64,000 nt of DNA from a virus. The notes beneath the pieces are model-generated. The model searched no databases. It was not told the DNA's origin and saw only the letters and a program-made list of their open reading frames with translations. Position numbers and translations under genes: made by a program. The stretch's first letter is position 1; the number at the start of each line of letters is the position of its first letter. Positions 1-64,000 of this stretch are shown here, in pieces. The stretch spans positions 26,758-90,757 of the IMG/VR virus record IMGVR_UViG_3300023202_000137; one strand, given 5' to 3'.

Positions 1-1666
1 TCACACGCATTCGCATGCTTAGTTCTGGTCCGTCTTCCTCGTCCTCGTCTTGCTGAAACTGAGCCAGTGCATTGATGGCTCGCAGGCAAGCGTTTACGAA
101 CGCGTCCACCATATCGTCATGTCTCGCCAAGGGGAACTTGGTCAGCTCCCCGATTAGGTTTCCTTTTTCCTTCACGAACCCAAGTCGCTCGGGGTCCATG
201 TTCGGGTGAAAGAGAATATCTCCGCGCTCGATGTATGGTGTGATTCGCTTGAGTCGCGACATTTTATCGACTCTCGGTCGCATTCGAACGATAGGCAGTT
301 GAGGTACGCGACGAACCTTGCGCATTTCAAGCGTCGTAGACCCATCGCTGGAAACAGACTTCTCCCATCCAAGATCTCTGAACGAGCGGTTTGCGATGGT
401 GTCCAGGTATTGAGGCAGTGAGTCCTGATAAGCGATGGCCTCAATTGCGACTTCTTCTGACGTGTGGAGCATGAAGTCTTCAACAACGTGGCGAGCTTGA
501 TTATCGAACGTCGTTTTTGTGTGGTACGCATCTGTCACGTAGATCTTCCCAAGTTCAAAATCCACGTACACGGTAGCCGAGGCAAAAAAGTCTGCTTGTT
601 TCTTTTGGGAGATCGCCAGGTCGTAGCCGGAATATGGAACGACGTGCTCTGCAAGTTTCTTTGGGTCGAAGTATTCGATCCAGTCCTCGTCAACGACAAT
701 AATCTCCCCGGACAAAGCCTGGTTTCGAAACGCTCGATTGAACTCTACGCTCCCAATTTCTTGTTCGCGCTCTTTCAGTGCAGCGGTGTGCCAGTGCTCC
801 TCCCATAAACCCTCGGTCCACTTTTTGGGTTTGCGGTTTTTTCCAGGCACGCGGTACTCAACGTCGAAGCCGTCCACGTCGTCGTTGACTGCGTACATCA
901 GGCAAGCGTACGCAGGGTTCTCCATCAGCACGTGGCTGTTGTCGTCAGTGTGCCAAAGGGTGCAGATGTAAACGATACGACCATCCGGCTCTAGCAGGTT
1001 GGTCCAGTCTGACTTCCATGCGTGCTTGATTGTCTCGCGGATTTGGGGGTACTGGATTGCGTTTCGTCGGTCTACGATGTCGTCTGCAATGAGTAGGTCT
1101 GCACGACCACCGGTTGCAGTCGAGAGAATCCCTAGCGCCTCAATGCTCGCATCTTTCGAGAACAGATCACGCTCAACGACTACCTTGTGCTTTGTCCAGT
1201 CGCCGCGCTGTGCTGGCTTCAGATGCGGGAACACTTTTTGGACGCGCTCGTTGCGCTCCATGTGGTCAGTGATTTCAAATAGCCGCTCCATCGCTTTGGA
1301 GTCTGACTGGCAGGCAATCTTGATACGAAGGTTTGGGTTATTTCCAAGTTCCCACAGCACGCGACCCACGGGAATCTGCGTAGTCTTGCCGTGGTCACGA
1401 GGGGCGATGATCATTGCACGCTGGTATCCGTTTGGATTCCAAGTAGGGTGCTTGACCTGACGCTGCCAGTTCCGGTGGAACTGTTGCTGCTTTAGGTTCT
1501 TTCCGCTCTTGTCTGCAAAGACGTACTCAATAAATGCGTTGGGATCTTCGCGTGCGGCCTCAATCTGCAGCTCCTCGTTGAGCGCACGGATCTTGAGAAC
1601 GAGGTCGTGTAGCTGCTCTAAGTCATCTTCAGACTGTGCGGCTCGAATTGCTTTTTCGAGCCGCAC
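1..1666 (-). CDS. terL: terminase large subunit (C-terminus cut by window edge)
   Basis: This is the DNA-packaging motor ATPase and nuclease. The frame is open from about 1745 down to base 1 without a stop, so the C-terminus is missing. Visible landmarks, numbered from the GTG at 1666: a Walker A-like APRDHGKTTQ near residue 90, a Walker B-like LLIADDIVD near residue 195, an RNase H-like nuclease segment beginning YSGYDLAIS near residue 345, and a late acidic motif RHDDMVDAF near residue 520. The N-terminus is a charged, probably coiled helix. The start is uncertain. No ATG lies near the beginning, the GTG lacks a clear Shine-Dalgarno sequence, and the frame overlaps the end of the upstream gene. 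Confidence in the family is high; confidence in the start is low. Confidence 0.93.
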   Translation of the reverse strand, partial: MRLEKAIRAAQSEDDLEQLHDLVLKIRALNEELQIEAAREDPNAFIEYVFADKSGKNLKQQQFHRNWQRQVKHPTWNPNGYQRAMIIAPRDHGKTTQIPVGRVLWELGNNPNLRIKIACQSDSKAMERLFEITDHMERNERVQKVFPHLKPAQRGDWTKHKVVVERDLFSKDASIEALGILSTATGGRADLLIADDIVDRRNAIQYPQIRETIKHAWKSDWTNLLEPDGRIVYICTLWHTDDNSHVLMENPAYACLMYAVNDDVDGFDVEYRVPGKNRKPKKWTEGLWEEHWHTAALKEREQEIGSVEFNRAFRNQALSGEIIVVDEDWIEYFDPKKLAEHVVPYSGYDLAISQKKQADFFASATVYVDFELGKIYVTDAYHTKTTFDNQARHVVEDFMLHTSEEVAIEAIAYQDSLPQYLDTIANRSFRDLGWEKSVSSDGSTTLEMRKVRRVPQLPIVRMRPRVDKMSRLKRITPYIERGDILFHPNMDPERLGFVKEKGNLIGELTKFPLARHDDMVDAFVNACLRAINALAQFQQDEDEEDGPELSMRMRV

Positions 1667-1691
1667 AACCTGGGCGCGTAGCTTTTTCTTG

Positions 1692-2210
1692 CTAGCCAGA
1701 TGCCGCTTCCTTTTTCTTTGCCTCTTCCTTTTTCTCGCGCTTGTTCATTAGGAGGTTAGCTATCGACTCGTGCTGCGCAATCGCAGTTGGCCCGGTAAAG
1801 ACTCCCACCATGATAGCTTCGACGGGAGAAGCTCCACCTAGGATGGATGCGAGGACCCCAGCAACTCCGCCTAGTACGATAGGTATCGCGGTGCGCCAGC
1901 GTTTAGGAATCTTCTTTGTCACACCCCCCAACATGGGCAAGCGAAACAAGTTTCCGAGCAGCATGATGAGAGTGCCAGCAATGCCAATCCAAGATCCGGT
2001 GCGCACTGCATTCACGAGATCACCAGCACTCTGCAGGGTTTCTGGAAGCGTGGACTCCCCTTCCATGTCTGCAGGTGCTGGCGCTGCAGGTTCCGCCGCT
2101 GCAGAGGCGGTAGCTTCTTGCGCGTACGCAACCGGCACCACCTCTGCAGGATGAGGGTTTACGCTGAACGCGCCCAATGCGAGGGCGAGGGACAAGAACA
2201 ATCGCTTCAT
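1692..2210 (-). CDS. secreted or membrane protein, possible lysis function
   Basis: This 172-residue protein has an N-terminal signal peptide (MKRLFLSLALALGAFSV, likely cleaved after AYA near residue 30). An Ala/Pro-rich linker follows, then two or three hydrophobic segments between about residues 70 and 145, and a very Lys/Glu-rich tail. Together with the small membrane protein at 2558-2794 it could belong to a lysis cassette, but no family was recognised. Its stop codon lies inside the open frame of the terminase gene. Confidence 0.75.
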   Translation of the reverse strand: MKRLFLSLALALGAFSVNPHPAEVVPVAYAQEATASAAAEPAAPAPADMEGESTLPETLQSAGDLVNAVRTGSWIGIAGTLIMLLGNLFRLPMLGGVTKKIPKRWRTAIPIVLGGVAGVLASILGGASPVEAIMVGVFTGPTAIAQHESIANLLMNKREKKEEAKKKEAASG

Positions 2211-2212
2211 GC

Positions 2213-2554
2213 TTAGCCTCCGTTTTTCACTGCTGCTTGAGTGAGCAGATTTAGCTCATCGAGCCCCTTGGTCAAGCCGTTGGACTTGGCCACGGTACGC
2301 TCGACCATTCGCTTCAGCTCTTTGTGCCCTAGCTCACCTCGCAACGCCTTTTGCTTGGCAAGTGCCAAGTTTAGTTGGTCGCTCGATATCTTGCCAAGGT
2401 CTAAAAGGGCCTCGCCCATTTTCTTTTCTTGGAGTAGCTGAAGCGCACTGTCCACATCGACCTGCTTGCAGAGGCCCATTTCAATCAGCACGTTTCCGAT
2501 GCTCGTTGGGTCTTCCTCGGGTGTCTGTCGATGGCGACGTTTGCTTTTCAGCAT
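2213..2554 (-). CDS. small protein with GspE-N/MshEN-like repeats
   Basis: This 113-residue protein contains two tandem copies of a motif resembling the N-terminal domain of type II secretion and type IV pilus ATPases. The copies are IGNVLIEMGL (residues 19-28) and MGEALLDLGKISSDQLNLAL (46-65), the second ending AKQ. In MshEN domains this motif pair binds cyclic-di-GMP through an Arg in RLG. Here those positions read SIG and KMG, so ligand binding is doubtful and the fold may serve only for protein contacts. No ATPase domain is present. It sits 2 bases upstream of the signal-peptide protein gene. Confidence 0.75.
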   Translation of the reverse strand: MLKSKRRHRQTPEEDPTSIGNVLIEMGLCKQVDVDSALQLLQEKKMGEALLDLGKISSDQLNLALAKQKALRGELGHKELKRMVERTVAKSNGLTKGLDELNLLTQAAVKNGG

Positions 2555-2557
2555 GCC

Positions 2558-2794
2558 TCATCCTCCTGGTGGTTTGATGAACGTGATCACGAAGTCTTTG
2601 AGGTTCGTAATTGTGGATTCTAGCTTAGTGAACGACGCGCTGTTGGCTTCAACCAGTTTGACGATCTGCATTGCAAGGTCGCGGTTGTCCCGGTCCTTCC
2701 GCCAGTAGGCCCAGCCGAGAAAAACAACGAGGCCCCAGGGTCCGGCCTCCCTCAAAAATTCTGCTGCTAAAGCGAGGGCATCCATCTGCGACAA
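2558..2794 (-). CDS. small membrane protein, holin-like
   Basis: This 78-residue protein has one hydrophobic segment near residues 18-32 (GPWGLVVFLGWAYW). A charged, helical C-terminal half follows (residues 35-70). This layout is common in short phage holins and accessory membrane proteins. No specific family is recognised. The location beside a signal-peptide protein and the terminase fits a lysis or late accessory role. Confidence 0.65.
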   Translation of the reverse strand: MSQMDALALAAEFLREAGPWGLVVFLGWAYWRKDRDNRDLAMQIVKLVEANSASFTKLESTITNLKDFVITFIKPPGG

Positions 2795-2818
2795 CGTACC
2801 ATCGTCAGATCTGTCTAG

Positions 2819-3166
2819 CTAGTGGGATACCGGTTCGGCCTTCTCTGGCGTCTCGACGAGGGTTTCACTCGGGGGGTCGACTCGAACATAGTCGTCGTAC
2901 CATTTAATCAGGGTGTCGCGCGACATTTGCAGGGCCCCTTTTTTGCCGATGCATGAGTCCTGTAGCGAGGCGAGCATCTGCTTTGCGCGTTCCATGCTGA
3001 TCATGTCACTGGCCAGAGCTTTCGCTAGAGTGCGAGCGTCATCCAGGAATGCGTTGAAGCGTGCGTCGGCTGTTGGGTTTTCTTCGTTCGACTTGAGCAG
3101 CTCGTCGATGATCTGCGCGGTGCTCTTGTCTTGCTCCTGCGCTTCTAGTGGTTGTCCTTTTTCCAT
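2819..3166 (-). CDS. hypothetical phage protein upstream of terminase cluster
   Basis: A 115-residue soluble, acidic, mostly helical protein. I do not recognise it. The position between the fibre gene and the terminase would allow a small terminase subunit or a fibre chaperone, but no HTH or other diagnostic motif is visible. Confidence 0.6.
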   Translation of the reverse strand: MEKGQPLEAQEQDKSTAQIIDELLKSNEENPTADARFNAFLDDARTLAKALASDMISMERAKQMLASLQDSCIGKKGALQMSRDTLIKWYDDYVRVDPPSETLVETPEKAEPVSH

Positions 3167-3188
3167 GTCTGTACCTGTACCTGTTGGG

Positions 3189-5702
3189 TTACTTCTTCTT
3201 TTTGGCGGGCTTCGTTGTCGCGTCCTTCTCTACCTCTAGCGTCTCCTCTTCGATGAAAGTTTTGCCGGTCAGTTCTTCGAGTGCCCTGATAGCTCGCTCC
3301 ATCCTGAACACCTTACGAAATCCTCGCACCTTGTTCTCGGTGTGGAGATAGTATTCGCCGGTCTTGGGATCGTGTGGAGAGATTTGGGTGACGGTACCAC
3401 CCTGGTCTCGAACGAAGACTTCTGCGAGCCCGCCAACATCTTTGGCATAGACTTGGGCTTTGTTGACTAGGCCGGTTGGATCTCCAACTCGCTCCCCCAA
3501 GTAGATTGCGTGGTTGTCGCCGCCGATGTTTCCGACGTAAAACCCATCGGTGTTGCTCCCTCCACCGTGCACCATCCTGAACCGTGTGTTGGAATCGAAA
3601 CGAAATGTTAGCTCATCACCACTGGTTATCGATCCAATCGCCACCTGGAGGGATGCTGCGAGGTCGGAGTTAAAGCGCAGAGCCCCTGTTCCCCCAAAAG
3701 ACCCATCGAGTTGTAGTCTATTTGCAACACCACCCGCACGAACGGCGAGTATGCCTTGGCTGGATCCAACATCAAGGCTCATGTACTCCGTGTTGCCGAT
3801 CAACCAGTCCCAACTGTCTGCGCTTCGGTCGTACCGGATAAAGTCTCCAGAGTCGCCACGAAACTCTCCGTCAACTCCGTTCCAAAACAGACCAAAGTTC
3901 TGGATACCAACCTCTAGGCCATCTACGCTCGTAGGCCCAAACCCCACTGCGCCAACGACGAGACCCTCTCGAATATTCACGCCGCCATTCTGCAGAACGA
4001 AGTCGTTGGTGCTACCGCGCTCGAATCGAAACGAGTCGAAGGTTCGACTGTAGATAAGCGCGTCACCACTATCGAAGCGCAAAATCCGGTCGTCACCGCT
4101 AAGACTCAAGTTGAAGTTGGCGTCATCTACAACGAACGAGGTATCGACAAAAACTGACTGGTACGGGTTGGCAAGGCTACCGATGTTCGAGTTGGATTGC
4201 AGAGGAATGATAGAGCCACGTTGACGGAACTCACTGACGAGTGGCTCGATTTCCAGAACTCGAATCGGAACCCCGCCTGAATACACATCGGCCTGCAGCT
4301 CACCTGTGTCATCTGCGCCAGCCCGAACCGCCGCAAGGGAGGCAATGACGTTGGTGACCACAGCGTCGTCTTCGATTGCGAAAGCAACCAAGGGGCCAAA
4401 CCCGTCTGCCATGTTTCCACTGGAGAGGGCGCGGAAGTCCAGAGCTTGCTGTGTGCCCGTGGTGGAGGCAGTGTCGATCCGTATCGCGTCCGGGCTAGTG
4501 CTTCCCCTTCGTATCCGTTTGCTCATCTCGGTTACGAGAAAATCGAGAGTGTTGGCCACGGTATCTGCAGGTGCCGTGAACACTGGCGGTACGAATGAGG
4601 GCGCCCCAGCTTGGCCGTCGTATCCGACTTGCGCAGACCCCAGGCCACCCGTTGTGGACTGCAGATCGTCGATCAATTCCTCGATAGCTGCTTGGACATT
4701 TCCCGAGCTAACGTAGTCGTGTGGGGTGAACGAAACACTCGCTGCTGTGAAGGGAGTCGTGCGAATGGTTTCTAGGTAGTCGAGCAGGGTTTCGATCTGT
4801 GCGTTGACAGTACCCTCGGCCAGGGTCAGTGGTGACCCAAGGGCAACGCCGCTACCACTCTTTGCGTTCGCCCCTACTTTCGTCGCGCCGTTGCTTGCAC
4901 CGCCCGCAGTGGCTAGGTCTGTGATCACATCGTTGATGGCTGCACGAAGGGTTGCGCTTGCATACCCAAGGGCAGTACCCCCGGTTGGGGTAAGCGTAAA
5001 TCCTTCGATCCCGATGAGGGTGGCACCCTCACCAGCCGCCTGACTTGCTAGCTCCCCTACGTAGGCGTTGTAGTCGGACAAGATGTCGTCGAGAACTTCC
5101 TTGGTCCTACCACGCACAACGTCGAGCCTCGTGTTACCCGTACTGCGAAAGAAATCCTGACGGCGAGAAACATCCAGGTTGCCGTTCGTAATGGTGGATT
5201 GCCCAAATGCGCGAGTGATGTCTACGAGCAAGATCGCATCTGGTCGAAGTGGTGGCGCTGTGGGGGCAACGTCTTCTGCGCTTTGAACCACGAAGAGACT
5301 GAACGATGCATTGCGACGAAAGAAAACCGTCACGCTGTTACCGTCCGTCTCAGGCTGCTGCAGATCTTCTGCGAACTCTGCAAAAACCGAGATTATTCGG
5401 CTGTTTCCGGGCGTGAGGACTTCGGTAGATGCCCCGAGGTTGTCTTGGCTAACGTCAACGATCTGCGGGTCTGGCCAGGAAACCTGCTTGCCTTCGGGGG
5501 TAAATAGAAGCGCATCGCCACTCACGTCAACAGTGAGAGCTGGTGGCCCCGACTCTGTAACCTCGCCATTTTTGACGATTCCGCTGAAACCTTTCTGCTC
5601 GTCACCAATTGCAGACTCGATACGATCCTGCACCTGGTCGAACGCCAGATCCATATCGCCTTCGGTCACTAGCTGGCGGAAGAAAAAGTCCAGTCTATCC
5701 AT
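3189..5702 (-). CDS. tail fibre / receptor-binding-type protein
   Basis: An 837-residue, Gly/Ser/Thr/Asp-rich, beta-dominated protein of fibre type. The N-terminus (FFFRQLVTEGDMDLAF) is the probable attachment region. The middle consists of low-complexity beta segments with repeated 'fRFDS' and 'frgDSGDFIRYDRS' style phrases. The C-terminal 60 residues are helical and end in a Lys-rich tail (KPAKKKK). It lies directly after the gpI-like baseplate gene, the usual place for fibres. Receptor specificity cannot be read from sequence. Confidence 0.8.
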   Translation of the reverse strand: MDRLDFFFRQLVTEGDMDLAFDQVQDRIESAIGDEQKGFSGIVKNGEVTESGPPALTVDVSGDALLFTPEGKQVSWPDPQIVDVSQDNLGASTEVLTPGNSRIISVFAEFAEDLQQPETDGNSVTVFFRRNASFSLFVVQSAEDVAPTAPPLRPDAILLVDITRAFGQSTITNGNLDVSRRQDFFRSTGNTRLDVVRGRTKEVLDDILSDYNAYVGELASQAAGEGATLIGIEGFTLTPTGGTALGYASATLRAAINDVITDLATAGGASNGATKVGANAKSGSGVALGSPLTLAEGTVNAQIETLLDYLETIRTTPFTAASVSFTPHDYVSSGNVQAAIEELIDDLQSTTGGLGSAQVGYDGQAGAPSFVPPVFTAPADTVANTLDFLVTEMSKRIRRGSTSPDAIRIDTASTTGTQQALDFRALSSGNMADGFGPLVAFAIEDDAVVTNVIASLAAVRAGADDTGELQADVYSGGVPIRVLEIEPLVSEFRQRGSIIPLQSNSNIGSLANPYQSVFVDTSFVVDDANFNLSLSGDDRILRFDSGDALIYSRTFDSFRFERGSTNDFVLQNGGVNIREGLVVGAVGFGPTSVDGLEVGIQNFGLFWNGVDGEFRGDSGDFIRYDRSADSWDWLIGNTEYMSLDVGSSQGILAVRAGGVANRLQLDGSFGGTGALRFNSDLAASLQVAIGSITSGDELTFRFDSNTRFRMVHGGGSNTDGFYVGNIGGDNHAIYLGERVGDPTGLVNKAQVYAKDVGGLAEVFVRDQGGTVTQISPHDPKTGEYYLHTENKVRGFRKVFRMERAIRALEELTGKTFIEEETLEVEKDATTKPAKKKK

Positions 5703-5704
5703 GG

Positions 5705-7933
5705 TTACGGCTCCACCGTATTGATGTGGTGCGTATGGGGCGGTTTCATGAAATCCACAATCTCTCGCAGTTGTCGTCGTTCCTCGTCACTGAGTGTCCT
5801 ATCAACTTCAACGTCAAAACTGTAGAGGGAAGCCGAGTCGTCCAACCCCAAGAAGGTACCCTCTCCAAGCTCATCCTCCCCCAAAACCCAGCCGTCTAGG
5901 TCGTTGAACTCTACAATAAGGCATTGCGCGATACCTAGAAAGAACTCCACGGCAGCACAGATCCCAGGGGCCGTACCCTTCAGCTTGTAGATATCCACGA
6001 GGATTCTTGCCAGCTTGCGCTTGTCGTTCTCGCTGAGATCGAAGGCGAAGGGGTTACCGAGCGATTCCAGAATCACGTCGAGGAACTGCTCGTCTGCTGT
6101 GTCGATGTCGAGAATATCAACCCATTCATCGATCTTGCAGAGAATTAGATCGACCACGTCCTGCAGGACGTTCGAGAACCGCAGTAGATCGAGCGACTCA
6201 TCTTCGCGACGGTTCAGCTCAGCAAACATTTTGTAGATGCAGAAGTTTCTCCGGTCCGGTGCTTGCGGTTGGAATGCGTCGAACACTGCCTGTGCTGGGC
6301 CTGCAGCATTCCCGAATAAGTCCTCAACATTGTTGATGATCACACGGTACTGCAGCTCATTTCCTTCACATGAAAGGTGCCGGCTCATCTCAACATCTAG
6401 GGTTACGTCGTACTCCGTGTCAGAAATCTTCTCGACCGACACTGCGTTGAGCGACACTGCTGGCGTGATGCTGTCGTGGATTGCCTCGAAAGTGTAGTTC
6501 GATGGCGTAAGCGCATCTGCTGCTGTGCCGTCTCCGGTCGCGCGTACCGCCTCGTCAAAAATGACTCGCACAGTTTTCTTGTCCAGTGCGATTGCTGAGG
6601 CTGCCTCTGGCGGTGTGAGGTCTTCGATGGTGAACGAGTACGACTCTGCGAAGGGTGATCCCCCACCAACGAGGTCGCTAGTCACATCGACTTGGATAAC
6701 ATCGAGGCTCAGGAACACCGCAGGAGGAACGAGTAAGAAGCTCAACCCGTCCGGGCCTCCTGCACCTGGGGAGGTCAAATCAGTCACAACAACACCCCAC
6801 CCGTTCTGTGGTGAGGCTCCGTCCCAAGCAAGTACGCCGTCAACTGTTATGGTCGTTGCTGTTTGATCTGGCTGGCTTGCTCCGGTGTTCCAGATCTCCA
6901 AGTACACGTTGGAACTGATGGGTACTTGGGTTTCGTTGGGCTCCGGGTTCTGGCTGAGGATGACGATGCCCGTGTCCTCGTCACAGAAAACGTTGTCCAG
7001 GTAGATCGCAGGCAGCTCAACGTCGATGGCTGGGTTGATGCTGCTGACCACCGCAGAGGCAGTGCCGCCGCTTTGCCCAGGCACGATACCGCTCACAACG
7101 TTCTGAGCTGTTGGCTGCGCGCTGCTACCGCTCGTTGCTGCAGAAAGTCCCGAGGTCTCCCGCGTCACTTCCGGCACTGCGTTCGAGCCGGATTGAGCCT
7201 CCACAGTACCGCCGCTTTCAATGTCTCCCGTTGCTTCAGCTCGAAGAGTGATCAGGTGACTGATCCAATCGTCGAACGGAACCGTGTCCCCACCAAAGGT
7301 CAGACTTTCACTGACGCTTTGAGTGACGGTAAGGATTAGATCATGGACAGTGATCTTGCCTTCGATTGTCCCGAAGCCGACTGGACCGTCTACGCGCTGG
7401 GTGAACGTCGCTGGGGTGTGGGTTTGGCCGCCGTCGTTTGAACCGATAAAAGCTATCGCAACTTCATCAGCTTGCGATGTCACACCGGTTGCTCCGGTGG
7501 TTATTGGATCTCCGTCCCCTTCGTTGGTTACGAGTTGATCCTGTGCGGGTACCAGGATGTTGACGTATTCTAATGCAGCGATGTTGAAGTTGTATGCGCT
7601 GCTTTTTGGCGCGAGCACTTCAACGAAGCGGCTCGCATTGTTGTCTGGAACAATTCCCAGCCAAACCTCGTGCCGAATGAAAACATCGCCAGCACTTTGT
7701 GCGTTTGCAATTCGCGCGTAGCTGAATCCGGTCTTGGTCCCACTCTCTGTGCTTTGGATGACACTGGTGATTGCTTCTGGATCGCCGTCGTTTGGATCTA
7801 GCGCCGTGGCCCCAACGACAATGATGGACCCAGGCAACGGGTCCTGTGGCAGCTCGAAGACGGGGGGGTTTAGAAATGCCCCCGCACCCCCAGCACGTAT
7901 TACGTGCGATTGTCTGAAGACAGCGCCAGCCAT
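5705..7933 (-). CDS. gpI-like baseplate protein with large adhesin-like N-terminus
   Basis: A 742-residue protein. The last 180 residues match the P2 gpI-type tail protein family. Landmarks are FLDVILESLGNPFAF, DKRKLARILVDIYKLKGTAP and a 'LSDEERRQLREIVDFMKPPHT' ending that is typical of that family. The first 560 residues look like several beta-sandwich, Ig-like domains (for example PNETQVPISSNVYLEIWN and LTPPEAASAIALDKKTVRVI). P2 gpI is usually under 200 residues, so this is a fusion of a baseplate-wedge connector with surface domains. It lies between baseplate and fibre genes, with a 2-base gap to the fibre. Confidence 0.85.
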   Translation of the reverse strand: MAGAVFRQSHVIRAGGAGAFLNPPVFELPQDPLPGSIIVVGATALDPNDGDPEAITSVIQSTESGTKTGFSYARIANAQSAGDVFIRHEVWLGIVPDNNASRFVEVLAPKSSAYNFNIAALEYVNILVPAQDQLVTNEGDGDPITTGATGVTSQADEVAIAFIGSNDGGQTHTPATFTQRVDGPVGFGTIEGKITVHDLILTVTQSVSESLTFGGDTVPFDDWISHLITLRAEATGDIESGGTVEAQSGSNAVPEVTRETSGLSAATSGSSAQPTAQNVVSGIVPGQSGGTASAVVSSINPAIDVELPAIYLDNVFCDEDTGIVILSQNPEPNETQVPISSNVYLEIWNTGASQPDQTATTITVDGVLAWDGASPQNGWGVVVTDLTSPGAGGPDGLSFLLVPPAVFLSLDVIQVDVTSDLVGGGSPFAESYSFTIEDLTPPEAASAIALDKKTVRVIFDEAVRATGDGTAADALTPSNYTFEAIHDSITPAVSLNAVSVEKISDTEYDVTLDVEMSRHLSCEGNELQYRVIINNVEDLFGNAAGPAQAVFDAFQPQAPDRRNFCIYKMFAELNRREDESLDLLRFSNVLQDVVDLILCKIDEWVDILDIDTADEQFLDVILESLGNPFAFDLSENDKRKLARILVDIYKLKGTAPGICAAVEFFLGIAQCLIVEFNDLDGWVLGEDELGEGTFLGLDDSASLYSFDVEVDRTLSDEERRQLREIVDFMKPPHTHHINTVEP

Positions 7934-7943
7934 GGGTTAGGCC

Positions 7944-8354
7944 CTAGTCTAGCGTGACTTCTAGGTTTCCTGCAGGAAACTCCAACGTGTCCCCGTTGTC
8001 GATTGCTTTGGCTGGGTTCAGCGCACCATAGGCCAGAAGATTCCCTCCACCACCAGCGTCGAAGATACCAAAATGAGTCAGCACGCCCCAGCTACCGCTT
8101 GCTTGTGGAAAGCTAATTAGTGCCGCGTTTGGTTTGCTGGAAGGGTCTCCCGTTACCGCAGGGTCCCACCCAGCACCAGTGTTAGGCACAGACACGCGAG
8201 CGTAGCCGTTGCCGACTGGCTCGGTGAAGTTTGTTCCATCGTCCGCAGGGGTCGTGGTTGAAAGCCCAATATGAACCGGGTCAGGGAAGAGTGAAGAGGT
8301 AGCCCCGAGCAACGCATCGAGCACAGCATCTTCGGTTTGGTTTGTGAAACTCAT
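7944..8354 (-). CDS. small tail-fibre-type structural protein (paralogue of 25172-25573)
   Basis: A 136-residue protein of a family often found beside phage fibre genes. Its signatures are VHIGLSTTTPADDGTNFTEP, GNGYARVSV and SGSWGVLTHFGIFDAGGGG. It shares the same architecture and many identical blocks with the protein at 25172-25573 (EPVGNGYARV, ASGSWG, THFGIFD, GGNLL), which indicates an internal duplication. It overlaps the gene upstream by 4 bases. Confidence 0.8.
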   Translation of the reverse strand: MSFTNQTEDAVLDALLGATSSLFPDPVHIGLSTTTPADDGTNFTEPVGNGYARVSVPNTGAGWDPAVTGDPSSKPNAALISFPQASGSWGVLTHFGIFDAGGGGNLLAYGALNPAKAIDNGDTLEFPAGNLEVTLD

Positions 8355-8746
8355 GGTGCCTCCAGTTTTAATTGAACCCCAACGTTATGAAAGCCGGATA
8401 GCTTACTGACGTTGATCCCAAAGTTTGTCATGTTCCTGGTGCGACCGATAGGAAGGTCAGTCGATGCGGCCTCGATAAAATCCACGAGCCACTTGCATCG
8501 CCAGATCGCTCCGGGGATTGCAGCGACCGGGCCACGTAGGCTGAAAGTCGCTCGAAGAAACGTCATGCCCGTCAAGTTCATATCCTGATAGACGTGTACG
8601 AAGTCATTGATCGCAAGTCGTTCCATGACTCCCTCGATGTCACTTCCAAGAACAAAGCTCGCCAGTCCAGGTTGGTTGAACCCTTCGGGCTGTACCACCC
8701 GCAGTTGCCGGTCGCCTCGGCCTCTGTCCCATGCACTGAAACTCAT
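8351..8746 (-). CDS. hypothetical baseplate/fibre-region protein
   Basis: A 131-residue protein with mixed alpha/beta composition and no recognised domain. It overlaps both neighbours by 1-4 bases, so it is translated within the tail-tip operon. A structural or assembly role is inferred from position only. Confidence 0.7.
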   Translation of the reverse strand: MSFSAWDRGRGDRQLRVVQPEGFNQPGLASFVLGSDIEGVMERLAINDFVHVYQDMNLTGMTFLRATFSLRGPVAAIPGAIWRCKWLVDFIEAASTDLPIGRTRNMTNFGINVSKLSGFHNVGVQLKLEAP

Positions 8747-9465
8747 TAGATCTGTTTGAGGGCCTCGATGTGATCAAAGAATGCTCGACGGGAAGCATCG
8801 GAGAACTGCCCGCCAAACCCCATGCGGCCGTTCACGAAAGGCTGGGACCCGCTGTTGATCCCTAGGGCATCGTCTACGAAATCCGTGATCCCAGGAATCG
8901 CTTCCCACACCGGAGCCGTGACAGGGTTTGCATCGAGGTCGTTTTGGAACCCCTTGAGAACTACGTCGCCGTTGCTGTTGACCACCATGTCTAGCCGAAG
9001 GTGAAACCAGTCGTCGCTCGCCAACAAGAATGAATCTGTACCCCGTCGCAGACTGTTGGCAGCAGTGGCCGAGGGGATGCCGCTCACCATCGTACCCTTG
9101 CGAAGAACAAGTCGGAACGGCTCCTCGTTTTCGAGCCCCAACATGTAGGCATTGTCGTTGATGCTTTGACCCTGGGCACCGATGAAAAGAAACGGAGACC
9201 ACCCAGTGTTACCAGGGGACGCGCCTTTTTTGATAGCGCCTCGGATCGACCCCCCGAGAAGCAGCGGGTCAAAGTCGGTCGATGCCTGCGGTGTTGCACG
9301 CAGCCCAACCCCACCCGCTGCAGCCGTGAGGCTGTTCATGCCAAAGATGAATGACCCCCCTCCATTGGGAGGGGTGACACCAGAGGTAACCCCACGGTCT
9401 ACGACCCCAGCCCCGAGGATGTCGTTCATAAAACTCCAATCCAACTCAGACACGTTTACACCCAA
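8746..9465 (-). CDS. structural protein with lectin-like (ConA/LamG-type) fold
   Basis: A 239-residue protein. The pattern WFHLRLDMVVNSNGDVVLKG near residues 152-171, followed by GRMGFGGQF and a C-terminal FFDHIEALKQI, resembles laminin-G/concanavalin-like jelly rolls that occur as carbohydrate-binding modules on phage tails. Family assignment rests on pattern only. It lies next to the repeat protein 9481-10509 in the tail-tip operon. Confidence 0.7.
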   Translation of the reverse strand: MGVNVSELDWSFMNDILGAGVVDRGVTSGVTPPNGGGSFIFGMNSLTAAAGGVGLRATPQASTDFDPLLLGGSIRGAIKKGASPGNTGWSPFLFIGAQGQSINDNAYMLGLENEEPFRLVLRKGTMVSGIPSATAANSLRRGTDSFLLASDDWFHLRLDMVVNSNGDVVLKGFQNDLDANPVTAPVWEAIPGITDFVDDALGINSGSQPFVNGRMGFGGQFSDASRRAFFDHIEALKQI

Positions 9466-9480
9466 ACCCTTTCTCGCACA

Positions 9481-10509
9481 CTAGATCGTTTCCATGACCA
9501 CCGTTGGCCATCCGTCTTCATAGTTCTCGAACTGTTCCGTAGGCCCGAGGTCGTCGTCGAATTCCGCGAAGGTAAGATCTGTGCCTGGGCCAACGAACCC
9601 AAACAAATAGTTTTCGTTGCCGCCCCATTCTTCCTCGAAGTCTTCGACTTGCTCTGTTGCAGTATCAAAGTCTGCGAAGTCTAGCGAGCCCGAGGTCAGG
9701 TCTGTCTCTATGACGCCCGCACCCCCTCCAGGAGCTAGCAGCTCATCCACCAGAACCATCGAATTGCTGGGGTCCTGCAAGATGGTGAGCGTAGCGCCGC
9801 TTGGGCTGCCAGTTGCCCTGGCCGCACTTGCGGTAACCGCTGCAGCTAGCCCTGCAGCAATTGCCGTTTCGTTGTCCCCGTCGGCAACGAACGATGCCGT
9901 AATCGGCGACACCACCGAGTTTTCGTCGATGACTCCGAAGGTGATTCGCCACTCTCCATCTGCAGCAATGTCGATGCGGACACGTACTGGTGTGAAGGAC
10001 ACGAGAAACGGATCGTTGTCCCACTCTTCCTCGAAGTCCTCGAAGGCTTCCGGGATAGCAGAGTCAAAGACAGCCGCCGCCGTACTGACCAGCTCGTCGC
10101 TGAAGTTCTGATTGTCTAACCAGCCTTCCTCGAAGTCTTCAAAGGATTCCAGCACTCCAATGCTTTGGTCGAACTGTGCATTCGAAAGGTCTGCAAGCTC
10201 AAAGGCTGTTTTGAAGTCGTCGTTGCCCCATCCAAGCTCGAACCCGTCGAACGCGACAGTTGGCGGGGAACTCTGGTTGAATGCTGCGTACTCTTCTTTG
10301 CTGGCTTTGGTCAGAACGTTCCAGAAAATTGCATCGCCAGGGTTTGGTCCGCCAACCTCAAAATCAAGGTTTGCTACGTTGCAGTCAATTAGCGTCCCTG
10401 TGAGAGCAGACACGGCATCGAGAGAAGCAGCGAGCCCAACAAGGACCCCCATGTTCCCGCCCATTGCTGATTGCCCAGCGAGGGTCCCCTCCATTTCGAT
10501 GATGGCCAT
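9481..10509 (-). CDS. tail-region protein with repeated FEDFEEEW motif
   Basis: A 342-residue acidic protein. A short motif of the form (F/V)E(D/N)(F/Y)E(E/D)(E/G)W, usually followed by Asn or Asp, occurs near residues 122-130, 156-163, 288-295 and 327-334, with a divergent copy FDGFELGWGND at 87-97. Copies are preceded by F/A-rich acidic spacers. A roughly 100-residue beta-rich domain (about 170-270) is inserted between copies three and four. No function is known to me. Position after baseplate J suggests a virion component. Confidence 0.75.
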   Translation of the reverse strand: MAIIEMEGTLAGQSAMGGNMGVLVGLAASLDAVSALTGTLIDCNVANLDFEVGGPNPGDAIFWNVLTKASKEEYAAFNQSSPPTVAFDGFELGWGNDDFKTAFELADLSNAQFDQSIGVLESFEDFEEGWLDNQNFSDELVSTAAAVFDSAIPEAFEDFEEEWDNDPFLVSFTPVRVRIDIAADGEWRITFGVIDENSVVSPITASFVADGDNETAIAAGLAAAVTASAARATGSPSGATLTILQDPSNSMVLVDELLAPGGGAGVIETDLTSGSLDFADFDTATEQVEDFEEEWGGNENYLFGFVGPGTDLTFAEFDDDLGPTEQFENYEDGWPTVVMETI

Positions 10510-12041
10510 TAGAGATCTAGTCCGGTGTCTCCGTTGATGATTGTGACGTTACCAATGATCGGGAACTCGTCGTTCTCAAGCGGTACGTCTCGATCACTCA
10601 GGTTCAGCAAAAAGTCCTCGAAGGAATCACCGATCTTTCGTACCCCGCTCGTGTCGCGCACGGCGTTGTAAACATCGGAGAAAGCAACCTCGCCCGCAGG
10701 ATTTCCGCTCGCATCTTTGAAGTTGAATCCAAAGTCTACGTTGGGGTTTGGGATTTCATCACCGCTTGCATCGGTTGTGACCAAGTCGAAGAATGCTTGA
10801 AGGCTCGCAAGTATCGCAGCTCGCACCGTGGCAGAGTTTGCCCCTTGCTGCAGAAACACGGTGGCCGAAATGTCGATAGCCAAAAATGAGGGGTCTACCA
10901 CGAACAGCTTGAATGTCACCGTGTTTGGAAATGTCTCGGTCACCTGTACCAGCACTGCGTCCTTTAGGGCGGTTGATGGAACGCCCCCCCCGGTGGGAAT
11001 GATGGTGAGCTGCCCTTGGTTCTCTGGGATCCCTGGGTCCTGGTCGGAGGTCAGCATCAAAGCACGAGCTACGCCGGGAACTTTGAGTGCGTTGATCTCG
11101 TAGTCTTCCCTTGCAACCGTTCGATTCAGAACACGGAGAGATAGCGGTGCCTGCAAGCGCGCAGTTGCAACACTCATCCGAGGCCCACCACCGCTGGCTT
11201 TCAGAAGGTTCTCTACCCCAACACGAACAGGATTCCCGAAGCTATCCTGAAAGGTGCCTTCCACTACCTGAATGTCGCCAACCTCAACGTTTCCATCCGA
11301 TCCACCGCCAATCTTAAAGTCGAACGTGATGGTTCCGGTGGGGATCAACCCCTGTATGCCGTCTCCAAAACGAACGCGTGCGCGGTCGTTTTGATCAACA
11401 GACACCGTGAAGTGACGGTCGGTTGCTTCGCTTTCCAGAAAGTTGTCTACCTCGGTAAAGGTTCCCTGGGGAGTGCTGATGACCATCGATCCGTCGAGGT
11501 ACGGAGTACGCAGAAGCAAAAACTCTTGGTCTCGAAGGCCGGTCGAAGCTCGCGTGTCCTGAACTGTCTCGCTGTTCTCAACGCTGACCCCTGTGATTTC
11601 TGCAGGGTCCGCACCTGCAGGGATGACGGCCTCTGCTAGAAGTTGGAAGCGCACCGGATCGGTGATCTCCAGAGTGCGAACGATGGTTCCAACAGGAAAG
11701 GTAACCGACCCAGGCGTTGGCCCGTCCGGCAGAAACAGGCGAGTGTCTACGCTTGCTGCGGTTTGCGTTGGAAGCTCGAAGCCTATGAGCTTTGCGAGTG
11801 CGATGATCGAACGTCGCTGGGTTGCTGTAACGATGAATGCTTCGTTTGCCTGGTTGTCCTGGTACAAGCCAAGAACGTCGCCGACGAACGCCATCAGCTC
11901 CATCAAAAGATTCCCGAAGCTCAGCACGTTGAAGTCGGTCCAGTCCGGGAAGATAGATCGAATCAACCGGATGAGTCGTTCACGAAGTGCGTCGAAATCC
12001 TTGTCGGTGTAGTCAACGCTGCGTGGGAGAATGGAAGTCAC
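10509..12041 (-). CDS. baseplate wedge protein, Mu gp47/P2 gpJ family
   Basis: A 510-residue protein of the Baseplate_J family (equivalent in role to T4 gp6). The conserved region includes APLSLRVLNRTVAREDYEIN, VPGVARALML and the 'GQLTIIPTGGG...ALKDAVLVQV' region near residues 310-380. The N-terminal segment (DYTDKDFDALRERLIRLIRS) is typical for the family. It overlaps the gp25-like gene by 4 bases. It polymerises into the baseplate ring around the hub. Confidence 0.93.
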   Translation of the reverse strand: MTSILPRSVDYTDKDFDALRERLIRLIRSIFPDWTDFNVLSFGNLLMELMAFVGDVLGLYQDNQANEAFIVTATQRRSIIALAKLIGFELPTQTAASVDTRLFLPDGPTPGSVTFPVGTIVRTLEITDPVRFQLLAEAVIPAGADPAEITGVSVENSETVQDTRASTGLRDQEFLLLRTPYLDGSMVISTPQGTFTEVDNFLESEATDRHFTVSVDQNDRARVRFGDGIQGLIPTGTITFDFKIGGGSDGNVEVGDIQVVEGTFQDSFGNPVRVGVENLLKASGGGPRMSVATARLQAPLSLRVLNRTVAREDYEINALKVPGVARALMLTSDQDPGIPENQGQLTIIPTGGGVPSTALKDAVLVQVTETFPNTVTFKLFVVDPSFLAIDISATVFLQQGANSATVRAAILASLQAFFDLVTTDASGDEIPNPNVDFGFNFKDASGNPAGEVAFSDVYNAVRDTSGVRKIGDSFEDFLLNLSDRDVPLENDEFPIIGNVTIINGDTGLDL

Positions 12042-12469
12042 ACCAGCACCTCAACTGTGTCTGGGCCCAGCAACACTTGGTTGCCTGGCACGTTCTGATC
12101 GATGAAAGCCCAGACCACCTTGAGCACCATCTGGTTTTGCTCGTCGATTCGCTCGGGCTCTATCAGCTCGATGTCGAGCACGCGAACCCTGGTATCCTGA
12201 CGTGCGAGAGCTTCCTGCGCAAAGATGCGGGCCTTCTCTCTGTTCGCCGGACTATTGTTTGCGTGACGCAACGTGTAAAGGAGCGACCCGGCTTCGGTGC
12301 GCCACGGAAGCTCCCCTTGGGCCACCGCAGATGCAGCCCGGGTTCCAAGCACCTGACCGATGGTCGCGCGAATTAGCGACGACGCTTCGGCGTGCGCAAA
12401 GTCTCCCTTGCCGTCCCGTTGGAACGGTCGTATCAGGCCCGACCCTAGAAACGACTTGAAGCTGCTCAT
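12038..12469 (-). CDS. gp25-like baseplate wedge protein (GPW/gp25 family)
   Basis: A 143-residue protein matching the T4 gp25/P2 gpW-like family. An N-terminal 'GLIRPFQRDGKGDFAHAEA' segment is followed by a helix, then LPWRTEAGSLLYTLRHANN, and a beta-hairpin carrying RVRVLDIELIEPER. Gene order gp25-like then J-like is the usual one. The protein nucleates sheath polymerisation at the baseplate. Confidence 0.92.
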   Translation of the reverse strand: MSSFKSFLGSGLIRPFQRDGKGDFAHAEASSLIRATIGQVLGTRAASAVAQGELPWRTEAGSLLYTLRHANNSPANREKARIFAQEALARQDTRVRVLDIELIEPERIDEQNQMVLKVVWAFIDQNVPGNQVLLGPDTVEVLV

Positions 12470-12473
12470 GCCC

Positions 12474-13187
12474 TCACACCGGAATCGCGTTGCGTACGTT
12501 CGAGATTATATCTACCACGCTATTGAGTAGTTGCACGAGGTCTTCCAGTGACTCGGGGTCTCCAGCCCCGCTGATGTCTATGGGGCTCTGCCCGATAAGG
12601 GGCAGAATGATGTTGACCGAATCGAGCAACGCTCCGAGAGATCCAAGTGAGTTGGCAACGTTCGTTGCCGACGTGTCTACGTCTGTCTGTGCGCACTCAA
12701 GGAACTGATCGAGGTTGGGGTCGTTCAAGGCTTCTGCCTGCTCAACTAGCAAGGCAATGCGTTCGGTGTCTTCTAGAAGTTTCTCTAGAGTACCAACTGC
12801 TCCCTCCAAAAACGCAATGACGGCATCGAGTGTTCCCACGATGAAAAGCGGCGCAGAGATCTGAGGAACGAGCGCGAGCAGTTGGGAGATCTTCTCTTGA
12901 AGGTCCGGGATGCAGTCCAAGATCGGACTCGGGTTGAGCTGGGAGATTGCTTTGGGCACTGCGAGTACGCAATCAAACAGTGTTTGAATCGTGCCGATGA
13001 TATCGAACAACGGTTTCATCGGAGCAAGTGCGGTACCGGCTTGTGCCATGATGTTGGCCGCAGGTACTTCAGGAAGCTCGATCTCTGCCACACTCTGCTG
13101 AATGCTTTGTAGAGTCGCCCCACCCGGGAAGGTGATGGTCAGTGCCGGTGGTGGGTCTGGGAGCTGGACGCAATCTGCGATAGCCAT
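12474..13187 (-). CDS. hypothetical helical baseplate-region protein
   Basis: A 237-residue protein with long amphipathic helices rich in Leu, Ile and Ala and few basic residues. I do not recognise it. Being placed between the spike (gpV-like) and gp25-like genes, it is probably a baseplate accessory or assembly protein. Hydrophobic stretches are too short and interrupted to call membrane segments. Confidence 0.7.
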   Translation of the reverse strand: MAIADCVQLPDPPPALTITFPGGATLQSIQQSVAEIELPEVPAANIMAQAGTALAPMKPLFDIIGTIQTLFDCVLAVPKAISQLNPSPILDCIPDLQEKISQLLALVPQISAPLFIVGTLDAVIAFLEGAVGTLEKLLEDTERIALLVEQAEALNDPNLDQFLECAQTDVDTSATNVANSLGSLGALLDSVNIILPLIGQSPIDISGAGDPESLEDLVQLLNSVVDIISNVRNAIPV

Positions 13188-13196
13188 GTGTACCTC

Positions 13197-13772
13197 TCAA
13201 ATTGGTTTGTTGCTCGGCGTCACTTTGCGTCCTTTGATTTGAACGTTTGGCGCGTCGATGTTCACGATACCAATGGACTGAATGTCCACCGATGTTGTTC
13301 CTTGAATCGTGATGCTGTTTTCCTCCGCGTTCATCTCTATCAGGTCGCCAGTCTTGCGGTTGATGATCTGCAGCACGCGCCCATCCTGCGTGTCGTCCAG
13401 AAGGATACCCCAATTCTCGCTGCTCCAGATCTGAGCATCTAGTTTTCCCGCAACCTCTGCAGGAATTTCGTCGCGACCTTGGGATGCTGCCTGATAGTAT
13501 GGGTGGTCTGGGTCACCACGGTTAAACCAAATCGCAACGGCTGCTCCGAGGCGAGGTACGCCATCGAACCCAACACCCTTGGATCCACCTGCAGCCGGGC
13601 CACCAAGGGGAAATGCCCATGCACTCGACGGCTCAATGAGCCCTGGGATCTTCACCTTGACTCGACGAAGCTCCGGGTCTCGGTCAACAACTTCTCCAAT
13701 ATACATCCCGAAAAATCGTTGCTCTTCGTCGTCATATTGCCCGTCGTCGAATCCACTGAAGCCACCCATCAC
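13197..13772 (-). CDS. baseplate assembly protein V / gp5-like spike with OB domain
   Basis: A 191-residue protein. The N-terminal OB-fold signature of the Mu gp45/P2 gpV/T4 gp5 family is visible: FFGMYIGEVVDRDPELRRVK, then PRLGAAVAIWFNRGDPDHPY near residues 90-110. A short C-terminal beta-helix-like part (ENSITIQGTTSVDIQSIGIV) forms the probable needle base. It overlaps the hub gene by 4 bases. Confidence 0.92.
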   Translation of the reverse strand: MMGGFSGFDDGQYDDEEQRFFGMYIGEVVDRDPELRRVKVKIPGLIEPSSAWAFPLGGPAAGGSKGVGFDGVPRLGAAVAIWFNRGDPDHPYYQAASQGRDEIPAEVAGKLDAQIWSSENWGILLDDTQDGRVLQIINRKTGDLIEMNAEENSITIQGTTSVDIQSIGIVNIDAPNVQIKGRKVTPSNKPI

Positions 13773-14974
13773 GTACCTCGCTTTATTGGGTTGGGATGGA
13801 ATGTGGTTTCGCCGCTCATCTCATTAACACGTTCAAACAGCTCGTTTCCTTCTTTCACTTGCTTGGTGTTCTTGTCCGCATCCGTGTCGCTTCCCCCGAG
13901 TGCTACTCGCAAGGCGCTTCCGCGTCGCAGATTGATTGCCTGATCGTAGCCGTTGCCCGTGATCGTGTGTTTGGAAACAGCCACGTAGTATTTCCCAGAC
14001 AGGTAGTCCCCCATCCCCCCAACCTCGATCACGCGCTTGGCTGTCAGGGTAGGGTCTCCCACGATATTCAACTTCATCTTGATTCGCTCACGCGAGGCTT
14101 TGCGAAATCGTGCGTCAGCCTCTCGCTTTGCCTGCCGCTCATTCTTTGCCGACGAGTAGTGTCGCGTACCTGTCGCGTTCCGATCCTGGATGCTGGTTTC
14201 TCCGGTGCGTGGGTCGACTACCTCTATCTGATTACCTAGCTCCGTCCTCGACGTTTTCGAGTCTGACCCTTCCCCCTCAAACTCTTTTTTCGTTTCCGGG
14301 TCTCGACCTTTGACTCTGATGTTTGCTGGTTGGTGTGCGAGATTGGCGTCCAACTCAAAGCTGATGATGTCCCCCCGACCAGGGTCGGTGAAATATTGAA
14401 GACGATGGGTTGGTTGCGTGTCGAACTCTTCCTCATGCCAATGCAATCCCGTGTGATCCACGTAGAAGGTGAATCCTTCCTTGTTTGCAAGTCGCTTGAG
14501 TAGCCGGGCGTCGGTCTCTGCAGCCTGCACGATGGTCTCGAACTCTTCGTCGGTATTCTCGACGAAGAGAAAGTTCCTGTCGAACCCGTTCTCTATAGCG
14601 ATCTGTCGCACCACATCTGATCGACGTACGTTGTTGAAGGTGCGAGTCTTTTGCTCGCGGTCCATAAGTACGCTTGTCGCTAGTGCCTCTACTGTGAGAT
14701 CGATACCCCCTCGAACCTTTTTGACCACCACCTGTCGTGGCGGGTGCATGTTGCCAATGTACCCCCAGGCCACTTCGAGCAATTGACCACGAGCCCAGGT
14801 TTCGTCGTCAATCATTTCCAAGTCCCAGTTATCGAGCTTGATAATGCATCGGTCAGCCATTCGTGCGTTGTCTTCGAACTCGAAGGACATAAGACGATCT
14901 TGCAGGTCCACACGCCGGTCTGAGTCATCCCCCCCGACAATACGAATGGAAACTACAGGACCGTCACGGCTCAC
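13769..14974 (-). CDS. baseplate hub protein, gpD/gp27 family
   Basis: A 401-residue protein of the late-control gpD family. It begins GPVVSIRIVGGDDSDRRVDL and DRLMSFEFEDNARMADRCII, followed by a typical 'FNNVRRSDVVRQIAIENGFD' segment near residues 110-130 and a hub domain around LLKRLANKEGFTFYVDHTGL. It forms the threefold hub between tube and spike. It sits immediately downstream of the LysM-like gene with a 1-base spacing. Confidence 0.92.
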   Translation of the reverse strand: MSRDGPVVSIRIVGGDDSDRRVDLQDRLMSFEFEDNARMADRCIIKLDNWDLEMIDDETWARGQLLEVAWGYIGNMHPPRQVVVKKVRGGIDLTVEALATSVLMDREQKTRTFNNVRRSDVVRQIAIENGFDRNFLFVENTDEEFETIVQAAETDARLLKRLANKEGFTFYVDHTGLHWHEEEFDTQPTHRLQYFTDPGRGDIISFELDANLAHQPANIRVKGRDPETKKEFEGEGSDSKTSRTELGNQIEVVDPRTGETSIQDRNATGTRHYSSAKNERQAKREADARFRKASRERIKMKLNIVGDPTLTAKRVIEVGGMGDYLSGKYYVAVSKHTITGNGYDQAINLRRGSALRVALGGSDTDADKNTKQVKEGNELFERVNEMSGETTFHPNPIKRGT

Positions 14975-15313
14975 CTAGAAAAGCTCTCGTCGTTTGGGGT
15001 TGAATATTTCCTCGCGCACAGTTCTCTCTGATGGGACAAAAAGAACCGTACCTTCCTCCAGCTCTAGCGTTGGATCGTGAATTGGGTTTGGCTGAAAATC
15101 AGCAATGATCCACCAAAGGCCTGATGGGCGCTCGGTCACTCCTTTGAAGTACCTGCCCGCAATCGTGAACAGACTTTCCCCCGCAGAAACCAAGTGCTGC
15201 ACGTTATCGTTCAAGTCCTGAAAGCGAAACGGAACGCGCCGTGTCAGGACGCGAACGCCGTTTGCTTCGATGGCGCTTGTGAACTCGTGTCGGCTGTTGA
15301 GTCGTGGAGGCAT
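14975..15313 (-). CDS. LysM-like / gp53-type baseplate protein
   Basis: A 112-residue protein with a LysM-type segment: LVSAGESLFTIAGRYFKG near residues 41-58, a WWIIADFQPNP block, and a closing 'LELEEGTVLFVPS'. In contractile tails such small LysM proteins (P2 gpX/T4 gp53-like) join the wedge to the hub. Overlap with the preceding gene is one base. Confidence 0.88.
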   Translation of the reverse strand: MPPRLNSRHEFTSAIEANGVRVLTRRVPFRFQDLNDNVQHLVSAGESLFTIAGRYFKGVTERPSGLWWIIADFQPNPIHDPTLELEEGTVLFVPSERTVREEIFNPKRRELF

Positions 15314-15885
15314 TACAGGTTTGCCCTTCTGCTCCCTTGAAAGAATACGTCCTCAGACACCATGCGAACGTCACGGATCTCTGCGAAGTTCACTGTCGCA
15401 ATGTAGATCAAAGGGCTTCCGTCGGTGGCAAACTGCAAGTAGCGGATTCGTAAATCATTCAGTGTGCACACGAGTGAAATCACCTTGGGCCAAATAAACA
15501 GAACGCGTGGAGGAGCCCCGCCCGCTACAGTTCTGGCGTTCGCACGAGGCACGGTCAGACTCTGCAGAAATCGCTTGAACAGCAGTATGTCTCTCGGGGG
15601 GGAGGGTGGGCCCGTCAGGTTTCGGTTGAGCTGCTCTTGCTGGCTCGCTTGGGCAAAGGCTGACACGTAGAATTGGACACCGGGGATTGTGTGCGGCCCA
15701 GTCCCAACGTACTGCCTGGTCGGGTGACTTTGGCCAACGATCTGCTTTTCGGCCCATCGCACATTGATGGATTCTTCCAACTCGGTCGGGTTGAAGGGGA
15801 ATTCGAACTCGCGTTGGTCCACACCTTCGAGGGGATCGACCAGAGTCAGAGTGCCACGGGCTGGGAATGCGGTACCTGGGAACAT
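15313..15885 (-). CDS. tube-initiator / contractile-injection-system tube-type protein
   Basis: A 190-residue protein. The segment FEFPFNPTELEESINVRWAE near residues 27-46 is the 'FNP-x-E-L' signature of proteins that cap the tail tube at the baseplate (CIS tube/T4 gp48-54-like role). The C-terminus RIRYLQFATDGSPLIYIATV fits the same beta fold. It lies between tape measure and LysM protein, the usual position. Confidence 0.85.
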   Translation of the reverse strand: MFPGTAFPARGTLTLVDPLEGVDQREFEFPFNPTELEESINVRWAEKQIVGQSHPTRQYVGTGPHTIPGVQFYVSAFAQASQQEQLNRNLTGPPSPPRDILLFKRFLQSLTVPRANARTVAGGAPPRVLFIWPKVISLVCTLNDLRIRYLQFATDGSPLIYIATVNFAEIRDVRMVSEDVFFQGSRRANL

Positions 15886-15887
15886 AG

Positions 15888-18326
15888 CTACACCGTAGGC
15901 ACCGGAGCGTGACTACGTCCAGCAGCAGATCGCTGCCCGTTGTTGGCTGCGCGAGCAATTTCTTCCCCATCCACCTGCACGCTTACCGTCTGTGGTCGCT
16001 CGACAAATTGTTCGAGCTTTTGAAGAAGCGTACGCATCATGTCCCCAGACCCCTCCTCCTGGCGTCGTGGATCCTGCTTGGATGCCACCACCTGGGCGAC
16101 CGATGGAGCACTCACCGGGCTGACTGTCGGAGCTGTGGGTGGCTTCTTTTCGCCTGGGCCAGAGGTCGGCGCGTCGCTGTTGAAGCCTAGATCGATGTCG
16201 AATCCAAAGAGGGAAGCAATGCCTTCGTTCACTCGCGCAGCGACGCTCAGGAACTTCAGTAGTTTGCTCGTGATGGCGTTCATGGCAGAGGTCCCAAGGT
16301 CTTTGACGAGCTGCCAGGATTTGGCGAAGTTCCCAGAGATTAGGTTTGCGATGATAGCAATGGTCGATGCAATGAGATTTGCGATGGGGGAGAACACCTC
16401 ACCAAGAACCTTCCAGACAAAACTCACCACGCGAACTGCTGCAGCGATCTGTTTCAATATCGGAACAATGAGCGTAACGCTGATCCCTGCTACGACTGCG
16501 AGCACTCGCCCAAGCGCTTCCCCTGCAGCCCTGAAGGCTTCAAATGCTGTTGCGTTTTCCTTGGGGTTTCCAGGTCCAGAAAACACGAACCCGAACGCCT
16601 CCCCGACTTCGCGAAGGGCTCCGACGAAAATATCGAACAGAGGTTCAACAAACGTAAAGCCAGCCTTGAGCCCTTCGATCAGTCCGTCGAAGAATCCCTT
16701 GATTCGATTCACGAGCACGAACACGCGAATAGCGAATCCTTTGACGCCTTGGTTTTCAGCCTTCGATAGCTCCTCTTGAACTGCACCAGAGAATCCACCC
16801 TGTGAAAACAGTTGCGCCATGGCTTGGAAAAATAGCTTCACACGCTCAAAGATTCCGCGAACTAGATCTCCGAACCCACCAAGATTTGCGTCAAACGCTG
16901 CTTTTACGAGCTTGAAGGCGACAACGAGACCACCAACAGCAAGCGCAAACGGAGCAACCGCAGCCAACGCGCCACCCAACAAAGCAACGAACCCGCTCAA
17001 GATCACACCCAAAAGAGCCAGACCACCTTGCACTAAAAGAAGCGTACCTGCTGCGGCGAGAAAGGCACTTCCAAAGACAAAGACACCAGCGACAATCTTC
17101 TGCATGTCCGGCCCAAGAGCTTGAAACCCTTTGATGACAGCATTGAGCGCGTTCGTTATGCCTTCGACAAAGGGGCGGAATATTTCAGCGAATGGCCGAC
17201 CGAACACAATCGCCAAAGTCTGCAAAGTACCACCCAGCAAGGTTTTCTGACCTTCAAACTTATCGAGAAGTTGATCCTTGAACTCTTTGGCTGTTCCCTC
17301 TGCATTGGCCATCTTTCGTCGAAGTTCCTCGATTGCTTCGGCCCCCCGCAGTGTTACCTGCTCACCATCTCTCACTACCTGGGTTGTTGCGCGCTGGATG
17401 GCATTGAACGCGAGCATCCCTCGTGCTCCGAACGCAGTAGCTAGTCGTTGCTGCCTCTGCTTGTCGGTCATGTTCTCGGTGGCACTTGCAAAGTCTAGTG
17501 AGATATCGATCAAAGATCGCATCTGCCCTGTTTGTTCGTCGAATACCTTCACCCCTTTTTCAGTGAGTTGTCGTTGTGCATTTTGGTCAGCACCAAGTCG
17601 TCGTACAGCTTCACGAAAGGCAGTAGCGGAACTCGACGCATCAATGTTGGCGTTTCGCAACTGACCGACCGTGATCAATGTATCATCCAGGGTTTGGCCG
17701 AATTGAGATCCCGCCGCCGCTGCTTTCGCAAGCCCAACACTGAAGTCGCGAGTTTGGAAATTGGTAAGCTGAGTCACACGCAGCAACTTGTCCGTCACAC
17801 CCCCAGCTTCCTCGGCTGCTATTCCATACGAGTTTAGGGTACCGACCACAGCTTCAGCAGCTCCAGCAACACCCAATTGCCCGAGAGATCCTGCAGCAAG
17901 ATCGAGCACCGGTAACAAGGTCTCGGTCGCCTGGGCTGCATTCTGCCCAGCGGTTGCTAGTGATGTCAGTCCAGAGACAGCTTGGTCGGGAGAGAACTGC
18001 GTTTCTATGCCTGCCTGGACCGCCGCCTCTTCAAGGGATTTCATCTCTGCCGTAGTGGCTTTGGTAACAGCCCCAACAGCAGCAACCGACTGCTCGAACT
18101 TACCTGCGGCACCTGCGAGAGCAAAGCTGGTTGCCAGACCCGCAGCTCCAACACCCGCAAGAATGAAACCAGCTTTTACCTGGCCCATCCCTTTGCCGAT
18201 TCGAGCTGCTGCAGCATCAGAAGTTGCAGCAGTTTGTTGTAGGTCGCGCTGTACGCTCTTGAATGTTGCAGCACCAAGGTTCTGGGCCGTAAAGACAAAA
18301 CCGAGACCCAGACTATTCAGCGCCAT
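15888..18326 (-). CDS. tail tape measure protein, TP901 type
   Basis: An 812-residue protein that sets tail length and fills the tube. The first 330 residues follow the TP901 tape-measure core (for example [40 protein letters not shown] and [19 protein letters not shown]). Hydrophobic segments lie at about 395-475 and 600-690. The C-terminal 80 residues are Pro/Ser-rich and probably disordered. It is the gene directly after the tail-assembly chaperone and its -1 frame extension, as in most tailed phages. Confidence 0.95.
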
Positions 18327-18332
18327 CTCAAC

Positions 18333-18580
18333 CTACTTTGTTTTGCTTGCCTCTTTGATCGCTTTGGCTTCTGCCTTCCGCTGATCAGTAATCCTTTCGG
18401 CAAGCCAGTTCCTATGAGTCACCGTTAGCTCCAGGTAGTCAGACCGAGAAATCCCGTACCCGCTACCTCCGTGCTGACTCCAGAGTACACCAAACTCTAG
18501 CTCCTGACACTGCTCTGCATCTGGGATGATTCCGAGATATCCTCCTGCACCTGGGATCTCTTCTTGCTGCGAGAAAAAAA
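18333..18580 (-). CDS. -1 frame extension of the tail assembly chaperone
   Basis: A reading frame with no start codon of its own lies between the chaperone gene and the tape measure. It is in the -1 frame relative to the chaperone and stays open from the slippery run at 18574-18585 to a TAG at 18333-18335, 6 bases before the tape-measure ATG. The encoded residues include [20 protein letters not shown] and [16 protein letters not shown], followed by a Lys/Ala-rich helix. This resembles the T part of lambda G/GT-type chaperones. The joined product would be about 317 residues. Inferred, but the layout is classic. Confidence 0.8.
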
Positions 18581-19285
18581 ATTTTGGCTACCCACCGGCA
18601 ACTCAGTGTCGAACTGAAAATCGCAGTGGGGACACTCAACATCAATAGTGGTCTCTATCCCACACCCTGCCCGGTCGAATTCTTCTCGAAGCTCCTGAGC
18701 CTGATCTGAGTCGAGGTTCTCGATCCAGGATCGCAATTGCTTCTTCTCTACCCCTTCCACTTCGATAATCTGCAGCAGCATCGACTCGGTTGCGAGCTGA
18801 TCCCGCTTCTCTGCTCGGATTCTCGTGTGAGCCTTCTGCACGTCAGCAGTGAGTAGCTTGAAATGCACCCTTGTTCCGTTGAGGGTGGTCTCGAATCGGT
18901 TTCCATCTTTGTAGATTCGTTCCGATTCCTCGGACAGCTTCTTTAGTTCGAGCTTATCGAGAGGTACCTCCCACTCAAACTGCTGTTTGCAGAGAGGGTT
19001 TACACACTGCTGACGAAAGGCAAAGTCCTTGCCGTAGGTGGCGATCCGCATCTGCATAACCGCGTAGAAATGATCTCCAACGAGAACGCGCGACCAATTT
19101 GGTCGACCACCGTCAGGAATGGGGTAGGGTCCAACTGCGGTGGTTTCCTCCCAGATTGAAGCCAGAACCTTGTTGAGGCCCGATCCGTTACGCGCCTGGC
19201 GCGTGTCGGAAAGGATGTTCTCTTCTTTGACTTTGAGTTTGCGGATGACCCCAGACAACCCGCTGGGGCAAGTGATTTCAGGCAT
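18497..19285 (-). CDS. tail assembly chaperone / T4 baseplate-protein family, short form
   Basis: A 262-residue protein resembling the T4 'base plate protein' family that occupies the tail-chaperone position in Mu-like phages. It begins MPEITCPSGLSGVIRKLKVK. A zinc-ribbon-like set of cysteines is spread over CVNPLCKQQFEWE (near residue 92) and CPHCDFQFD (near 222). Residues 233-238 (QNFFS) are encoded by AAAATTTTTTTT, a probable -1 slippage site. The residues after it (to the TAG at 18497) form a low-complexity tail of the unshifted product. Confidence 0.85.
   Translation of the reverse strand: MPEITCPSGLSGVIRKLKVKEENILSDTRQARNGSGLNKVLASIWEETTAVGPYPIPDGGRPNWSRVLVGDHFYAVMQMRIATYGKDFAFRQQCVNPLCKQQFEWEVPLDKLELKKLSEESERIYKDGNRFETTLNGTRVHFKLLTADVQKAHTRIRAEKRDQLATESMLLQIIEVEGVEKKQLRSWIENLDSDQAQELREEFDRAGCGIETTIDVECPHCDFQFDTELPVGSQNFFSRSKKRSQVQEDISESSQMQSSVRS
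18574..18585 (-). promoter_or_regulatory. probable -1 ribosomal frameshift site
   Basis: On the coding strand the run is AAAATTTTTTTT, read in frame 0 as cAA-AAT-TTT-TTT-TCT. It contains A-AAT-TTT, an X-XXY-YYZ heptamer, and also seven consecutive T. The -1 frame downstream is open for 81 further codons and ends just before the tape-measure start. This is the expected location for G/GT-type programmed frameshifting. Confidence 0.78.
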
Positions 19286-19341
19286 TGGAGCCTCCGTATC
19301 TTCGCGACCCTTATTGGTCGCGCTGTACCTGTTCTTCGACT

Positions 19342-19809
19342 CTAGCCGTCGCTAGGATCGAAGTAGTCATACGTCACGGTAACCGAGTTGATGGTGACTT
19401 CATCGGCGTTGTTATCCCAATCCCCTGCAACGAAGTTGGTGGGCCATGCTTTGTTGAGCTGCCACCGTCGAAGCTCGGAACCGTCACGATCTTGCTGCAC
19501 AACATCTGCGTCGCGCTTGTACTCTTCATCGACCAAACCGGTACCGGTCGCAGCGTCCGCCACTTCCTTGAACCAATTGTACAGGTCGAGATCTTCAGTG
19601 GCCCCACGCCCCAGGGTCACGTCGGAGAACGTCACACGCCCAGGACTCTTGTTGGGGATGATTGCGCCACCCTCGTAGTATTCGACCTTCGCCGCCTCTG
19701 CGGACAGCTCGCTCGCCGTTTGGAACCCGGCTCGGTCGAATCCGTCAACATCCACAATGAACTTGAACTTCTTGTGGAAGCTACGGGGATTTCCTTGCAG
19801 TGAAGGCAT
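19342..19809 (-). CDS. tail tube protein (T4 gp19-like)
   Basis: A 155-residue protein of the contractile-tail tube family. Landmarks are [19 protein letters not shown] at residues 11-29, VEYYEGG, '[21 protein letters not shown]' (residues 57-77) and a closing beta strand [13 protein letters not shown]. It directly follows the sheath gene with a 17-base gap and is present in many copies in the virion. Confidence 0.93.
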
Positions 19810-19826
19810 GGATCAACTCCTTGTGG

Positions 19827-21425
19827 CTACGCTGCCAGTTCCTCTTCCAGCGCACGCGTGTCTTGCGTCACCTTCAGGATGATGAACTCGGCAGGTTTGT
19901 TGGTTGCCAGCCCAATCCGCACGATGAGCTGCCCAGCAAACACTACCGAGGGTGGGTTGAGTGCGTCCGACGCGTCGATGAAGAACGCGGTTGCTGGATT
20001 CTGAGATCTGAATGCTTCGTTCCTCATCTGGGTAATGAGAAACGCGTTGATGGTACGTCGCACCCGCGCTCGCAATTGGGGGGTATTGTTCGAATGCTTC
20101 GCGAACAGAAGCCCAATCTTCAACGAGGTCTCGATGAAGATCACCCCACGCCGCTCTGCTACGAACGGGAAGTTGCCATCCCCCTTGAGGGTACGGCTCC
20201 CGTCGATGTGACGAGGGGTTCCAGTGAACGCAGTCAGAGGGTTGATGCGCTTGGGAAACACGATGTCCCGCTTGCGCTCGTCGAGAACTTGGTGTTGGGG
20301 CAACCCGTCCGGGTCGTCCTCGAATCCGACGCAGCCAAAGATGACTCCACGCTCGACACCCGCAGGGGACTGGTAGATTCCACCGGGTCGGCTGCTGTCG
20401 ATTCGAGCATACACCCCGACAATGAAGCCGGAAGGCGGTACCGTGATGGTATCACCGCTACCGAAGACTGCAGCGCTCGGATTGACGATCTTGATTCGAG
20501 GCCAGTAGATGGCCGCGAACTCACTTAGCCCAAGCAACGCAGCGGTGCTCTCGACGTAGGTTACGATAGCTGCAGCGTTGTTCGACGAGGGCGGGTCGAG
20601 TACCGCAAAGCAAGTTCCGTCGCGAGTCACTTCGCAATAGGTCACCATCGCGTTGTGGATGCCGGAGGTCGCTTGCCCGGGGACGATCAGCAGGGTGATG
20701 TTCTGGATGATATCCAGAGCACGTAGCCCAGTTGGACCTGCGTCGCTTCCGATGAAGTCGGTATCAGCGAGGGAAGTCAGGCCGTCGTCGCCACTGGTCA
20801 GGGAAAAGGTACCGTTGACCGGTCGGTCTTGCAGCGGGGTTCCCCCTGCGTCTTGATCGGTCACACTGATCAGGTTCGATCCTGCGCTGCCATTGACGAC
20901 AGTCTCGGCAAAGTTTGGAGACGTGTCATCCATGGTGAGGTTCGGGAAAACCTCTACGACAATACCGCCGTCGATCACGAACAGGTCGAACTCGGCAGCT
21001 TCACCGCTGGTTGCATCTGCGACTTCAACGTCGAGATCGTTAGCGTATGCCCCTGGTGTTTTGCCATCCACCTGCAGGGTGTTGTTCGGTCCGGTTGCGT
21101 CCTGGAGTGTGACTGTACCTACAACTGCGGTTGCGGTTCCGGGGTCTGTGATGTCCGTGTAGTGAACCGTACGAACGATCCACATCTGCTCGCCGCCATT
21201 GAGAAAAAACCCAAAGGCTGCCGTGGCTACGTCAGACGCTGTCGTGAAGCCACCAAAGACACGAACGTACTCATCGAAGCTGGTCACGAGTGTTGGAACA
21301 CCAACCGGACCTCGCTCCGTGATACCAACGACACCGACCACCGCAGTTGGCAGTGCAGGGATCGAACGGATCCGAGGTTCTTCTTCGATAATTACGATCT
21401 TGGAAGCGAGCAGTGCTTGGGACAT
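19827..21425 (-). CDS. contractile tail sheath protein
   Basis: A 532-residue sheath protein. The N-terminal arm includes VIIEEEPRIRSIPALPTAVV followed by VGITERGPVGVP, typical for sheath proteins. The C-terminal domain holds ALTAFTGTPRHIDGSRTLKG, FVAERRGVIFIETSLKIGL, RARVRRTINAFLITQMRNEA and FFIDASDALNPP. The inserted middle part (about 100-300) is beta-rich and surface-exposed in relatives. Confidence 0.95.
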   Translation of the reverse strand: MSQALLASKIVIIEEEPRIRSIPALPTAVVGVVGITERGPVGVPTLVTSFDEYVRVFGGFTTASDVATAAFGFFLNGGEQMWIVRTVHYTDITDPGTATAVVGTVTLQDATGPNNTLQVDGKTPGAYANDLDVEVADATSGEAAEFDLFVIDGGIVVEVFPNLTMDDTSPNFAETVVNGSAGSNLISVTDQDAGGTPLQDRPVNGTFSLTSGDDGLTSLADTDFIGSDAGPTGLRALDIIQNITLLIVPGQATSGIHNAMVTYCEVTRDGTCFAVLDPPSSNNAAAIVTYVESTAALLGLSEFAAIYWPRIKIVNPSAAVFGSGDTITVPPSGFIVGVYARIDSSRPGGIYQSPAGVERGVIFGCVGFEDDPDGLPQHQVLDERKRDIVFPKRINPLTAFTGTPRHIDGSRTLKGDGNFPFVAERRGVIFIETSLKIGLLFAKHSNNTPQLRARVRRTINAFLITQMRNEAFRSQNPATAFFIDASDALNPPSVVFAGQLIVRIGLATNKPAEFIILKVTQDTRALEEELAA

Positions 21426-21448
21426 TTTCGATTGGCCTCCGGTTCAGG

Positions 21449-21799
21449 TTAGCTCGACGCCTTGTCTGATTCCGCTTCGGCCCTGTCACGCCGCTTCGGT
21501 TGCGCTGCTGGTTTCGGCTTCGCCTTCTTTTTCCGCAGAGCTTTCATGTCGAGTTGCTTTTTGACTTCCGGGGCCTCCATTGCGGCCTCGGGAACGGAGA
21601 CTTCTGCCCCTGGGGGGAACCAAATCGCGCTTCCGTAATAACGATCAACGCGCCTGGTCTTCCGCTCGCCCGTACCTGTGTCATGGTGTAGCAGAGTTTG
21701 CTTGCCCTTGACTACTGGCAACTTCGCCTTCTCGCAGAGATCCGCTGGTATATTGCAGACGATCATATGGTTGGTCGTGTTTTCCAGCGTCTCACTCAT
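21449..21799 (-). CDS. hypothetical protein before sheath
   Basis: A 116-residue protein with a small folded N-terminal half (a 'HMIVCNIPADLCEKAKLPVV' region, then RRVDRYYGSAIWFPPGAEVS) and a Lys/Arg/Ala-rich disordered tail of about 45 residues. Not recognised. By position it may be a tail-assembly or sheath-initiation factor. Confidence 0.65.
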   Translation of the reverse strand: MSETLENTTNHMIVCNIPADLCEKAKLPVVKGKQTLLHHDTGTGERKTRRVDRYYGSAIWFPPGAEVSVPEAAMEAPEVKKQLDMKALRKKKAKPKPAAQPKRRDRAEAESDKASS

Positions 21800-21806
21800 T
21801 GCTACC

Positions 21807-24707
21807 TCACAAGGGCTCGATTTCTAGCGTCACGCATCCGTCGTCCGCGTCCAGCTCGAACGACTCTTGCTCCACTGGTAGTTCTATATCAAACCCACGG
21901 ATTACGAAAGAACCCTCAAAATGCCGCACGTTTGACCGGTTGGCCCTTGTGCGCACTGAGAAATCTGCCGTCACGTCCATCTCAAACCTGCAGACCCCGG
22001 CCCCAGGGTCATCTGGGTCGCGGTCCATCTCAAAAAACTTGTTCAGCTCAAAGAATCGCTCGATTTCCCCCAGCATGTCCAGCATTACAGCCGTTTTGTC
22101 TGCAGCCCCAACGAGGGTGAAAGTGAGGTCTACAGTACGGGGCACCTGGGGTGCCGAGAATTTTCTGCCGTCCTGTAGGTATTGTCGCTCGTTTACAGAG
22201 TAGAAGCGGTTGTTGGTCAGGTCTGGCCCTTGGACGATTACCGAGGGCAGCTCGGAGAGTTTGATCTGATCTAGCATGTCGTCCACGGTGTCGTCGTAGT
22301 CGATGTCCACGGTCATGCTGACGTTGGGATGAAACTGACGCTTGATGGTTCGCAGTAGCTCACGCACCCCTCGCTTCAGATTGGTAGAGGCTCCAAACTT
22401 TGGGCGTCGGTACTGGAAAACTTCAGGCAAAACGAGCACGTCACCAACTCCGCTCAACTCCCCCCCTGTCTCGGGGTCAAGTGCGACGATTCTGATATCC
22501 GATGGAGGGATTGGACTCACATCAGCATTGCCTCGGTAGGGCGGGACAACTGCGGTCATCAGTTCTTCAGTGAGCACACGTACGTCGGGGGAGGGCTCAC
22601 CATTGAACTCTACTCGCATTGTTCGAGGGTAGGTGCCGCCAACAAAACCAGGGGGCGGATCTGGTGGAAGACGAAACCCAGACCCAGTAAATACAGCAAG
22701 GTACCCACCGCTTGCAGGTGAGCCAACCTCACCCGTTGGGTTGTTTGGAACATCTACGCCCCCAGGAGGAACCGTGATGATCGGCAAAACCGAAGGCGCG
22801 ACGAATATCGACGTGCCTTGGATGATCTGACCAGAAAGCGCGAGCGGTAGACGATTCAGAGTCGTGGCGACAAAGGCTGACACTGCATCAATCTGCCCCT
22901 GAACAGAGGGCAGCAAGCGAAGACTTCCAGACAGTGCGCTTTGTCCGTCGATGTTTCCGCCGTCAATGGCCTCGGTCTCAACCATTGTACCTTGGAAAGT
23001 CGACACACCGTCGAGGGAGGCCTGCATTTGAACGATCTCCGCAAGCAGTCCCTCAAACCCCCCAGTGCTCCCAAGGGCTCCCTGCACCGCGAGTATCAGT
23101 CCAACCATGGCGTCGAGCGATGAGTTGCCGTCAACCTGTCCCTGAATAGCTCGTGCAACTGCGATGTCTGCCTGCAGCTCGCTCGTTGCTTCGATGGATC
23201 CAGGGGCGAGACTCAACTGGGGAAACGAAAGCGTACCGCTCAAATCCCCAGAGCCAACAATCGGGAAGGGGATCAGAACCATCGGGGTAAGGTTCATGTT
23301 TGCTTGAAGAGAAGAGACCCCCTCGATATCGGCAGTGATATCGTTTTCGCTTAGCAGCATGTTCCCTGCGATGTCCGATTGACCATCGACTGATCCATCG
23401 ACATTCAGCAGTGCTTCGAGTCGTGCTGCCTCTAGCGTTGAGGTCCCATCCATCTGCGCATTGATGTTGTCGAACGTGCGCAGGTTTGCGTCGAGGCTCC
23501 CAGATCCAGACACTAGCGCGCTCATGGCGAGGGGCGTTCTCTGCAGGGATGGGGCCCGTATGTCGCTGAACCCTACAACCTCACTTTCCATAACCGGGCC
23601 AGGGACGTAGGTCACATCGAGTCGGGGTTCTGCAAAGCTCAGGTTGTCCCAGGCTGCGAGCTGACGGTTACCAGAGGAACCACCCTGGACAATCAAAAAC
23701 ATTGGGTCGTTCGCAACGTAGTCGATGCTAGATGCGGACTTTTGGATCAGAGCACTGATGTCCGGGGAGACGAGTTGAGTCCCAGGTACAGTGACTCCTA
23801 TGTCCCAAGGGACCAGGGGTCCGTTGTTGATAGCTGGGCTCCAAACCTCGACCGCGAGATCAGCGCCTGCTGGGTAGTTCTGGAAGTCAACACCTTCCCC
23901 GGTACCGAAGTGCCACATCTCACCCTCGTCTTCGGGTGTAATGATGAATCCACTTCCTATTTCTGCTTGGATAAAATCAGTCGCGTTTGCCCTGAACGTT
24001 CCCCGGAGGACGATCACAATGCTCTGATTCTGAAGAAGCTCGATTCGATTGACTCCAGAGAAATCGAATCGAATGGCTGTCGAGCCCGTTGGAACAGTGT
24101 TTGCGGGCAGTGCCAGGCTGGTGGCCAATGGAGCACCAGTCGGAGATCCTTCAAGCGGTCCTGGTGTGAGGTCTGCAGCATAGATCTCTAGGAACAAATC
24201 TCCAGATGGGTTTCCTATTCGGCGAAGGTCCATGTCTACAGACCCAAGCTGAAAGGACTGCTCCAAAGTAATCCGCTGCCCAAGCTGTTGGTGTCGTGCA
24301 GGAGAGGAGTCGCGTCGAAGCTCCCAGAACTGGCTAGAAGCGTCTCGTGTGTCTTGCTGACTAACATCGCTCACGTCGTTTACGTTGAGCTTCATGTCGC
24401 CAAAGATCTGTCGGCTCCAACCAGTCCTGTTCAGCGGATCCCATTTCCCATCCGGCAGAGCGAGTGCAATGTTTGCGTTTTGAGTGCCTAACCTGTTTGC
24501 AGTGGCAACCATGGTGAGTGTTGCGCTTTGGATGTGTGCGGCTCGTGGGATATTTAGACCGCGAAATACCATCGCTGCGTTGGAGGTGATTCCAAAGAAA
24601 ACGTTTCCAACTGCTAGGTTAACGGCAGCACTGTTTTGCCTGTTCTGGAACCCGATAGACGATGTGTCGTCCGTAGAGCGGGAGATCGTACTGAATACGC
24701 TGGTCAT
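21807..24707 (-). CDS. large tail-associated protein with tandem 'GxSxL' repeats
   Basis: A 966-residue protein with four visible parts. Residues 1-370 are beta-sandwich-like. Residues 395-640 hold about ten degenerate repeats of 25-35 residues with the core (D/V)G-x-S-x-L-x-A-x-(L/M). Residues 640-760 resemble an IPT/TIG Ig-like domain (FTGSGFRLPPD, YPRTMRVEFNGEPSPD). Residues 765-966 are a compact alpha/beta domain (LKRGVRELLRTIKRQF through VRHFEGSFVIRGFDIELPV). The last domain may bind the tail or neck, and the repeats may form a projecting stalk. Function is inferred from layout and from the position just before the sheath. Confidence 0.75.
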   Translation of the reverse strand: MTSVFSTISRSTDDTSSIGFQNRQNSAAVNLAVGNVFFGITSNAAMVFRGLNIPRAAHIQSATLTMVATANRLGTQNANIALALPDGKWDPLNRTGWSRQIFGDMKLNVNDVSDVSQQDTRDASSQFWELRRDSSPARHQQLGQRITLEQSFQLGSVDMDLRRIGNPSGDLFLEIYAADLTPGPLEGSPTGAPLATSLALPANTVPTGSTAIRFDFSGVNRIELLQNQSIVIVLRGTFRANATDFIQAEIGSGFIITPEDEGEMWHFGTGEGVDFQNYPAGADLAVEVWSPAINNGPLVPWDIGVTVPGTQLVSPDISALIQKSASSIDYVANDPMFLIVQGGSSGNRQLAAWDNLSFAEPRLDVTYVPGPVMESEVVGFSDIRAPSLQRTPLAMSALVSGSGSLDANLRTFDNINAQMDGTSTLEAARLEALLNVDGSVDGQSDIAGNMLLSENDITADIEGVSSLQANMNLTPMVLIPFPIVGSGDLSGTLSFPQLSLAPGSIEATSELQADIAVARAIQGQVDGNSSLDAMVGLILAVQGALGSTGGFEGLLAEIVQMQASLDGVSTFQGTMVETEAIDGGNIDGQSALSGSLRLLPSVQGQIDAVSAFVATTLNRLPLALSGQIIQGTSIFVAPSVLPIITVPPGGVDVPNNPTGEVGSPASGGYLAVFTGSGFRLPPDPPPGFVGGTYPRTMRVEFNGEPSPDVRVLTEELMTAVVPPYRGNADVSPIPPSDIRIVALDPETGGELSGVGDVLVLPEVFQYRRPKFGASTNLKRGVRELLRTIKRQFHPNVSMTVDIDYDDTVDDMLDQIKLSELPSVIVQGPDLTNNRFYSVNERQYLQDGRKFSAPQVPRTVDLTFTLVGAADKTAVMLDMLGEIERFFELNKFFEMDRDPDDPGAGVCRFEMDVTADFSVRTRANRSNVRHFEGSFVIRGFDIELPVEQESFELDADDGCVTLEIEPL

Positions 24708-25144
24708 CTAAGGTGAATCCTCACCGTTTGGATTTCAGATTCAGGATCTACAGACTTCGCCTCAAACCCTTCTGCGGCAATCTCCATCTCCGCTTCGACT
24801 TCCGGGGACAGCGGAAACGAGGGGACAAGATCTCCCAGCAACTCTGCAACTCCGTCCTCCAGGCTTTGAAACTCTACGTTGTGGAACAACCCACCGCCGT
24901 AGATGTATCGAGTGACCGGATGAGCGATGGCGAAGAGGATTGCGTAGTCCTCATAAGGGGTTTCCGTCAGGTCCGGGTGTAGCTTCATCCATTTCTGGAT
25001 GATTGCTCCATAGCACTTTGCGATGTCCGACTGCTGATTGGTCGGCTCATAGGGCATCGTACGTATGTCGATCAACAAGACTGGCGTGGGCGTGTCCGTG
25101 AGCCCAAGCGTCTCTTCCAGAACTGGGAGCGACGTAAAAGACAT
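24704..25144 (-). CDS. hypothetical neck/tail-region protein
   Basis: A 146-residue soluble acidic protein. Not recognised. It lies between the tail-completion cluster and the large repeat protein, and overlaps the latter by 4 bases, so a neck or tail-terminator role is possible. No diagnostic motif is seen. Confidence 0.65.
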   Translation of the reverse strand: MSFTSLPVLEETLGLTDTPTPVLLIDIRTMPYEPTNQQSDIAKCYGAIIQKWMKLHPDLTETPYEDYAILFAIAHPVTRYIYGGGLFHNVEFQSLEDGVAELLGDLVPSFPLSPEVEAEMEIAAEGFEAKSVDPESEIQTVRIHLR

Positions 25145-25171
25145 GCCCCCATACTACCGGGGTGGTGGTGG

Positions 25172-25573
25172 TTAATCGAGACTGATGGTGATTTCACCAG
25201 CCGCAAATCGAGGCTGGTCGCCATCCCCGACAGTGCGAGCCACCGTCAGGGCGCCAGATCCCAAAAGGTTTCCCCCAGCAAGTTGGTCGAAAATGCCAAA
25301 GTGGGTGATATTCCCCCAGCTACCAGAAGCCAAAGGGAAGGTGATGTCGTTCGCGTTGTTCTTGCTTCCCCCTGCAGCAGCAGGCCACTGGGTCAGGTTG
25401 TTGGTCACCTGCACGCGGGCGTAGCCGTTACCTACTGGTTCTGCTAGGCCTGCTCCGTCGTCCCCTGGGTCTGCGGTGGACAACCCGATGTAGAGATCTC
25501 CAGGAGCGGAGTAGGCTGAGTTGCCAAACACATGGTCCAGCAGCTCGTTTTCTAGGAAGTCGGAAAAACTCAT
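25172..25573 (-). CDS. small tail-fibre-type structural protein (paralogue of 7944-8354)
   Basis: A 133-residue protein of the same family as the one at 7944-8354. It carries LYIGLSTADPGDDGAGLAEP, VGNGYARVQV and ASGSWGNITHFGIFDQLAGG, and also ends in a 'GEITISLD'-type strand. It lies in the neck region rather than at the tail tip, so the two copies may decorate different parts of the virion. It overlaps the tail-completion gene by 4 bases. Confidence 0.8.
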   Translation of the reverse strand: MSFSDFLENELLDHVFGNSAYSAPGDLYIGLSTADPGDDGAGLAEPVGNGYARVQVTNNLTQWPAAAGGSKNNANDITFPLASGSWGNITHFGIFDQLAGGNLLGSGALTVARTVGDGDQPRFAAGEITISLD

Positions 25574-26148
25574 GGTTTCAGCACCTTGTTGATCGTTTTT
25601 TCTACCCTGCCCTTCGCGCCTTTACGAAGCATTTCTGCCACCGGCTGAAAGGACGGTCGTGCTGGTACTCTTACCACCAACGTCGAGCGTACGGAAGATG
25701 GCGGGAGTAGCCCAGACTGACGAAACATCAGGCCGAGAAATCGACTCATCCCAGGGTTGAGCCGTATCACGCTCGTTGCCCCAAACTCCTGCACCGCGGC
25801 GACATTCACCAGGTCGTCACCATCCCGGTTTCGAGCAGAGCGCAGGACACCAACAAAGATCCCATCCGGTCGCTCGACCACTTTCAAAGAGCGCACGAGA
25901 TCTCCACCAGCGTTGAGTGGCTTCGTGCCCCTGAACCCACGGAAGCGACGAGTTGCAATGGTGAAGGGGGACAGCGGCTTGAATCTCTTTCCCCCGGGAG
26001 CGCCGCTTCGGATCCCTTTGACCAGCTCTGTACGGAACAGTTGGGCCTCGCGGCGTAGTGCAACCTTCAAAGCCAGGTCAGTAGTTGCTGGTCCGGTACG
26101 TAGGAAAAAGTCTGCTGCTTTCCATTGCCCGACGCGTACAATGCTCAA
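25570..26148 (-). CDS. tail completion / virion morphogenesis protein (P2 gpS or HK97 gp10-like)
   Basis: A 192-residue protein with a basic N-terminal helical part (LALKVALRREAQLFRTELVK), then APGGKRFKPLSPFTIATRR, and a core ending VAAVQEFGATSVIRL followed by VPARPSFQPVAEMLR. This is the pattern of the minor tail/virion morphogenesis families. Gene order connector, stopper-like, this gene supports the call. Confidence 0.82.
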   Translation of the reverse strand: MSIVRVGQWKAADFFLRTGPATTDLALKVALRREAQLFRTELVKGIRSGAPGGKRFKPLSPFTIATRRFRGFRGTKPLNAGGDLVRSLKVVERPDGIFVGVLRSARNRDGDDLVNVAAVQEFGATSVIRLNPGMSRFLGLMFRQSGLLPPSSVRSTLVVRVPARPSFQPVAEMLRKGAKGRVEKTINKVLKP

Positions 26149-26681
26149 GTTTGGACTCCCTGCTTACGCTCTCCCAGAGTACATAGTAGCAGGTTTCTAG
26201 TGGGGTGTGTGAGGTCGAGCCCAAAACCGATGGGTCTGGCTTCCGCGATGTAGAGCCCTGGAGGATTCTCGACCGCCTGCACGAGCTTTCCTTGTCGAGT
26301 GTAGATGGCGTTGAGTCTATCTCCCACCCCTATAAGCGAGTCGCCCGTGGTCGCGTCGACGAGACCGTACTTCTCCAAGTCTTTGTAATGGAACACCAGG
26401 CCCATGTTGGTGTCGGGGGCGTTGCCCGAGAGAAACTGGTTGAGCGCCTCGAACACGTCAGATTCGATCTGACACGGGATGCGGACCAGGGCTTTCTCGG
26501 CTCGTGTGGATGGTCCGACCTGTTGGTCCAGGTTCTCGATGATCGTGAGCGGTTCTCGGAAGTCTGCATCGTAGCCGCTTTCGAGCGGACCAGCGCCGTC
26601 GGGGTCTTCGGCTGTTGCTTCAGTGTCGAGCTGCGCAATCTCAGCCAAAAACTTGAAGATGAGGTCACCACGAAACGGCAC
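26145..26681 (-). CDS. probable head-closure / stopper-position protein
   Basis: A 178-residue protein, beta-rich in its second half (VGDRLNAIYTRQGKLVQAVE). No family was recognised with confidence. It occupies the slot between a gp6-like head-tail connector and a tail-completion protein, where the head-closure (stopper) protein is normally encoded. It overlaps both neighbours by 1-4 bases. Confidence 0.65.
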   Translation of the reverse strand: MPFRGDLIFKFLAEIAQLDTEATAEDPDGAGPLESGYDADFREPLTIIENLDQQVGPSTRAEKALVRIPCQIESDVFEALNQFLSGNAPDTNMGLVFHYKDLEKYGLVDATTGDSLIGVGDRLNAIYTRQGKLVQAVENPPGLYIAEARPIGFGLDLTHPTRNLLLCTLGERKQGVQT

Positions 26682-27787
26682 TACGCAGCCCCCAGCTTTG
26701 GCCCCCTGGCGAACATCAGCAGGATGTTATCGATCTCTGGATCTCCGGTGAATGGTCCCGGGGCTGCGCCGCCAAGGTTGTTCGTGTTCACCGCGAACTC
26801 AACCTCTTGATCGCGAGTTTTCAATCGCTTGATGGGCCCGCCTGGGACCGGATCGTCTCCTGCGGTAAATGCTTTTCCAATCAGTCGCTTCCCAACCAGC
26901 AATGTTGCGGCTCTACGGATCAAACGAGGCACATCTCCCATTGGTGACCCATCGGGCTCGGTGTACCCAAACGCGCCAGCAATTCGAATGTTCTGTTGCC
27001 CAAAGGGGAAAATGAAATTGGGAAACAGTGGTCGTTTGTCTTGGTTGGTGTTGCCGAGATAGTCCGTTAACCGAAAGAAACTGATCATCGGATTCTCGCG
27101 GTCGTCTGGATCTGAAAGGTTCTGGGTCAGATGACGGTTGTAGATGCTGATATCCTCTAGGTCTGTTGCGGTGGACACCAACTCGGAGCCAAACAGGTTC
27201 GATAGAATCTCCAGAGAACTCAAGCCAACGATAGGCTCGTCGAGAAGAAGGTCTGGGCTGTCTCTGCCGTCTACTGCAATCAGTTTTTGCGTCACCCCGA
27301 AGACTCGATTGGTGAAGTTTTCGATCATCTGGGAGGCAACAGCAATGGATTGCAGTACGCGTGCGTCGTCGGCCTGCGTCTCGGGTAAGTCCTCTGCACG
27401 AATCTCACTGATGAGCGCGTAGCATCGTTGGCCGAAAGGCTTGACCGTACCTTGCTCAATAACGTCGAACTCTTGCTCGAAGACTTGCTCAGGGTCTCCG
27501 TTGTTGACCACCAGAAACCACTTGATGCTGTGGAGTCCTTTTGGCTCCGCGCCGTCAACGGTGTAGTTCGCGATGAAAGCACCCTCGCCGATCTTGTGGT
27601 TCACGAGATCTACGGGCTCGCGGTTTGGTGCAGGAGTCGGGAACACCTGGACCGGTGCCCCGCCCGTACGGTTGAAGATTTGAAACTCTAAGGAGAATGG
27701 ATCTTGGAGTATTCCAGCAGACTGGATGAAAGCACTCAGCACCGGGTTGGTAGTTGAGTTGGCTTCATTCTGTGCAAGGAATCTCAC
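26681..27787 (-). CDS. head-tail connector, gp6-like, with extra N-terminal domain
   Basis: A 368-residue protein. Residues about 140-330 follow the gp6-like adaptor pattern: DARVLQSIAVASQMIENFTN and RVFGVTQKLI, then IRIAGAFGYTEP and DVPRLIRRAATLLVGKRLIG. The first 130 residues form an additional beta-sandwich-like domain, absent from minimal adaptors, that carries EGAFIANYTVDGAEP. It docks under the portal. Confidence 0.8.
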   Translation of the reverse strand: MRFLAQNEANSTTNPVLSAFIQSAGILQDPFSLEFQIFNRTGGAPVQVFPTPAPNREPVDLVNHKIGEGAFIANYTVDGAEPKGLHSIKWFLVVNNGDPEQVFEQEFDVIEQGTVKPFGQRCYALISEIRAEDLPETQADDARVLQSIAVASQMIENFTNRVFGVTQKLIAVDGRDSPDLLLDEPIVGLSSLEILSNLFGSELVSTATDLEDISIYNRHLTQNLSDPDDRENPMISFFRLTDYLGNTNQDKRPLFPNFIFPFGQQNIRIAGAFGYTEPDGSPMGDVPRLIRRAATLLVGKRLIGKAFTAGDDPVPGGPIKRLKTRDQEVEFAVNTNNLGGAAPGPFTGDPEIDNILLMFARGPKLGAA

Positions 27788-28044
27788 CGTCGTTTGCCGT
27801 TCCCGTTTTTCCGATGCTCGCCCGCGAGCTTTTTGAGTGCTCGCATTTCGTCATCGTATCGCCTGCACTCGCTGTTTGTGAACTCTACAGCATACGTGTC
27901 CCATTGGCGATTAGGATCCTCAAACGTAAACTCCCAGTCGTGCCGCCCCTTGCGAAGTGCTCGAACGATTCGCAGACCGCGTAGCTTGAGGTACGCCGCC
28001 AGTGCGAGGTCGCGAGTGATACGCAGGGCCTGGTCGCCCTGCAT
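27784..28044 (-). CDS. DUF5659-like small protein
   Basis: An 86-residue protein. The pattern DLALAAYLKLRGLRIVRAL near residues 12-30 followed by HDWEFTFEDP and WDTYAVEFTN resembles the short DUF5659 family found in phages, a family of unknown function. Basic C-terminus. It overlaps the connector gene by 4 bases. Confidence 0.65.
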   Translation of the reverse strand: MQGDQALRITRDLALAAYLKLRGLRIVRALRKGRHDWEFTFEDPNRQWDTYAVEFTNSECRRYDDEMRALKKLAGEHRKNGNGKRR

Positions 28045-28047
28045 GGG

Positions 28048-28755
28048 TTATCCCTTGGCCAGTTTCTTGGCGTGCTTCTGGATGTCTTTCACCTTGGAGC
28101 CGACCAGCTCTTGCAGGGCCGCGCTGTCTGCCTCGGCAACAGCTTGGTAGCTGGTGAACCCTGCCTCGTAGAGCTTCTGCTCGGTAGCCTGGCCAACGCC
28201 GTCGATCTTTTGCAGGTCTTCGGGCGTCGGGGAGTCTCCCGGAGGGGGGGGGAGATCATCCGTGGGGGCCCCTGGAGGGGCTGGGGGGAGGTCGTCGCTA
28301 GCTCCGGGGTCTTCTGGGGGAGGGGGATCCCCTTGGCCGCCCTGGGGCAGCTCGTTGGTGGTGAGGGCTCCTGGGTCGCTCGGATCGAGTACCCCCACCT
28401 GCTCTGCAGGGCTGCGCATGCTGGCTGCCTCTGCAGCTCGGGCACGAGCATCCTCAGTCATGTCCGCAGCGGCATCGAGGGGGTCAGCAGGGATCCCGCG
28501 CTTGAGCTTCGCTCGCTTCTCTGCCTCCACGACGCGTCGAGCCTCTGCCTCGCTGCAAACGTCGAAGACCATCGGAGAATCCGGGTCGTTGTTGTTCTGG
28601 TGAACGGTCTTGAGGTAGGCGGCTGCTGCTGCGTCTACCCGATACCAGCCGTTCTGGACCTGGAACTTGATTCCAAACACCGTGTAGCGTTTGACCTTGT
28701 AGCCGCGCTTTGGATTGAAAGGCTTGATTCGAGCCAAGTAAGTTTGCTGCGCCAT
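28048..28755 (-). CDS. head-region protein with C-terminal helix-hairpin-helix domain
   Basis: A 235-residue protein. The N-terminal 70 residues form a small beta domain (YKVKRYTVFGIKFQVQNGWY). A Pro/Asp-rich linker (about 125-180) follows. The C-terminal 55 residues are a helix-hairpin-helix of the RadA-N type: LQKIDGVGQATEQKLYEAGF and TSYQAVAEAD. Such HhH domains bind DNA or act as assembly modules. It lies two genes after the capsid, suggesting a head or neck protein with DNA contact. Confidence 0.75.
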   Translation of the reverse strand: MAQQTYLARIKPFNPKRGYKVKRYTVFGIKFQVQNGWYRVDAAAAAYLKTVHQNNNDPDSPMVFDVCSEAEARRVVEAEKRAKLKRGIPADPLDAAADMTEDARARAAEAASMRSPAEQVGVLDPSDPGALTTNELPQGGQGDPPPPEDPGASDDLPPAPPGAPTDDLPPPPGDSPTPEDLQKIDGVGQATEQKLYEAGFTSYQAVAEADSAALQELVGSKVKDIQKHAKKLAKG

Positions 28756-28782
28756 GTTGGGAGTCTCCTTTTACCGTACCTG

Positions 28783-29364
28783 TTAGACCGCAGGGACAGT
28801 CAACGGCGTGAAGGTGAGTGAGTCTGCAGCCTTCAACGCTGCGATGTCCAATGCGATTGCTTGCAGGGACTGTACGATCCAATCGTACGTCCCATCAGGT
28901 CCGATTCCTGGGCTCGGTACGCCGCCGTCATCTTCTGCGGGGCGAACGTTTCCGAATGCTGGATTGCGGTGCATGTGTTTTCCGCCCGACATAAAGTCGA
29001 CGGGCACCTTTGCAGCAGTGTGGGTTTGCGAAAACCCTGAACCAGCAACGTTGATGTCTGCCAGATCTGCTGCCACGTCGAGCATGAGCTGGCGCATCCC
29101 ATCAGGGCCGCCAGCCTGGAGGGCTCCACCACCCTGTCCGTAGTCCGTGTCACGGGTGGGAACCTTGTTGAGTCGTGCTGCCGTGAGTCGAAGAGTGACG
29201 CCGAATGCTCCCTCGACGTTCGCTGCATTGAGGTCGGTGGCTATGTCTAGGATGGTCTGTTTGATGCCAGCCTCATCACCGATCTGGGCAACAGCGGTTT
29301 TGATGCGAGCCCCACCCGTGCCCATGCCGCGAGCGTTGCGTACGAGAGATCCAATGTCGGTCAT
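28783..29364 (-). CDS. hypothetical head-region protein with three internal repeats
   Basis: A 193-residue protein not recognised by family. Three similar helical segments are visible: TILDIATDLNAANV, LMLDVAADLADINV and LQAIALDIAALKA, separated by Gly/His-rich linkers. A terminator-like hairpin lies just upstream of its start (29379-29406). A decoration or head-tail joining role is possible from position. Confidence 0.68.
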   Translation of the reverse strand: MTDIGSLVRNARGMGTGGARIKTAVAQIGDEAGIKQTILDIATDLNAANVEGAFGVTLRLTAARLNKVPTRDTDYGQGGGALQAGGPDGMRQLMLDVAADLADINVAGSGFSQTHTAAKVPVDFMSGGKHMHRNPAFGNVRPAEDDGGVPSPGIGPDGTYDWIVQSLQAIALDIAALKAADSLTFTPLTVPAV

Positions 29365-29378
29365 ATTGACTCCGTAAC

Positions 29379-29406
29379 AAAAAACGCCGGGGGGCGCGAG
29401 CCCCCC
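29379..29406 (-). terminator. Rho-independent terminator within the head operon
   Basis: Read on the minus strand, GGGGGGC-TCGC-GCCCCCC forms a 7-bp GC stem with a 4-base loop. GGCG and six T follow. It lies in the 54-base gap between the gene ending at 29419 and the one starting at 29364, so it probably reduces transcription after the capsid genes. Confidence 0.85.
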
Positions 29407-29418
29407 AACGAGTAGGGC

Positions 29419-29757
29419 CTAGCGGTACTCGACCAACAGGTCGAAGGTCACGCCGCTGAGGTTGGTTGTGTTCGGCACCTCCTCATCAGCAGCGTTGATA
29501 CCCGCAGTCCTGGTGACCAACAGTGCGTCGTTGGCGGAATCATAGATGGGAGTAAACCCACCACAGAGACCGACACGGCTCACCGAAATGATGTCCACCC
29601 CTTCCTTATCCAGCGCAGATGCTATCAGCGCTGCAAATCCGGTGCTCCCACCGGTAGGGTAAGATCCGTCGCCCGCAAACTGCACGTGCGCCTTGAAGCG
29701 AGGTTCGAGCGTCTTCGCGCCCTTCTCACTTACTGAAGTAATTGCTCCCAAAGCCAT
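29419..29757 (-). CDS. probable head decoration or capsid accessory protein
   Basis: A 112-residue protein, beta-rich and Gly/Thr-rich, encoded directly after the major capsid gene. Small proteins at this place are often capsid decoration proteins, but no family was recognised. A strong terminator follows it, grouping it with the capsid gene. Confidence 0.65.
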   Translation of the reverse strand: MALGAITSVSEKGAKTLEPRFKAHVQFAGDGSYPTGGSTGFAALIASALDKEGVDIISVSRVGLCGGFTPIYDSANDALLVTRTAGINAADEEVPNTTNLSGVTFDLLVEYR

Positions 29758-29833
29758 AATGCTTGCTCCTAGTTAAATCGGTTCGAGGTTAAAAAGCCTG
29801 CCCAAAAATCCTAGCTGCTCAGTTCCAGAGGAA

Positions 29834-30775
29834 CTACGCAACCAGTACGTTCTGAACCTTCACCGCAGCGGTTTCCTCTGCGAGCTTCGTATCGAAGCGT
29901 AGAGTTGCCACGATGATCACAACGCCAGCCGACACGTCCTTGTCGGTCTCCACGCGGATGTTCCGCCAGATACCAACGTTGACGTTCTTCGGATCTGTCA
30001 AGATCATCTCGGTGCTGTCGTTGCCGCCGCCCAAGTCTTCCGGTGCCACGGGCACTGGGACGATTGGAACACCGGAATACATCACCGGGGCATCTTGCTC
30101 CAGGAACCGATCGCCAACCACCGTCGCACGCTCAGCGAGCGCGTCACGGTAATCGATCTCGGAGTCGATGCTGGTCATGAACCGCATCTGACGCTTGTTG
30201 CGTAAGAACTCCGAGGGCATGGTCTTCAGCGAGTCACGGAACAACGTCTTGTTGGTCCGTGCGCCCGCTGCATCCACCAGGTTACTGGTGGTCAGCGCAC
30301 GCACGCCGTCGAACTTGGCAAAGAAGGGGTCGGCAGAGCCGGTGTCCCCGTTCCAGATCATATCGTCCATGTCGAGCGCGACGCGCTCGGCCATCAACTC
30401 CATGACCGTTTGGCGGAAGTTGCCCCGCTCGATGCTGTCTTCCAGCACCTCGTTGGACAACCGTACCTCTGCCTTGAAGAGTTGGGCATCCAACTCAACC
30501 AGAGAGAGGTCCGGCTTACTCCGCTCTGCCTGGGTCAGAGCTACGGCCTCGTTTCCAGCTCGGAGAATTCGTCCGGCGAACCGGATCTTCTCGATGAGCT
30601 GCTTGGGCGACCGCATCGGAACCACGGTGGCCATCTTCATGAGCACCGCTTCGTCGATGAGAATGCGCATGAAGCGCTGGGCTTGCGCTGGCTGCAGAAG
30701 CCCACCGTCGTTGGTGAGATCCGCCAAGGCCATATCGGCCTTTTCCAGCAGGGTTCGGTTTGCAGTAACAGTCAT
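29834..30775 (-). CDS. major capsid protein (HK97 fold)
   Basis: A 313-residue protein. Typical capsid features are an N-terminal helix with [20 protein letters not shown], a P-domain/spine-like region ([20 protein letters not shown] and [17 protein letters not shown] near residues 108-145), an A-domain segment [20 protein letters not shown], and a C-terminal strand [20 protein letters not shown]. It follows the scaffold-like gene and precedes a small beta protein, the normal order. Confidence 0.92.
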
Positions 30776-30821
30776 TTCTCAAATACTCCTGCGCCTAGGT
30801 GACGCGATTTCGGGTTGAATC

Positions 30822-32021
30822 TCAGTAGTCCCGCTGCTTGGCGTTCATGTCGTGGGGCCAAACTACATCCCCAGTGTCTTTCTTCGTCACGCTCTCCCCG
30901 GTGGGGGTTTGCGACGATGGAAGACCAACGCCATTCTTCAAGGACTCGATCTCCTCGCGTTGCTTCTCAATGGTTTTGTTCTGCTTGGAGACCTTCTTCT
31001 TGAGGTCGCGCATCTCATCCAGACTTTCCTGGAGTTGGTCCGCAACCTTGGTGAGATCGGCCAACCCCGGAATGTCCCGCATGATACGAGCTGCATCCGA
31101 AACCGCGCTGTCATCAGGCTGCTCACCTGACCCAACGTTCGGGCCCTTGGTATTCGGAGCATCTTGGGGGGCTTTCTTTGCTTCGGATACGACTTCTTTC
31201 ATCGTACCGAAAAGCTCCTTTAGCTCCTGCATCCACTGACCTCTGGCCTTGCTTGTGCCTTCCCGATTGTCGCTGTTGCCGTCATCGCTTCGCCCTTCAA
31301 CGAGCGAAGGATCACCGCCACGACTTTCGAGTACGGCGTCGGCATGTCGCTCCAGGTGCCGACGCGCTGCAGCCAACTCATCCTCGGGCAAGTCGGATTT
31401 CTCCAACGCCTTGAGAGATCGCTTCAACGCCTCAACGTCCAGAGTTTCATGCTCGTTCGGGTCACCCACATCGGAACTGTGGTGACGGAAGAAACGCGTG
31501 GCTGCATCCTCACCCTTCGCAGTCTTCACAACTGCAAAGGCAGAGTCGGGAAACTTCTTCTGCGCCTTCGCCTTCTTCTTCTTCTTATTCTTCTTGCCTT
31601 TGTCTTTGCTGTAGGTGGTGTCATCGTCGTCGTCATCGTCGTCGTCCTGTTTGACGATGCCTGACTTGGACACCACACGGATGGCATCCCCTATATCCTT
31701 GGCTAGTTCCTCGGGAATTGAAGCACTCGTGTCGTCAATCTGTGCAGACTTCACAATTTCTTGGATGCCCTGCAGGCGACTCAGGGTTTTGCCGACGGCT
31801 TCGAGGATGGACTCGCGTGACTCAGTGCTGAGTGCGAGCGCGCTCTGGGCACTGAAGCTGCCGTCATCGTTCTCAACGATCTCGGGAGCAACGTTGCCGC
31901 GCTTTGTGAGAATGAACTTGCGCTTGTTTGCGGCGCGATCTACGAGGCTCACCTCTTCGGTTTCGATGTCTTCGAGTCGATGTAGCCCGTCGCCATCGGA
32001 CCGTGCTTTTCGAATTGTCAC
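30822..32021 (-). CDS. scaffold-like prohead protein
   Basis: A 399-residue highly charged protein. The N-terminus carries the prohead-associated signature EEVSLVDRAANKRKFILTKR (residues 22-41), seen at the start of many capsid-protease/scaffold proteins. A run of nine Asp and a Lys-rich block lie near residues 130-155. A coiled coil spans about 325-370 (QLQESLDEMRDLKKKVSKQN). The C-terminus has VWPHDMN (residues 387-393), a motif shared with the protein at 39750-40583. It lies between the protease fusion and the capsid, so it is probably the internal scaffold. Confidence 0.8.
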   Translation of the reverse strand: MTIRKARSDGDGLHRLEDIETEEVSLVDRAANKRKFILTKRGNVAPEIVENDDGSFSAQSALALSTESRESILEAVGKTLSRLQGIQEIVKSAQIDDTSASIPEELAKDIGDAIRVVSKSGIVKQDDDDDDDDDTTYSKDKGKKNKKKKKAKAQKKFPDSAFAVVKTAKGEDAATRFFRHHSSDVGDPNEHETLDVEALKRSLKALEKSDLPEDELAAARRHLERHADAVLESRGGDPSLVEGRSDDGNSDNREGTSKARGQWMQELKELFGTMKEVVSEAKKAPQDAPNTKGPNVGSGEQPDDSAVSDAARIMRDIPGLADLTKVADQLQESLDEMRDLKKKVSKQNKTIEKQREEIESLKNGVGLPSSQTPTGESVTKKDTGDVVWPHDMNAKQRDY

Positions 32022-35000
32022 GCAGCCTCCTTAACAGGTTTTCGAAGTGCGGACCCTCCGATAGAAAACCCTGTGAGATCACCTCGTTTTATCGCTCGCC
32101 AGAGTGCGTCGTCAAGAACGCGAACAGCGAGCAGCCACGTGCCCTTGCGGACCTTCGTTCCGTTCACGTTCATCTCCACTGGGGCAACGTAGCTTTCCAA
32201 GATCTTGACCTTGCTGTTGATCACCCCCTTGTGCATCAGTCCGATATTACGGAACTTCTCCATGAATTTGTGGGCGCTCTCTCGAATATCCTCTGCGCTG
32301 TAGATGTCCTTCTGGGTGTCGGGATCGAGCGGCGCGCCTTCCGTACCATCGTTTGGCTCCAGCACCACGCCAAGCACGAAGCGTTCGTCGTCGGTAGACT
32401 TCTCGGTCTTCAGCAATGGCAGCTTTTTCTGCAGGACCTCGTCAAACGCCTTCTGATCCTCTGTCTGTGCATTACCCTTGAACACTGCGCAAAGCTCATT
32501 TCCACCGAACGTGTAGCTCGCATCGGCTGCTTTGATGATAGCACCGTTCGACTCGGGAGACTCATTTGCCCAGACCAGCGCCTCCTGCAGCTCGATATCC
32601 GTACGGACCAATTGCGAGGGGGTCAGGTACACCTGCTCTGACTTCTGCAACAAATGCTCGACCTTGCGGCGTCGCTCGATATATCGCTTCGCCGTCACAT
32701 TGCCTGCACTGGGGAGGAACAGTGCGTCATGAATACCTAGGTAAGTGGTCGCGCGATCACCAGAGGTAATAAATCCGTCGAGCACAAAGTCCCCGCCCAG
32801 CTTTCGTACCTCGTTCTCGATGTCGCATCGAAGCTCCTCGCGCTTCTCGGTCTGTCGCTTCAGGATTCCAATCACACCCTTAACCCCAGCGGTCAGGGTG
32901 ATGGTTCGGAACGATCCCTCTTTGAACTCTCCGGGCTCTCGCTGACGGAACCGATAGGAATCCTCGGTTTCATCAACCTTGCCCGAAGTGAACTCATGCT
33001 CTTTCAACCAGCGTCGAGCATCGGCTTCGCTCTTGAAACGCTTTTTGTCCAAGATCAGTGTTTGCAGCGTCGTGCTTTGCTTCATGAAGATGCGCACGCG
33101 CTCGGCTCGCTTTTGCACGGAGACTTCCAGCCCATCGAGGCGTGGTTCCACGAGCATCCCACCTTGCAACGTGGTCGATGTCGCAACCTTCTGCAGAAGC
33201 TCCTCGCCGCTTGCGTACTCTGAACCCATCATGGGTTCGTAGAGTGCGAACGGTCGTAGCTGACGACGGTCCAGAGAGGGATCTGTCGAATTCGCCCAGA
33301 CCTGGAGCCCCTGACGTACCGGGACTTGCTTGATCACGGAGTAAGATTCGACGGGCTCCAACTCGGCTTTCGCCAATTCGTACTCTGCGAAGCGTTTGGA
33401 CAACTCCCCTCTGTTCTGGACTTCGTTGATGTGGCCGGGGGCAAAGCTCGCAGCACAGTCGTTGCACTCGACAACAGACAAAGAGCGACCGCCGTCCATG
33501 TGGCTTTTGCCGGTCTTGCGAACATTGAGGCTACCGCAAGGCGGGCATTCTACATGGCTGAGGTCTTCCCCGCGACGCAAGAAAACCTGCGCCGACGCTC
33601 CGCGACTCGACTTGCTAATCTCCTGGGACTCCTCTGCGACGAGAACCCAATGCCTTGATCCCGGCTCCTCTGCCTTGAGCGTGTAGATGCCTCGCATCTT
33701 TCCACGGAACCGCAGTCGGATCTCATCCTCACTTTTGCTCAAGAACTCCACAAACCCAGAGTCCACGTTTCGTACCCAGCTCTCCATGCTCTTGGTAGCA
33801 TTGAGAATCTCGCCACCGATTTGCTCGGCAGGCTTTGCCTGACCCTCGAACTTCATGAGCTTTGTGCTCTTGAGCGTGCGGCAATCCCCTGCGATGCGCT
33901 CGTGCCCCTGCAAGGGGTCGCGGTCTAGCGCCCAGGCTTGCTTTCCAATCACAAGATGCCACCGCTCTCGCGTGGGGCTGTCACCCTCTGCCGATTTCCA
34001 TTGCTGCCAAGCAATTCCGTAGGGCTTCGATGTCTCTTTGTCCTTCTGTGTTCCTGTGTCGAGGTATATTTTATGTAGGACCCGCTGGAAGTCCCCGTTA
34101 ACGACTTTCACGTTCGAGTCAGTGAAATGTCCACGCTTCACCAACTCGTCGCGCATTGCGCGAGCTTCCTCCCCACGAGCCTCCCAGTATCGCAAGGAAC
34201 TTGGCACGAGTCGTTCGAGCGAAACAGGAATTCCAGAGTACCCGTCAGGCGGCATGACTCTGGCCTTTGCTGCACGCTCGGTGAGCACGAGTGGGCGAAG
34301 GTCCGTCTGCCATTGGGACCACCACCGGGGTTTCTCGGTTTTTTGCAGCGAGAACAGCAACCGCCCCTGGAACTCTGGGTCGCCCGTAAAAAAATACTCG
34401 TGAGCCGATGGTGTCTGCAGGCCGTACTCGACCTTTAGGTCTGGATCGGTCACCCGAGATAGTACTGCGGGCTCCTCTGCAGTTGCCCCAACCTCACCTG
34501 GCTGGACCTTCTCGTGATCGAGATTTAGCCAGGCCATGGGGCTCTGCCCCTTCGGGGTAGCAGCAACCCCCTCATTCCAATCACGCTCAAAGTAAGAGCC
34601 GCTCTTTTGAAATCGTCGAGCAAATCGCCTGGCCTCCCTTACGTCTTTGACTGTCGGAACCCGACCGGGCTGGTGGTTGTCAATGGTCCACCCCACCGTC
34701 ACGTCGTCGAGCTGCAACCGGAGGTCGCCGTGCATCCCCTTGCCTATAAAATGGTACTGATAGACGGCCTGGCGCTTCCCCCTAGACTTCGGAACCAAGC
34801 ACAGCGCCTCGGCCTTAGTCACAGTGTCGATGCACTGCTGACCGTGAACCTCAGCGTCACTGGCCTGGAGGATTCGAAACTCTCCATCCCCGGGCCGTAC
34901 CTCGTGAGACTTGGGCACCAGCCATAGGTCGTACAGGCCCACCCTATTTTCAGGACCCCCGATGTCTCCACCCTCCGCTGCGGCGGTTCGACCAAACATT

Positions 35001-37294
35001 CCCTCGGGAACAAGGGATTCTATGTGAGGGGAAAGACTGGGCCCGCTCAATAGAAGGTCGATGTCACCTTTGGTGACTCCCCAGTTCGCGAGACCGCCGA
35101 CAACTGACACCGCATCACGCTCCAGAAGCACGGGTCGTAGCTGGGTCGTCACTTGATCTAGCTGAATTTCTCCGCTGTGCTCTCGGGAATTCTTTGAGTG
35201 ATGCGAGCGGCCAAACTCATCCGACGCCAGTCGCATCACTTCAGACAATGCACCCAGACCGTTGGTAACTCCCTTGCCAAGCGACTTGATAGCGTCCTGT
35301 GGAAGTTTCGACAGATGTCCGTGGAGATCTTTGACCACCTGCAGAAGATTGTGTTCCCCACACTTCGTCAGCTTTCCGGTGTTAACCGCCGAGAGATCTT
35401 TCTTCAAAGCCTCCGCGCGTCTGGGGAACGAATCAAGAAACGACACGATTGGTTGCTTGCCCTGCATGCCCGACAGCAAAGAGACGCTGCGCTTGCAGAA
35501 GCTCGGCGCGAGTACAGCGAGCTGATGTGCTAGCGACTGTGCAGACTTCAGCGATTCAACTTCATCGTCGTTCAGCTCTATGGCTTCGGGCTCTGGGTCT
35601 TTGAACTTCTCTACTTTTGAAACGCGGTACCCCCAAAGAACTTTGGATTTCGGCCACCGCTTCTCGCGCTCCTCATCAGTCAACCCATGCTCGGTCACCG
35701 TCTCGGCAAACTTCCATGTCGAGATCTTCTCTGCGGCCTCAACTTCGATGATTCCGTAGTCGGTGCTTCCGTCGGTAACCAGCACCGGGCCTTCGATGCT
35801 GTGCTTCTTTGCTTCGAGAAACATCGACACATCACCGTCGATGATCTTACGAGCGTGGTCCGGTGTCGTCTCGAATTCCAGAGCTGCTCGTCGTCGCCTT
35901 TCATCGCTTTCACGCAACGAGTGTCTTGCCTCTGCACCAGCGTCGATGAACAAATCGCTGGTGCCGAACCAATTGATCGGACCGTCCACCACCTGGCACT
36001 CGCCAACCGACCCGGTCTCCGCTCGAAGATAGAACCGGCAATTGCCGCACACCCGCTCCCGGTCGGCAGACTGCCCTAGCTCTGGGACATAATCGGCCTC
36101 GTCTTGATTGAATTTCCTACCGTTTTCCTCCACCCGCCTGATCGTCTCGTCGGCCTCCCAGCCACGGCTATTTTGGGGGGCTTGCTTGGTCGCGCGATCT
36201 CGATCTTCCTCGATGGCCTTTCGGATGTGCTCGGTTTCGGGCCCGACGTACACAAGCAACGGACTCGTGTAGCTCTTGGCTAGCTCAACGACCTCGCGAT
36301 CCATGGTATCGAACATCTCGTCGTAGCCAAGCATCGCCTTTTGCATGGGGAGTATCTCCCCCTTCTCTAGCGACTTATTTATATGGCTGTTGAGTTTCTG
36401 GAAAAACCGTTTGTAGGTTCGGATCGAAAAACGCAGTCGGTCTTCCCGCTTCAGGAAGTCAAATCCCTTGGCTTGCGCAGAGTCTCGAATTTCCTTTGGA
36501 ACTTTGTCTTTCGCGAAACCTGATACACCTGGCCAACCGTTCTTTCGAGTCGTGAGCACTTCGACGCGACCGTAGGCAGGGCCAAAGGCCCACGAGGTAA
36601 AATCAAACGAGTCAACGTGCTTCCAGAACTCTGCGTACCGCCAACTTCGGCGACCAACACCCAATAGATGCAAGTAGGTGTGGTTGTGTGTCTTGCAGAG
36701 ATCTGTACGCTTTCGACATACCTCGATAAGCTGGGTGTTCGTTGCGCTCCGATAGCTTCCCTTGCCTTTTCCCCCTTCAGAGCTTCCCCCTTTGCCGTCC
36801 TTCTTTTCTTCTTTGTCTTTGCGCGACAGCCAAAACGAATTGACCATGCCACCCCAGGCAACTTTCTTCCCGGTGCGGTAGTATTGCTTCGCGCGGTCCG
36901 TGATCTTTGTTGGGATGTGGTCAACATATATGGGGGCAACACCCAACTTCACTAGGGCTTCAAAGTTTTCGTCGGTCTTCTTTGGGCTCGACGGAACGTC
37001 GATGGGCATGAACTCTTCAACAAGTGACTTGTGAGACTTCACAAAGTCGGCGTACTCTTCGATTGATACCTTTCCCCCATGCACTGCTGCAGAAAACGCA
37101 CCCGAGTCCAGCAACACACGCACGCCGTTTAGCTCCTTGGGTAACCCTTTCTTGAAGTAGTGGTAGGAAACGAGCATCTCTCGGATGCCCTCTTCCTTGA
37201 GTATCTGGATCTGATCTTTGGCTACGGCGACGAAATACGAGTGCGGTCGCGTGCTAGGGCTTCCCGGAAGTTTGCTTACTCGTTGTCGTGGCAT
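32018..37294 (-). CDS. multidomain fusion: DpdA/TGT-like, NTase-like, LigD-PE-like, ligase-like, XkdF prohead protease
   Basis: A 1758-residue protein with several recognisable parts. Residues 15-300 are a DpdA/TGT-like barrel (VRVLLDSGAFS at 58-68, KKVAWGGMV at 143-151, YLHLLGVGRRSW at 207-218, DSFDFTSWAFG at 228-238). Residues 415-440 are a cysteine knuckle (CGNC...C). Residues 480-565 may be ASCH/PUA-like. Residues 715-800 look like a nucleotidyltransferase (VVGGLANWGVTKGDIDLLL). Residues 845-930 look like the LigD phosphoesterase (MHGDLRLQL). A zinc ribbon (CPPC...CNDC) spans 1250-1280. Residues 1345-1610 are ATP-ligase-like with EPRLDG at 1383-1388 (Lys to Arg), FVLDG at 1503-1507 and a phage domain (1418-1478) inserted. 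Residues 1637-1750 are XkdF protease (VLGVVLEPND, FRNIGLMHKG, GDLTGFSIGG). It overlaps both neighbours and precedes scaffold and capsid. Individual calls rest on motifs only. Confidence 0.85.
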   Translation of the reverse strand: MPRQRVSKLPGSPSTRPHSYFVAVAKDQIQILKEEGIREMLVSYHYFKKGLPKELNGVRVLLDSGAFSAAVHGGKVSIEEYADFVKSHKSLVEEFMPIDVPSSPKKTDENFEALVKLGVAPIYVDHIPTKITDRAKQYYRTGKKVAWGGMVNSFWLSRKDKEEKKDGKGGSSEGGKGKGSYRSATNTQLIEVCRKRTDLCKTHNHTYLHLLGVGRRSWRYAEFWKHVDSFDFTSWAFGPAYGRVEVLTTRKNGWPGVSGFAKDKVPKEIRDSAQAKGFDFLKREDRLRFSIRTYKRFFQKLNSHINKSLEKGEILPMQKAMLGYDEMFDTMDREVVELAKSYTSPLLVYVGPETEHIRKAIEEDRDRATKQAPQNSRGWEADETIRRVEENGRKFNQDEADYVPELGQSADRERVCGNCRFYLRAETGSVGECQVVDGPINWFGTSDLFIDAGAEARHSLRESDERRRRAALEFETTPDHARKIIDGDVSMFLEAKKHSIEGPVLVTDGSTDYGIIEVEAAEKISTWKFAETVTEHGLTDEEREKRWPKSKVLWGYRVSKVEKFKDPEPEAIELNDDEVESLKSAQSLAHQLAVLAPSFCKRSVSLLSGMQGKQPIVSFLDSFPRRAEALKKDLSAVNTGKLTKCGEHNLLQVVKDLHGHLSKLPQDAIKSLGKGVTNGLGALSEVMRLASDEFGRSHHSKNSREHSGEIQLDQVTTQLRPVLLERDAVSVVGGLANWGVTKGDIDLLLSGPSLSPHIESLVPEGMFGRTAAAEGGDIGGPENRVGLYDLWLVPKSHEVRPGDGEFRILQASDAEVHGQQCIDTVTKAEALCLVPKSRGKRQAVYQYHFIGKGMHGDLRLQLDDVTVGWTIDNHQPGRVPTVKDVREARRFARRFQKSGSYFERDWNEGVAATPKGQSPMAWLNLDHEKVQPGEVGATAEEPAVLSRVTDPDLKVEYGLQTPSAHEYFFTGDPEFQGRLLFSLQKTEKPRWWSQWQTDLRPLVLTERAAKARVMPPDGYSGIPVSLERLVPSSLRYWEARGEEARAMRDELVKRGHFTDSNVKVVNGDFQRVLHKIYLDTGTQKDKETSKPYGIAWQQWKSAEGDSPTRERWHLVIGKQAWALDRDPLQGHERIAGDCRTLKSTKLMKFEGQAKPAEQIGGEILNATKSMESWVRNVDSGFVEFLSKSEDEIRLRFRGKMRGIYTLKAEEPGSRHWVLVAEESQEISKSSRGASAQVFLRRGEDLSHVECPPCGSLNVRKTGKSHMDGGRSLSVVECNDCAASFAPGHINEVQNRGELSKRFAEYELAKAELEPVESYSVIKQVPVRQGLQVWANSTDPSLDRRQLRPFALYEPMMGSEYASGEELLQKVATSTTLQGGMLVEPRLDGLEVSVQKRAERVRIFMKQSTTLQTLILDKKRFKSEADARRWLKEHEFTSGKVDETEDSYRFRQREPGEFKEGSFRTITLTAGVKGVIGILKRQTEKREELRCDIENEVRKLGGDFVLDGFITSGDRATTYLGIHDALFLPSAGNVTAKRYIERRRKVEHLLQKSEQVYLTPSQLVRTDIELQEALVWANESPESNGAIIKAADASYTFGGNELCAVFKGNAQTEDQKAFDEVLQKKLPLLKTEKSTDDERFVLGVVLEPNDGTEGAPLDPDTQKDIYSAEDIRESAHKFMEKFRNIGLMHKGVINSKVKILESYVAPVEMNVNGTKVRKGTWLLAVRVLDDALWRAIKRGDLTGFSIGGSALRKPVKEAA

Positions 37295-38006
37295 CGTCTA
37301 CACCATACTCCATGGAGCCCTGTTTCAGAACCGCCTTTCGGATGGCTCCAATAGACTTCCCTTTGGCGGCGGTGGGGTTGGCGTACCTATCATTCTCCCA
37401 GACCTGTGCCGAGTCAGAGTACGCTCGTATCTCCCAAAAACCCAGCTTGTGTTTGGTCAGAAACTCTAGGCCGGTGACCCACTTGCAGCTCTTATACTGC
37501 CACAAATGGGGCGGTGCGATGTAGCGCAGAGGAAACCCGTGGGCCGGGGATAGCGGCTTGCCCTTGTACCCATAGGCCAGGATTCCCTGCAGGAAATCCT
37601 CGACCCATAGGCAGGTGCTGAACTCGTCGAGACCGTGGACAAGAACCGTCGTCACGCTGTCATGAGGATTCACCAGGTCAACAATGTGGGCTGCTGGAAC
37701 CCCCTGCCATTCTGTGTCGAACAGGGACCACCCAGTGATGCAATGGAAGTCCTGCTGAATCTTTGTTTCGGGCCATAGATCCATCATCTCCCGGAGTGAC
37801 ACTTCGAACGGGTTTTCGATCTCTCCCCACCCCTGGAGCTTCCATTTCTCGGGCTCGTTTATCTTTGGGATCGAAGCGTACTCAAGATGCGGGAACTTTT
37901 TTGCGAGCGTCTGCCCTGACGGGGTTCGCTTTCGCCGCGTATCTAGGTCGTAATCCTTCGGATCAAACTCATCCCCCGCAGGGTCAGCGCCTAAGTCGAT
38001 CTTCAT
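37254..38006 (-). CDS. sulfite oxidase-family molybdopterin-dependent oxidoreductase
   Basis: A 250-residue protein matching bacterial sulfite-oxidase-like enzymes (COG2041/YedY-type core). The molybdenum-ligand cysteine lies in DFHCITGWS (Cys89), followed by WQGVP. A second conserved block is AHGFPLRYIAPP...KSCKWVTGLEF, and the end LGFWEIRAYSD...WENDRY is also typical. No Tat signal is visible, so it should act in the cytoplasm or be packaged. It would need host molybdenum cofactor. Such an enzyme is highly unusual in a phage head operon. It begins directly after the stop of the small membrane protein (TAAATG) and overlaps the fusion gene by 41 bases. Confidence 0.9.
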   Translation of the reverse strand: MKIDLGADPAGDEFDPKDYDLDTRRKRTPSGQTLAKKFPHLEYASIPKINEPEKWKLQGWGEIENPFEVSLREMMDLWPETKIQQDFHCITGWSLFDTEWQGVPAAHIVDLVNPHDSVTTVLVHGLDEFSTCLWVEDFLQGILAYGYKGKPLSPAHGFPLRYIAPPHLWQYKSCKWVTGLEFLTKHKLGFWEIRAYSDSAQVWENDRYANPTAAKGKSIGAIRKAVLKQGSMEYGVDDATTTSKQTSGKP

Positions 38007-38294
38007 TTACTTCACTCGGTGGGCTATTTCGCGAGCTGTCAGAAAAAACAAAGGCCGCTCAACGATGAATTCCAAAACAATTGCCACCCACAAGTCCACC
38101 CCTAGGTACTCAACGAGCAGGTAAAGAATAGGCGCACGCACCAGCAGCCACGGGGATGAGAGTGGATACCACACCAAAAGCTGCTTCATGGTCGAGCTTC
38201 CACTCCAGGTTCCGCCACGAACAAATAGATAGGCAACCAGCATTGCAACAAACAAGGCAGCAGTAATGCCCTGGATAATCACTGCGGCGCTCAT
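38007..38294 (-). CDS. small membrane protein next to the molybdoenzyme
   Basis: A 95-residue protein with two or three hydrophobic helices (residues 4-25, 40-62 and 66-85). Its single His does not support haem binding of the YedZ/MsrQ type. It overlaps the FolE2 gene by 4 bases and directly precedes the molybdoenzyme, so a functional link to that block is possible but unproven. Confidence 0.65.
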   Translation of the reverse strand: MSAAVIIQGITAALFVAMLVAYLFVRGGTWSGSSTMKQLLVWYPLSSPWLLVRAPILYLLVEYLGVDLWVAIVLEFIVERPLFFLTAREIAHRVK

Positions 38295-39205
38295 GCCAAA
38301 TCGTTTTCTAGCGTAGTCACGATGTCGTGTGCCAGGTGGCTGTCTTCCGATACCGCCTTGACCTTGCAGTTGATGACTTTGCCGTCGGGGACAAACTCTG
38401 CAGTGATGCCTCGCAGAATCTTCTGTACCCGGACAGCACCGTCCTCGGTAAAGGTAGGGCCAGCGTAGGACTTCAGCACCTGCACGACTTCATCTGGGAT
38501 CTTCATGTTCGACATAACCGGCACGAGTCGGCCAGTCACCTCACGCATGATGGGGGCGAACACCACGGGTGCGTCAGTGATCAACTCAATGTCGATGTGC
38601 GTACGCTGCGTGTGGGACTGCTTGCCGTCTGTTTCAAAAAGAACGAATGGGCAAACCGTGAACACTGTCGTTCGAAGGTGGAAAAGGTAGTGGCCCTGTT
38701 TTAGATCTGGATCAATCCTGTCGCTCAGCTCGTAACCAATGCCGATGCTCCAAGGCAGTGTTGAGGGGATGCCAGTGCAATGGGCTTTGAGCTTCGAAGA
38801 AATCTTTGAGCGCGCCATGACACGGAACTTGGAGCCATGGTGCGCGTCACGCAGATTCTCTGCGGCGAGCTTTGCCCACTCCCATGCCGGTACCGCTTCG
38901 TCGGCTTTCTCTGTCTTGAGAGTATCCCGTGCAAACTCCATCGAGGATATCATTCGATTCATGTGCGCTTTGACTCTGGTTACCCGCGCCAGGATATCGC
39001 ACTTTGGCATAGTGAACAGGTGGGCCTCTTTGCCGTCGTACACCTTGAACAGACCTGACAGGTAGTAGTTCACCATGTCTACGTCGAGCGGGTAATCGAC
39101 TGGGATCTCCGGTCCGTCCTCATCCCAACCCGTGCCGTATGACTCTACGGCTTCTTTCCATTGGGCAACGAGCTTGCCGTACTTCTCTTCCTGCTCCTTA
39201 TCCAT
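38291..39205 (-). CDS. folE2: GTP cyclohydrolase IB (FolE2-type)
   Basis: A 304-residue T-fold enzyme converting GTP to 7,8-dihydroneopterin triphosphate, the first step to folate, pterins and 7-deazaguanines. Family landmarks are KAHMNRM at residues 79-85 (family GTHMSR), VCPFVLFETDGKQSHTQR at 184-201 (family CPCSKxIS...AHNQR, with Cys185 and His198 as likely metal ligands), AGPTFTEDGAVRVQKIL at 248-264 (family NPxFVED), and SEDSHLAHD at 286-294 (family ESIHNH). The second Cys of CPC is Phe here. A phage-borne FolE2 inside the head operon, next to a DpdA-like domain, is notable. Confidence 0.85.
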   Translation of the reverse strand: MDKEQEEKYGKLVAQWKEAVESYGTGWDEDGPEIPVDYPLDVDMVNYYLSGLFKVYDGKEAHLFTMPKCDILARVTRVKAHMNRMISSMEFARDTLKTEKADEAVPAWEWAKLAAENLRDAHHGSKFRVMARSKISSKLKAHCTGIPSTLPWSIGIGYELSDRIDPDLKQGHYLFHLRTTVFTVCPFVLFETDGKQSHTQRTHIDIELITDAPVVFAPIMREVTGRLVPVMSNMKIPDEVVQVLKSYAGPTFTEDGAVRVQKILRGITAEFVPDGKVINCKVKAVSEDSHLAHDIVTTLENDLA

Positions 39206-39698
39206 TCTGATCCTCTGTCTCTGGCCTGCTACGAAGCCATGCCTCCACAGCGTCTCGGTCCTCGCGGGCAGCGACGCTCACGCCATCCAACGTCCAGCTA
39301 TCCCAAGACAGCACGGGTTTCTTGTTGTCGAGGGCATAGGCCATCTCCTGCAGAGTCCCGAGTCGACCCGGCAAGGCTAGAACAATGTCAGCCGACAGTG
39401 GTGTGATCATGTTGCGAGCAAAGCCAATGCCCGTCGCGATCACGATGTCGATATGGTCGTTTGCGTCTTTGATACAGGAGCCCGGAAGAACTCCAATAGA
39501 AACGCCGCCCGCAGCTTTTGCACCACGGGCGGCGTGGCTCATTACACCTGATAGTCCACCGGTCAGAACATGGTAGCCCGCTTCAACAGCCGCCGCCCCA
39601 GCGTAAAACGCCATGTCGGCAACCTCATCAGACCACTTTGGGCCCCAACCTTTGGTGCCGATGATTGCACACACCGGCACTCGTTCCTTTGAGGGCAT
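39198..39698 (-). CDS. LOG/SLOG-superfamily protein (TIGR00725-like)
   Basis: A 166-residue Rossmann-like protein. VCAIIGTKGWGP opens the fold. TGGLSGVMSHAARGAKAAGG is the nucleotide-binding loop, and LPGRLGTLQEM matches the PGGxGTxxE signature of LOG-type nucleotide phosphoribohydrolases, with GFARNM before it. SLOG proteins bind or cleave nucleotide ligands. The ATG at 39698 is chosen because GGAGGG lies 5 bases upstream. It overlaps the FolE2 gene by 8 bases. Whether it is catalytic here is unknown. Confidence 0.82.
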   Translation of the reverse strand: MPSKERVPVCAIIGTKGWGPKWSDEVADMAFYAGAAAVEAGYHVLTGGLSGVMSHAARGAKAAGGVSIGVLPGSCIKDANDHIDIVIATGIGFARNMITPLSADIVLALPGRLGTLQEMAYALDNKKPVLSWDSWTLDGVSVAAREDRDAVEAWLRSRPETEDQNG

Positions 39699-39749
39699 CT
39701 GCCCCTCCATCGCCAACTCTAGTGTTGGCCTGTACCTGTTGCGCTGAGT

Positions 39750-40583
39750 TTAGGAGCCGCGCAGCTCTGGGGGATCGTCACCGAACGAACGGTAATCGTT
39801 GCCACCGTCGCTCTTGTTGACTTGGCCCCACTTCTCCGTGTCGGTGCGACTACGGCCAGTGTTCATGTCCGAAGGCCATCGAACGTCGTCGTTGGACTTC
39901 TTGAGCTTTGCGATTTCCGCATCGCGAGACTTGGCACGACGCTTTCGTTTTTCGTCGTCGCTCTCTTCGTCCTCGCCGTTTTCTTTGCGGCGCTTGGCCT
40001 CTTTCTTGTCTTCCTCTTTCTGATCCGCGCGGCGCTTGTCCTTCTCCTCGTCGCTCTCATCAGGAAGACCAGCAGCCTTGCGGCGCTTGGACTCTTCTTT
40101 GTCCTCTTCCTCCTCCATCTCCTCTTGCTTGGCCTTGGCTTTGAGTCGTCGTTCCTTCTCTTTCTCTTCCTCCTCGTCGGCCTTCTTGCCTTTGCCCTCG
40201 TCGTCGTCTTCGCCAAAGGGCTTGGCTTTCTTGAGATCGGTCACGACTTCGGTGAGCTTCTCCACTGCATCGGTGAGCTTGCGCGTGCTCTCGGTGAAGT
40301 CGCCTTCGTTCCGATGCTGCGCAGGATCCCGGGTTACGCTCACCTTCACCACCTCAGCGTCGGGATCATCTTCGAGCTGCTTGCCTACCGACTCGATGTT
40401 TTGCTGAAGTGCTTCGATGCGAGATTCATCTTGCTCTTTGATCGCATCGGCCAACTCATCCTTGGCGTAGGCTTGGAACTTCTCCAGACTCATCGTCTTC
40501 TCGACGCGACCCTTGCCCTTTGCCAATGCTCCCTTTGCTTGCTTTGTCAGTGACTCCAGCATGCCGGTGAACTTATCGCTCAT
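39750..40583 (-). CDS. highly charged scaffold-like / internal head protein
   Basis: A 277-residue protein made mostly of Lys, Glu, Asp and Arg. Helical N-terminal half (KFQAYAKDELADAIKEQDES, STRKLTDAVEKLTEVVTDLK) then a long charged region near residues 125-220. Near the C-terminus VRWPSDMN (residues 234-241) repeats the motif of the scaffold-like protein at 30822-32021. It lies between the minor head protein and the enzyme block. A second scaffold or a DNA-internal protein is likely. Confidence 0.72.
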   Translation of the reverse strand: MSDKFTGMLESLTKQAKGALAKGKGRVEKTMSLEKFQAYAKDELADAIKEQDESRIEALQQNIESVGKQLEDDPDAEVVKVSVTRDPAQHRNEGDFTESTRKLTDAVEKLTEVVTDLKKAKPFGEDDDEGKGKKADEEEEKEKERRLKAKAKQEEMEEEEDKEESKRRKAAGLPDESDEEKDKRRADQKEEDKKEAKRRKENGEDEESDDEKRKRRAKSRDAEIAKLKKSNDDVRWPSDMNTGRSRTDTEKWGQVNKSDGGNDYRSFGDDPPELRGS

Positions 40584-40589
40584 GGTGTT

Positions 40590-40928
40590 TCACTCCGTTG
40601 TTGGGGCTGAAGCCCACATGGTTCTCTGGTTGGGTACGTACGGCACCCCGTCCAGCTCAGCCCGAAGCGCCATTGGCATTTCATCGAGCGTTCGCTGTAG
40701 CGAGTATCCCATATCACCCCGCAACACTCTAAACCAGTTTGTCAGAATCTCGAAGCGTCGTCGCATCTCCGAGTTGCTGACCTGTATTTCGCGCGACCTC
40801 GATTTCCTTGCATCCTCTTTGAATGAGTCAAAGAGCATGCCCTCGATGCGTTGCGTGACAGTGGCTAGCTGCTCTGGTGAATTCAGGAACTCCGCAAAGG
40901 AGCCGCGTTTGATGACTTCAACACCCAT
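40590..40928 (-). CDS. hypothetical head-region protein
   Basis: A 112-residue helical protein with many Arg and Glu residues. No family was recognised. It lies between the MuF-like minor head protein and the charged scaffold-like protein, in the same operon. Confidence 0.65.
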   Translation of the reverse strand: MGVEVIKRGSFAEFLNSPEQLATVTQRIEGMLFDSFKEDARKSRSREIQVSNSEMRRRFEILTNWFRVLRGDMGYSLQRTLDEMPMALRAELDGVPYVPNQRTMWASAPTTE

Positions 40929-40952
40929 CGAGCGCGACTGTAGTTCATTGGA

Positions 40953-42326
40953 CTACGTTTCCGCAACCGTAGTCGTGCGGCAAAGGCCGTGGTACGGGGG
41001 GGCACCTATGCGATTTCCCTCCAGGTTGCGTCCAGCGCTCGTGGTGGAGTAGTTGCCAGCGCTCTGAGTCCCCAATCCGGTCTTGTTTACCTCAAACAGC
41101 CTGGTTCCGTTGGCCTGCCAAAAGGTGCGCCCATCGCTGGTAGTCTCGGTCGTTGCCCATGGGTTGGCAGCCTTCATGGTGTCCACGCTCCCGGCTTTCT
41201 CGGCGTCCTCCATGATGCTGATAGATCGCTCCACGTCGATGACTCGACCATCCACCCACCTGCAGAAATCGGTGGTCGCCTCATCTTGGACCGCTACGGC
41301 TACGAACTTTGTGATCCCTGCATCCACGTAGGAACTCAGCTCTGCCCGGGACCTAGAGCGATCAACCAAAGCAGCAGCGTACACACGGAAGTAGGATTCG
41401 GTCCGGCCTGAGACCCTGTTTCGGAACTCCCCTAAAAGGTCTTCCGATATTTGCCCACGCCCCAGTCCTTCTTCCAGGCCACGCTCTACAATTTCACGAG
41501 CACGACCCTCGAACTGGGACGCCCGTACACCGTACTCGTTGGTCAACCAGGTTACAGAGGTCTGCTGCGCTGCACGCAAAGACTCTCGGTCTGCAGATGT
41601 CAGGCTCACGTTGATGTCGAAACGATGTCGCTCGATGGCAGCACGTCGCGCACCCTTCATGGTTCGCTCGCCTTCACGTTCAATGACGCCTCGAATCCCA
41701 CGCACCGCGCGTACCGGTACCTCTTCGATCCGTGCCGATGCTTGCCGTATGAGATTGTTCCGTCGCCTGGCGTTCATCCCTGGCCAGTCGGAATCAATAA
41801 ACCGTCGAGCTGCTCGTATCTGCGCCCTCTCGTTCTTGCCAGCGACTCCCACCATGGCGTCAGCGGCCTGGCGTACAATCAAGGCTCTGTTGCGAGATTT
41901 GCTAGGATCGAGAATTCGCTTGGCCTTTTCAACAGGAAACAGAATTTCCTCGGCTGCCTCGATGGCCTTGGTCAGCATTTTCTCGGTGGAGGCTCGTCGT
42001 AGTTTCTCGATCCCTTGGTAGAGTATCTGCTCGCCAACCATACAGACTGCTTTGCCGACGATGATTTCCTCACCAGTCTCCGCAACTATCATTGACGCAA
42101 CTCTCTGCAGATTATCCAGACTCTCCCCCGGGGCGCCCCGGGTAAACTTCTCACCGCATACGAGCACGTACCCTTTGGCTACTCCTGGGTTTTCAGGCGG
42201 ACGCCACCCCATTGCACGCATAGCGATGTCGCATCGGTCGCCAAGGTCGAGGTTTGGGCCAACGTTGAAAAAGCCCGTGAAGGGTACGGGTTCAACCGAA
42301 AATACTGTTTCAGGAACTTCGCACAT
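40953..42326 (-). CDS. minor head protein, Mu gpF / SPP1 gp7-like
   Basis: A 457-residue protein. The MuF-type domain lies at about residues 280-455: LGRGQISEDLLGEFRNRVSG, AALVDRSRSRAELSSYVDAG, then VQDEATTDFCRWVDGRVIDV and the final HGLCRTT. These are the conserved elements of this portal-associated, possibly injected protein. The N-terminal 130 residues form an extra domain. It follows the portal gene and the small zinc protein. Confidence 0.88.
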   Translation of the reverse strand: MCEVPETVFSVEPVPFTGFFNVGPNLDLGDRCDIAMRAMGWRPPENPGVAKGYVLVCGEKFTRGAPGESLDNLQRVASMIVAETGEEIIVGKAVCMVGEQILYQGIEKLRRASTEKMLTKAIEAAEEILFPVEKAKRILDPSKSRNRALIVRQAADAMVGVAGKNERAQIRAARRFIDSDWPGMNARRRNNLIRQASARIEEVPVRAVRGIRGVIEREGERTMKGARRAAIERHRFDINVSLTSADRESLRAAQQTSVTWLTNEYGVRASQFEGRAREIVERGLEEGLGRGQISEDLLGEFRNRVSGRTESYFRVYAAALVDRSRSRAELSSYVDAGITKFVAVAVQDEATTDFCRWVDGRVIDVERSISIMEDAEKAGSVDTMKAANPWATTETTSDGRTFWQANGTRLFEVNKTGLGTQSAGNYSTTSAGRNLEGNRIGAPPYHGLCRTTTVAET

Positions 42327-42579
42327 TGGACAGGACTATAGGGGACCGCTCTCGACCTTGCACTTCGATTCCACGCTCGGTGGCTCGGATGACAATCTCA
42401 TTTCTAGCCGTGCAGTCGTCGCAGATCCCATAGAGAAGGTACCCGTTGCGCCATACCGTCATTGCCCGGTCTATCGGCCCCAATACCTTGCATTTTCTGC
42501 AGCAAAGCACCTCTTGGGCGGCTTCCTGCTGGGCTTCCTCTGCCCAAGCCTTTCCATCACTCTCGGTCAATGAACTCAT
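42310..42579 (-). CDS. small zinc-ribbon protein
   Basis: An 89-residue protein with CRKC near residue 27 and CDDC near residue 54, a probable zinc ribbon. It overlaps the portal gene end (23 bases) and the minor head gene start (17 bases), which indicates translational coupling. Function unknown. Confidence 0.7.
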   Translation of the reverse strand: MSSLTESDGKAWAEEAQQEAAQEVLCCRKCKVLGPIDRAMTVWRNGYLLYGICDDCTARNEIVIRATERGIEVQGRERSPIVLSNVRSS

Positions 42580-44488
42580 CCATCTGGTCGGGGGTTACCT
42601 CGATCACTATGGTTTCCCCCCCGTTCTCTTCCCGGTCACGTCGCAACTGTTCGATCTCTTCCTTCTGCAGCGACGAGGTAAGGCTGGAGCGGATACGAAG
42701 CAGCATTTGAGCGACCTCGCTCATTCCATCGCTCGTGATTGATGGGATCTTGGGCTGCTTACCTTGGGCGGGCTTCAATCGTCCACCGCTGTCCAGGTCC
42801 CCGCTCGTCGTGTCGCCCTTTTCTTCGTCGATGCGGCGTGCGCTCGGAGAAGACTCTTGCCCGGTCTGAATTCCAGCGAGAGTGAAGCTCAACGGCTGCT
42901 TGGTCCAGTCGTCTTTGATGATCTCAAACTCGCGGTTGAATATATCCCCCGCGAGCATTCGAGATTCTGCTGGTACGAGCACCCCTTGTTTGGTCAGCTC
43001 TGCAACGAGCTTGCCCATTGTCTCGGGGTCCCGACTGACGGGGCTGTTCGATTGGTAGCGCCAAAACTTTGCGTTCAGCTCTGGCATGATTCGATTGTTT
43101 ACAAAGAAATCGAAGTCGTCACGCTCTGGCTGAAAGACTTGCTCCTCTGCCATACGCAGTGCGGCCAGCGCAGTTGCCCGGTTGAAGTCTCGCGACTCCC
43201 CCCGAAGCAAACGAGGTACTCGAAACGACGACCCAACCTTGTCAATGTTGTTCTGATCGTACTCCTGGAAGAGCCCATCCTTGTGTTGAGCATCGAGCAA
43301 GGGCTTGATCTCGATCATCGGGCGCTGTGGGCTCGGCCCTTCGGTCCGGTTGTTGGGGGCAACCGCTTCGAGCACCATGATCTTGTGAAAATTTCGCTTT
43401 CCTTTGATCTGGTTCTCAATGAAGTTCTCAATGCGAGGCACTGAGCTTTTGCTGAGACGGCCACCGGACACAAGTACCGCCATCGGGGGTACGGTCTTGT
43501 TCTCGAAGTAGAAAAAGTTCACCTCTTCAGCAGATCGAGACCCCAGAACCGAGATCAATACACCGATCCAGCGCGGCACCCCATAAGGAGAACGCGAGCT
43601 TTCGATTTTGAAATGGATCATCTCGTTGGCTGGCTGCGCGGTCTCGCCCTCTTTCTTTCGCAGCTCCTCCATGTTGCTGAAGAAGTGCCCGGTGGTGCGT
43701 GATACGATTCGTGGGTCGCCAAACTCTTTGAAGAAAACGGGCGTACCTGTTTCTGCTAATTGAACGTAGGTGCGGAACTGCTTGGTGATGTTGACGGTGC
43801 CAAACGTTATTGGAGAAATCTGCACCCGCTCTTTCACGGTCATCGGCTGCGGGTTTATCCCGCGCAGACGTACCGTCCAAGAGGGCACGTAGACAAAGCG
43901 AGCAATCGACCCAGCATTGTTGCGGAGGATTTCCCAATAGGCGTTTCCTGTGACCTCAAGATCTTGTCTCGTGATCTTGCGCAGCTTTGGAAAGCTCATG
44001 TCCTGGGCGACGAACCTGAAAAATGCTTGGACTTTGGATTTCTCTATGCGCGACCCTAGCTTGAGTGCCTTGGCTCGGTTCTCGATTTCCTCATCGGTCG
44101 GCTTCAGGTCATCCAGCTCAGCCTCCGTGATGTCGAACCCCTCCTTTGCCAGTCGCTCCATAATAATGGAGTCAGCTATTTTTTCGTTGGCGTCTTCTGC
44201 ATCGAGATCAATTGCCGCTTCGAGCCGGTGACCGAAGGCATCTATGTTGACCGCGTAGGCATCGACGTTTGGTCGCAGGCTATTGCTGATCTCGAACAAC
44301 CCAGCCAGAGTTTCTGGGTCGTGCGGGGGCTCGATTGCTCCAGACTTGTTGAATACAGACTCGCGGTCCTCTGGCTGTTGCTGCGACGACTGCAAAGGAA
44401 TACCGCTGGGTTCTGATCCCACGGTGAACGCCTTGCTGAGTACCTCTCGGTTACGCTCAACGACTGACTGTTTGCTTTTGTTGCTCAC
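42557..44488 (-). CDS. portal protein
   Basis: A 643-residue portal. Recognised by LRKITRQDLEVTGNAYWEIL, AGSIARFVYVPSWTVRL, the stem region YGVPRWIGVLISVLGSRSAE, and 'FRVPRLLRGESRDFNRATAL' with the AALRMAEEQVFQPERDDFDF helix. The order portal, MuF, scaffold, protease, capsid is canonical. The C-terminal 150 residues are charged and probably flexible. Confidence 0.92.
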   Translation of the reverse strand: MSNKSKQSVVERNREVLSKAFTVGSEPSGIPLQSSQQQPEDRESVFNKSGAIEPPHDPETLAGLFEISNSLRPNVDAYAVNIDAFGHRLEAAIDLDAEDANEKIADSIIMERLAKEGFDITEAELDDLKPTDEEIENRAKALKLGSRIEKSKVQAFFRFVAQDMSFPKLRKITRQDLEVTGNAYWEILRNNAGSIARFVYVPSWTVRLRGINPQPMTVKERVQISPITFGTVNITKQFRTYVQLAETGTPVFFKEFGDPRIVSRTTGHFFSNMEELRKKEGETAQPANEMIHFKIESSRSPYGVPRWIGVLISVLGSRSAEEVNFFYFENKTVPPMAVLVSGGRLSKSSVPRIENFIENQIKGKRNFHKIMVLEAVAPNNRTEGPSPQRPMIEIKPLLDAQHKDGLFQEYDQNNIDKVGSSFRVPRLLRGESRDFNRATALAALRMAEEQVFQPERDDFDFFVNNRIMPELNAKFWRYQSNSPVSRDPETMGKLVAELTKQGVLVPAESRMLAGDIFNREFEIIKDDWTKQPLSFTLAGIQTGQESSPSARRIDEEKGDTTSGDLDSGGRLKPAQGKQPKIPSITSDGMSEVAQMLLRIRSSLTSSLQKEEIEQLRRDREENGGETIVIEVTPDQMDEFIDRE

Positions 44489-44778
44489 TGCGTACGAGTG
44501 TTGCGACCGTAGATGTTGATCTCGGGTGCCGTACCCAAAGTCGAAACGTTCACACGAAGAAACGCAGCTAGGTCGGTGATAGCTGTATTGCTGACAGGCC
44601 CCGTCGTGGAAGCCACTGCCTCAAACCAGTTGCTTCCATCTAGGGAGGCCTCGACTGTGAAATCGAACCCAGCCCCCCCGACAACTTGCAGCGTTTTCTC
44701 GGTCAGGTCTTGGACGTTGAGCGCTTCCCCTGGACCACTAGATCCAGGATAGCGAAGTTTCACACGTTCAAATCGCAT
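44485..44778 (-). CDS. small beta-sandwich structural protein
   Basis: A 97-residue protein with a discoidin-like/Ig-like strand pattern (FDFTVEASLDGSNWFEAVAS, LRVNVSTLG). Such small domains often decorate virions. It overlaps the portal gene by 4 bases. Confidence 0.68.
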   Translation of the reverse strand: MRFERVKLRYPGSSGPGEALNVQDLTEKTLQVVGGAGFDFTVEASLDGSNWFEAVASTTGPVSNTAITDLAAFLRVNVSTLGTAPEINIYGRNTRTQ

Positions 44779-44787
44779 AGCTCTCTC

Positions 44788-45135
44788 CTACTGGGGCCAC
44801 ATGAAAACACCAGCCACCACTCCTGCAGGAATATACAGCAACGGTGTCCAGTCGGGAGGGTCTAGCTTCAACAGCAGCCAGTGAACGAGGGACAGCACTC
44901 CTCCTGCAGAAAGTAGAATCCCAACAGATGCCCACCAGTTTCCAAGCAAGGGGTCGAGATCTGGACCCCAGAAGTGCCCCCCCAGAACGCCCCAGGCGTA
45001 GGGGAAGAACGACACCCGATACCCATAGGATCGAAAACGCCTGGATATAGTGGGGGTGGTTCGTACGACAAAGATCACGTCAACGATGGCGATGACTGCG
45101 ACGCCCGCCAAAATAAACCAGTCAGCGCCGCTCAT
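44788..45135 (-). CDS. small membrane protein
   Basis: A 115-residue protein with three hydrophobic helices (residues 3-22, 60-85 and 92-112). The ATG at 45135 is preferred because it overlaps the stop of the upstream gene as ATGA. A longer frame from 45171 is possible. No family recognised. A membrane protein in a portal-proximal position could be a lysis or superinfection factor. Confidence 0.65.
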   Translation of the reverse strand: MSGADWFILAGVAVIAIVDVIFVVRTTPTISRRFRSYGYRVSFFPYAWGVLGGHFWGPDLDPLLGNWWASVGILLSAGGVLSLVHWLLLKLDPPDWTPLLYIPAGVVAGVFMWPQ

Positions 45136-45386
45136 GACCAACCGTGCTGGTTCTTGAAGCGGGTCAGGCACTCCGAGGCAAGGTTGTCCACTGCCGTCTG
45201 CACCGCTGCAGGAAGGTTCCCAACGTCAAACTCAAACTGCCCCTCATGCTTTACCGAGGCATCGTCGCTCTGGACCTGCACGGCTCCAACGAGCAAGGTC
45301 ACGTTACCTTGACCGTCGCACCTGATGCGGATGTCGGTTACGGAGTCTGAATTGGGCTCGGTTAGGGTAGGGGTCTTATTTGCCAT
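45132..45386 (-). CDS. hypothetical small protein
   Basis: An 84-residue protein with a central beta-rich part (ITDIRIRCDGQGNVTLLVGA) and a C-terminal helix. Not recognised. Coupled by ATGA to the membrane protein downstream. Confidence 0.62.
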   Translation of the reverse strand: MANKTPTLTEPNSDSVTDIRIRCDGQGNVTLLVGAVQVQSDDASVKHEGQFEFDVGNLPAAVQTAVDNLASECLTRFKNQHGWS

Positions 45387-45436
45387 CGAGGTCTCCTTTG
45401 CCTGGTTCGTACCCTTCTTACCACTGAAACTCTGCC

Positions 45437-45751
45437 CTAGGCTAGTTTCTGCAGCATCGCAGGGTCAGGTGGGGTGACTTCTATCACCTCTAGGGTACCA
45501 GCGCTGATGAGCTGCGCTAGTTCTAACGCTGTTGATTTGGGCGGCACCCCTACCCCAGCTCGGCCTACCATGTTGCGAGCGGTGTTGAAATCAAATGCCA
45601 TGATCGCAGGATCTGTGTCTTTGTTGAGAATATCCAGCTCCTCCCCTGGAGAGAAGGTATAGCTGTAGGTCGTCAAGTCCAGGGGTGCCCCTGTAGTGTT
45701 GCGAAGAACCATTTTTCCGCGCAGTGCTTGGATCTCGTCGTCGGTCATCAT
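45437..45751 (-). CDS. hypothetical small protein after the tailspike-like gene
   Basis: A 104-residue protein beginning DDEIQALRGKMVLRNTTGAP. Beta-rich with a short C-terminal helix; not recognised. It overlaps the upstream gene by 4 bases, so it belongs to the same operon of virion-type proteins. Confidence 0.62.
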   Translation of the reverse strand: MMTDDEIQALRGKMVLRNTTGAPLDLTTYSYTFSPGEELDILNKDTDPAIMAFDFNTARNMVGRAGVGVPPKSTALELAQLISAGTLEVIEVTPPDPAMLQKLA

Positions 45752-47502
45752 GTCCTTGATGCGGAGTTGAAGGTAGAGAGAATGCCAAGCGGGCTTTGCG
45801 TAGTCAGCTCGGCGAGACTGAAAACCTCAGCGCTGATGTCACCGGTTGTTGCTCCAGCTATCTGTGCCCCGCCCCCTGCACCATCTAGATCAGTGTTCGT
45901 GTTCACCGCAAGGGTGGCCCGTGCACCTGTCACCCCGAATCCTATACCTGCATTTGGGTTGGGTCCGTTTACCAACTGCTGAAGCGCAAAACTGAAGTCC
46001 ACGGTGCATCCTGGACCGATCTCAATCGCAGTTTGTTGGTTCAAATTGTCGAATTCAATGACCTGAGCGGTTGTGTCTGAGGCAAAGGGCGCTGCTGTTC
46101 CACCGCCCGACAGCCTCAGCGCGTGGACTTCAAGGGAGGGATCTGCGTTCGTTCGGGTGTTAATGATCTTCGAGCGAACGCCTGGCCTGAAGAAACTGAT
46201 TTCTTGACCGGTAAGGTTCCCGCCGTCAGATATTTCAAGGGACGCCGCCGTGCTGAATTGCTTGGATTCAGCAACGCCATCCAGAATGCTGGCGTTATAC
46301 GACAGGGCCCCAAGAGCGTTGAACCATCCACCTTTGTGGCCCGACATATAAGTGTTCCAGAACGACAGGAACTCGCCGTCACAGTCACCAGCAAAGTCAG
46401 ACCCCAGCGTGATTGTTTCGTCGGCTAGAACGGAGCACATGAAAAGCTGCTGAAAGGCTGTGGCTTTGCTACGTAGTGCAACCTGGATGCCATCGGCTGG
46501 CCCAACTTCGACAAACTTGGCGTCAAACTGGGTGCGTTCCGCGCTCAATCCCCCACCGGTCATCGCGAACGTGAATGAGGAATTGGAGGCACCGTCAAGT
46601 CTGCAATCCAAAAGGTTCAGAAGCGCACCTGGATTCCCGAGATCTACACTCATCATGGAGTTGGCGAAATTCGTCAGGCCATCCTGGCTGTTGACAAAAA
46701 TTGAGGATGGTCGCCGTATGGTGAAGGTCGTGGTGTTGTCGATAGGTAGGGGGCACACGTTATTCATCAGCCAAACGGTCTGGTCATCGTGTCGCCAAAT
46801 CAGGCCGAGGAACCCATTGTCCGTGTAAACATACTGCCCCTTGAGGCTGCCGTCGTTCGGAAAGGTTGCTGGGTCTGAGGTTATGAAAGGGAGAAGGCTT
46901 CCCATCTGGTGACTGCGAACTACCCCCCCTCCATGCACTTGTTCCCAGTTGTCTGGGTCTGGGTCACCTTGGATGGTGAGGCTCACACCGTTCAGAAATT
47001 GCTTTCCTTGCAGCACAAAAGCACCGCTAAACCCTCCAGGTGCTGCTGTTGAAGGACGTTGGGTGTTGAATGTGTTGATCGTAATATCATGCGCGCAGAA
47101 GATCGGAAGGAAGTCGTAGAAGGAATCAAAATTTGCAAACGCGCTAGGGCTTCCGCTCTGCGAAGCCAAGTAATCAGTAACGTCGCCTTGGCTGGCAAAC
47201 ACAGTACCAACCGGTGGTCGCGGGGCAGCGTTCAATGCGTCAGCGTCCACCGTGACCGTAATGGGTTCCTCGGTGACCACCTTGGTGCCGCCCTGCAGCT
47301 CCCACACACCTGCAACGTTCTTGCGATAGAACTGATCTGTACCTGAGCGGTGGTACCACGTACCCAGCGGGGCTGCCTGAATCACTGCTGGCGCACCGGG
47401 ATCGTTGGGGTTGCCATCGAAACCGGTTGAAGTAGATGTCAGGAACGGTTCACGTGCCTGCACCTCCGCAGTGAGGATATCAACGTCGTCTTGCAGCGCC
47501 AT
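45748..47502 (-). CDS. beta-helix-type structural protein, spike or fibre-like
   Basis: A 584-residue protein. The N-terminal 70 residues (LGTWYHRSGTDQFYRKNVAG) resemble small attachment domains. The rest is a Gly/Asn/Ser-rich succession of short strands suggesting a parallel beta-helix (for example LNLLDCRLDGASNSSFTFAM). A virion surface role is inferred. It is encoded before the portal, away from the tail-tip genes. Confidence 0.72.
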   Translation of the reverse strand: MALQDDVDILTAEVQAREPFLTSTSTGFDGNPNDPGAPAVIQAAPLGTWYHRSGTDQFYRKNVAGVWELQGGTKVVTEEPITVTVDADALNAAPRPPVGTVFASQGDVTDYLASQSGSPSAFANFDSFYDFLPIFCAHDITINTFNTQRPSTAAPGGFSGAFVLQGKQFLNGVSLTIQGDPDPDNWEQVHGGGVVRSHQMGSLLPFITSDPATFPNDGSLKGQYVYTDNGFLGLIWRHDDQTVWLMNNVCPLPIDNTTTFTIRRPSSIFVNSQDGLTNFANSMMSVDLGNPGALLNLLDCRLDGASNSSFTFAMTGGGLSAERTQFDAKFVEVGPADGIQVALRSKATAFQQLFMCSVLADETITLGSDFAGDCDGEFLSFWNTYMSGHKGGWFNALGALSYNASILDGVAESKQFSTAASLEISDGGNLTGQEISFFRPGVRSKIINTRTNADPSLEVHALRLSGGGTAAPFASDTTAQVIEFDNLNQQTAIEIGPGCTVDFSFALQQLVNGPNPNAGIGFGVTGARATLAVNTNTDLDGAGGGAQIAGATTGDISAEVFSLAELTTQSPLGILSTFNSASRT

Positions 47503-47504
47503 CT

Positions 47505-49511
47505 CTATACAACCTCCTCGATATCCGAAAGATTGTAGAGCCCGAGACTGTTGGCTGCTACTGCGTCGTCATCCAGTAGCTTGATGGTAGTTGGATTCAC
47601 CCCAACCGCGTCGATGGTGTAGCCGTTGACCACGTCGGCTGTCGTTCCGATTGGTTGTTTGACCGACGCCCCGCCAGGGGAGAACGCCCCAGCCTGTAGT
47701 TTGGTGAAGTCCACTACCTCGACTCCAATCTGTACTGTCGATGCAAAGGCGGGAACGACCTTCTGTCGAGGAACAAATCCCCCTAGGTCGTAATCAGCAG
47801 AACCAGAGATCACAGTTGTCTCGGTGTTGGCCAAGTTGGTCGCTGAAAGATTCTCGAAGCTGAAAACACCCTTCTCCGTTGGCACGGTCTCATCGACCCT
47901 GAGATCGCGCGACCAGTTACTGGGCCCCCCAGTGAACCCGCCTCCCTGGAAAACCCCTCTGTTTCCGCCAGAGTCTGCAGCAAGGCTCGGTGCTGACAGT
48001 AGGGGTTGTGAGGACTGCACCACGACGCTGTGATCTTGAGCTGCTGTCCCGTCGTTTCCGCCAGAACGAAGTCGTGCTGCAGGCAGTCCGATAGTTACGA
48101 CTGCTGGCGTATCCGCAATGACGACAACTCCAGACACAGTGGCCTGAGATCCGTTTGCGTTTCGGGTAAGGGTGTAGCGGAAGTTTTGGGTGGCGTCGTT
48201 GAAGACTCCCGGGTTTTGACTCGTAACCTGTTTGGCAGCTTCAAAAGTAGTGTCATTGGCTATTGTAATCTGTGTTCCGGTTGGATCTACGTACTGGATT
48301 GAATCGAAATCGTTGGCAGTATGGTTGACCGTTGCTTGCTCGACCCCCTTGAGCGCGGCTTGAGGAACAGGGTAGTCGATGCTTCCAATCGAACCTGTTG
48401 GGCGAAGGTTGTTGAGGTTGACCACGTCAACACCATCGACGCCACCCCCACCAACGTTGGTGTCGCGAGCTGCGGAGAATGCACCGGTTACGCTATCGCG
48501 TACTCGTACTTGCGCAGATAATAGTTGTGCAACATCCCCTTGGTCTTCTGCTGCAATCTGCACTGTTACCGGTCCGACTGTTGGTGCAACAGGGACAGAC
48601 ACAAACTTGGAAGCCCCAAAGGCCAAGATCTCTACCAGATCGAAGGACTTGTCCGCTGCCACCTGAAGATCAAAGGAGTCATCTTCTTTCAACTCGCTCT
48701 GTAGTCCTCCGGGCCCGGTTGGGTACGGACCTGCGAAGTTTGCCTGCGTGAGGGTTGGAGGCGATTCGAGCGTTACAGCTACGGTGTCCTCTGCAGTGGG
48801 GTCGCCGTCCGGCCCGATGGATACCGCTACGATGTCCCCCGTACCCGCAATCGTGATCGGTACCGTTCCAGAAAAGAATCCGCCCGATACATCCCGTGCA
48901 AGTGTTGCCGGTGTTCCGTCCACTTGCACGAGCGGAAACCCAGAACGTACTGCAACTTCAATCGAAGCATCACTGACCGTAACGCTTTGAAGGACCGTGG
49001 CACCTGCGTCCTGGAAGGTTTTGGTTCCGGCAGAGCCACCAGGAACACTCACGTCCTCGATGTAGATCCACCCACCAGCACCAGACCCTGCACCGATAGG
49101 CAACTGCAACTTCTCGTCACCACCGACGGTGTCCGGCTTCACGAAGAACGAGTTTCCATCCTTGTCCACCAGCTTGGCCTGCAGCCCACTAGGTGTCGTG
49201 TCTCCTGGAGTCACCTGCACCGCGATATCTGTTGACGACCCTGGTGCAGAAATTTCGATTCGTAGATTCCCGCCACCAATGTCCACGACATTGAATGCGA
49301 TACCGGAACCGGCCTGGAGTTTGTCTTCCAGAAACCCTGTCACTGCGTCGGCCAGGCTGACCTTCACAGATTCATTTAGATCTGGAGTACCTTCCAGAGC
49401 GTTGGCCAGAGATATGACCTCGTTGAGTACGCTGCGAAGACTCTCACCCTCGGATGGTGTGAGCTTTGCGCCACCGCTGAAAAAGCCAAAGGGTATTGGG
49501 TCGATTGGCAT
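47505..49511 (-). CDS. large beta-rich structural protein, first of the virion operon
   Basis: A 668-residue protein with repeated Ig-like or fibre-like segments (VDGTPATLARDVSGGFFSGT, SQVRVRDSVTGAF-type strands) and an N-terminal helical part (ESLRSVLNEVISLANALEGT). The ATG at 49511 is chosen because GGAG precedes it by 5 bases. A longer frame from 49592 would overlap the plus-strand gene. It opens the long leftward structural operon. Confidence 0.75.
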   Translation of the reverse strand: MPIDPIPFGFFSGGAKLTPSEGESLRSVLNEVISLANALEGTPDLNESVKVSLADAVTGFLEDKLQAGSGIAFNVVDIGGGNLRIEISAPGSSTDIAVQVTPGDTTPSGLQAKLVDKDGNSFFVKPDTVGGDEKLQLPIGAGSGAGGWIYIEDVSVPGGSAGTKTFQDAGATVLQSVTVSDASIEVAVRSGFPLVQVDGTPATLARDVSGGFFSGTVPITIAGTGDIVAVSIGPDGDPTAEDTVAVTLESPPTLTQANFAGPYPTGPGGLQSELKEDDSFDLQVAADKSFDLVEILAFGASKFVSVPVAPTVGPVTVQIAAEDQGDVAQLLSAQVRVRDSVTGAFSAARDTNVGGGGVDGVDVVNLNNLRPTGSIGSIDYPVPQAALKGVEQATVNHTANDFDSIQYVDPTGTQITIANDTTFEAAKQVTSQNPGVFNDATQNFRYTLTRNANGSQATVSGVVVIADTPAVVTIGLPAARLRSGGNDGTAAQDHSVVVQSSQPLLSAPSLAADSGGNRGVFQGGGFTGGPSNWSRDLRVDETVPTEKGVFSFENLSATNLANTETTVISGSADYDLGGFVPRQKVVPAFASTVQIGVEVVDFTKLQAGAFSPGGASVKQPIGTTADVVNGYTIDAVGVNPTTIKLLDDDAVAANSLGLYNLSDIEEVV

Positions 49512-49571
49512 CGTTGCTCCAGTCGTAGCACATTCTTGCGCGCTCGGGGAAGGCAGAGGTATAGGTCGAGA

Positions 49572-49805
49572 ATGACTGACTTTGATGGACACCTTTTTTT
49601 CTTTGATTCAATCCAACATGCCGAACGCTGGGACAGGCAACACCTGAAGCAGAGCCGGGAACGAAAGCGCCAGGAAGATGAGCGTTATGCAAAACAGCGC
49701 ATGGAGGAACGCTTAGAAGAGAGCAGAAGCTGGCGGGAAAAAACAGGCTACAACTGGACACCTCGCCCATCCCTCATGCTACATTCCCAAGGTGAGCGCA
49801 CGTAG
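49572..49805 (+). CDS. small charged protein of plus-strand cassette
   Basis: A 77-residue protein, strongly charged and helical (ERKRQEDERYAKQRMEERLE). First gene of a three-gene plus-strand cassette that opposes all its neighbours. It overlaps the next gene by 14 bases. No family recognised. The start is assigned by the first ATG clear of the divergent virion gene. Confidence 0.6.
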   Translation: MTDFDGHLFFFDSIQHAERWDRQHLKQSRERKRQEDERYAKQRMEERLEESRSWREKTGYNWTPRPSLMLHSQGERT

Positions 49806-50304
49806 ACACCGCACGATCAACTGGGTCGCTTTGGTGACCGCCATTGGTGCTGGTGTTGGTAGCGGTGTTCAAGCCTACACTGGCGGCACGACTGAAGAGT
49901 CCCTCAAGCAAGTGATGTCTGCAGAGCTTGCGGCGTACCGTGAATGGCGTCGTGCGACTATCGAAGATCTCAAACACCTAGAGTCAACGAAAGAAACCTT
50001 GCAGGCGGAAGTAGCTGCCCTCAAAGCCGTCGTTGGTCTTTTGTCGAAGGGCAATCGTCGGGATGCGAAGCCAATCCTAGAAGCGCTTGAGCAACCACCT
50101 GGGGTGTCTGCCGATGATGAAGTAGAGGTCATCGGCATCGAGCGCAAAGGACCCCGCAACAGACCGAGTGCAACCAAGGTAAATAGAAAGATCAAACTGA
50201 AGTCTATGAGCAGCGAGAAACCTTCCCACAAACAAGTTCAACAGGTCAGGCAAGAGCTGTTTAAGGACGCCGGGGTTGCAGAGGATGTCAAAGATGGAAA
50301 TTGA
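49792..50304 (+). CDS. membrane-anchored coiled-coil protein
   Basis: A 170-residue protein starting at GTG. A hydrophobic segment near residues 11-28 (VALVTAIGAGVGSGVQAY) is followed by a coiled coil (about 35-88, RRATIEDLKHLESTKETLQA) and a basic, disordered C-terminus. The layout resembles inner-membrane spanins or other anchored coiled-coil proteins, but this is not diagnostic. Middle gene of the plus-strand cassette. Confidence 0.68.
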   Translation: MSARRHRTINWVALVTAIGAGVGSGVQAYTGGTTEESLKQVMSAELAAYREWRRATIEDLKHLESTKETLQAEVAALKAVVGLLSKGNRRDAKPILEALEQPPGVSADDEVEVIGIERKGPRNRPSATKVNRKIKLKSMSSEKPSHKQVQQVRQELFKDAGVAEDVKDGN

Positions 50305-50506
50305 GCAGCTAGAATCTCGGATCGCTCTATTGGAGAGTGCGAGGTTTCGTCAGCAAGAAGATTCTGCAAAGGTACTCGCAGCAATCGAAGATATGAAAGA
50401 GCAGCATCGTCGCTACGCCGAAGCACACTCCCAAGAGTTAGGTCGAGTCTACGATTTTCTAGTCAAAGGAAATCACACCCAGGGGAACGGGCAAGATCAC
50501 ACCTGA
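50285..50506 (+). CDS. short coiled-coil protein
   Basis: A 73-residue protein that is almost entirely one coiled-coil helix (IEQLESRIALLESARFRQQE, VLAAIEDMKEQHRRYAEAHS). It overlaps the preceding gene by 20 bases and its 3' end overlaps the Nudix gene of the other strand by 10 bases. Function unknown. It may pair with the coiled coil of its neighbour. Confidence 0.62.
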   Translation: MSKMEIEQLESRIALLESARFRQQEDSAKVLAAIEDMKEQHRRYAEAHSQELGRVYDFLVKGNHTQGNGQDHT

Positions 50507-50892
50507 CAGGCAGCGGCCTCGATGAACGGAAGCACAGCCGGGCAATAGGAATAGCTGGGCAGATGCTCAGGCGGAACCCAGGCCACGTTCTTGATCGCCT
50601 CCGGGTCACTGCGCAGAGCTTGTCTGCATTTTGCCTTGAACACTCGCAGCTCAACTGTCACATCTGAGTAGTTGTGCAGGTTCGATCCGACTGGCCCTAG
50701 AATCTCTGCCTCTACCCCTAGTTCCTCTGCAAGCTCCCTGCGCAGCGCATCGGCACACGTCTCCCCCTGTTCCACCTTTCCACCTGGAAGCTCCCAAAGC
50801 CCACCCCTGGGTTTATGCTCGGCTCTTTGGGTGATGAGGATTCGGCCCTCGCTGTCTATGAGCAGGCCTGCGGCAACGGTAACTGGTCCCAT
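50497..50892 (-). CDS. Nudix hydrolase, MutT-like
   Basis: A 131-residue protein with a perfect Nudix box: G-x5-E-x7-R-E-x2-E-E-x-G within GKVEQGETCADALRREL and AEELGV. The start VTVAAGLLIDSEGRILITQR and the LWELPGGK lead-in are typical of MutT/8-oxo-dGTPase-type enzymes, though the true substrate could be another nucleotide. The ATG at 50892 follows AGAGG; ATG 50910 is an alternative. It lies just downstream of an adenine methyltransferase gene. Confidence 0.9.
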   Translation of the reverse strand: MGPVTVAAGLLIDSEGRILITQRAEHKPRGGLWELPGGKVEQGETCADALRRELAEELGVEAEILGPVGSNLHNYSDVTVELRVFKAKCRQALRSDPEAIKNVAWVPPEHLPSYSYCPAVLPFIEAAACQV

Positions 50893-50899
50893 GCCTCTA

Positions 50900-51469
50900 C
50901 TATACTTCATCCCCCCAGGCGGTCCAGCCTTGGCCTTCACTCCGGGCGAACATCTCCAGATATGGTCCGGGGCTTGTCTTCTCGATCAAGTCGTACGATT
51001 CCTGGGGCTTCTGACTATGCTTCTTTGTTCGCTCTGCAAAGATGACACTGGGTGGGGCCTTGTCTGGTTTCATGAAGTCGCCACGAACCCCAAAGAGCAT
51101 CAGCTCATGGGAACCTCGAAGGTACTGCCCTAGTCCGATCTGAACTGCCGACCTCGCGACTTGGATTGTGGTCAGCCCGCCCTCTTTGGGGCCGTACACC
51201 CCACGCTCCCAGAGCTTCACCCAGGCAACGTTGGTCACGTACCGAAATCCAATTTGCTCCATGAGCCACATGCCTTTTGCAAGGTAGTTGTTTGTCACCC
51301 ACATCCAGCAGTGCGCGCTAGGAGCAATGGTTCCCCACACCCCAGAGTCAAAGATCGCTTTGGGCATCTTTCGTACGGGCATCACCTTGTAGTGGCGGTC
51401 GGCTCCGCGCTTTATCTTACCCGCCCCTCGTTCCGGCCACGGTGGGTCGAGCATCACGCATGAATTCAT
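50900..51469 (-). CDS. MT-A70-family adenine-N6 methyltransferase
   Basis: A 189-residue protein with the catalytic DPPW (residues 8-11). FRYVTNVAWVKLWERGVYG, GLGQYLRGSHELMLFGVRG and the C-terminal HSQKPQESYDLIEKTSPGPY...EMFARSEGQGW are all hallmark MT-A70 segments. It methylates adenine in DNA (or RNA), probably to evade host restriction. The ATG at 51469 overlaps the previous stop as ATGA and has GGAAAG upstream; a longer start at 51499 is less likely. Confidence 0.93.
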   Translation of the reverse strand: MNSCVMLDPPWPERGAGKIKRGADRHYKVMPVRKMPKAIFDSGVWGTIAPSAHCWMWVTNNYLAKGMWLMEQIGFRYVTNVAWVKLWERGVYGPKEGGLTTIQVARSAVQIGLGQYLRGSHELMLFGVRGDFMKPDKAPPSVIFAERTKKHSQKPQESYDLIEKTSPGPYLEMFARSEGQGWTAWGDEV

Positions 51470-51681
51470 GATTCTTTCCTTTTCAACCTCGCCGACCACT
51501 TCCGAAACTTGTTGGCCGCTGCGAGTATTTCTTTCTTGGCTTGGGCCTCGGTCCAGTTGAGGTTCATCGGCCTATCGCAGTTGCCGCAGAGAAACTCACT
51601 GTCATCGAGTTTATCTGCCAGGGCTTCTGCGTCTCGCGCCATGGAGTCGAGTTGGTTCGCAATCCTTAATGCCTTGGTCAT
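51466..51681 (-). CDS. small CxxC protein
   Basis: A 71-residue helical protein with one CGNC motif near residue 32. Its start overlaps the YkgJ-like stop (ATGA) and its stop overlaps the methyltransferase start, so the three are translationally coupled. Function unknown. Confidence 0.7.
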   Translation of the reverse strand: MTKALRIANQLDSMARDAEALADKLDDSEFLCGNCDRPMNLNWTEAQAKKEILAAANKFRKWSARLKRKES

Positions 51682-52325
51682 CGGTACCTGCCCCAGCGTT
51701 CTAGCCATGCCCCAAGGTCGTAGGCACCGTGCATAGCCAAGAGCCGTAGCCCCTCTTTCACTTGGCCGTTCAAGATCATCAAGGCAATCGGGATGAGATA
51801 GGGCATGGGGGAGTAGGCAGTAGGCAGCCCAACTTCTGCAGAAAGCCTGTCTAGGTCTGGCAGTATTCTCTCGAAGTATTTCGTAGCGTCGCTGACCAGC
51901 ACGCGCTTGCCTGATCCACCTCCGCAATCCTCTGCAGGGCTGAAAACGTAGTAGGCTCTGCAGGCATGGGGGCGGAATGCGTAGACCATGCACTCATCCC
52001 TCTCTTGGTCGAGAAAGGCGCAGGGTCGTTTTGCGTCGAACCAGTTCGTGGTTGTCATTTTTGGATCTTGAACCAGTATCGCGTCCTCAATGATTTGATC
52101 TTTCTTTTCTTCTGCCCACTCTTCAGCCTTCCCAAGCCTGTCCAACTCCAACAGAGCGCCCATTGCCTCGGGGAGCGAAGCAGTCACCGTCATGTAGCAG
52201 CAGTGTGTGCAACCCTTCCGGCAGCTTGGCCCTCGCCCAAGTTCCTCTTGGGATCTTTTCAAGCGACCCTGGGCGAACTCATCCACCGTGTTGTTTAGAA
52301 CTCTCAGCTTTGCTTTGAAGGTCAT
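51678..52325 (-). CDS. YkgJ-family cysteine-cluster protein
   Basis: A 215-residue protein. Cys35, Cys39, Cys42 and Cys43 (SCRKGCTHCC) together with PCAFLDQERDECMVYAFRPH and ACRAYY form the metal-binding pattern of the YkgJ CxxxCxxCC family (zinc or iron-sulfur). The family's role is unknown. It heads the coupled set YkgJ, small CxxC, MT-A70, Nudix. Confidence 0.88.
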   Translation of the reverse strand: MTFKAKLRVLNNTVDEFAQGRLKRSQEELGRGPSCRKGCTHCCYMTVTASLPEAMGALLELDRLGKAEEWAEEKKDQIIEDAILVQDPKMTTTNWFDAKRPCAFLDQERDECMVYAFRPHACRAYYVFSPAEDCGGGSGKRVLVSDATKYFERILPDLDRLSAEVGLPTAYSPMPYLIPIALMILNGQVKEGLRLLAMHGAYDLGAWLERWGRYR

Positions 52326-52343
52326 TGCCTCCCTCGCTTTCTT

Positions 52344-52795
52344 TTATGGGAACGCTAGGTGCTGCATCCCATCTAAAAAGTTCCCCGCGTTTTTTTTGCC
52401 GACTCTGAAGTATTGAGGCCCGGAAGGGTCGGGTCGCACGGATGAGTTGGGCATCGCAACCCCCTGTGGTGCTTGCTTGTTTGTCAGCCAGTCCCCCCAT
52501 TGTTTGAAGAAAAATGGGGTGTTGGTTTCGAGGCAGGCGTCTCGGATGCATTGGGCCCATGCTGGGTTCATCACCAGCGATAATCCAGTCGACCTTCGGA
52601 TGCCCTGGGTTCCACATCCACTCGCACTGGGAGGTGAGCGTCGTCGCGTGTTCTGCGCTTCTATGGCGGACGTGTTCGAGGGCAGGCGGGACCTGGATTG
52701 TAGAGCCGCCACTTCTGGGGGATCAACTCATCAACTAGCTCGATGCGCTTGGTTAGAAGCAGCCAGTCCAGGTGTGGGGTCTGCTCAACCAGGTC
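52344..52795 (-). pseudogene. decayed Gp37/Gp68 (DUF5131-like) gene
   Basis: Recognisable pieces of the Gp37/Gp68 family appear in order but in three different frames. TPHLDWLLLTKRIELVDELI lies near 52730-52790, VDWIIAGDE near 52570-52600, and PAWAQCIRDACLETNTPFFF, KQWGDW and YFRVGKKNAGNFLDGMQHLA down to 52344. The usual 'GGESGPxARPM' stretch is missing between the second and third pieces, and the N-terminal third of the family is absent. This looks like a deletion plus frameshifts, not a working gene. An assembly error could explain one shift but not the missing parts. Confidence 0.75.
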
Positions 52796-53007
52796 GCTGC
52801 CCCGTCAGGCATGTTTGACACTAGGTCGTCTGCGATGGCTTTCTCTGTCGCTCCGCTCACCAGCAGAACATCGCATTGCAGCCCGGGTAGATCTTGCTTC
52901 ATGATGTAGATCGGATTCCCCTTGTTCAGCTCCTCAATGTTTTTGTGCGTGATTCCTAGCACCAACATTTTCCCGCCGCCCCCTTTGCCTATGACTCCTT
53001 TAACCAT
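52753..53007 (-). CDS. hypothetical protein, 3' end fused to pseudogene remnant
   Basis: An 84-residue frame (KMLVLGITHKNIEELNKGNP and LLVSGATEKAIADDLVSNMP). The last 15 or so residues are read in another frame from DNA that encodes the Gp37/Gp68 remnant, so the natural C-terminus was probably replaced. Not recognised. It begins inside the last codons of the preceding gene. Confidence 0.5.
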   Translation of the reverse strand: MVKGVIGKGGGGKMLVLGITHKNIEELNKGNPIYIMKQDLPGLQCDVLLVSGATEKAIADDLVSNMPDGAATWLSRPHTWTGCF

Positions 53008-53290
53008 CGTCGTCTTCCTTCAGTTCTGTCCCAGGATCTTCCCAACCCAGTTCACCTGTTGCCTCAGCGGGCCGGTCGTCTGGTTTGAGAATCCAAATGA
53101 TGTTTCTGTTTTTTCGCTTCTCAACTAGCTGCACGACTCGCACGACGTTGCGGTCGAGTACGATTAGCTCGTTTGGCTCGGGGCAGGGATCTCCATTGTC
53201 TATCCCTACGTAGGTCCCGCTTCCTCGCCTCGCTGGCCAATACCCTCGACTGTAGAACTGCCTAAATACTGGCGGTGGTTCCACGATCAT
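53000..53290 (-). CDS. hypothetical small acidic protein
   Basis: A 96-residue protein with a beta-rich centre (ELIVLDRNVVRVVQLVEKRK) and an acidic tail. Not recognised. It overlaps the ADP-ribosyltransferase-like gene by 29 bases. Confidence 0.62.
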   Translation of the reverse strand: MIVEPPPVFRQFYSRGYWPARRGSGTYVGIDNGDPCPEPNELIVLDRNVVRVVQLVEKRKNRNIIWILKPDDRPAEATGELGWEDPGTELKEDDDG

Positions 53291-53915
53291 GATCGCTCCT
53301 TTCGTACCTCAACCCCTGGGGGTCGATGATGATTTCCTCTTCGCCTCTGGCCTGGATGTAGGCGACCACTTGTCCTTTGGAAGCTCGCGCCTCGATTACT
53401 CGACCCTTGCGACCAAAGCGGTTCGCAAACCACTGCGCTCGATCTCGGTCGAGCGTCCAGCTCCAACCTGCCTCGTTGTGACCCATGCAGCCGCGCCACA
53501 CCCGCAACGGATACACCATCGCCTTGAGGGCTTCTCTCTCCTGTGGCTCCATCATTCGCCAAGCACCTTTGCGAGAGAACACGACTTCAGGCTGCGACTG
53601 GTAGAGATTCTCGGAGTCCACCCAAATCTCCCGAACCAGCTTCCAATACTCGCCGTCGCTGAGTTTTGACGCGATGGAATAGAATGCCTCGAAGCGGTAC
53701 GGCCTCTCGTACAAAAAAACGTAGCTGCTCCATCTCCCCTCTGCTCGGCTCTTGCGGACCTCTGCCCACTTCCAACCGTAGACCTTGTTTAGGTCGTGAT
53801 TCAGTGACGGGCTATAGGGAACCGAGAACACCAGCGGATGCTTGAGGCAAAACCCAAAGCAGTCGCTGTATTCAAGGAATGGTTGCAGATCCGGGTGCAA
53901 GTCTTCCTTGCTCAT
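53262..53915 (-). CDS. ADP-ribosyltransferase-like protein (R-S-E pattern)
   Basis: A 217-residue protein. The C-terminal half shows the R-S-E arrangement of ADP-ribosyltransferases: an Arg in RVWRG (Arg141), GWSWTLDRDRAQWFANRFG (S-W-T at 152-154) and RGEEEIIIDP (E near 192-194). Similar modules occur in phages that modify host proteins. The family call is from motif order alone. The N-terminal 130 residues are unassigned. ATG 53915 is preferred (ATGA overlap with the previous stop). Confidence 0.68.
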   Translation of the reverse strand: MSKEDLHPDLQPFLEYSDCFGFCLKHPLVFSVPYSPSLNHDLNKVYGWKWAEVRKSRAEGRWSSYVFLYERPYRFEAFYSIASKLSDGEYWKLVREIWVDSENLYQSQPEVVFSRKGAWRMMEPQEREALKAMVYPLRVWRGCMGHNEAGWSWTLDRDRAQWFANRFGRKGRVIEARASKGQVVAYIQARGEEEIIIDPQGLRYERSDHDRGTTASI

Positions 53916-54400
53916 CGCCACTCCCCAATCTCTCGCAGATGGGATTCCAGCTCTTTCCCGAAGAACGGCAGCAGGCGATGGTAGAGGATCTCGTACGCAT
54001 GCGATGGCCGCTTCTGTATGAGGTCTCCAACCAAGTAGTGGTCCAGCCAGGTCGGCGCCTCATAAAACAGCACCGTTTCGTTGTGCATGTCCCAACACTT
54101 CAAGTCCCAAAGTCGCTCTTTGTACTCATCGCGCGTCAGCTTTTTGTCGCGCAGCTCCTCCCCGATCCACCGTCGAACAGCTTTGCGAGTCTCCGATTCG
54201 TCGAGCACATCCTTCAGCTCTTTGCAGCCGTAGGATAGTTTGCGGATCACGTAGTCGGGGTCGCTCTGGCACCACTCGGAGAGTCGCTGCAGATTTCGAC
54301 CCGCCCCATCGTTCGGCCAGCGATGAGAGTAATCGCCCCAATCACTTTGGACCTGAAAGGTGAAGGCAGAACCGTCTACCGTGAAGATGGCCACCCGCAC
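53912..54400 (-). CDS. hypothetical phage protein
   Basis: A 162-residue protein starting at GTG, with helical C-terminal two thirds (KLTRDEYKERLWDLKCWDMH) and several Trp residues. No family recognised. It is translated just before the ADP-ribosyltransferase-like gene (4-base overlap). Confidence 0.68.
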   Translation of the reverse strand: MRVAIFTVDGSAFTFQVQSDWGDYSHRWPNDGAGRNLQRLSEWCQSDPDYVIRKLSYGCKELKDVLDESETRKAVRRWIGEELRDKKLTRDEYKERLWDLKCWDMHNETVLFYEAPTWLDHYLVGDLIQKRPSHAYEILYHRLLPFFGKELESHLREIGEWR

Positions 54401-54492
54401 AACTCACTGAATCGGTACTCGAAGACGAGTGACTGCCTGATTTTCTTGCTGCGTATCTCTAGCTTTGGCAGGTGCTCTGGTGCCTTCCTCAT
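54376..54492 (-). CDS. very small ORF coupled between two genes
   Basis: A 38-residue frame (MRKAPEHLPKLEIRSKKIRQ then SLVFEYRF). Its ATG overlaps the preceding stop (ATGA) and its end overlaps the next start by 25 bases. Supported only by coupling and plausible composition. Confidence 0.42.
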   Translation of the reverse strand: MRKAPEHLPKLEIRSKKIRQSLVFEYRFSELCGWPSSR

Positions 54493-54674
54493 CGCAGCCC
54501 CCGGAACCGCATCAGGTCGTTCGCCGTGAGGCGCTCCAGGAACAGCTCAAGGCGCGCAACGCGTTCGATCAAATACTGTTGGGGGTCGGCTTGCCTCTTC
54601 GCTTCTCTAGCGAGCTTGGTCGCGCGACTGTCGATCTCGGATAGGCTTGGTAGTCTCACTGTGCGCCTCTGCAC
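54489..54674 (-). CDS. hypothetical small basic protein
   Basis: A 61-residue helical basic protein (ATKLAREAKRQADPQQYLIE) starting at GTG. First gene after a roughly 300-base regulatory gap. Not recognised. Confidence 0.58.
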   Translation of the reverse strand: MQRRTVRLPSLSEIDSRATKLAREAKRQADPQQYLIERVARLELFLERLTANDLMRFRGLR

Positions 54675-54978
54675 CCCAGGGAATCGCGACGGGCAACACT
54701 CGGGGGGAGAGCGCTTTCGGTTTTCAACCTAGCCCGTCGCGTGCCTGGACGTGCCAGGCAGGGATCGGTCAACCGATTCCCCTCTGTACCGCTTAGGGTT
54801 TACGCTCGTCAACTAGATTGTGAGGGAAGTTGCTGCCCCCGGTCTCCCAGGGGCAGCGGACCAGACGGCAACCAGACCTTCCAATGGTTGGCTCCACGAA
54901 AAAAGCAGGTCGCCATTGCCTGTATTAGCAGGCAATGGTGACCATGGAAAGAGGGGGTTGGAGTTGTCGTGCGGGTGG
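54675..54978. promoter_or_regulatory. intergenic regulatory region with inverted repeats
   Basis: This 304-base gap separates the XRE-type regulator from the next operon. It holds a perfect 10-bp inverted repeat CGCGACGGGC/GCCCGTCGCG with arms at 54685-54694 and 54732-54741, a nearby TGCCTGG...CCAGGCA dyad (about 54742-54760), and the terminator at 54899-54943. Operator and promoter function is inferred; no clear -10/-35 pair was picked out. Confidence 0.55.
54899..54943 (-). terminator. strong Rho-independent terminator after the regulator gene
   Basis: On the minus strand, GGTCACCATTGCCTG and CAGGCAATGGCGACC form a 15-bp stem (one G-T pair) around the loop CTAATA, followed by TGC and six T. 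It lies about 35 bases beyond the stop of the XRE gene at 54979. Confidence 0.88.
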
Positions 54979-55173
54979 TCAGCGAAGCCAGAGTTTACAT
55001 GGGACGCCCGTGATTCGCTCTAGCTCGACAGCCTCGCGGAGAGTTGGGACACGCTTGTCCTGCAAGATCTCTGAGAATCGCGAGGGGTGCATGTCGGCTC
55101 GCTCGGCCAGCCGCCGCTGGGTGTAGTCGTTGCGATCACACCAGCGACGGATTTTGTCTGCGGCCTTAGTCAT
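54979..55173 (-). CDS. XRE-type HTH regulator
   Basis: A 64-residue DNA-binding protein: DKIRRWCDRNDYTQRRLAER and ADMHPSRFSEILQDKRVPTL form the helix-turn-helix of the Cro/C1 family. ATG 55173 overlaps the previous stop. It is followed by a terminator and a repeat-rich gap, so it may control the next operon. Confidence 0.85.
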   Translation of the reverse strand: MTKAADKIRRWCDRNDYTQRRLAERADMHPSRFSEILQDKRVPTLREAVELERITGVPCKLWLR

Positions 55174-55492
55174 CCTGCACACCATCGCCGTTGACATCCC
55201 CATCCTCAGACACCCAATCTGATACGGTTCGTTCGTACGGCTCCAATGCTCGGGGATTATGTTTTCTGTCCTTCCTTCCGCGTTTGACTAAGGCATCACG
55301 TACTAGCCTCATAATTTCCATGCACTCAGCACGTGCGGCTGACTGAGCCTCTGGCGTCAGCACTGCGTCGGGTCGCATGATCTCTAAAACGTAACTTGTT
55401 GGGTCGCCTTCGAAACGCCTGAGCCCTTGGCGTCGGATCAAACTCACGCGCAATGATCCTACAAATTCTTCTTCAATGATCTCAAAATACAT
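55166..55492 (-). CDS. hypothetical protein coupled to the XRE regulator
   Basis: A 108-residue protein starting at ATG 55492 after AGGGAGGGCAGC. It begins MYFEIIEEEFVGSLRVSLIR, has a central Ala/Glu helix and an Asp-rich end. Not recognised. The stop overlaps the regulator start. Confidence 0.68.
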   Translation of the reverse strand: MYFEIIEEEFVGSLRVSLIRRQGLRRFEGDPTSYVLEIMRPDAVLTPEAQSAARAECMEIMRLVRDALVKRGRKDRKHNPRALEPYERTVSDWVSEDGDVNGDGVQDD

Positions 55493-55502
55493 GCTGCCCT
55501 CC

Positions 55503-55703
55503 CTAGCACTCAATTAGGTTTCCGTGCGACTTTGCCTCGGCCAGTGTCATGTATTCCGCGCTCCGTCGGGCTCCACCCAACAGTGAATACCATTGGACCG
55601 TGTAGGGTAGATGGCGACCAAGCCGGAAGATCATCACTGCGCGGTCTCGACGGTGCCAGAACCCAAGTCCTCGCCCCATGTCTCGATCTTTGATCCACTT
55701 CAT
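55503..55703 (-). CDS. hypothetical small protein
   Basis: A 66-residue protein (MKWIKDRDMGRGLGFWHRRD, VQWYSLLGG). The start overlaps the previous stop (ATGA), which fixes this start over longer frames. Not recognised. Confidence 0.65.
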   Translation of the reverse strand: MKWIKDRDMGRGLGFWHRRDRAVMIFRLGRHLPYTVQWYSLLGGARRSAEYMTLAEAKSHGNLIEC

Positions 55704-56335
55704 GCTGCCACCTCGGCTCCGAAGTGCGGGCGGTTGATGGTGGTTTGCTTCTGGCCTCGGAACTCGGAATGCTGCTTGACCGTGCCACGGATGCGGTAGC
55801 TCTGGCCGATGGAACCGAAGCGACGCGAGCCCCAAATAACCAGCGCGTTGCCGTCGCGGTCCCGCAGATTGTGCAGGTAGCGGCGACCGTAGCGGGTATC
55901 GATCTCGCGAATCCCCTCGATGCAGACAACGGTGCTGAGTCGATCTCCAACACTCCCGACGTGGCGTCCCGGGTTGTCGGCTCGCTCTGCGTTCTCCCGG
56001 GCCCACTGCTGATTGCGCTGGTAGCTCCCCACGATGCTGCAGGCGAGTCCAAGCTCCCGACGGGTAACGGTGGTGTTCTCTGCAAGCTCCACGATCTTGC
56101 GCATGTAGTCACCGCGAGGATTGCTCTCGGAATGCAACCAATCGACTGCCTTCCCAGCGAGCCGCTTGTCGGCTGCAGAGGGCTTGGCCTTGCCGTCGAA
56201 TTCCAGATGGTCCGACACATAGCTCGCCGTGCTTCGCAGTGAGGGGTTGTTGCGTGCCGCTCCACTACTGACCCATCCCTCTTTGCGGATCATCATTGCG
56301 GTGATTTCAAGTACGGTTTTCAGTTGGTAATTCAT
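55700..56335 (-). CDS. hypothetical protein with OB-like C-terminal part
   Basis: A 211-residue protein. The C-terminal half (HVGSVGDRLSTVVCIEGIRE, YGRRYLHNLRDRDGNALVIW, QSYRIRGTVKQHSEFRGQKQ) resembles an OB-type nucleic-acid-binding fold seen in many phage and mobile-element proteins. The N-terminal half is helical. No enzyme motif. A DNA or RNA binding role is inferred. Confidence 0.72.
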   Translation of the reverse strand: MNYQLKTVLEITAMMIRKEGWVSSGAARNNPSLRSTASYVSDHLEFDGKAKPSAADKRLAGKAVDWLHSESNPRGDYMRKIVELAENTTVTRRELGLACSIVGSYQRNQQWARENAERADNPGRHVGSVGDRLSTVVCIEGIREIDTRYGRRYLHNLRDRDGNALVIWGSRRFGSIGQSYRIRGTVKQHSEFRGQKQTTINRPHFGAEVAA

Positions 56336-56367
56336 TGGGTTCTCCCTTTTGGTTTTTGGTTTGGTTG

Positions 56368-56514
56368 TTACTTGGTCGATTCTTGGACTGCGAGGATCAA
56401 CGAGTCGATGTTCGACTCGATAAGCTCGCGCTCGTGCTGGTCCAATCCCTGGCTGGGATGGATTCGGGCGATCACTCGGATTAAGTGCTCTTTCATTGCT
56501 TCAACGTTGCTCAT
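56368..56514 (-). CDS. very small helical protein
   Basis: A 48-residue frame starting at ATG 56514 with GGAAAGGA upstream (MSNVEAMKEHLIRVIARIHP, LIESNIDSLILAVQ). It lies alone between two genes and has good coding character. Confidence 0.58.
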   Translation of the reverse strand: MSNVEAMKEHLIRVIARIHPSQGLDQHERELIESNIDSLILAVQESTK

Positions 56515-56541
56515 TGCCTTGGTCCTTTCCTTGTTTCTTGG

Positions 56542-56766
56542 CTAGTCGATGCTGGGGCCGTAGGTGGTGCCCGCGAAAACTTCGTTGGGCCCAGGGCACT
56601 CAGCGTAGCGGTTGAATGCCTCAAGCTCGCGGCGCGCGTTGTAGCGAGCGAGGAACTCTTCGGCATCCGCCTGGTACTGGGAGCGGGACTTCATCGTGCC
56701 GTCCTGGTTGCGCTTGCTTTTCAGCTCCGCATCGGAGCGGGGGAGGGGGGAGCGGGGATCGATCAT
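56542..56766 (-). CDS. hypothetical small protein
   Basis: A 74-residue protein, ATG 56766 chosen because AAAGGAAAGGAAAG precedes it. Charged and helical (SRSQYQADAEEFLARYNARR), ending GTTYGPSID. Not recognised. Confidence 0.65.
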   Translation of the reverse strand: MIDPRSPLPRSDAELKSKRNQDGTMKSRSQYQADAEEFLARYNARRELEAFNRYAECPGPNEVFAGTTYGPSID

Positions 56767-56783
56767 TTCTGCTTTCCTTTCCT

Positions 56784-57020
56784 TTACCACTCGATCAAAC
56801 GACCGACTTGCTTGCACTCTTCGAGAAGATTCCAGAAATCACCGGAAACGATTTCGTCACCCTCGATGCTGACTGTCACTTTTCCATCCACCAGCTCGGA
56901 ACCGATCTCGATATTCTCAACCGAAAGATCGATACCGAAATCTGATGCGAACGACTGCACCGCTTGCAGAACTTCGGGATTGCTCTTGAGGACTTCCACT
57001 TTCACTTGCCAACACTTCAT
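56784..57020 (-). CDS. hypothetical small protein
   Basis: A 78-residue protein (MKCWQVKVEVLKSNPEVLQA, VENIEIGSELVDGKVTVSI) with alpha/beta character, GAGG upstream of the ATG. Resembles small accessory proteins of phages; no family recognised. Confidence 0.68.
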   Translation of the reverse strand: MKCWQVKVEVLKSNPEVLQAVQSFASDFGIDLSVENIEIGSELVDGKVTVSIEGDEIVSGDFWNLLEECKQVGRLIEW

Positions 57021-57130
57021 GCTGAAACCTCTACTTTTTTCTGAACCTTGACGACTTCACGAACAACCGGACGACCTGAATGACCCATGCTCATCAGAAT
57101 CATTGCCAGAACTGTTGCCGCGACCTTCAT
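57017..57130 (-). CDS. very small protein with hydrophobic N-terminus
   Basis: A 37-residue frame starting MKVAATVLAMILMSMGH followed by a charged tail; overlaps the next start as ATGA. The ATG lies inside the first palindrome of the operator-like region. No family. Alternative ATG at 57148. Confidence 0.42.
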   Translation of the reverse strand: MKVAATVLAMILMSMGHSGRPVVREVVKVQKKVEVSA

Positions 57131-57164
57131 TGATAATGAATTTAACATATTCATTGAGAATGAA
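57126..57164. promoter_or_regulatory. tandem palindromic operator-like sites
   Basis: Two 15-bp palindromes, TTCATTGATAATGAA (57126-57140) and TTCATTGAGAATGAA (57150-57164), are separated by 9 bases (24 bp centre to centre). They differ at one position. The surrounding 57131-57301 is AT-rich without other genes. Repeated perfect dyads at the start of an operon are typical repressor sites. The binding protein is unknown; two XRE proteins are encoded in the window. Confidence 0.72.
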
Positions 57165-57301
57165 CACGAAAAAGTGCACTCGGAAGTCGTTGAACTTAGT
57201 CAGAAAACTCGCACGCTCGAAAATTCGTGCGAATTCGTACGATTTTGGCTTGTGAGGGTACGAAAAAAGTTTGAAGTGACGTATTTTTGCCCAGATTGGC
57301 T

Positions 57302-58246
57302 CTAATCGTCGCTCTTGATGCCGTCGAGTTGTCGTTTTAGGGCTCGTTCGAGGGTCATTCCGACAAAAGCACGCATCGAGAGCCTCTTTTTTGATGCCAG
57401 GGCCTTCACTTTGGCGTGAAGTGCGGGCTCCATCCTTACTAAGGGGTAGTGCTTCGGCTTTTTTCGTTGCGTGACGGGCAATCGACGTTGCCGCCCGCGC
57501 ATTCCGAAGCTCGCGCCGCCGTTTCCGGTGCCGTGTGCGTAGATCGCGACTCGTTTGTTGGGTCGTTTCGCCTCATCGTGAATCCCGGAGCACAGCAAGC
57601 AGTTTGTGCACTCGACTTTTCTTGCTGGGTTGAGTGAATCGGCAGGGCACCAGCTAAATCCCTCGGGCACGTCGCGGTTATGAGGCAGAACTAGGAAGGG
57701 TCGCCACCCTCTTGACTCCGCTTCGACCACTTCCGCCTGCGATTCAACCGAGGCCATCAAGAAATCGCGGTAACTTTTTGCGAATCCTAACCGCCACTGG
57801 TGCGTGTAGCCGGTCCAGTCGGGGTTGCGCTTATCGATCAACCTTCGCCACACCTGCGAAGGCACCGCAACAGGGTCACCGTACGATCCTATGCGAATAT
57901 GCCTGCGTCGAAGGTACCGCCCATGCTTCTCGCGACTGTACTCCTCGAAGCGACCGTCTTTATACGCCTTCCAAACACCCTGCGGACCCCACCCAACGTT
58001 CACCAGACACAACCCATTGCCATCGACGAAACGAAACTGACAGTTTCCACACACTGAGAAGTCTTCCCCACCACGCAATGCCTCGACGGGAGAGATATCA
58101 GACCGCAAGATCCAAGTCTGAATCATCTTACCCGTCTTGTCGTTGACGCTGCTGCCCTGAAACCCGTTCGCAATCGCAACGATTGGCGCACCGTCCAGCT
58201 TGCTCGGACCTTCGTAAAGGACTGCGCCTATTCGAGCCGCAGTCAT
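57302..58246 (-). CDS. DUF7227-like protein with ribbon-helix-helix C-terminus
   Basis: A 314-residue protein of a widespread phage/mobile-element family of unknown role: IGAVLYEGPSKLDGAPIVAI, WILRSDISPVEALRGG, then a Cys set (VCGNCQFR...GLCLVNVGWGPQGVWKAY), more Cys in ECTNCLLC, and an added C-terminal ribbon-helix-helix-like part (YPLVRMEPALHAKVKALASK, RAFVGMTLERAL). The Cys sets suggest metal binding. The C-terminal part suggests DNA binding. Confidence 0.75.
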   Translation of the reverse strand: MTAARIGAVLYEGPSKLDGAPIVAIANGFQGSSVNDKTGKMIQTWILRSDISPVEALRGGEDFSVCGNCQFRFVDGNGLCLVNVGWGPQGVWKAYKDGRFEEYSREKHGRYLRRRHIRIGSYGDPVAVPSQVWRRLIDKRNPDWTGYTHQWRLGFAKSYRDFLMASVESQAEVVEAESRGWRPFLVLPHNRDVPEGFSWCPADSLNPARKVECTNCLLCSGIHDEAKRPNKRVAIYAHGTGNGGASFGMRGRQRRLPVTQRKKPKHYPLVRMEPALHAKVKALASKKRLSMRAFVGMTLERALKRQLDGIKSDD

Positions 58247-58839
58247 GAGGGCAACGCCTGTTGCAGAGCTTGCTGCACCCGATGAAACTCGTTGGCATCA
58301 CCCCCATTGTCGGGATGATGCTCGCGTGACTTCCTCCGGTAGGCAGCGCGTATCTCATTGGGGGTTGCGCTGGAGTCGACGCCCAAAACTTCCGACCAAT
58401 GCGCCGCCCCAGACTCTCCCATGGCGGGCAGGGATTTCATCCCAATCATTGCGCGCTTCATTAGCTCGCTTGCACCAGAGCGCTCAATGCGTCGAAGCGA
58501 TTCCACCGTCAGGCCGATGGCTCGCAGGTTGTCGCGTACCTCTTCCCACTTGTCGCAGGCAATGACCTGCGAGTCGCGCTCAAAACGAAAGTAGACGGCC
58601 ACCCCTGGGTCAGCAATTTGCTTGCGGGCTGCGCTGGCGTAGGGGAGGCCATCGGTTTTTCGTACCGGAAGATTACTGCTCACCACGATGTCTGTTGCCC
58701 CCATCAGCTCCAGTTCATCTATCAAATGATCCATCGCCCGGTGGTAGCTGATTCGGTACGGCCCGCGACGGTAGTCCCTGGCGCGCGGCCACCCAACCGG
58801 CCACTCCAACGGGAACGACTTGTGCTCGTCTTGCTTCAT
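58243..58839 (-). CDS. J-domain-containing protein
   Basis: A 198-residue protein. The C-terminus is a J domain: HWSEVLGVDSSATPNEIRAA then YRRKSREHHPDNGGDA, with the HPD motif that stimulates Hsp70. The N-terminal 130 residues form a second conserved module (FPLEWPVGWPRARDYRRGPY, GLPYASAARKQIADPGVAVY) common in phages. It probably recruits host DnaK to a phage process. It overlaps the DUF7227-like gene by 4 bases. Confidence 0.85.
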   Translation of the reverse strand: MKQDEHKSFPLEWPVGWPRARDYRRGPYRISYHRAMDHLIDELELMGATDIVVSSNLPVRKTDGLPYASAARKQIADPGVAVYFRFERDSQVIACDKWEEVRDNLRAIGLTVESLRRIERSGASELMKRAMIGMKSLPAMGESGAAHWSEVLGVDSSATPNEIRAAYRRKSREHHPDNGGDANEFHRVQQALQQALPS

Positions 58840-59087
58840 TTCTTCTGGTCCTTTCTCAGATTCTCAATTTCACTGAGTACCTGCCTGTAGCGTTCCGGTG
58901 TCCACCTTCGCTTACCGGTCTCCAGCATCGACAGGTGCGCGTTGGACATACCCGCACGCTTTGCAAACTTATTGAGCGAAACTCCGGTGGCCTCGCGCTT
59001 GCGGCGCACCTCGTTCCCAACAGCTTTGCTGTCGAGCACCACACCACTACCCCTGCAGGTGGGGCAGGCCACCAGGGGTTCAGTCAT
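58836..59087 (-). CDS. zinc-knuckle plus XRE HTH regulator
   Basis: An 83-residue protein. An N-terminal CPTCRGSG is followed by an XRE helix-turn-helix (GNEVRRKREATGVSLNKFAK, RAGMSNAHLSMLETGKRRWT). This CxxCxGxG-plus-XRE combination is seen in small phage regulators. It overlaps the J-domain gene by 4 bases. Confidence 0.82.
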   Translation of the reverse strand: MTEPLVACPTCRGSGVVLDSKAVGNEVRRKREATGVSLNKFAKRAGMSNAHLSMLETGKRRWTPERYRQVLSEIENLRKDQKK

Positions 59088-59337
59088 CCTCTCGCAGCGG
59101 TTCTTCTGTTGGTGCGTTGCTCCCCTTCACGTCTCCGCACAGAGGACAGTTGAGAACGATCCCGTCCCTCGTGATCGTCACCGCCCCTTGGCATTCGTGG
59201 CTCCCCTTCTTCTTGGCGCAGTGCATTCGGCGGATGGTCTGATACGTGTACGTCTCTTTGGGGGTGAGAACCTTGTCGATGCGCGACACTACAGCCGCAC
59301 CCTTTGCGAGCGCCCGCTCAACGAATGTCTTCGCCAT
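59080..59337 (-). CDS. small zinc-ribbon protein
   Basis: An 85-residue protein starting MAKTFVERALAKG; HCAKKKGSHECQGAVTITRD and CPLCGD supply a probable zinc site. Role unknown. It overlaps the previous gene by 20 bases. Confidence 0.68.
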   Translation of the reverse strand: MAKTFVERALAKGAAVVSRIDKVLTPKETYTYQTIRRMHCAKKKGSHECQGAVTITRDGIVLNCPLCGDVKGSNAPTEEPLREDD

Positions 59338-59527
59338 CTTTGAACCCCGGAAGAAACTGCACGCCGAACGTATGGACAACGGCAGGTCGCCACACAAAGC
59401 CGCAGTGCTGGCATGCGTGGGTGTGGTGTTGCTGAGTTGCGAAGTCTCCCTGGTCGATGTGGCGCTCCCCGCAGCTCGGGCAGTGGAGGATCATGGGAAT
59501 GGCATCGGGGCTCGAATCGCCCTGCAT
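59318..59527 (-). CDS. small zinc-ribbon protein of common phage type
   Basis: A 69-residue protein: ILHCPSCGERHIDQGDFATQ, then HTHACQHCGFVWRPAVVHTF. CPSC and CQHC form a zinc ribbon that is very common in phages and mobile elements. The ATG at 59527 is preferred over 59602 because it avoids a long overlap and matches family length. Confidence 0.78.
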   Translation of the reverse strand: MQGDSSPDAIPMILHCPSCGERHIDQGDFATQQHHTHACQHCGFVWRPAVVHTFGVQFLPGFKDGEDIR

Positions 59528-59538
59528 CTCTGCCAGCG

Positions 59539-59688
59539 TCAGCTTTTCAAGCGCAATCTCCAGTCGGTCGAATGGCCCCGCTGTTGATGTGTCGCAACGC
59601 ATCGCCGCAGATACGCAGTCACCTCCTCACCTAGCCCGTCGCGTTCGCGTTGCTTGGTTGCAGTGAAAACTTTTACGGTGTCAAACAT
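59539..59688 (-). CDS. conserved short phage protein
   Basis: A 49-residue protein starting MFDTVKVFTATKQRERDGLG, with AGGAG upstream of ATG 59688. This start sequence is recurrent among phage and rhizobial mobile-element proteins of unknown role. Confidence 0.7.
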   Translation of the reverse strand: MFDTVKVFTATKQRERDGLGEEVTAYLRRCVATHQQRGHSTDWRLRLKS

Positions 59689-60191
59689 AAGATCTCCTGT
59701 TTGTGAAAATGAAAATGCGTCAGCCAGGCATCGAGCACTTGCCCGACCGGCCATGGCTCACGAGCAATGATTTCCCATTCCCAATGCTCATCGTACTCAC
59801 CCCAGTAATCGACAGACCAATCGTACTCGGCCTCCACCTGAAACGGCTGCTCAGGGGCGATGCCATTCTGCAGCATGAAGGTTTCCGGGTCGTAGTCTTT
59901 GCGCCAATCGTCGAGGTTGAGAATGCTGCTGAGCCCGTACGCCTCCATCGCAAAGGTTAAGAGGTGGTCGGGGTGCGGGGGGTCGCTATCCAATTCCAAG
60001 CACAGCTCCCCTTCGTACCACTCGAAGCGAAGCCAGACCCTGCAGGTGCAGCGACCGAAGCCCCTGCTCCTGCGCACTGGCTGCGGGTAGAACGAGGTTG
60101 GTGTTGCAAAGAACCTAGGCCCCTTGCGCGCCTCTTCCTCCATACGATCGAATTCACTCTGTTCGGTTATTTTCTCGGTTATGTCAGGCAT
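59673..60191 (-). CDS. hypothetical protein rich in Trp and acidic residues
   Basis: A 172-residue protein (RCTCRVWLRFEWYEGELCLE, VEAEYDWSVDYWGEYDEHWE). Not recognised. It overlaps the short conserved gene by 16 bases. Confidence 0.65.
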   Translation of the reverse strand: MPDITEKITEQSEFDRMEEEARKGPRFFATPTSFYPQPVRRSRGFGRCTCRVWLRFEWYEGELCLELDSDPPHPDHLLTFAMEAYGLSSILNLDDWRKDYDPETFMLQNGIAPEQPFQVEAEYDWSVDYWGEYDEHWEWEIIAREPWPVGQVLDAWLTHFHFHKQEILCLTP

Positions 60192-60207
60192 GGTACGTGC
60201 TCGGCCT

Positions 60208-60432
60208 CTACCAATCTTGCTCCGCTACTCTCTCGATAAGTTCGATCTCGCCATCTGGCTTCCGGCGCGCTCGGAAATATGCCTTGGGCGCCGACCCCAC
60301 CTCCGCTCGAAGGTCCTGCGGTGCATCCACCAAGGTTTCCCACTCCCGGCTATGGTCGTAGATCAACCACGCTGCCCTGTCGTCCCCTTGCGGATACAGC
60401 GGTTGCTGCACCTTCACTATTCGAGTGCTCAT
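60208..60432 (-). CDS. conserved hypothetical small protein
   Basis: A 74-residue protein (RIVKVQQPLYPQGDDRAAWL, IYDHSREWE). Similar short proteins with 'IVKVQ' starts occur in phages; function unknown. Confidence 0.65.
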   Translation of the reverse strand: MSTRIVKVQQPLYPQGDDRAAWLIYDHSREWETLVDAPQDLRAEVGSAPKAYFRARRKPDGEIELIERVAEQDW

Positions 60433-60435
60433 CTT

Positions 60436-60780
60436 TCACGTCCGTCCCTTGTGGTGCTGCAGAAATTCTCCCGCTGACCCAAACACCGATTCCAGGTCGG
60501 CCTCTTTCACGCGGCGGATGCGCGGGTCCCGAGGCAGCTTGCAGACATTTCGCCTGTACTGCGCGAGCCCGTAGCATTGATGAAACTCTCCGGAGGGGTA
60601 CTTGGTGGTGTGGCACTCCGCAGTCCCATCCTCGTGGGCAAGAACAATCCACTGGTCGGCTGTCAGTCCACCAAGCCAGCCAGGAAGAGCGCGCCGCGCC
60701 CACGGACAATCGCTGCACGGGGCTCGCAAGTCTGTTTTACGAGTGCGTGCTTCTGCTGCGATGATTACTTGCTTACCCAT
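60436..60780 (-). CDS. DUF6283-like cysteine protein
   Basis: A 114-residue protein with PCSDCPWARRALPGWLGGLT, then AECHTTKYPSGEFHQCYGLA and RRNVCKLPRD, the Cys/His pattern of the DUF6283 family (probable metal binding, role unknown). It overlaps the winged-helix gene by 8 bases. Confidence 0.75.
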   Translation of the reverse strand: MGKQVIIAAEARTRKTDLRAPCSDCPWARRALPGWLGGLTADQWIVLAHEDGTAECHTTKYPSGEFHQCYGLAQYRRNVCKLPRDPRIRRVKEADLESVFGSAGEFLQHHKGRT

Positions 60781-61108
60781 TCTTCACCCACACAGTGGCC
60801 TTGCGACCTGTTGCAGTTTTGCGCGTCGTTCCTGAATCCTTGATGAACCCTGCAGACTCTAGCTCCCGTCGCCGTGGCCGCTCGGTGTTCCCTTCCATCC
60901 CTAGCCGGTCTTGGATTTCTTGGTCGGTCAGTCCGTGGGGGCCAGCGGCTTCAATTGCATCGAGCACTTTTCGTCGAAGCGTTGCAGCGTTTGGTTTGAT
61001 GGCCTTGGCAGCGTCGATGGATGTTTTACGATCTTGATGGGGTGGGGTGCCGCCGTAGTAGCTGCCGTACTCCCCGAACCCGAACCCCAGTTGCCTCTCC
61101 TTTGTCAT
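60773..61108 (-). CDS. winged-helix DNA-binding protein
   Basis: A 111-residue protein. TLRRKVLDAIEAAGPHGLTD, QEIQDRLGMEGNTERPRRRE and LESAGFIKDSG are a winged helix. The N-terminus (MTKERQLGFGFGEYG) is Gly-rich. Probable transcription regulator. ATG 61108 overlaps the previous stop (ATGA) and follows AGGGAC. Confidence 0.8.
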   Translation of the reverse strand: MTKERQLGFGFGEYGSYYGGTPPHQDRKTSIDAAKAIKPNAATLRRKVLDAIEAAGPHGLTDQEIQDRLGMEGNTERPRRRELESAGFIKDSGTTRKTATGRKATVWVKNG

Positions 61109-61509
61109 CGCCGTCCCTTGGCGGGTGCGTTCAGACCCACGCGACCTGAACGCACCCTTCCCGTTGGTAGACATTTAGAGGGGTCCGTCTTGAACGGGTG
61201 AAGCCATCCAGACCCACAATCGGCCCACCACTCCGAACCCCGGGGGTGAACCCGGTTTGCCGTTGGCGTCTGCCTCGTGTCAGGCACGGCCCGGTCCTGC
61301 AGCACCCTATGCTTGGGGACCCATGCTGAAGGCCACCCCCTCGCTTGGTGGGCTGGAGCGTAGAGCTTTGCCGCCGCTCGGACGGCAGCCTCGACCACAG
61401 ACCCCTCGGGGCTTTCGACCCCGCGCTCAGTTTTGAGTAAAGCCAGGGTTGCACGCCCTTTCTCTCCTCCTGGTCTGCTCCCAACCGGTGCATCAGTTGT
61501 TGCCCTCAA
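61105..61509 (-). CDS. hypothetical protein, TTG start
   Basis: A 134-residue frame starting at TTG. The segment VVEAAVRAAAKLYAPAHQAR is plausible protein; the rest is Arg/Gly-rich. A different frame over the same DNA (61131-61493) is open too. The coupling of its stop to the next start favours this frame. Moderate support only. Confidence 0.5.
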   Translation of the reverse strand: MRATTDAPVGSRPGGEKGRATLALLKTERGVESPEGSVVEAAVRAAAKLYAPAHQARGWPSAWVPKHRVLQDRAVPDTRQTPTANRVHPRGSEWWADCGSGWLHPFKTDPSKCLPTGRVRSGRVGLNAPAKGRR

Positions 61510-61753
61510 TTCCGCTCGCTTCTTCTGCAGGGGTGTCGTCGGTTAGTTGGTCATCGGGTTCATCCCACGTGAATGTCACGATGCCATCGAGGGCTAGCGT
61601 CTGCAGTGGGTGCCCCTCTTCTCTGTCTCCTCGATCTCCGTACTCGATGTCGCACTCTTTGAACATCGGCAGGCCCTTCACCTGCCCAGCCCCGGTGGTG
61701 AGCAGCTCGAACACAGTCATGGATACTTCGTGGGTGGTTTTCTTACTGGCCAT
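61493..61753 (-). CDS. hypothetical small protein
   Basis: An 86-residue protein (MTVFELLTTGAGQVKGLPMF) with an acidic C-terminal tail. Not recognised; part of the small-gene array. Confidence 0.65.
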   Translation of the reverse strand: MASKKTTHEVSMTVFELLTTGAGQVKGLPMFKECDIEYGDRGDREEGHPLQTLALDGIVTFTWDEPDDQLTDDTPAEEASGIEGNN

Positions 61754-61754
61754 T

Positions 61755-61976
61755 TCAACTCACTTTCTCGCGCTCCAAAACAAAGAGCCCGATGGCTGCA
61801 ATGCAGGGGCACACTTTTGTTTCCCCACGGTCTTTCTCATCACAGGTTTGGATTTGCTCCGCGAGATATTTGAGGGAGCCGTGGAGCTTCTTGTAGGCCT
61901 GCTCACCCTCACGCTCGACGAGGGCTCGGCAGGCGTCGTCGAACTGCTCGACCATGATGTCCTGCACCGTTTTCAA
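61755..61976 (-). CDS. hypothetical small Cys-containing protein
   Basis: A 73-residue helical protein starting at TTG that overlaps the preceding stop (TTGA). VCPCIAAIGLFVLE near the C-terminus may be a short membrane or metal-binding segment. Unknown role. Confidence 0.6.
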   Translation of the reverse strand: MKTVQDIMVEQFDDACRALVEREGEQAYKKLHGSLKYLAEQIQTCDEKDRGETKVCPCIAAIGLFVLEREKVS

Positions 61977-62185
61977 AATGCCACCTCGGGCCGAATCGAA
62001 ACAACGTTGGCCGCCTTCGGTCGAATGATGAGCGACCCGGTGCTACCCAGAACCACAAGCGCCCCATCCTCCTGGTAAAGCTCCAGCCTTTGCTCTGGCC
62101 CCAACTGAATTCGAAACCGCTCCCCCTCCACAGGTCGCGCGACCGGCTGGCCGAGATCATCGAGGTCCATTCGAGTGACGTGCAT
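61973..62185 (-). CDS. hypothetical small beta-rich protein
   Basis: A 70-residue protein (RFRIQLGPEQRLELYQEDGA, LVVLGSTGSLIIRP). Beta-strand-rich, no family recognised; overlaps the next gene by 4 bases. Confidence 0.65.
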   Translation of the reverse strand: MHVTRMDLDDLGQPVARPVEGERFRIQLGPEQRLELYQEDGALVVLGSTGSLIIRPKAANVVSIRPEVAF

Positions 62186-62260
62186 GCTGCCCCCTGTTCA
62201 AAAACGTTCACTGGGTTGTGAATGTTTCGAGAACCTATCTACGCGGTGGCATGCGTAGGG

Positions 62261-62746
62261 TCAAGCGGAAACTCGCCGACGTTTGAGTAAGTCGCGGACT
62301 TCTTCGAGTGCTCGTTTTCCGTCTTCGATATCCGACTTCGAGAAGTCTGCTGGCAGGGGCTCAATGCCCTTGAAGGCGAGCCAGTATGCCACGGCATAGG
62401 GTCGGACCAGCGGGGCTTTGAGGGAGGCCTTAGAGAGCACGAGGGCGCATTCTACATCGGTGGGATGACTGGTGCCTTTCAAGATCTGTGCGAGCTTCTC
62501 CCGGACCCATGCCCGATAAACCTTAGCTGAAAGGTCGAGCAGAAAGACGGGAGGCCTGAGAGACCCCATCACGTCCTCGGGGAGCCCTGCGACCCCTTCG
62601 ACTTCCTCACAGGCCACCTCATGCAGAATACTCGTCCGCTCGATGAGCTGGGCCACGCTGGCGAGGCGCTTACCGAGTACGGCATCCACAGCAGCTACGC
62701 GCTCCACTATCTCCCGGGATACAAGTCCATCACCCTGTCTGGTCAT
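62261..62746 (-). CDS. hypothetical helical protein
   Basis: A 161-residue protein, all helical by composition (AAVDAVLGKRLASVAQLIER, FLLDLSAKVYRAWVREKLAQ). Not recognised. First gene of the leftward operon after the structured region at 62747-63618. Confidence 0.68.
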   Translation of the reverse strand: MTRQGDGLVSREIVERVAAVDAVLGKRLASVAQLIERTSILHEVACEEVEGVAGLPEDVMGSLRPPVFLLDLSAKVYRAWVREKLAQILKGTSHPTDVECALVLSKASLKAPLVRPYAVAYWLAFKGIEPLPADFSKSDIEDGKRALEEVRDLLKRRRVSA

Positions 62747-63618
62747 CCATCCCCTTTACCAGCGGGTCGCGCGACCCGTCCAGAAAAAAACAGGGGTGGC
62801 GAGCCCCGGGGGGTGGTAAGCCCCGCACGCCAAATCTCCCGCTTCGGATGGTCGTGTTTGCCTTGTTGTGCGGCCTAGCTGGCCGCTGGGAGTCTATGGG
62901 AAAATGGGGCCCCGCAAGGCGGCGTCTTGCGGGGGATACTCCAGGCCCGGTGGTGTGGCGTCACCGAACCTGGAGTCAGAAACCTGGGGCAATCCGCGTC
63001 AACACCTTCGAGATTACCTGACAGGGGCGACAAAAAAAAGACGAACGGTCGTTTCTCAAGCCAAAACTCACCCCGCCAATTTGCAGGTTGGGGGACTCCC
63101 GGATATCCACGGTGGGCTGCGCTCTCGAATAGCTTGAGCCTAGAGTCTGCTGTTGGGTTGTACCCTGGGGGAGTAATGCCCGGTCCCCGCATCCTATGTC
63201 GGGCTCGCTCCGAAACCACGCGCAGCAGGTCCCTTTTTTTTTGGATTTTTACGGCGGGGGTGGTCGATCGAATTCGAGACCCTTTACTGAGCGCGTAAGC
63301 TGGGGGGTGGGCGCCCTAGCCCACAGGCCCCTACACCAGCCGAATTTTGCACCCCCCCCTCCCCTTTCGCGCGCGTGTCGTGTCCTGGGTGGTGGTGGGT
63401 GGAGGGGTAAAGATCTTTGCCGCTCCATACGAAACCTTATGATTGCGCGGGTGGCTGCATGGTTTGGCGTGCGAGTAGTGGGCAAGTGTGCAATCACGCG
63501 CATAGAACCCCCGAGAAATGAGAGACCCTAGTGCGCGGTCGGGTGCGTACGTAGCGTGCGCGTGTATGCCCTGCATGCCGTGCACGCTAGGTGCAGGGCG
63601 GTACTGCGTACGGTTTTT
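62747..63618. other. structured noncoding region
   Basis: An 872-base stretch without a convincing gene. It holds two adjacent hairpins (62910-62934, stem CCCCGCAAG/CTTGCGGGG; 62938-62976, outer stem ACTCCAGG/CCTGGAGT with an inner CGGTG/CACCG stem), an A8 tract at about 63031-63038, a T9 tract at 63234-63242, and a G-rich run at 63387-63407. Several short frames are open on both strands but lack Shine-Dalgarno sequences and coding character. Candidates are a structured RNA, a replication origin or a packaging site. Confidence 0.6.
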
Positions 63619-64000
63619 CTACTTGGCTAACGAGTCGAGTGTTTCCTTTGCAGCCTCTAGCACGTCTAGCATGGCCTGTTTCTTTTCGTCGAAGGTTCCT
63701 TTGATCACTTCAGCGCGCTGGGTTGCGTTGCCTGTCATCAGTTGGCGCTTGTCGGTGAAGATGCCGAACAGAATACCGAATTGGCTGGCGTTCTTGTCGT
63801 TGAGCGAGAGACGGCCAGACTCAACAGCAGAGCGAAACTCACGGGCCATTCCCATCAGCCCCGCGTCTACCTCGTCAACGATGAGCTGGCGGCGCTTTGT
63901 GCGGGCGCGCTCCAGGGCGGCGGGGGAATCCCTCAGCACACTGGCCACCGTACCAACCCCAACACCCAGTGCATTCGCGACCCCACGGTAATCGAGTTGC
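63619..64000 (-). CDS. HTH protein, possible small terminase (N-terminus off window)
   Basis: The frame is open to the window edge; 126 codons before the stop are visible. An HTH appears in YRGVANALGVGVGTVASVLR, then a basic helix, and 'FGILFGIFTDKRQLMTGNAT' followed by a coiled C-terminus. HTH plus helical oligomerisation segment is what small terminase subunits show, but other HTH families are possible. The large terminase is 62 kb away in this window, so the link holds only if the genome is circular or circularly permuted. Confidence 0.7.
   Translation of the reverse strand, partial: QLDYRGVANALGVGVGTVASVLRDSPAALERARTKRRQLIVDEVDAGLMGMAREFRSAVESGRLSLNDKNASQFGILFGIFTDKRQLMTGNATQRAEVIKGTFDEKKQAMLDVLEAAKETLDSLAK

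Follow-up and report, generated by a model that had tools for sequence, protein, structure and literature searches.

Gene content and layout of the locus

The DNA analysed here (the window, 64,000 nucleotides) comprises bases 26758-90757 of a 90,757-bp virus record, which is linear and may be incomplete. According to profile matches, the gene content is that of a contractile-tailed phage, with tail sheath, tube, baseplate, capsid and portal genes on the minus strand. The terminase gene lies just left of the window. The phage is of marine type and carries a cassette that encodes, in operon order, a LOG-type protein, a FolE2-like protein, a small membrane protein (TM) and a sulfite-oxidase-fold molybdoenzyme (SUOX). 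These are followed on the same strand by a 1758-aa protein in which a DpdA-like domain is fused to an XkdF-type head maturation protease (Table 1). The successive junctions of these genes measure -8, -4, 0 and -41 bases. Since the genes overlap or abut, they are probably read as one transcript, and a single operon is likely; the metabolic genes appear to sit inside the head-gene operon of the phage. That the cassette genes might be chance reading frames was dropped as an explanation, the E-values and the conservation being too strong.

Both reading frames named in the original prediction, for a FolE2-like and a LOG-type protein, are real and lie where it had placed them. It had also set a DpdA-like domain beside FolE2; the domain is genuine but not adjacent, as two genes that had gone unnamed, those of the membrane protein and the molybdoenzyme, intervene.

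Elsewhere in the window, positions 52279-52712 hold what looks like the decayed C-terminal end of a DUF5131 protein (phage Gp37/Gp68), split over two frames. To the left of the window (L004; G000 19394-25146), genes for a MoxR ATPase (bpMoxR, 20931-22109) and a vWA protein (19394-20929) lie beside GGACT and amidoligase genes; MoxR and vWA are a possible AAA-vWA chaperone pair, and the set may serve peptide tagging.

Table 1. Features of the cassette and of the adjoining fusion gene (window positions).
Feature	Size or residues	Position	Strand	Best support
LOG-type / SLOG cluster 4 protein	166 aa	39198-39698	-	PF18306, E 6.4e-34
FolE2 / GCYH-IB-like protein, divergent subfamily	304 aa	38291-39205	-	PF02649, E 3.5e-8
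Small membrane protein, phage-specific cassette member	95 aa	38007-38294	-	GtrA/DPMS TM match, 0.0015, below cut-off
Cytosolic sulfite-oxidase-fold molybdoenzyme, SUOX-like	250 aa	37254-38006	-	PF00174, E 1.8e-29
Fusion: DpdA-like N-terminus, ANMV-1-ligase-like middle, XkdF head-protease C-terminus	1758 aa	32018-37294	-	
DpdA-like (TGT superfamily) region of fusion	aa 32-419	36038-37201	-	phrog_887, 1.5e-21
ANMV-1 'ATP-dependent DNA ligase'-like region of fusion	aa 709-1218	33641-35170	-	sequence similarity
XkdF-type head maturation protease domain of fusion	aa 1624-1755	32030-32425	-	PF14550, 2.2e-25

The FolE2-like protein passes the curated cut-off of PF02649 (Pfam GCHY-1; 33.7 bits against 25) and retains the FolE2 motifs CP...HxQR, KxPDE and PxFxED, which bears out the identity first assigned to it. 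In the alignment, C185, H198, E239 and E254 correspond to C147, H159, E201 and E216 of the Neisseria gonorrhoeae enzyme (NgFolE2), which we take to be metal and substrate residues. As regards the C-terminal motif ESxH...H (E243 and H246 of NgFolE2), E287-D-S-H290 fits by eye, automatic alignment places H293 opposite H246, and hhalign stops short of the motif. None of the NCBIfam equivalog cut-offs was reached (FolE2, 16.8 against 215 bits; GCYH-IV, 23.5 against 468; MptA, 22.2 against 220). The AlphaFold model is weak (pLDDT 48), and its best PDB matches were all GCYH-IB, with E-values no better than 0.02.

The reading frame of the LOG-type protein spans 39198-39716(-) and opens at TTG 39716; the true start is most likely ATG 39698, given the GGAGGGG upstream of it and its agreement with the start of the bacterial homologue described below. 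The PF18306 match confirms the assignment as LOG-type. A match to TIGR00725 (4.2e-28) stayed under the cut-off, and the NCBIfam equivalog for the cytokinin-type LOG phosphoribohydrolase was clearly missed (38.4 against 300 bits). The nucleotide-cleaving activity proposed at the outset is possible, but the closest solved relatives are molybdenum-cofactor (Moco) carrier proteins (PDB 6y01, 4.8e-24; 2iz5, 4.9e-19). The motif LPGRxGTLQE is nearer to LPGGxGTxxE of the LOG nucleosidases than to CGIGLGT or VGMGPGT of the carriers.

SUOX scores 103 bits on PF00174, against a cut-off of 24, and retains the Mo-ligating Cys89 (DFHCITGWS) together with 45 columns that show no variation between it and SUOX-like proteins of archaea and bacteria. 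It reached none of the NCBIfam equivalogs for MsrP and sulfite dehydrogenase (SorA, SorT, SoxC), the best score being 41.8 against 207 bits. No molybdopterin synthesis genes were found in the phage, so that Moco would be host-supplied. On an Aeromonas plasmid (L007 3980-5321) and on other plasmids, a ferredoxin reductase gene often stands directly after ordinary SUOX-like genes; this reductase is likely the redox partner of the ordinary bacterial SUOX-like proteins, a partner missing in the phages.

In the fusion protein, homology to DpdA extends over aa ~32-245 (hhalign against four phage DpdAs, 98.4%, E 5.9e-15), and tblastn matched the DpdA-like domain to annotated phage DpdA/TGT proteins. 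On alignment, D63, H209 and D231 correspond to D72, H196 and D215 of the DpdA of Nonagvirus ChristophMerian; the conserved His196 of DpdA has been noted before (PMC6884629). The AlphaFold model of this part was unusable (pLDDT 33). The XkdF domain also matches phrog_13242 (2.1e-40) and phrog_3017 (1.9e-34). Similarity to the ANMV-1 virus protein covers aa 709-792 and aa 848-1218, the latter at 29% identity, and the middle of the fusion holds a zinc-ribbon-like Cys cluster. The 1758-aa protein matched 465 INPHARED records, and none of the listed matches joined the DpdA and XkdF ends. As a joined match should rank near the top, the fusion seems to be at least uncommon. A viral scan with the 1758-aa protein gave no relative. 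We treat the fusion as a head-module protein separate from the cassette.

Relatives of the cassette in a second phage and in a bacterium

Homologues of the cassette occur on a second phage contig of 5 kb (L002), of which another contig (L005) is a near-identical partial copy. In L002, and partly in L005, the order FolE2, TM, SUOX is kept and the genes overlap; the L002 proteins are 65, 56 and 58% identical, respectively, to those of the window phage, the membrane protein being encoded at L002:518-799. The L002 contig starts inside FolE2, and any LOG gene ahead of it would fall outside the contig. BLASTP found no similarity of the terminase and portal of L002/L005 to those of the window phage. 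Between terminase and portal, on the opposite strand, these contigs hold a NUDIX-like ORF (L002 3686-4147(-); L005 2796-3257(-)).

A genome scan with SUOX, from which 80 relatives were kept, gave as the best of them a protein at 65% identity on a contig (L017) of the MAG Deltaproteobacteria bacterium UBA796; the next one stood at 42%. SUOX lies there directly after a homologous FolE2 (63% identical to the phage protein), which overlaps it by 4 bases. A homologous LOG (L017:4480-4959, 54%) ends a divergent operon 3 kb from this pair. At the other 79 SUOX loci, neither LOG nor FolE2 was found as a neighbour. The FolE2 homologue scores 32.1 bits on PF02649. The membrane protein had no significant match in this MAG, and the genes after the cassette differ between phage and bacterium. 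The bacterial cluster also encodes a hydantoinase/dihydropyrimidinase-like protein, an FmdA-like amidase (formamidase), a RutB-like isochorismatase-fold hydrolase and a gentisate-dioxygenase-like bicupin. Neither dpdA nor que genes were found in it, and the remainder of the contig reads as bacterial chromosome. These enzymes would open the rings of cyclic amides and split ureido or amide groups, a composition that seems to resemble purine/pyrimidine-type catabolism. A PLP aminotransferase gene stands beside the cluster (L017 3317-4492; best NCBIfam match guanitoxin GntC, below cut-off) and is at most a candidate member of the pathway.

The subfamily of FolE2 is very rare, with one occurrence in the ~1,240 genomes sampled. 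Its profile matched 1 of 379 genomes of the bacterium's phylum and none of ~860 genomes from three other phyla, sets that held no positive control. A pattern-based scan of genomes for FolE2 only (TTVFTVCP, VMSNMKI) found nothing, the patterns being such that they miss the bacterial variant. By tblastn, the phage FolE2 gave no match in annotated phages and only weak Neisseria FolE2 matches in plasmids. A viral scan with LOG gave no relative, and two phage-collection matches to LOG and SUOX were set aside as short, unverified faecal contigs without annotation. The grouping comprises three FolE2 sequences and one cellular cluster, on one MAG contig, which may be due to misbinning or represent an unusual island.

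The bacterial cluster bears on several explanations of the cassette. A plain boost of folate or pterin synthesis, in which FolE2 would raise 7,8-dihydroneopterin triphosphate for folate and hence for nucleotide synthesis in infection, perhaps as a Zn-independent replacement of the host FolE, agrees with the retained active-site residues. It agrees also with the single PF02649 protein of the MAG, which is the FolE2 of this cluster and, with no PF01227 protein found, the only GCYH-I there; it may therefore be an ordinary folate enzyme in that bacterium. We consider this boost rather improbable for the phage, as it accounts neither for the hydantoinase and amidase neighbours nor for the constant association of FolE2 with SUOX, seen in a bacterium as well as in two phage lineages; moreover, no further folate gene turned up in the record, and the score on the FolE2 equivalog is far under its cut-off.

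Another explanation centres on the molybdenum cofactor. SUOX-family enzymes use the mono-pterin form of the cofactor, and a LOG-type carrier might load SUOX with it; SUOX would then be a stress or detoxification reductase/oxidase, with FolE2 loosely linked. The structural relatives of LOG favour such a role, as do the common operon of LOG and SUOX in the phage and their common cluster in the bacterium. The bacterial carrier RoMCP, moreover, binds Moco and selects it against MGD/MCD (PMC7470044). Against this stand the nucleosidase-like motif of LOG, the lack of a LOG neighbour at all of the 79 other SUOX loci, and FolE2, which is the gene directly coupled to SUOX in the bacterium and would have no part to play; on the whole, the explanation is unlikely.

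A role in counter-defence, whereby the SLOG domain would bind or cleave nucleotide immune signals and the neighbouring genes would be incidental, appears highly improbable. Viral SLOG domains have indeed been proposed to act against cADPR-type signalling, but they belong mostly to a YpsA-like clade (PMC9503650), whereas the phage LOG is of cluster 4 and has its homologue in a metabolic cluster of a bacterium, alongside homologues of FolE2 and SUOX.

Possible DNA modification or guanine/pterin chemistry

The original prediction had suggested that FolE2, LOG and the DpdA-like domain might serve a 7-deazaguanine DNA modification route, although QueD, QueE and QueC were missing, and had named a cofactor system as a vaguer alternative. 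Among the ~100 predicted proteins of the 90,757-bp record, no Pfam match was found to QueC, QueD/PTPS, QueE/radical-SAM, FolE (PF01227) or TGT, and the reported lack of the three Que proteins therefore extends to the whole record. In four known phage clusters (Nonagvirus ChristophMerian, Microcystis phage Me-ZS1, mycobacteriophage CRB2 and Pseudomonas phage PSASB_03), dpdA lies beside folE (FolE family), queD and queC in all four, queE is visible in three, and FolE2 is found in none.

In the deazaguanine route, FolE2 would form H2NTP, host QueD, QueE and QueC would convert it to preQ0, and the DpdA-like domain, freed by the head protease, would put preQ0 or one of its derivatives in the place of DNA guanine; SUOX could be responsible for a further change to the base. 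The conserved D63, H209 and D231, which include the histidine of DpdA position 196, and the location of the domain directly downstream of the cassette in the same operon are in line with this, and phages with dpdA alone exist (PMC6884629). Nevertheless, we judge the route unlikely. The record lacks the enzymes of the intermediate steps (queC, queD, queE, an amidotransferase and folE), even if these genes could lie elsewhere, the record being a fragment, and the dpdA clusters compared use FolE with queD and queC. The decisive point is what FolE2 travels with: it is paired with SUOX and LOG, also in a bacterium where dpdA is not among the neighbours. Modification of DNA by the DpdA-like domain, with preQ0 supplied by the host, may occur all the same.

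The two functions could also be joined. FolE2 would open the ring, the molybdoenzyme would finish a new guanine- or pterin-derived base and LOG would free it from the ribotide, after which the DpdA-like domain would insert it into phage DNA during head assembly. Such a QueDEC-independent hypermodification, borrowed from a bacterial N-heterocycle pathway, is in our estimate very unlikely. As a separate observation, window 50900-51499(-) carries a DPPW motif and is most likely the MT-A70-type adenine methyltransferase match; the phage DNA may therefore be N6-methyladenine-modified.

For the cassette itself, undescribed guanine/pterin chemistry is more likely than 7-deazaguanine DNA modification, and of the two original suggestions the cofactor system fits better. 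The explanation that we favour, and that we regard as probable, if only just, is that LOG, FolE2, TM and SUOX form an auxiliary metabolic cassette homologous to part of a bacterial cluster that resembles an N-heterocycle (guanine/pterin-type) pathway. We infer the substrate and all catalytic steps. Given its conserved active-site residues, the FolE2-like enzyme would act on GTP or a similar guanine nucleotide, whose imidazole ring it would open to yield a pterin-type product. The conserved cysteine and the gene coupling suggest that SUOX would contribute a two-electron step to this pathway. LOG would either free the base from the nucleotide or carry Moco to SUOX, and the phage-specific membrane protein may, more speculatively, anchor an enzyme or supply electrons. 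The phage would retain the upstream part of the bacterial pathway and add the membrane protein to it.

The grouping defines a rare FolE2 subfamily that is accompanied, in two phage lineages and one bacterium, by a LOG/Moco-carrier-like protein and a molybdoenzyme, partners other than those that GTP cyclohydrolases of phages usually have. Should the cluster encode a guanine/pterin pathway, phages have taken up a part of one for which we found no description in the literature. The gene set is small enough for direct expression and assay.

Comparison with known systems

No published description of FolE2, a sulfite oxidase and a hydantoinase together was found in the literature. Like the hydantoin, pyrimidine and purine catabolic clusters (allantoinase, RutB, formamidase), the bacterial cluster contains hydantoinase-, RutB- and FmdA-like enzymes; it differs from them in the addition of FolE2, SUOX, LOG and the gentisate-dioxygenase-like bicupin, and of these the phage has only LOG, FolE2 and SUOX.

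The FolE2-like protein belongs to the same T-fold family as FolE2/GTP cyclohydrolase IB (PF02649; N. gonorrhoeae 3d2o and 5k95) and shares the aligned active-site residues, whereas its long N-terminal half looks unrelated and its gene partners are SUOX and LOG. With the Moco carrier proteins (RoMCP, 6y01; CrMCP, 2iz5) and the LOG phosphoribohydrolases, the phage LOG shares the SLOG cluster 4/TIGR00725-like fold and sequence; however, its mixed motif and its score below the TIGR00725 cut-off fit neither class decisively. The phage SUOX has the catalytic Cys motif and the invariant residues of the cytosolic 'sulfite oxidase-like oxidoreductase' (PF00174). Bacterial oxidoreductases of this family usually stand beside a ferredoxin reductase, while the phage gene lacks that neighbour and is paired with FolE2. 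The SUOX proteins of the two phages and of the bacterium (about 64-65% identity between window phage and bacterium) form a distinct clade at 56-65% identity, with at most 42% to all other kept matches.

As in the phage 7-deazaguanine clusters, a DpdA homologue and a GTP cyclohydrolase are encoded in one genome. In those clusters, however, dpdA stands free beside folE, queD and queC; in the window phage it is joined to a head protease, and FolE2 is part of a different set of genes.
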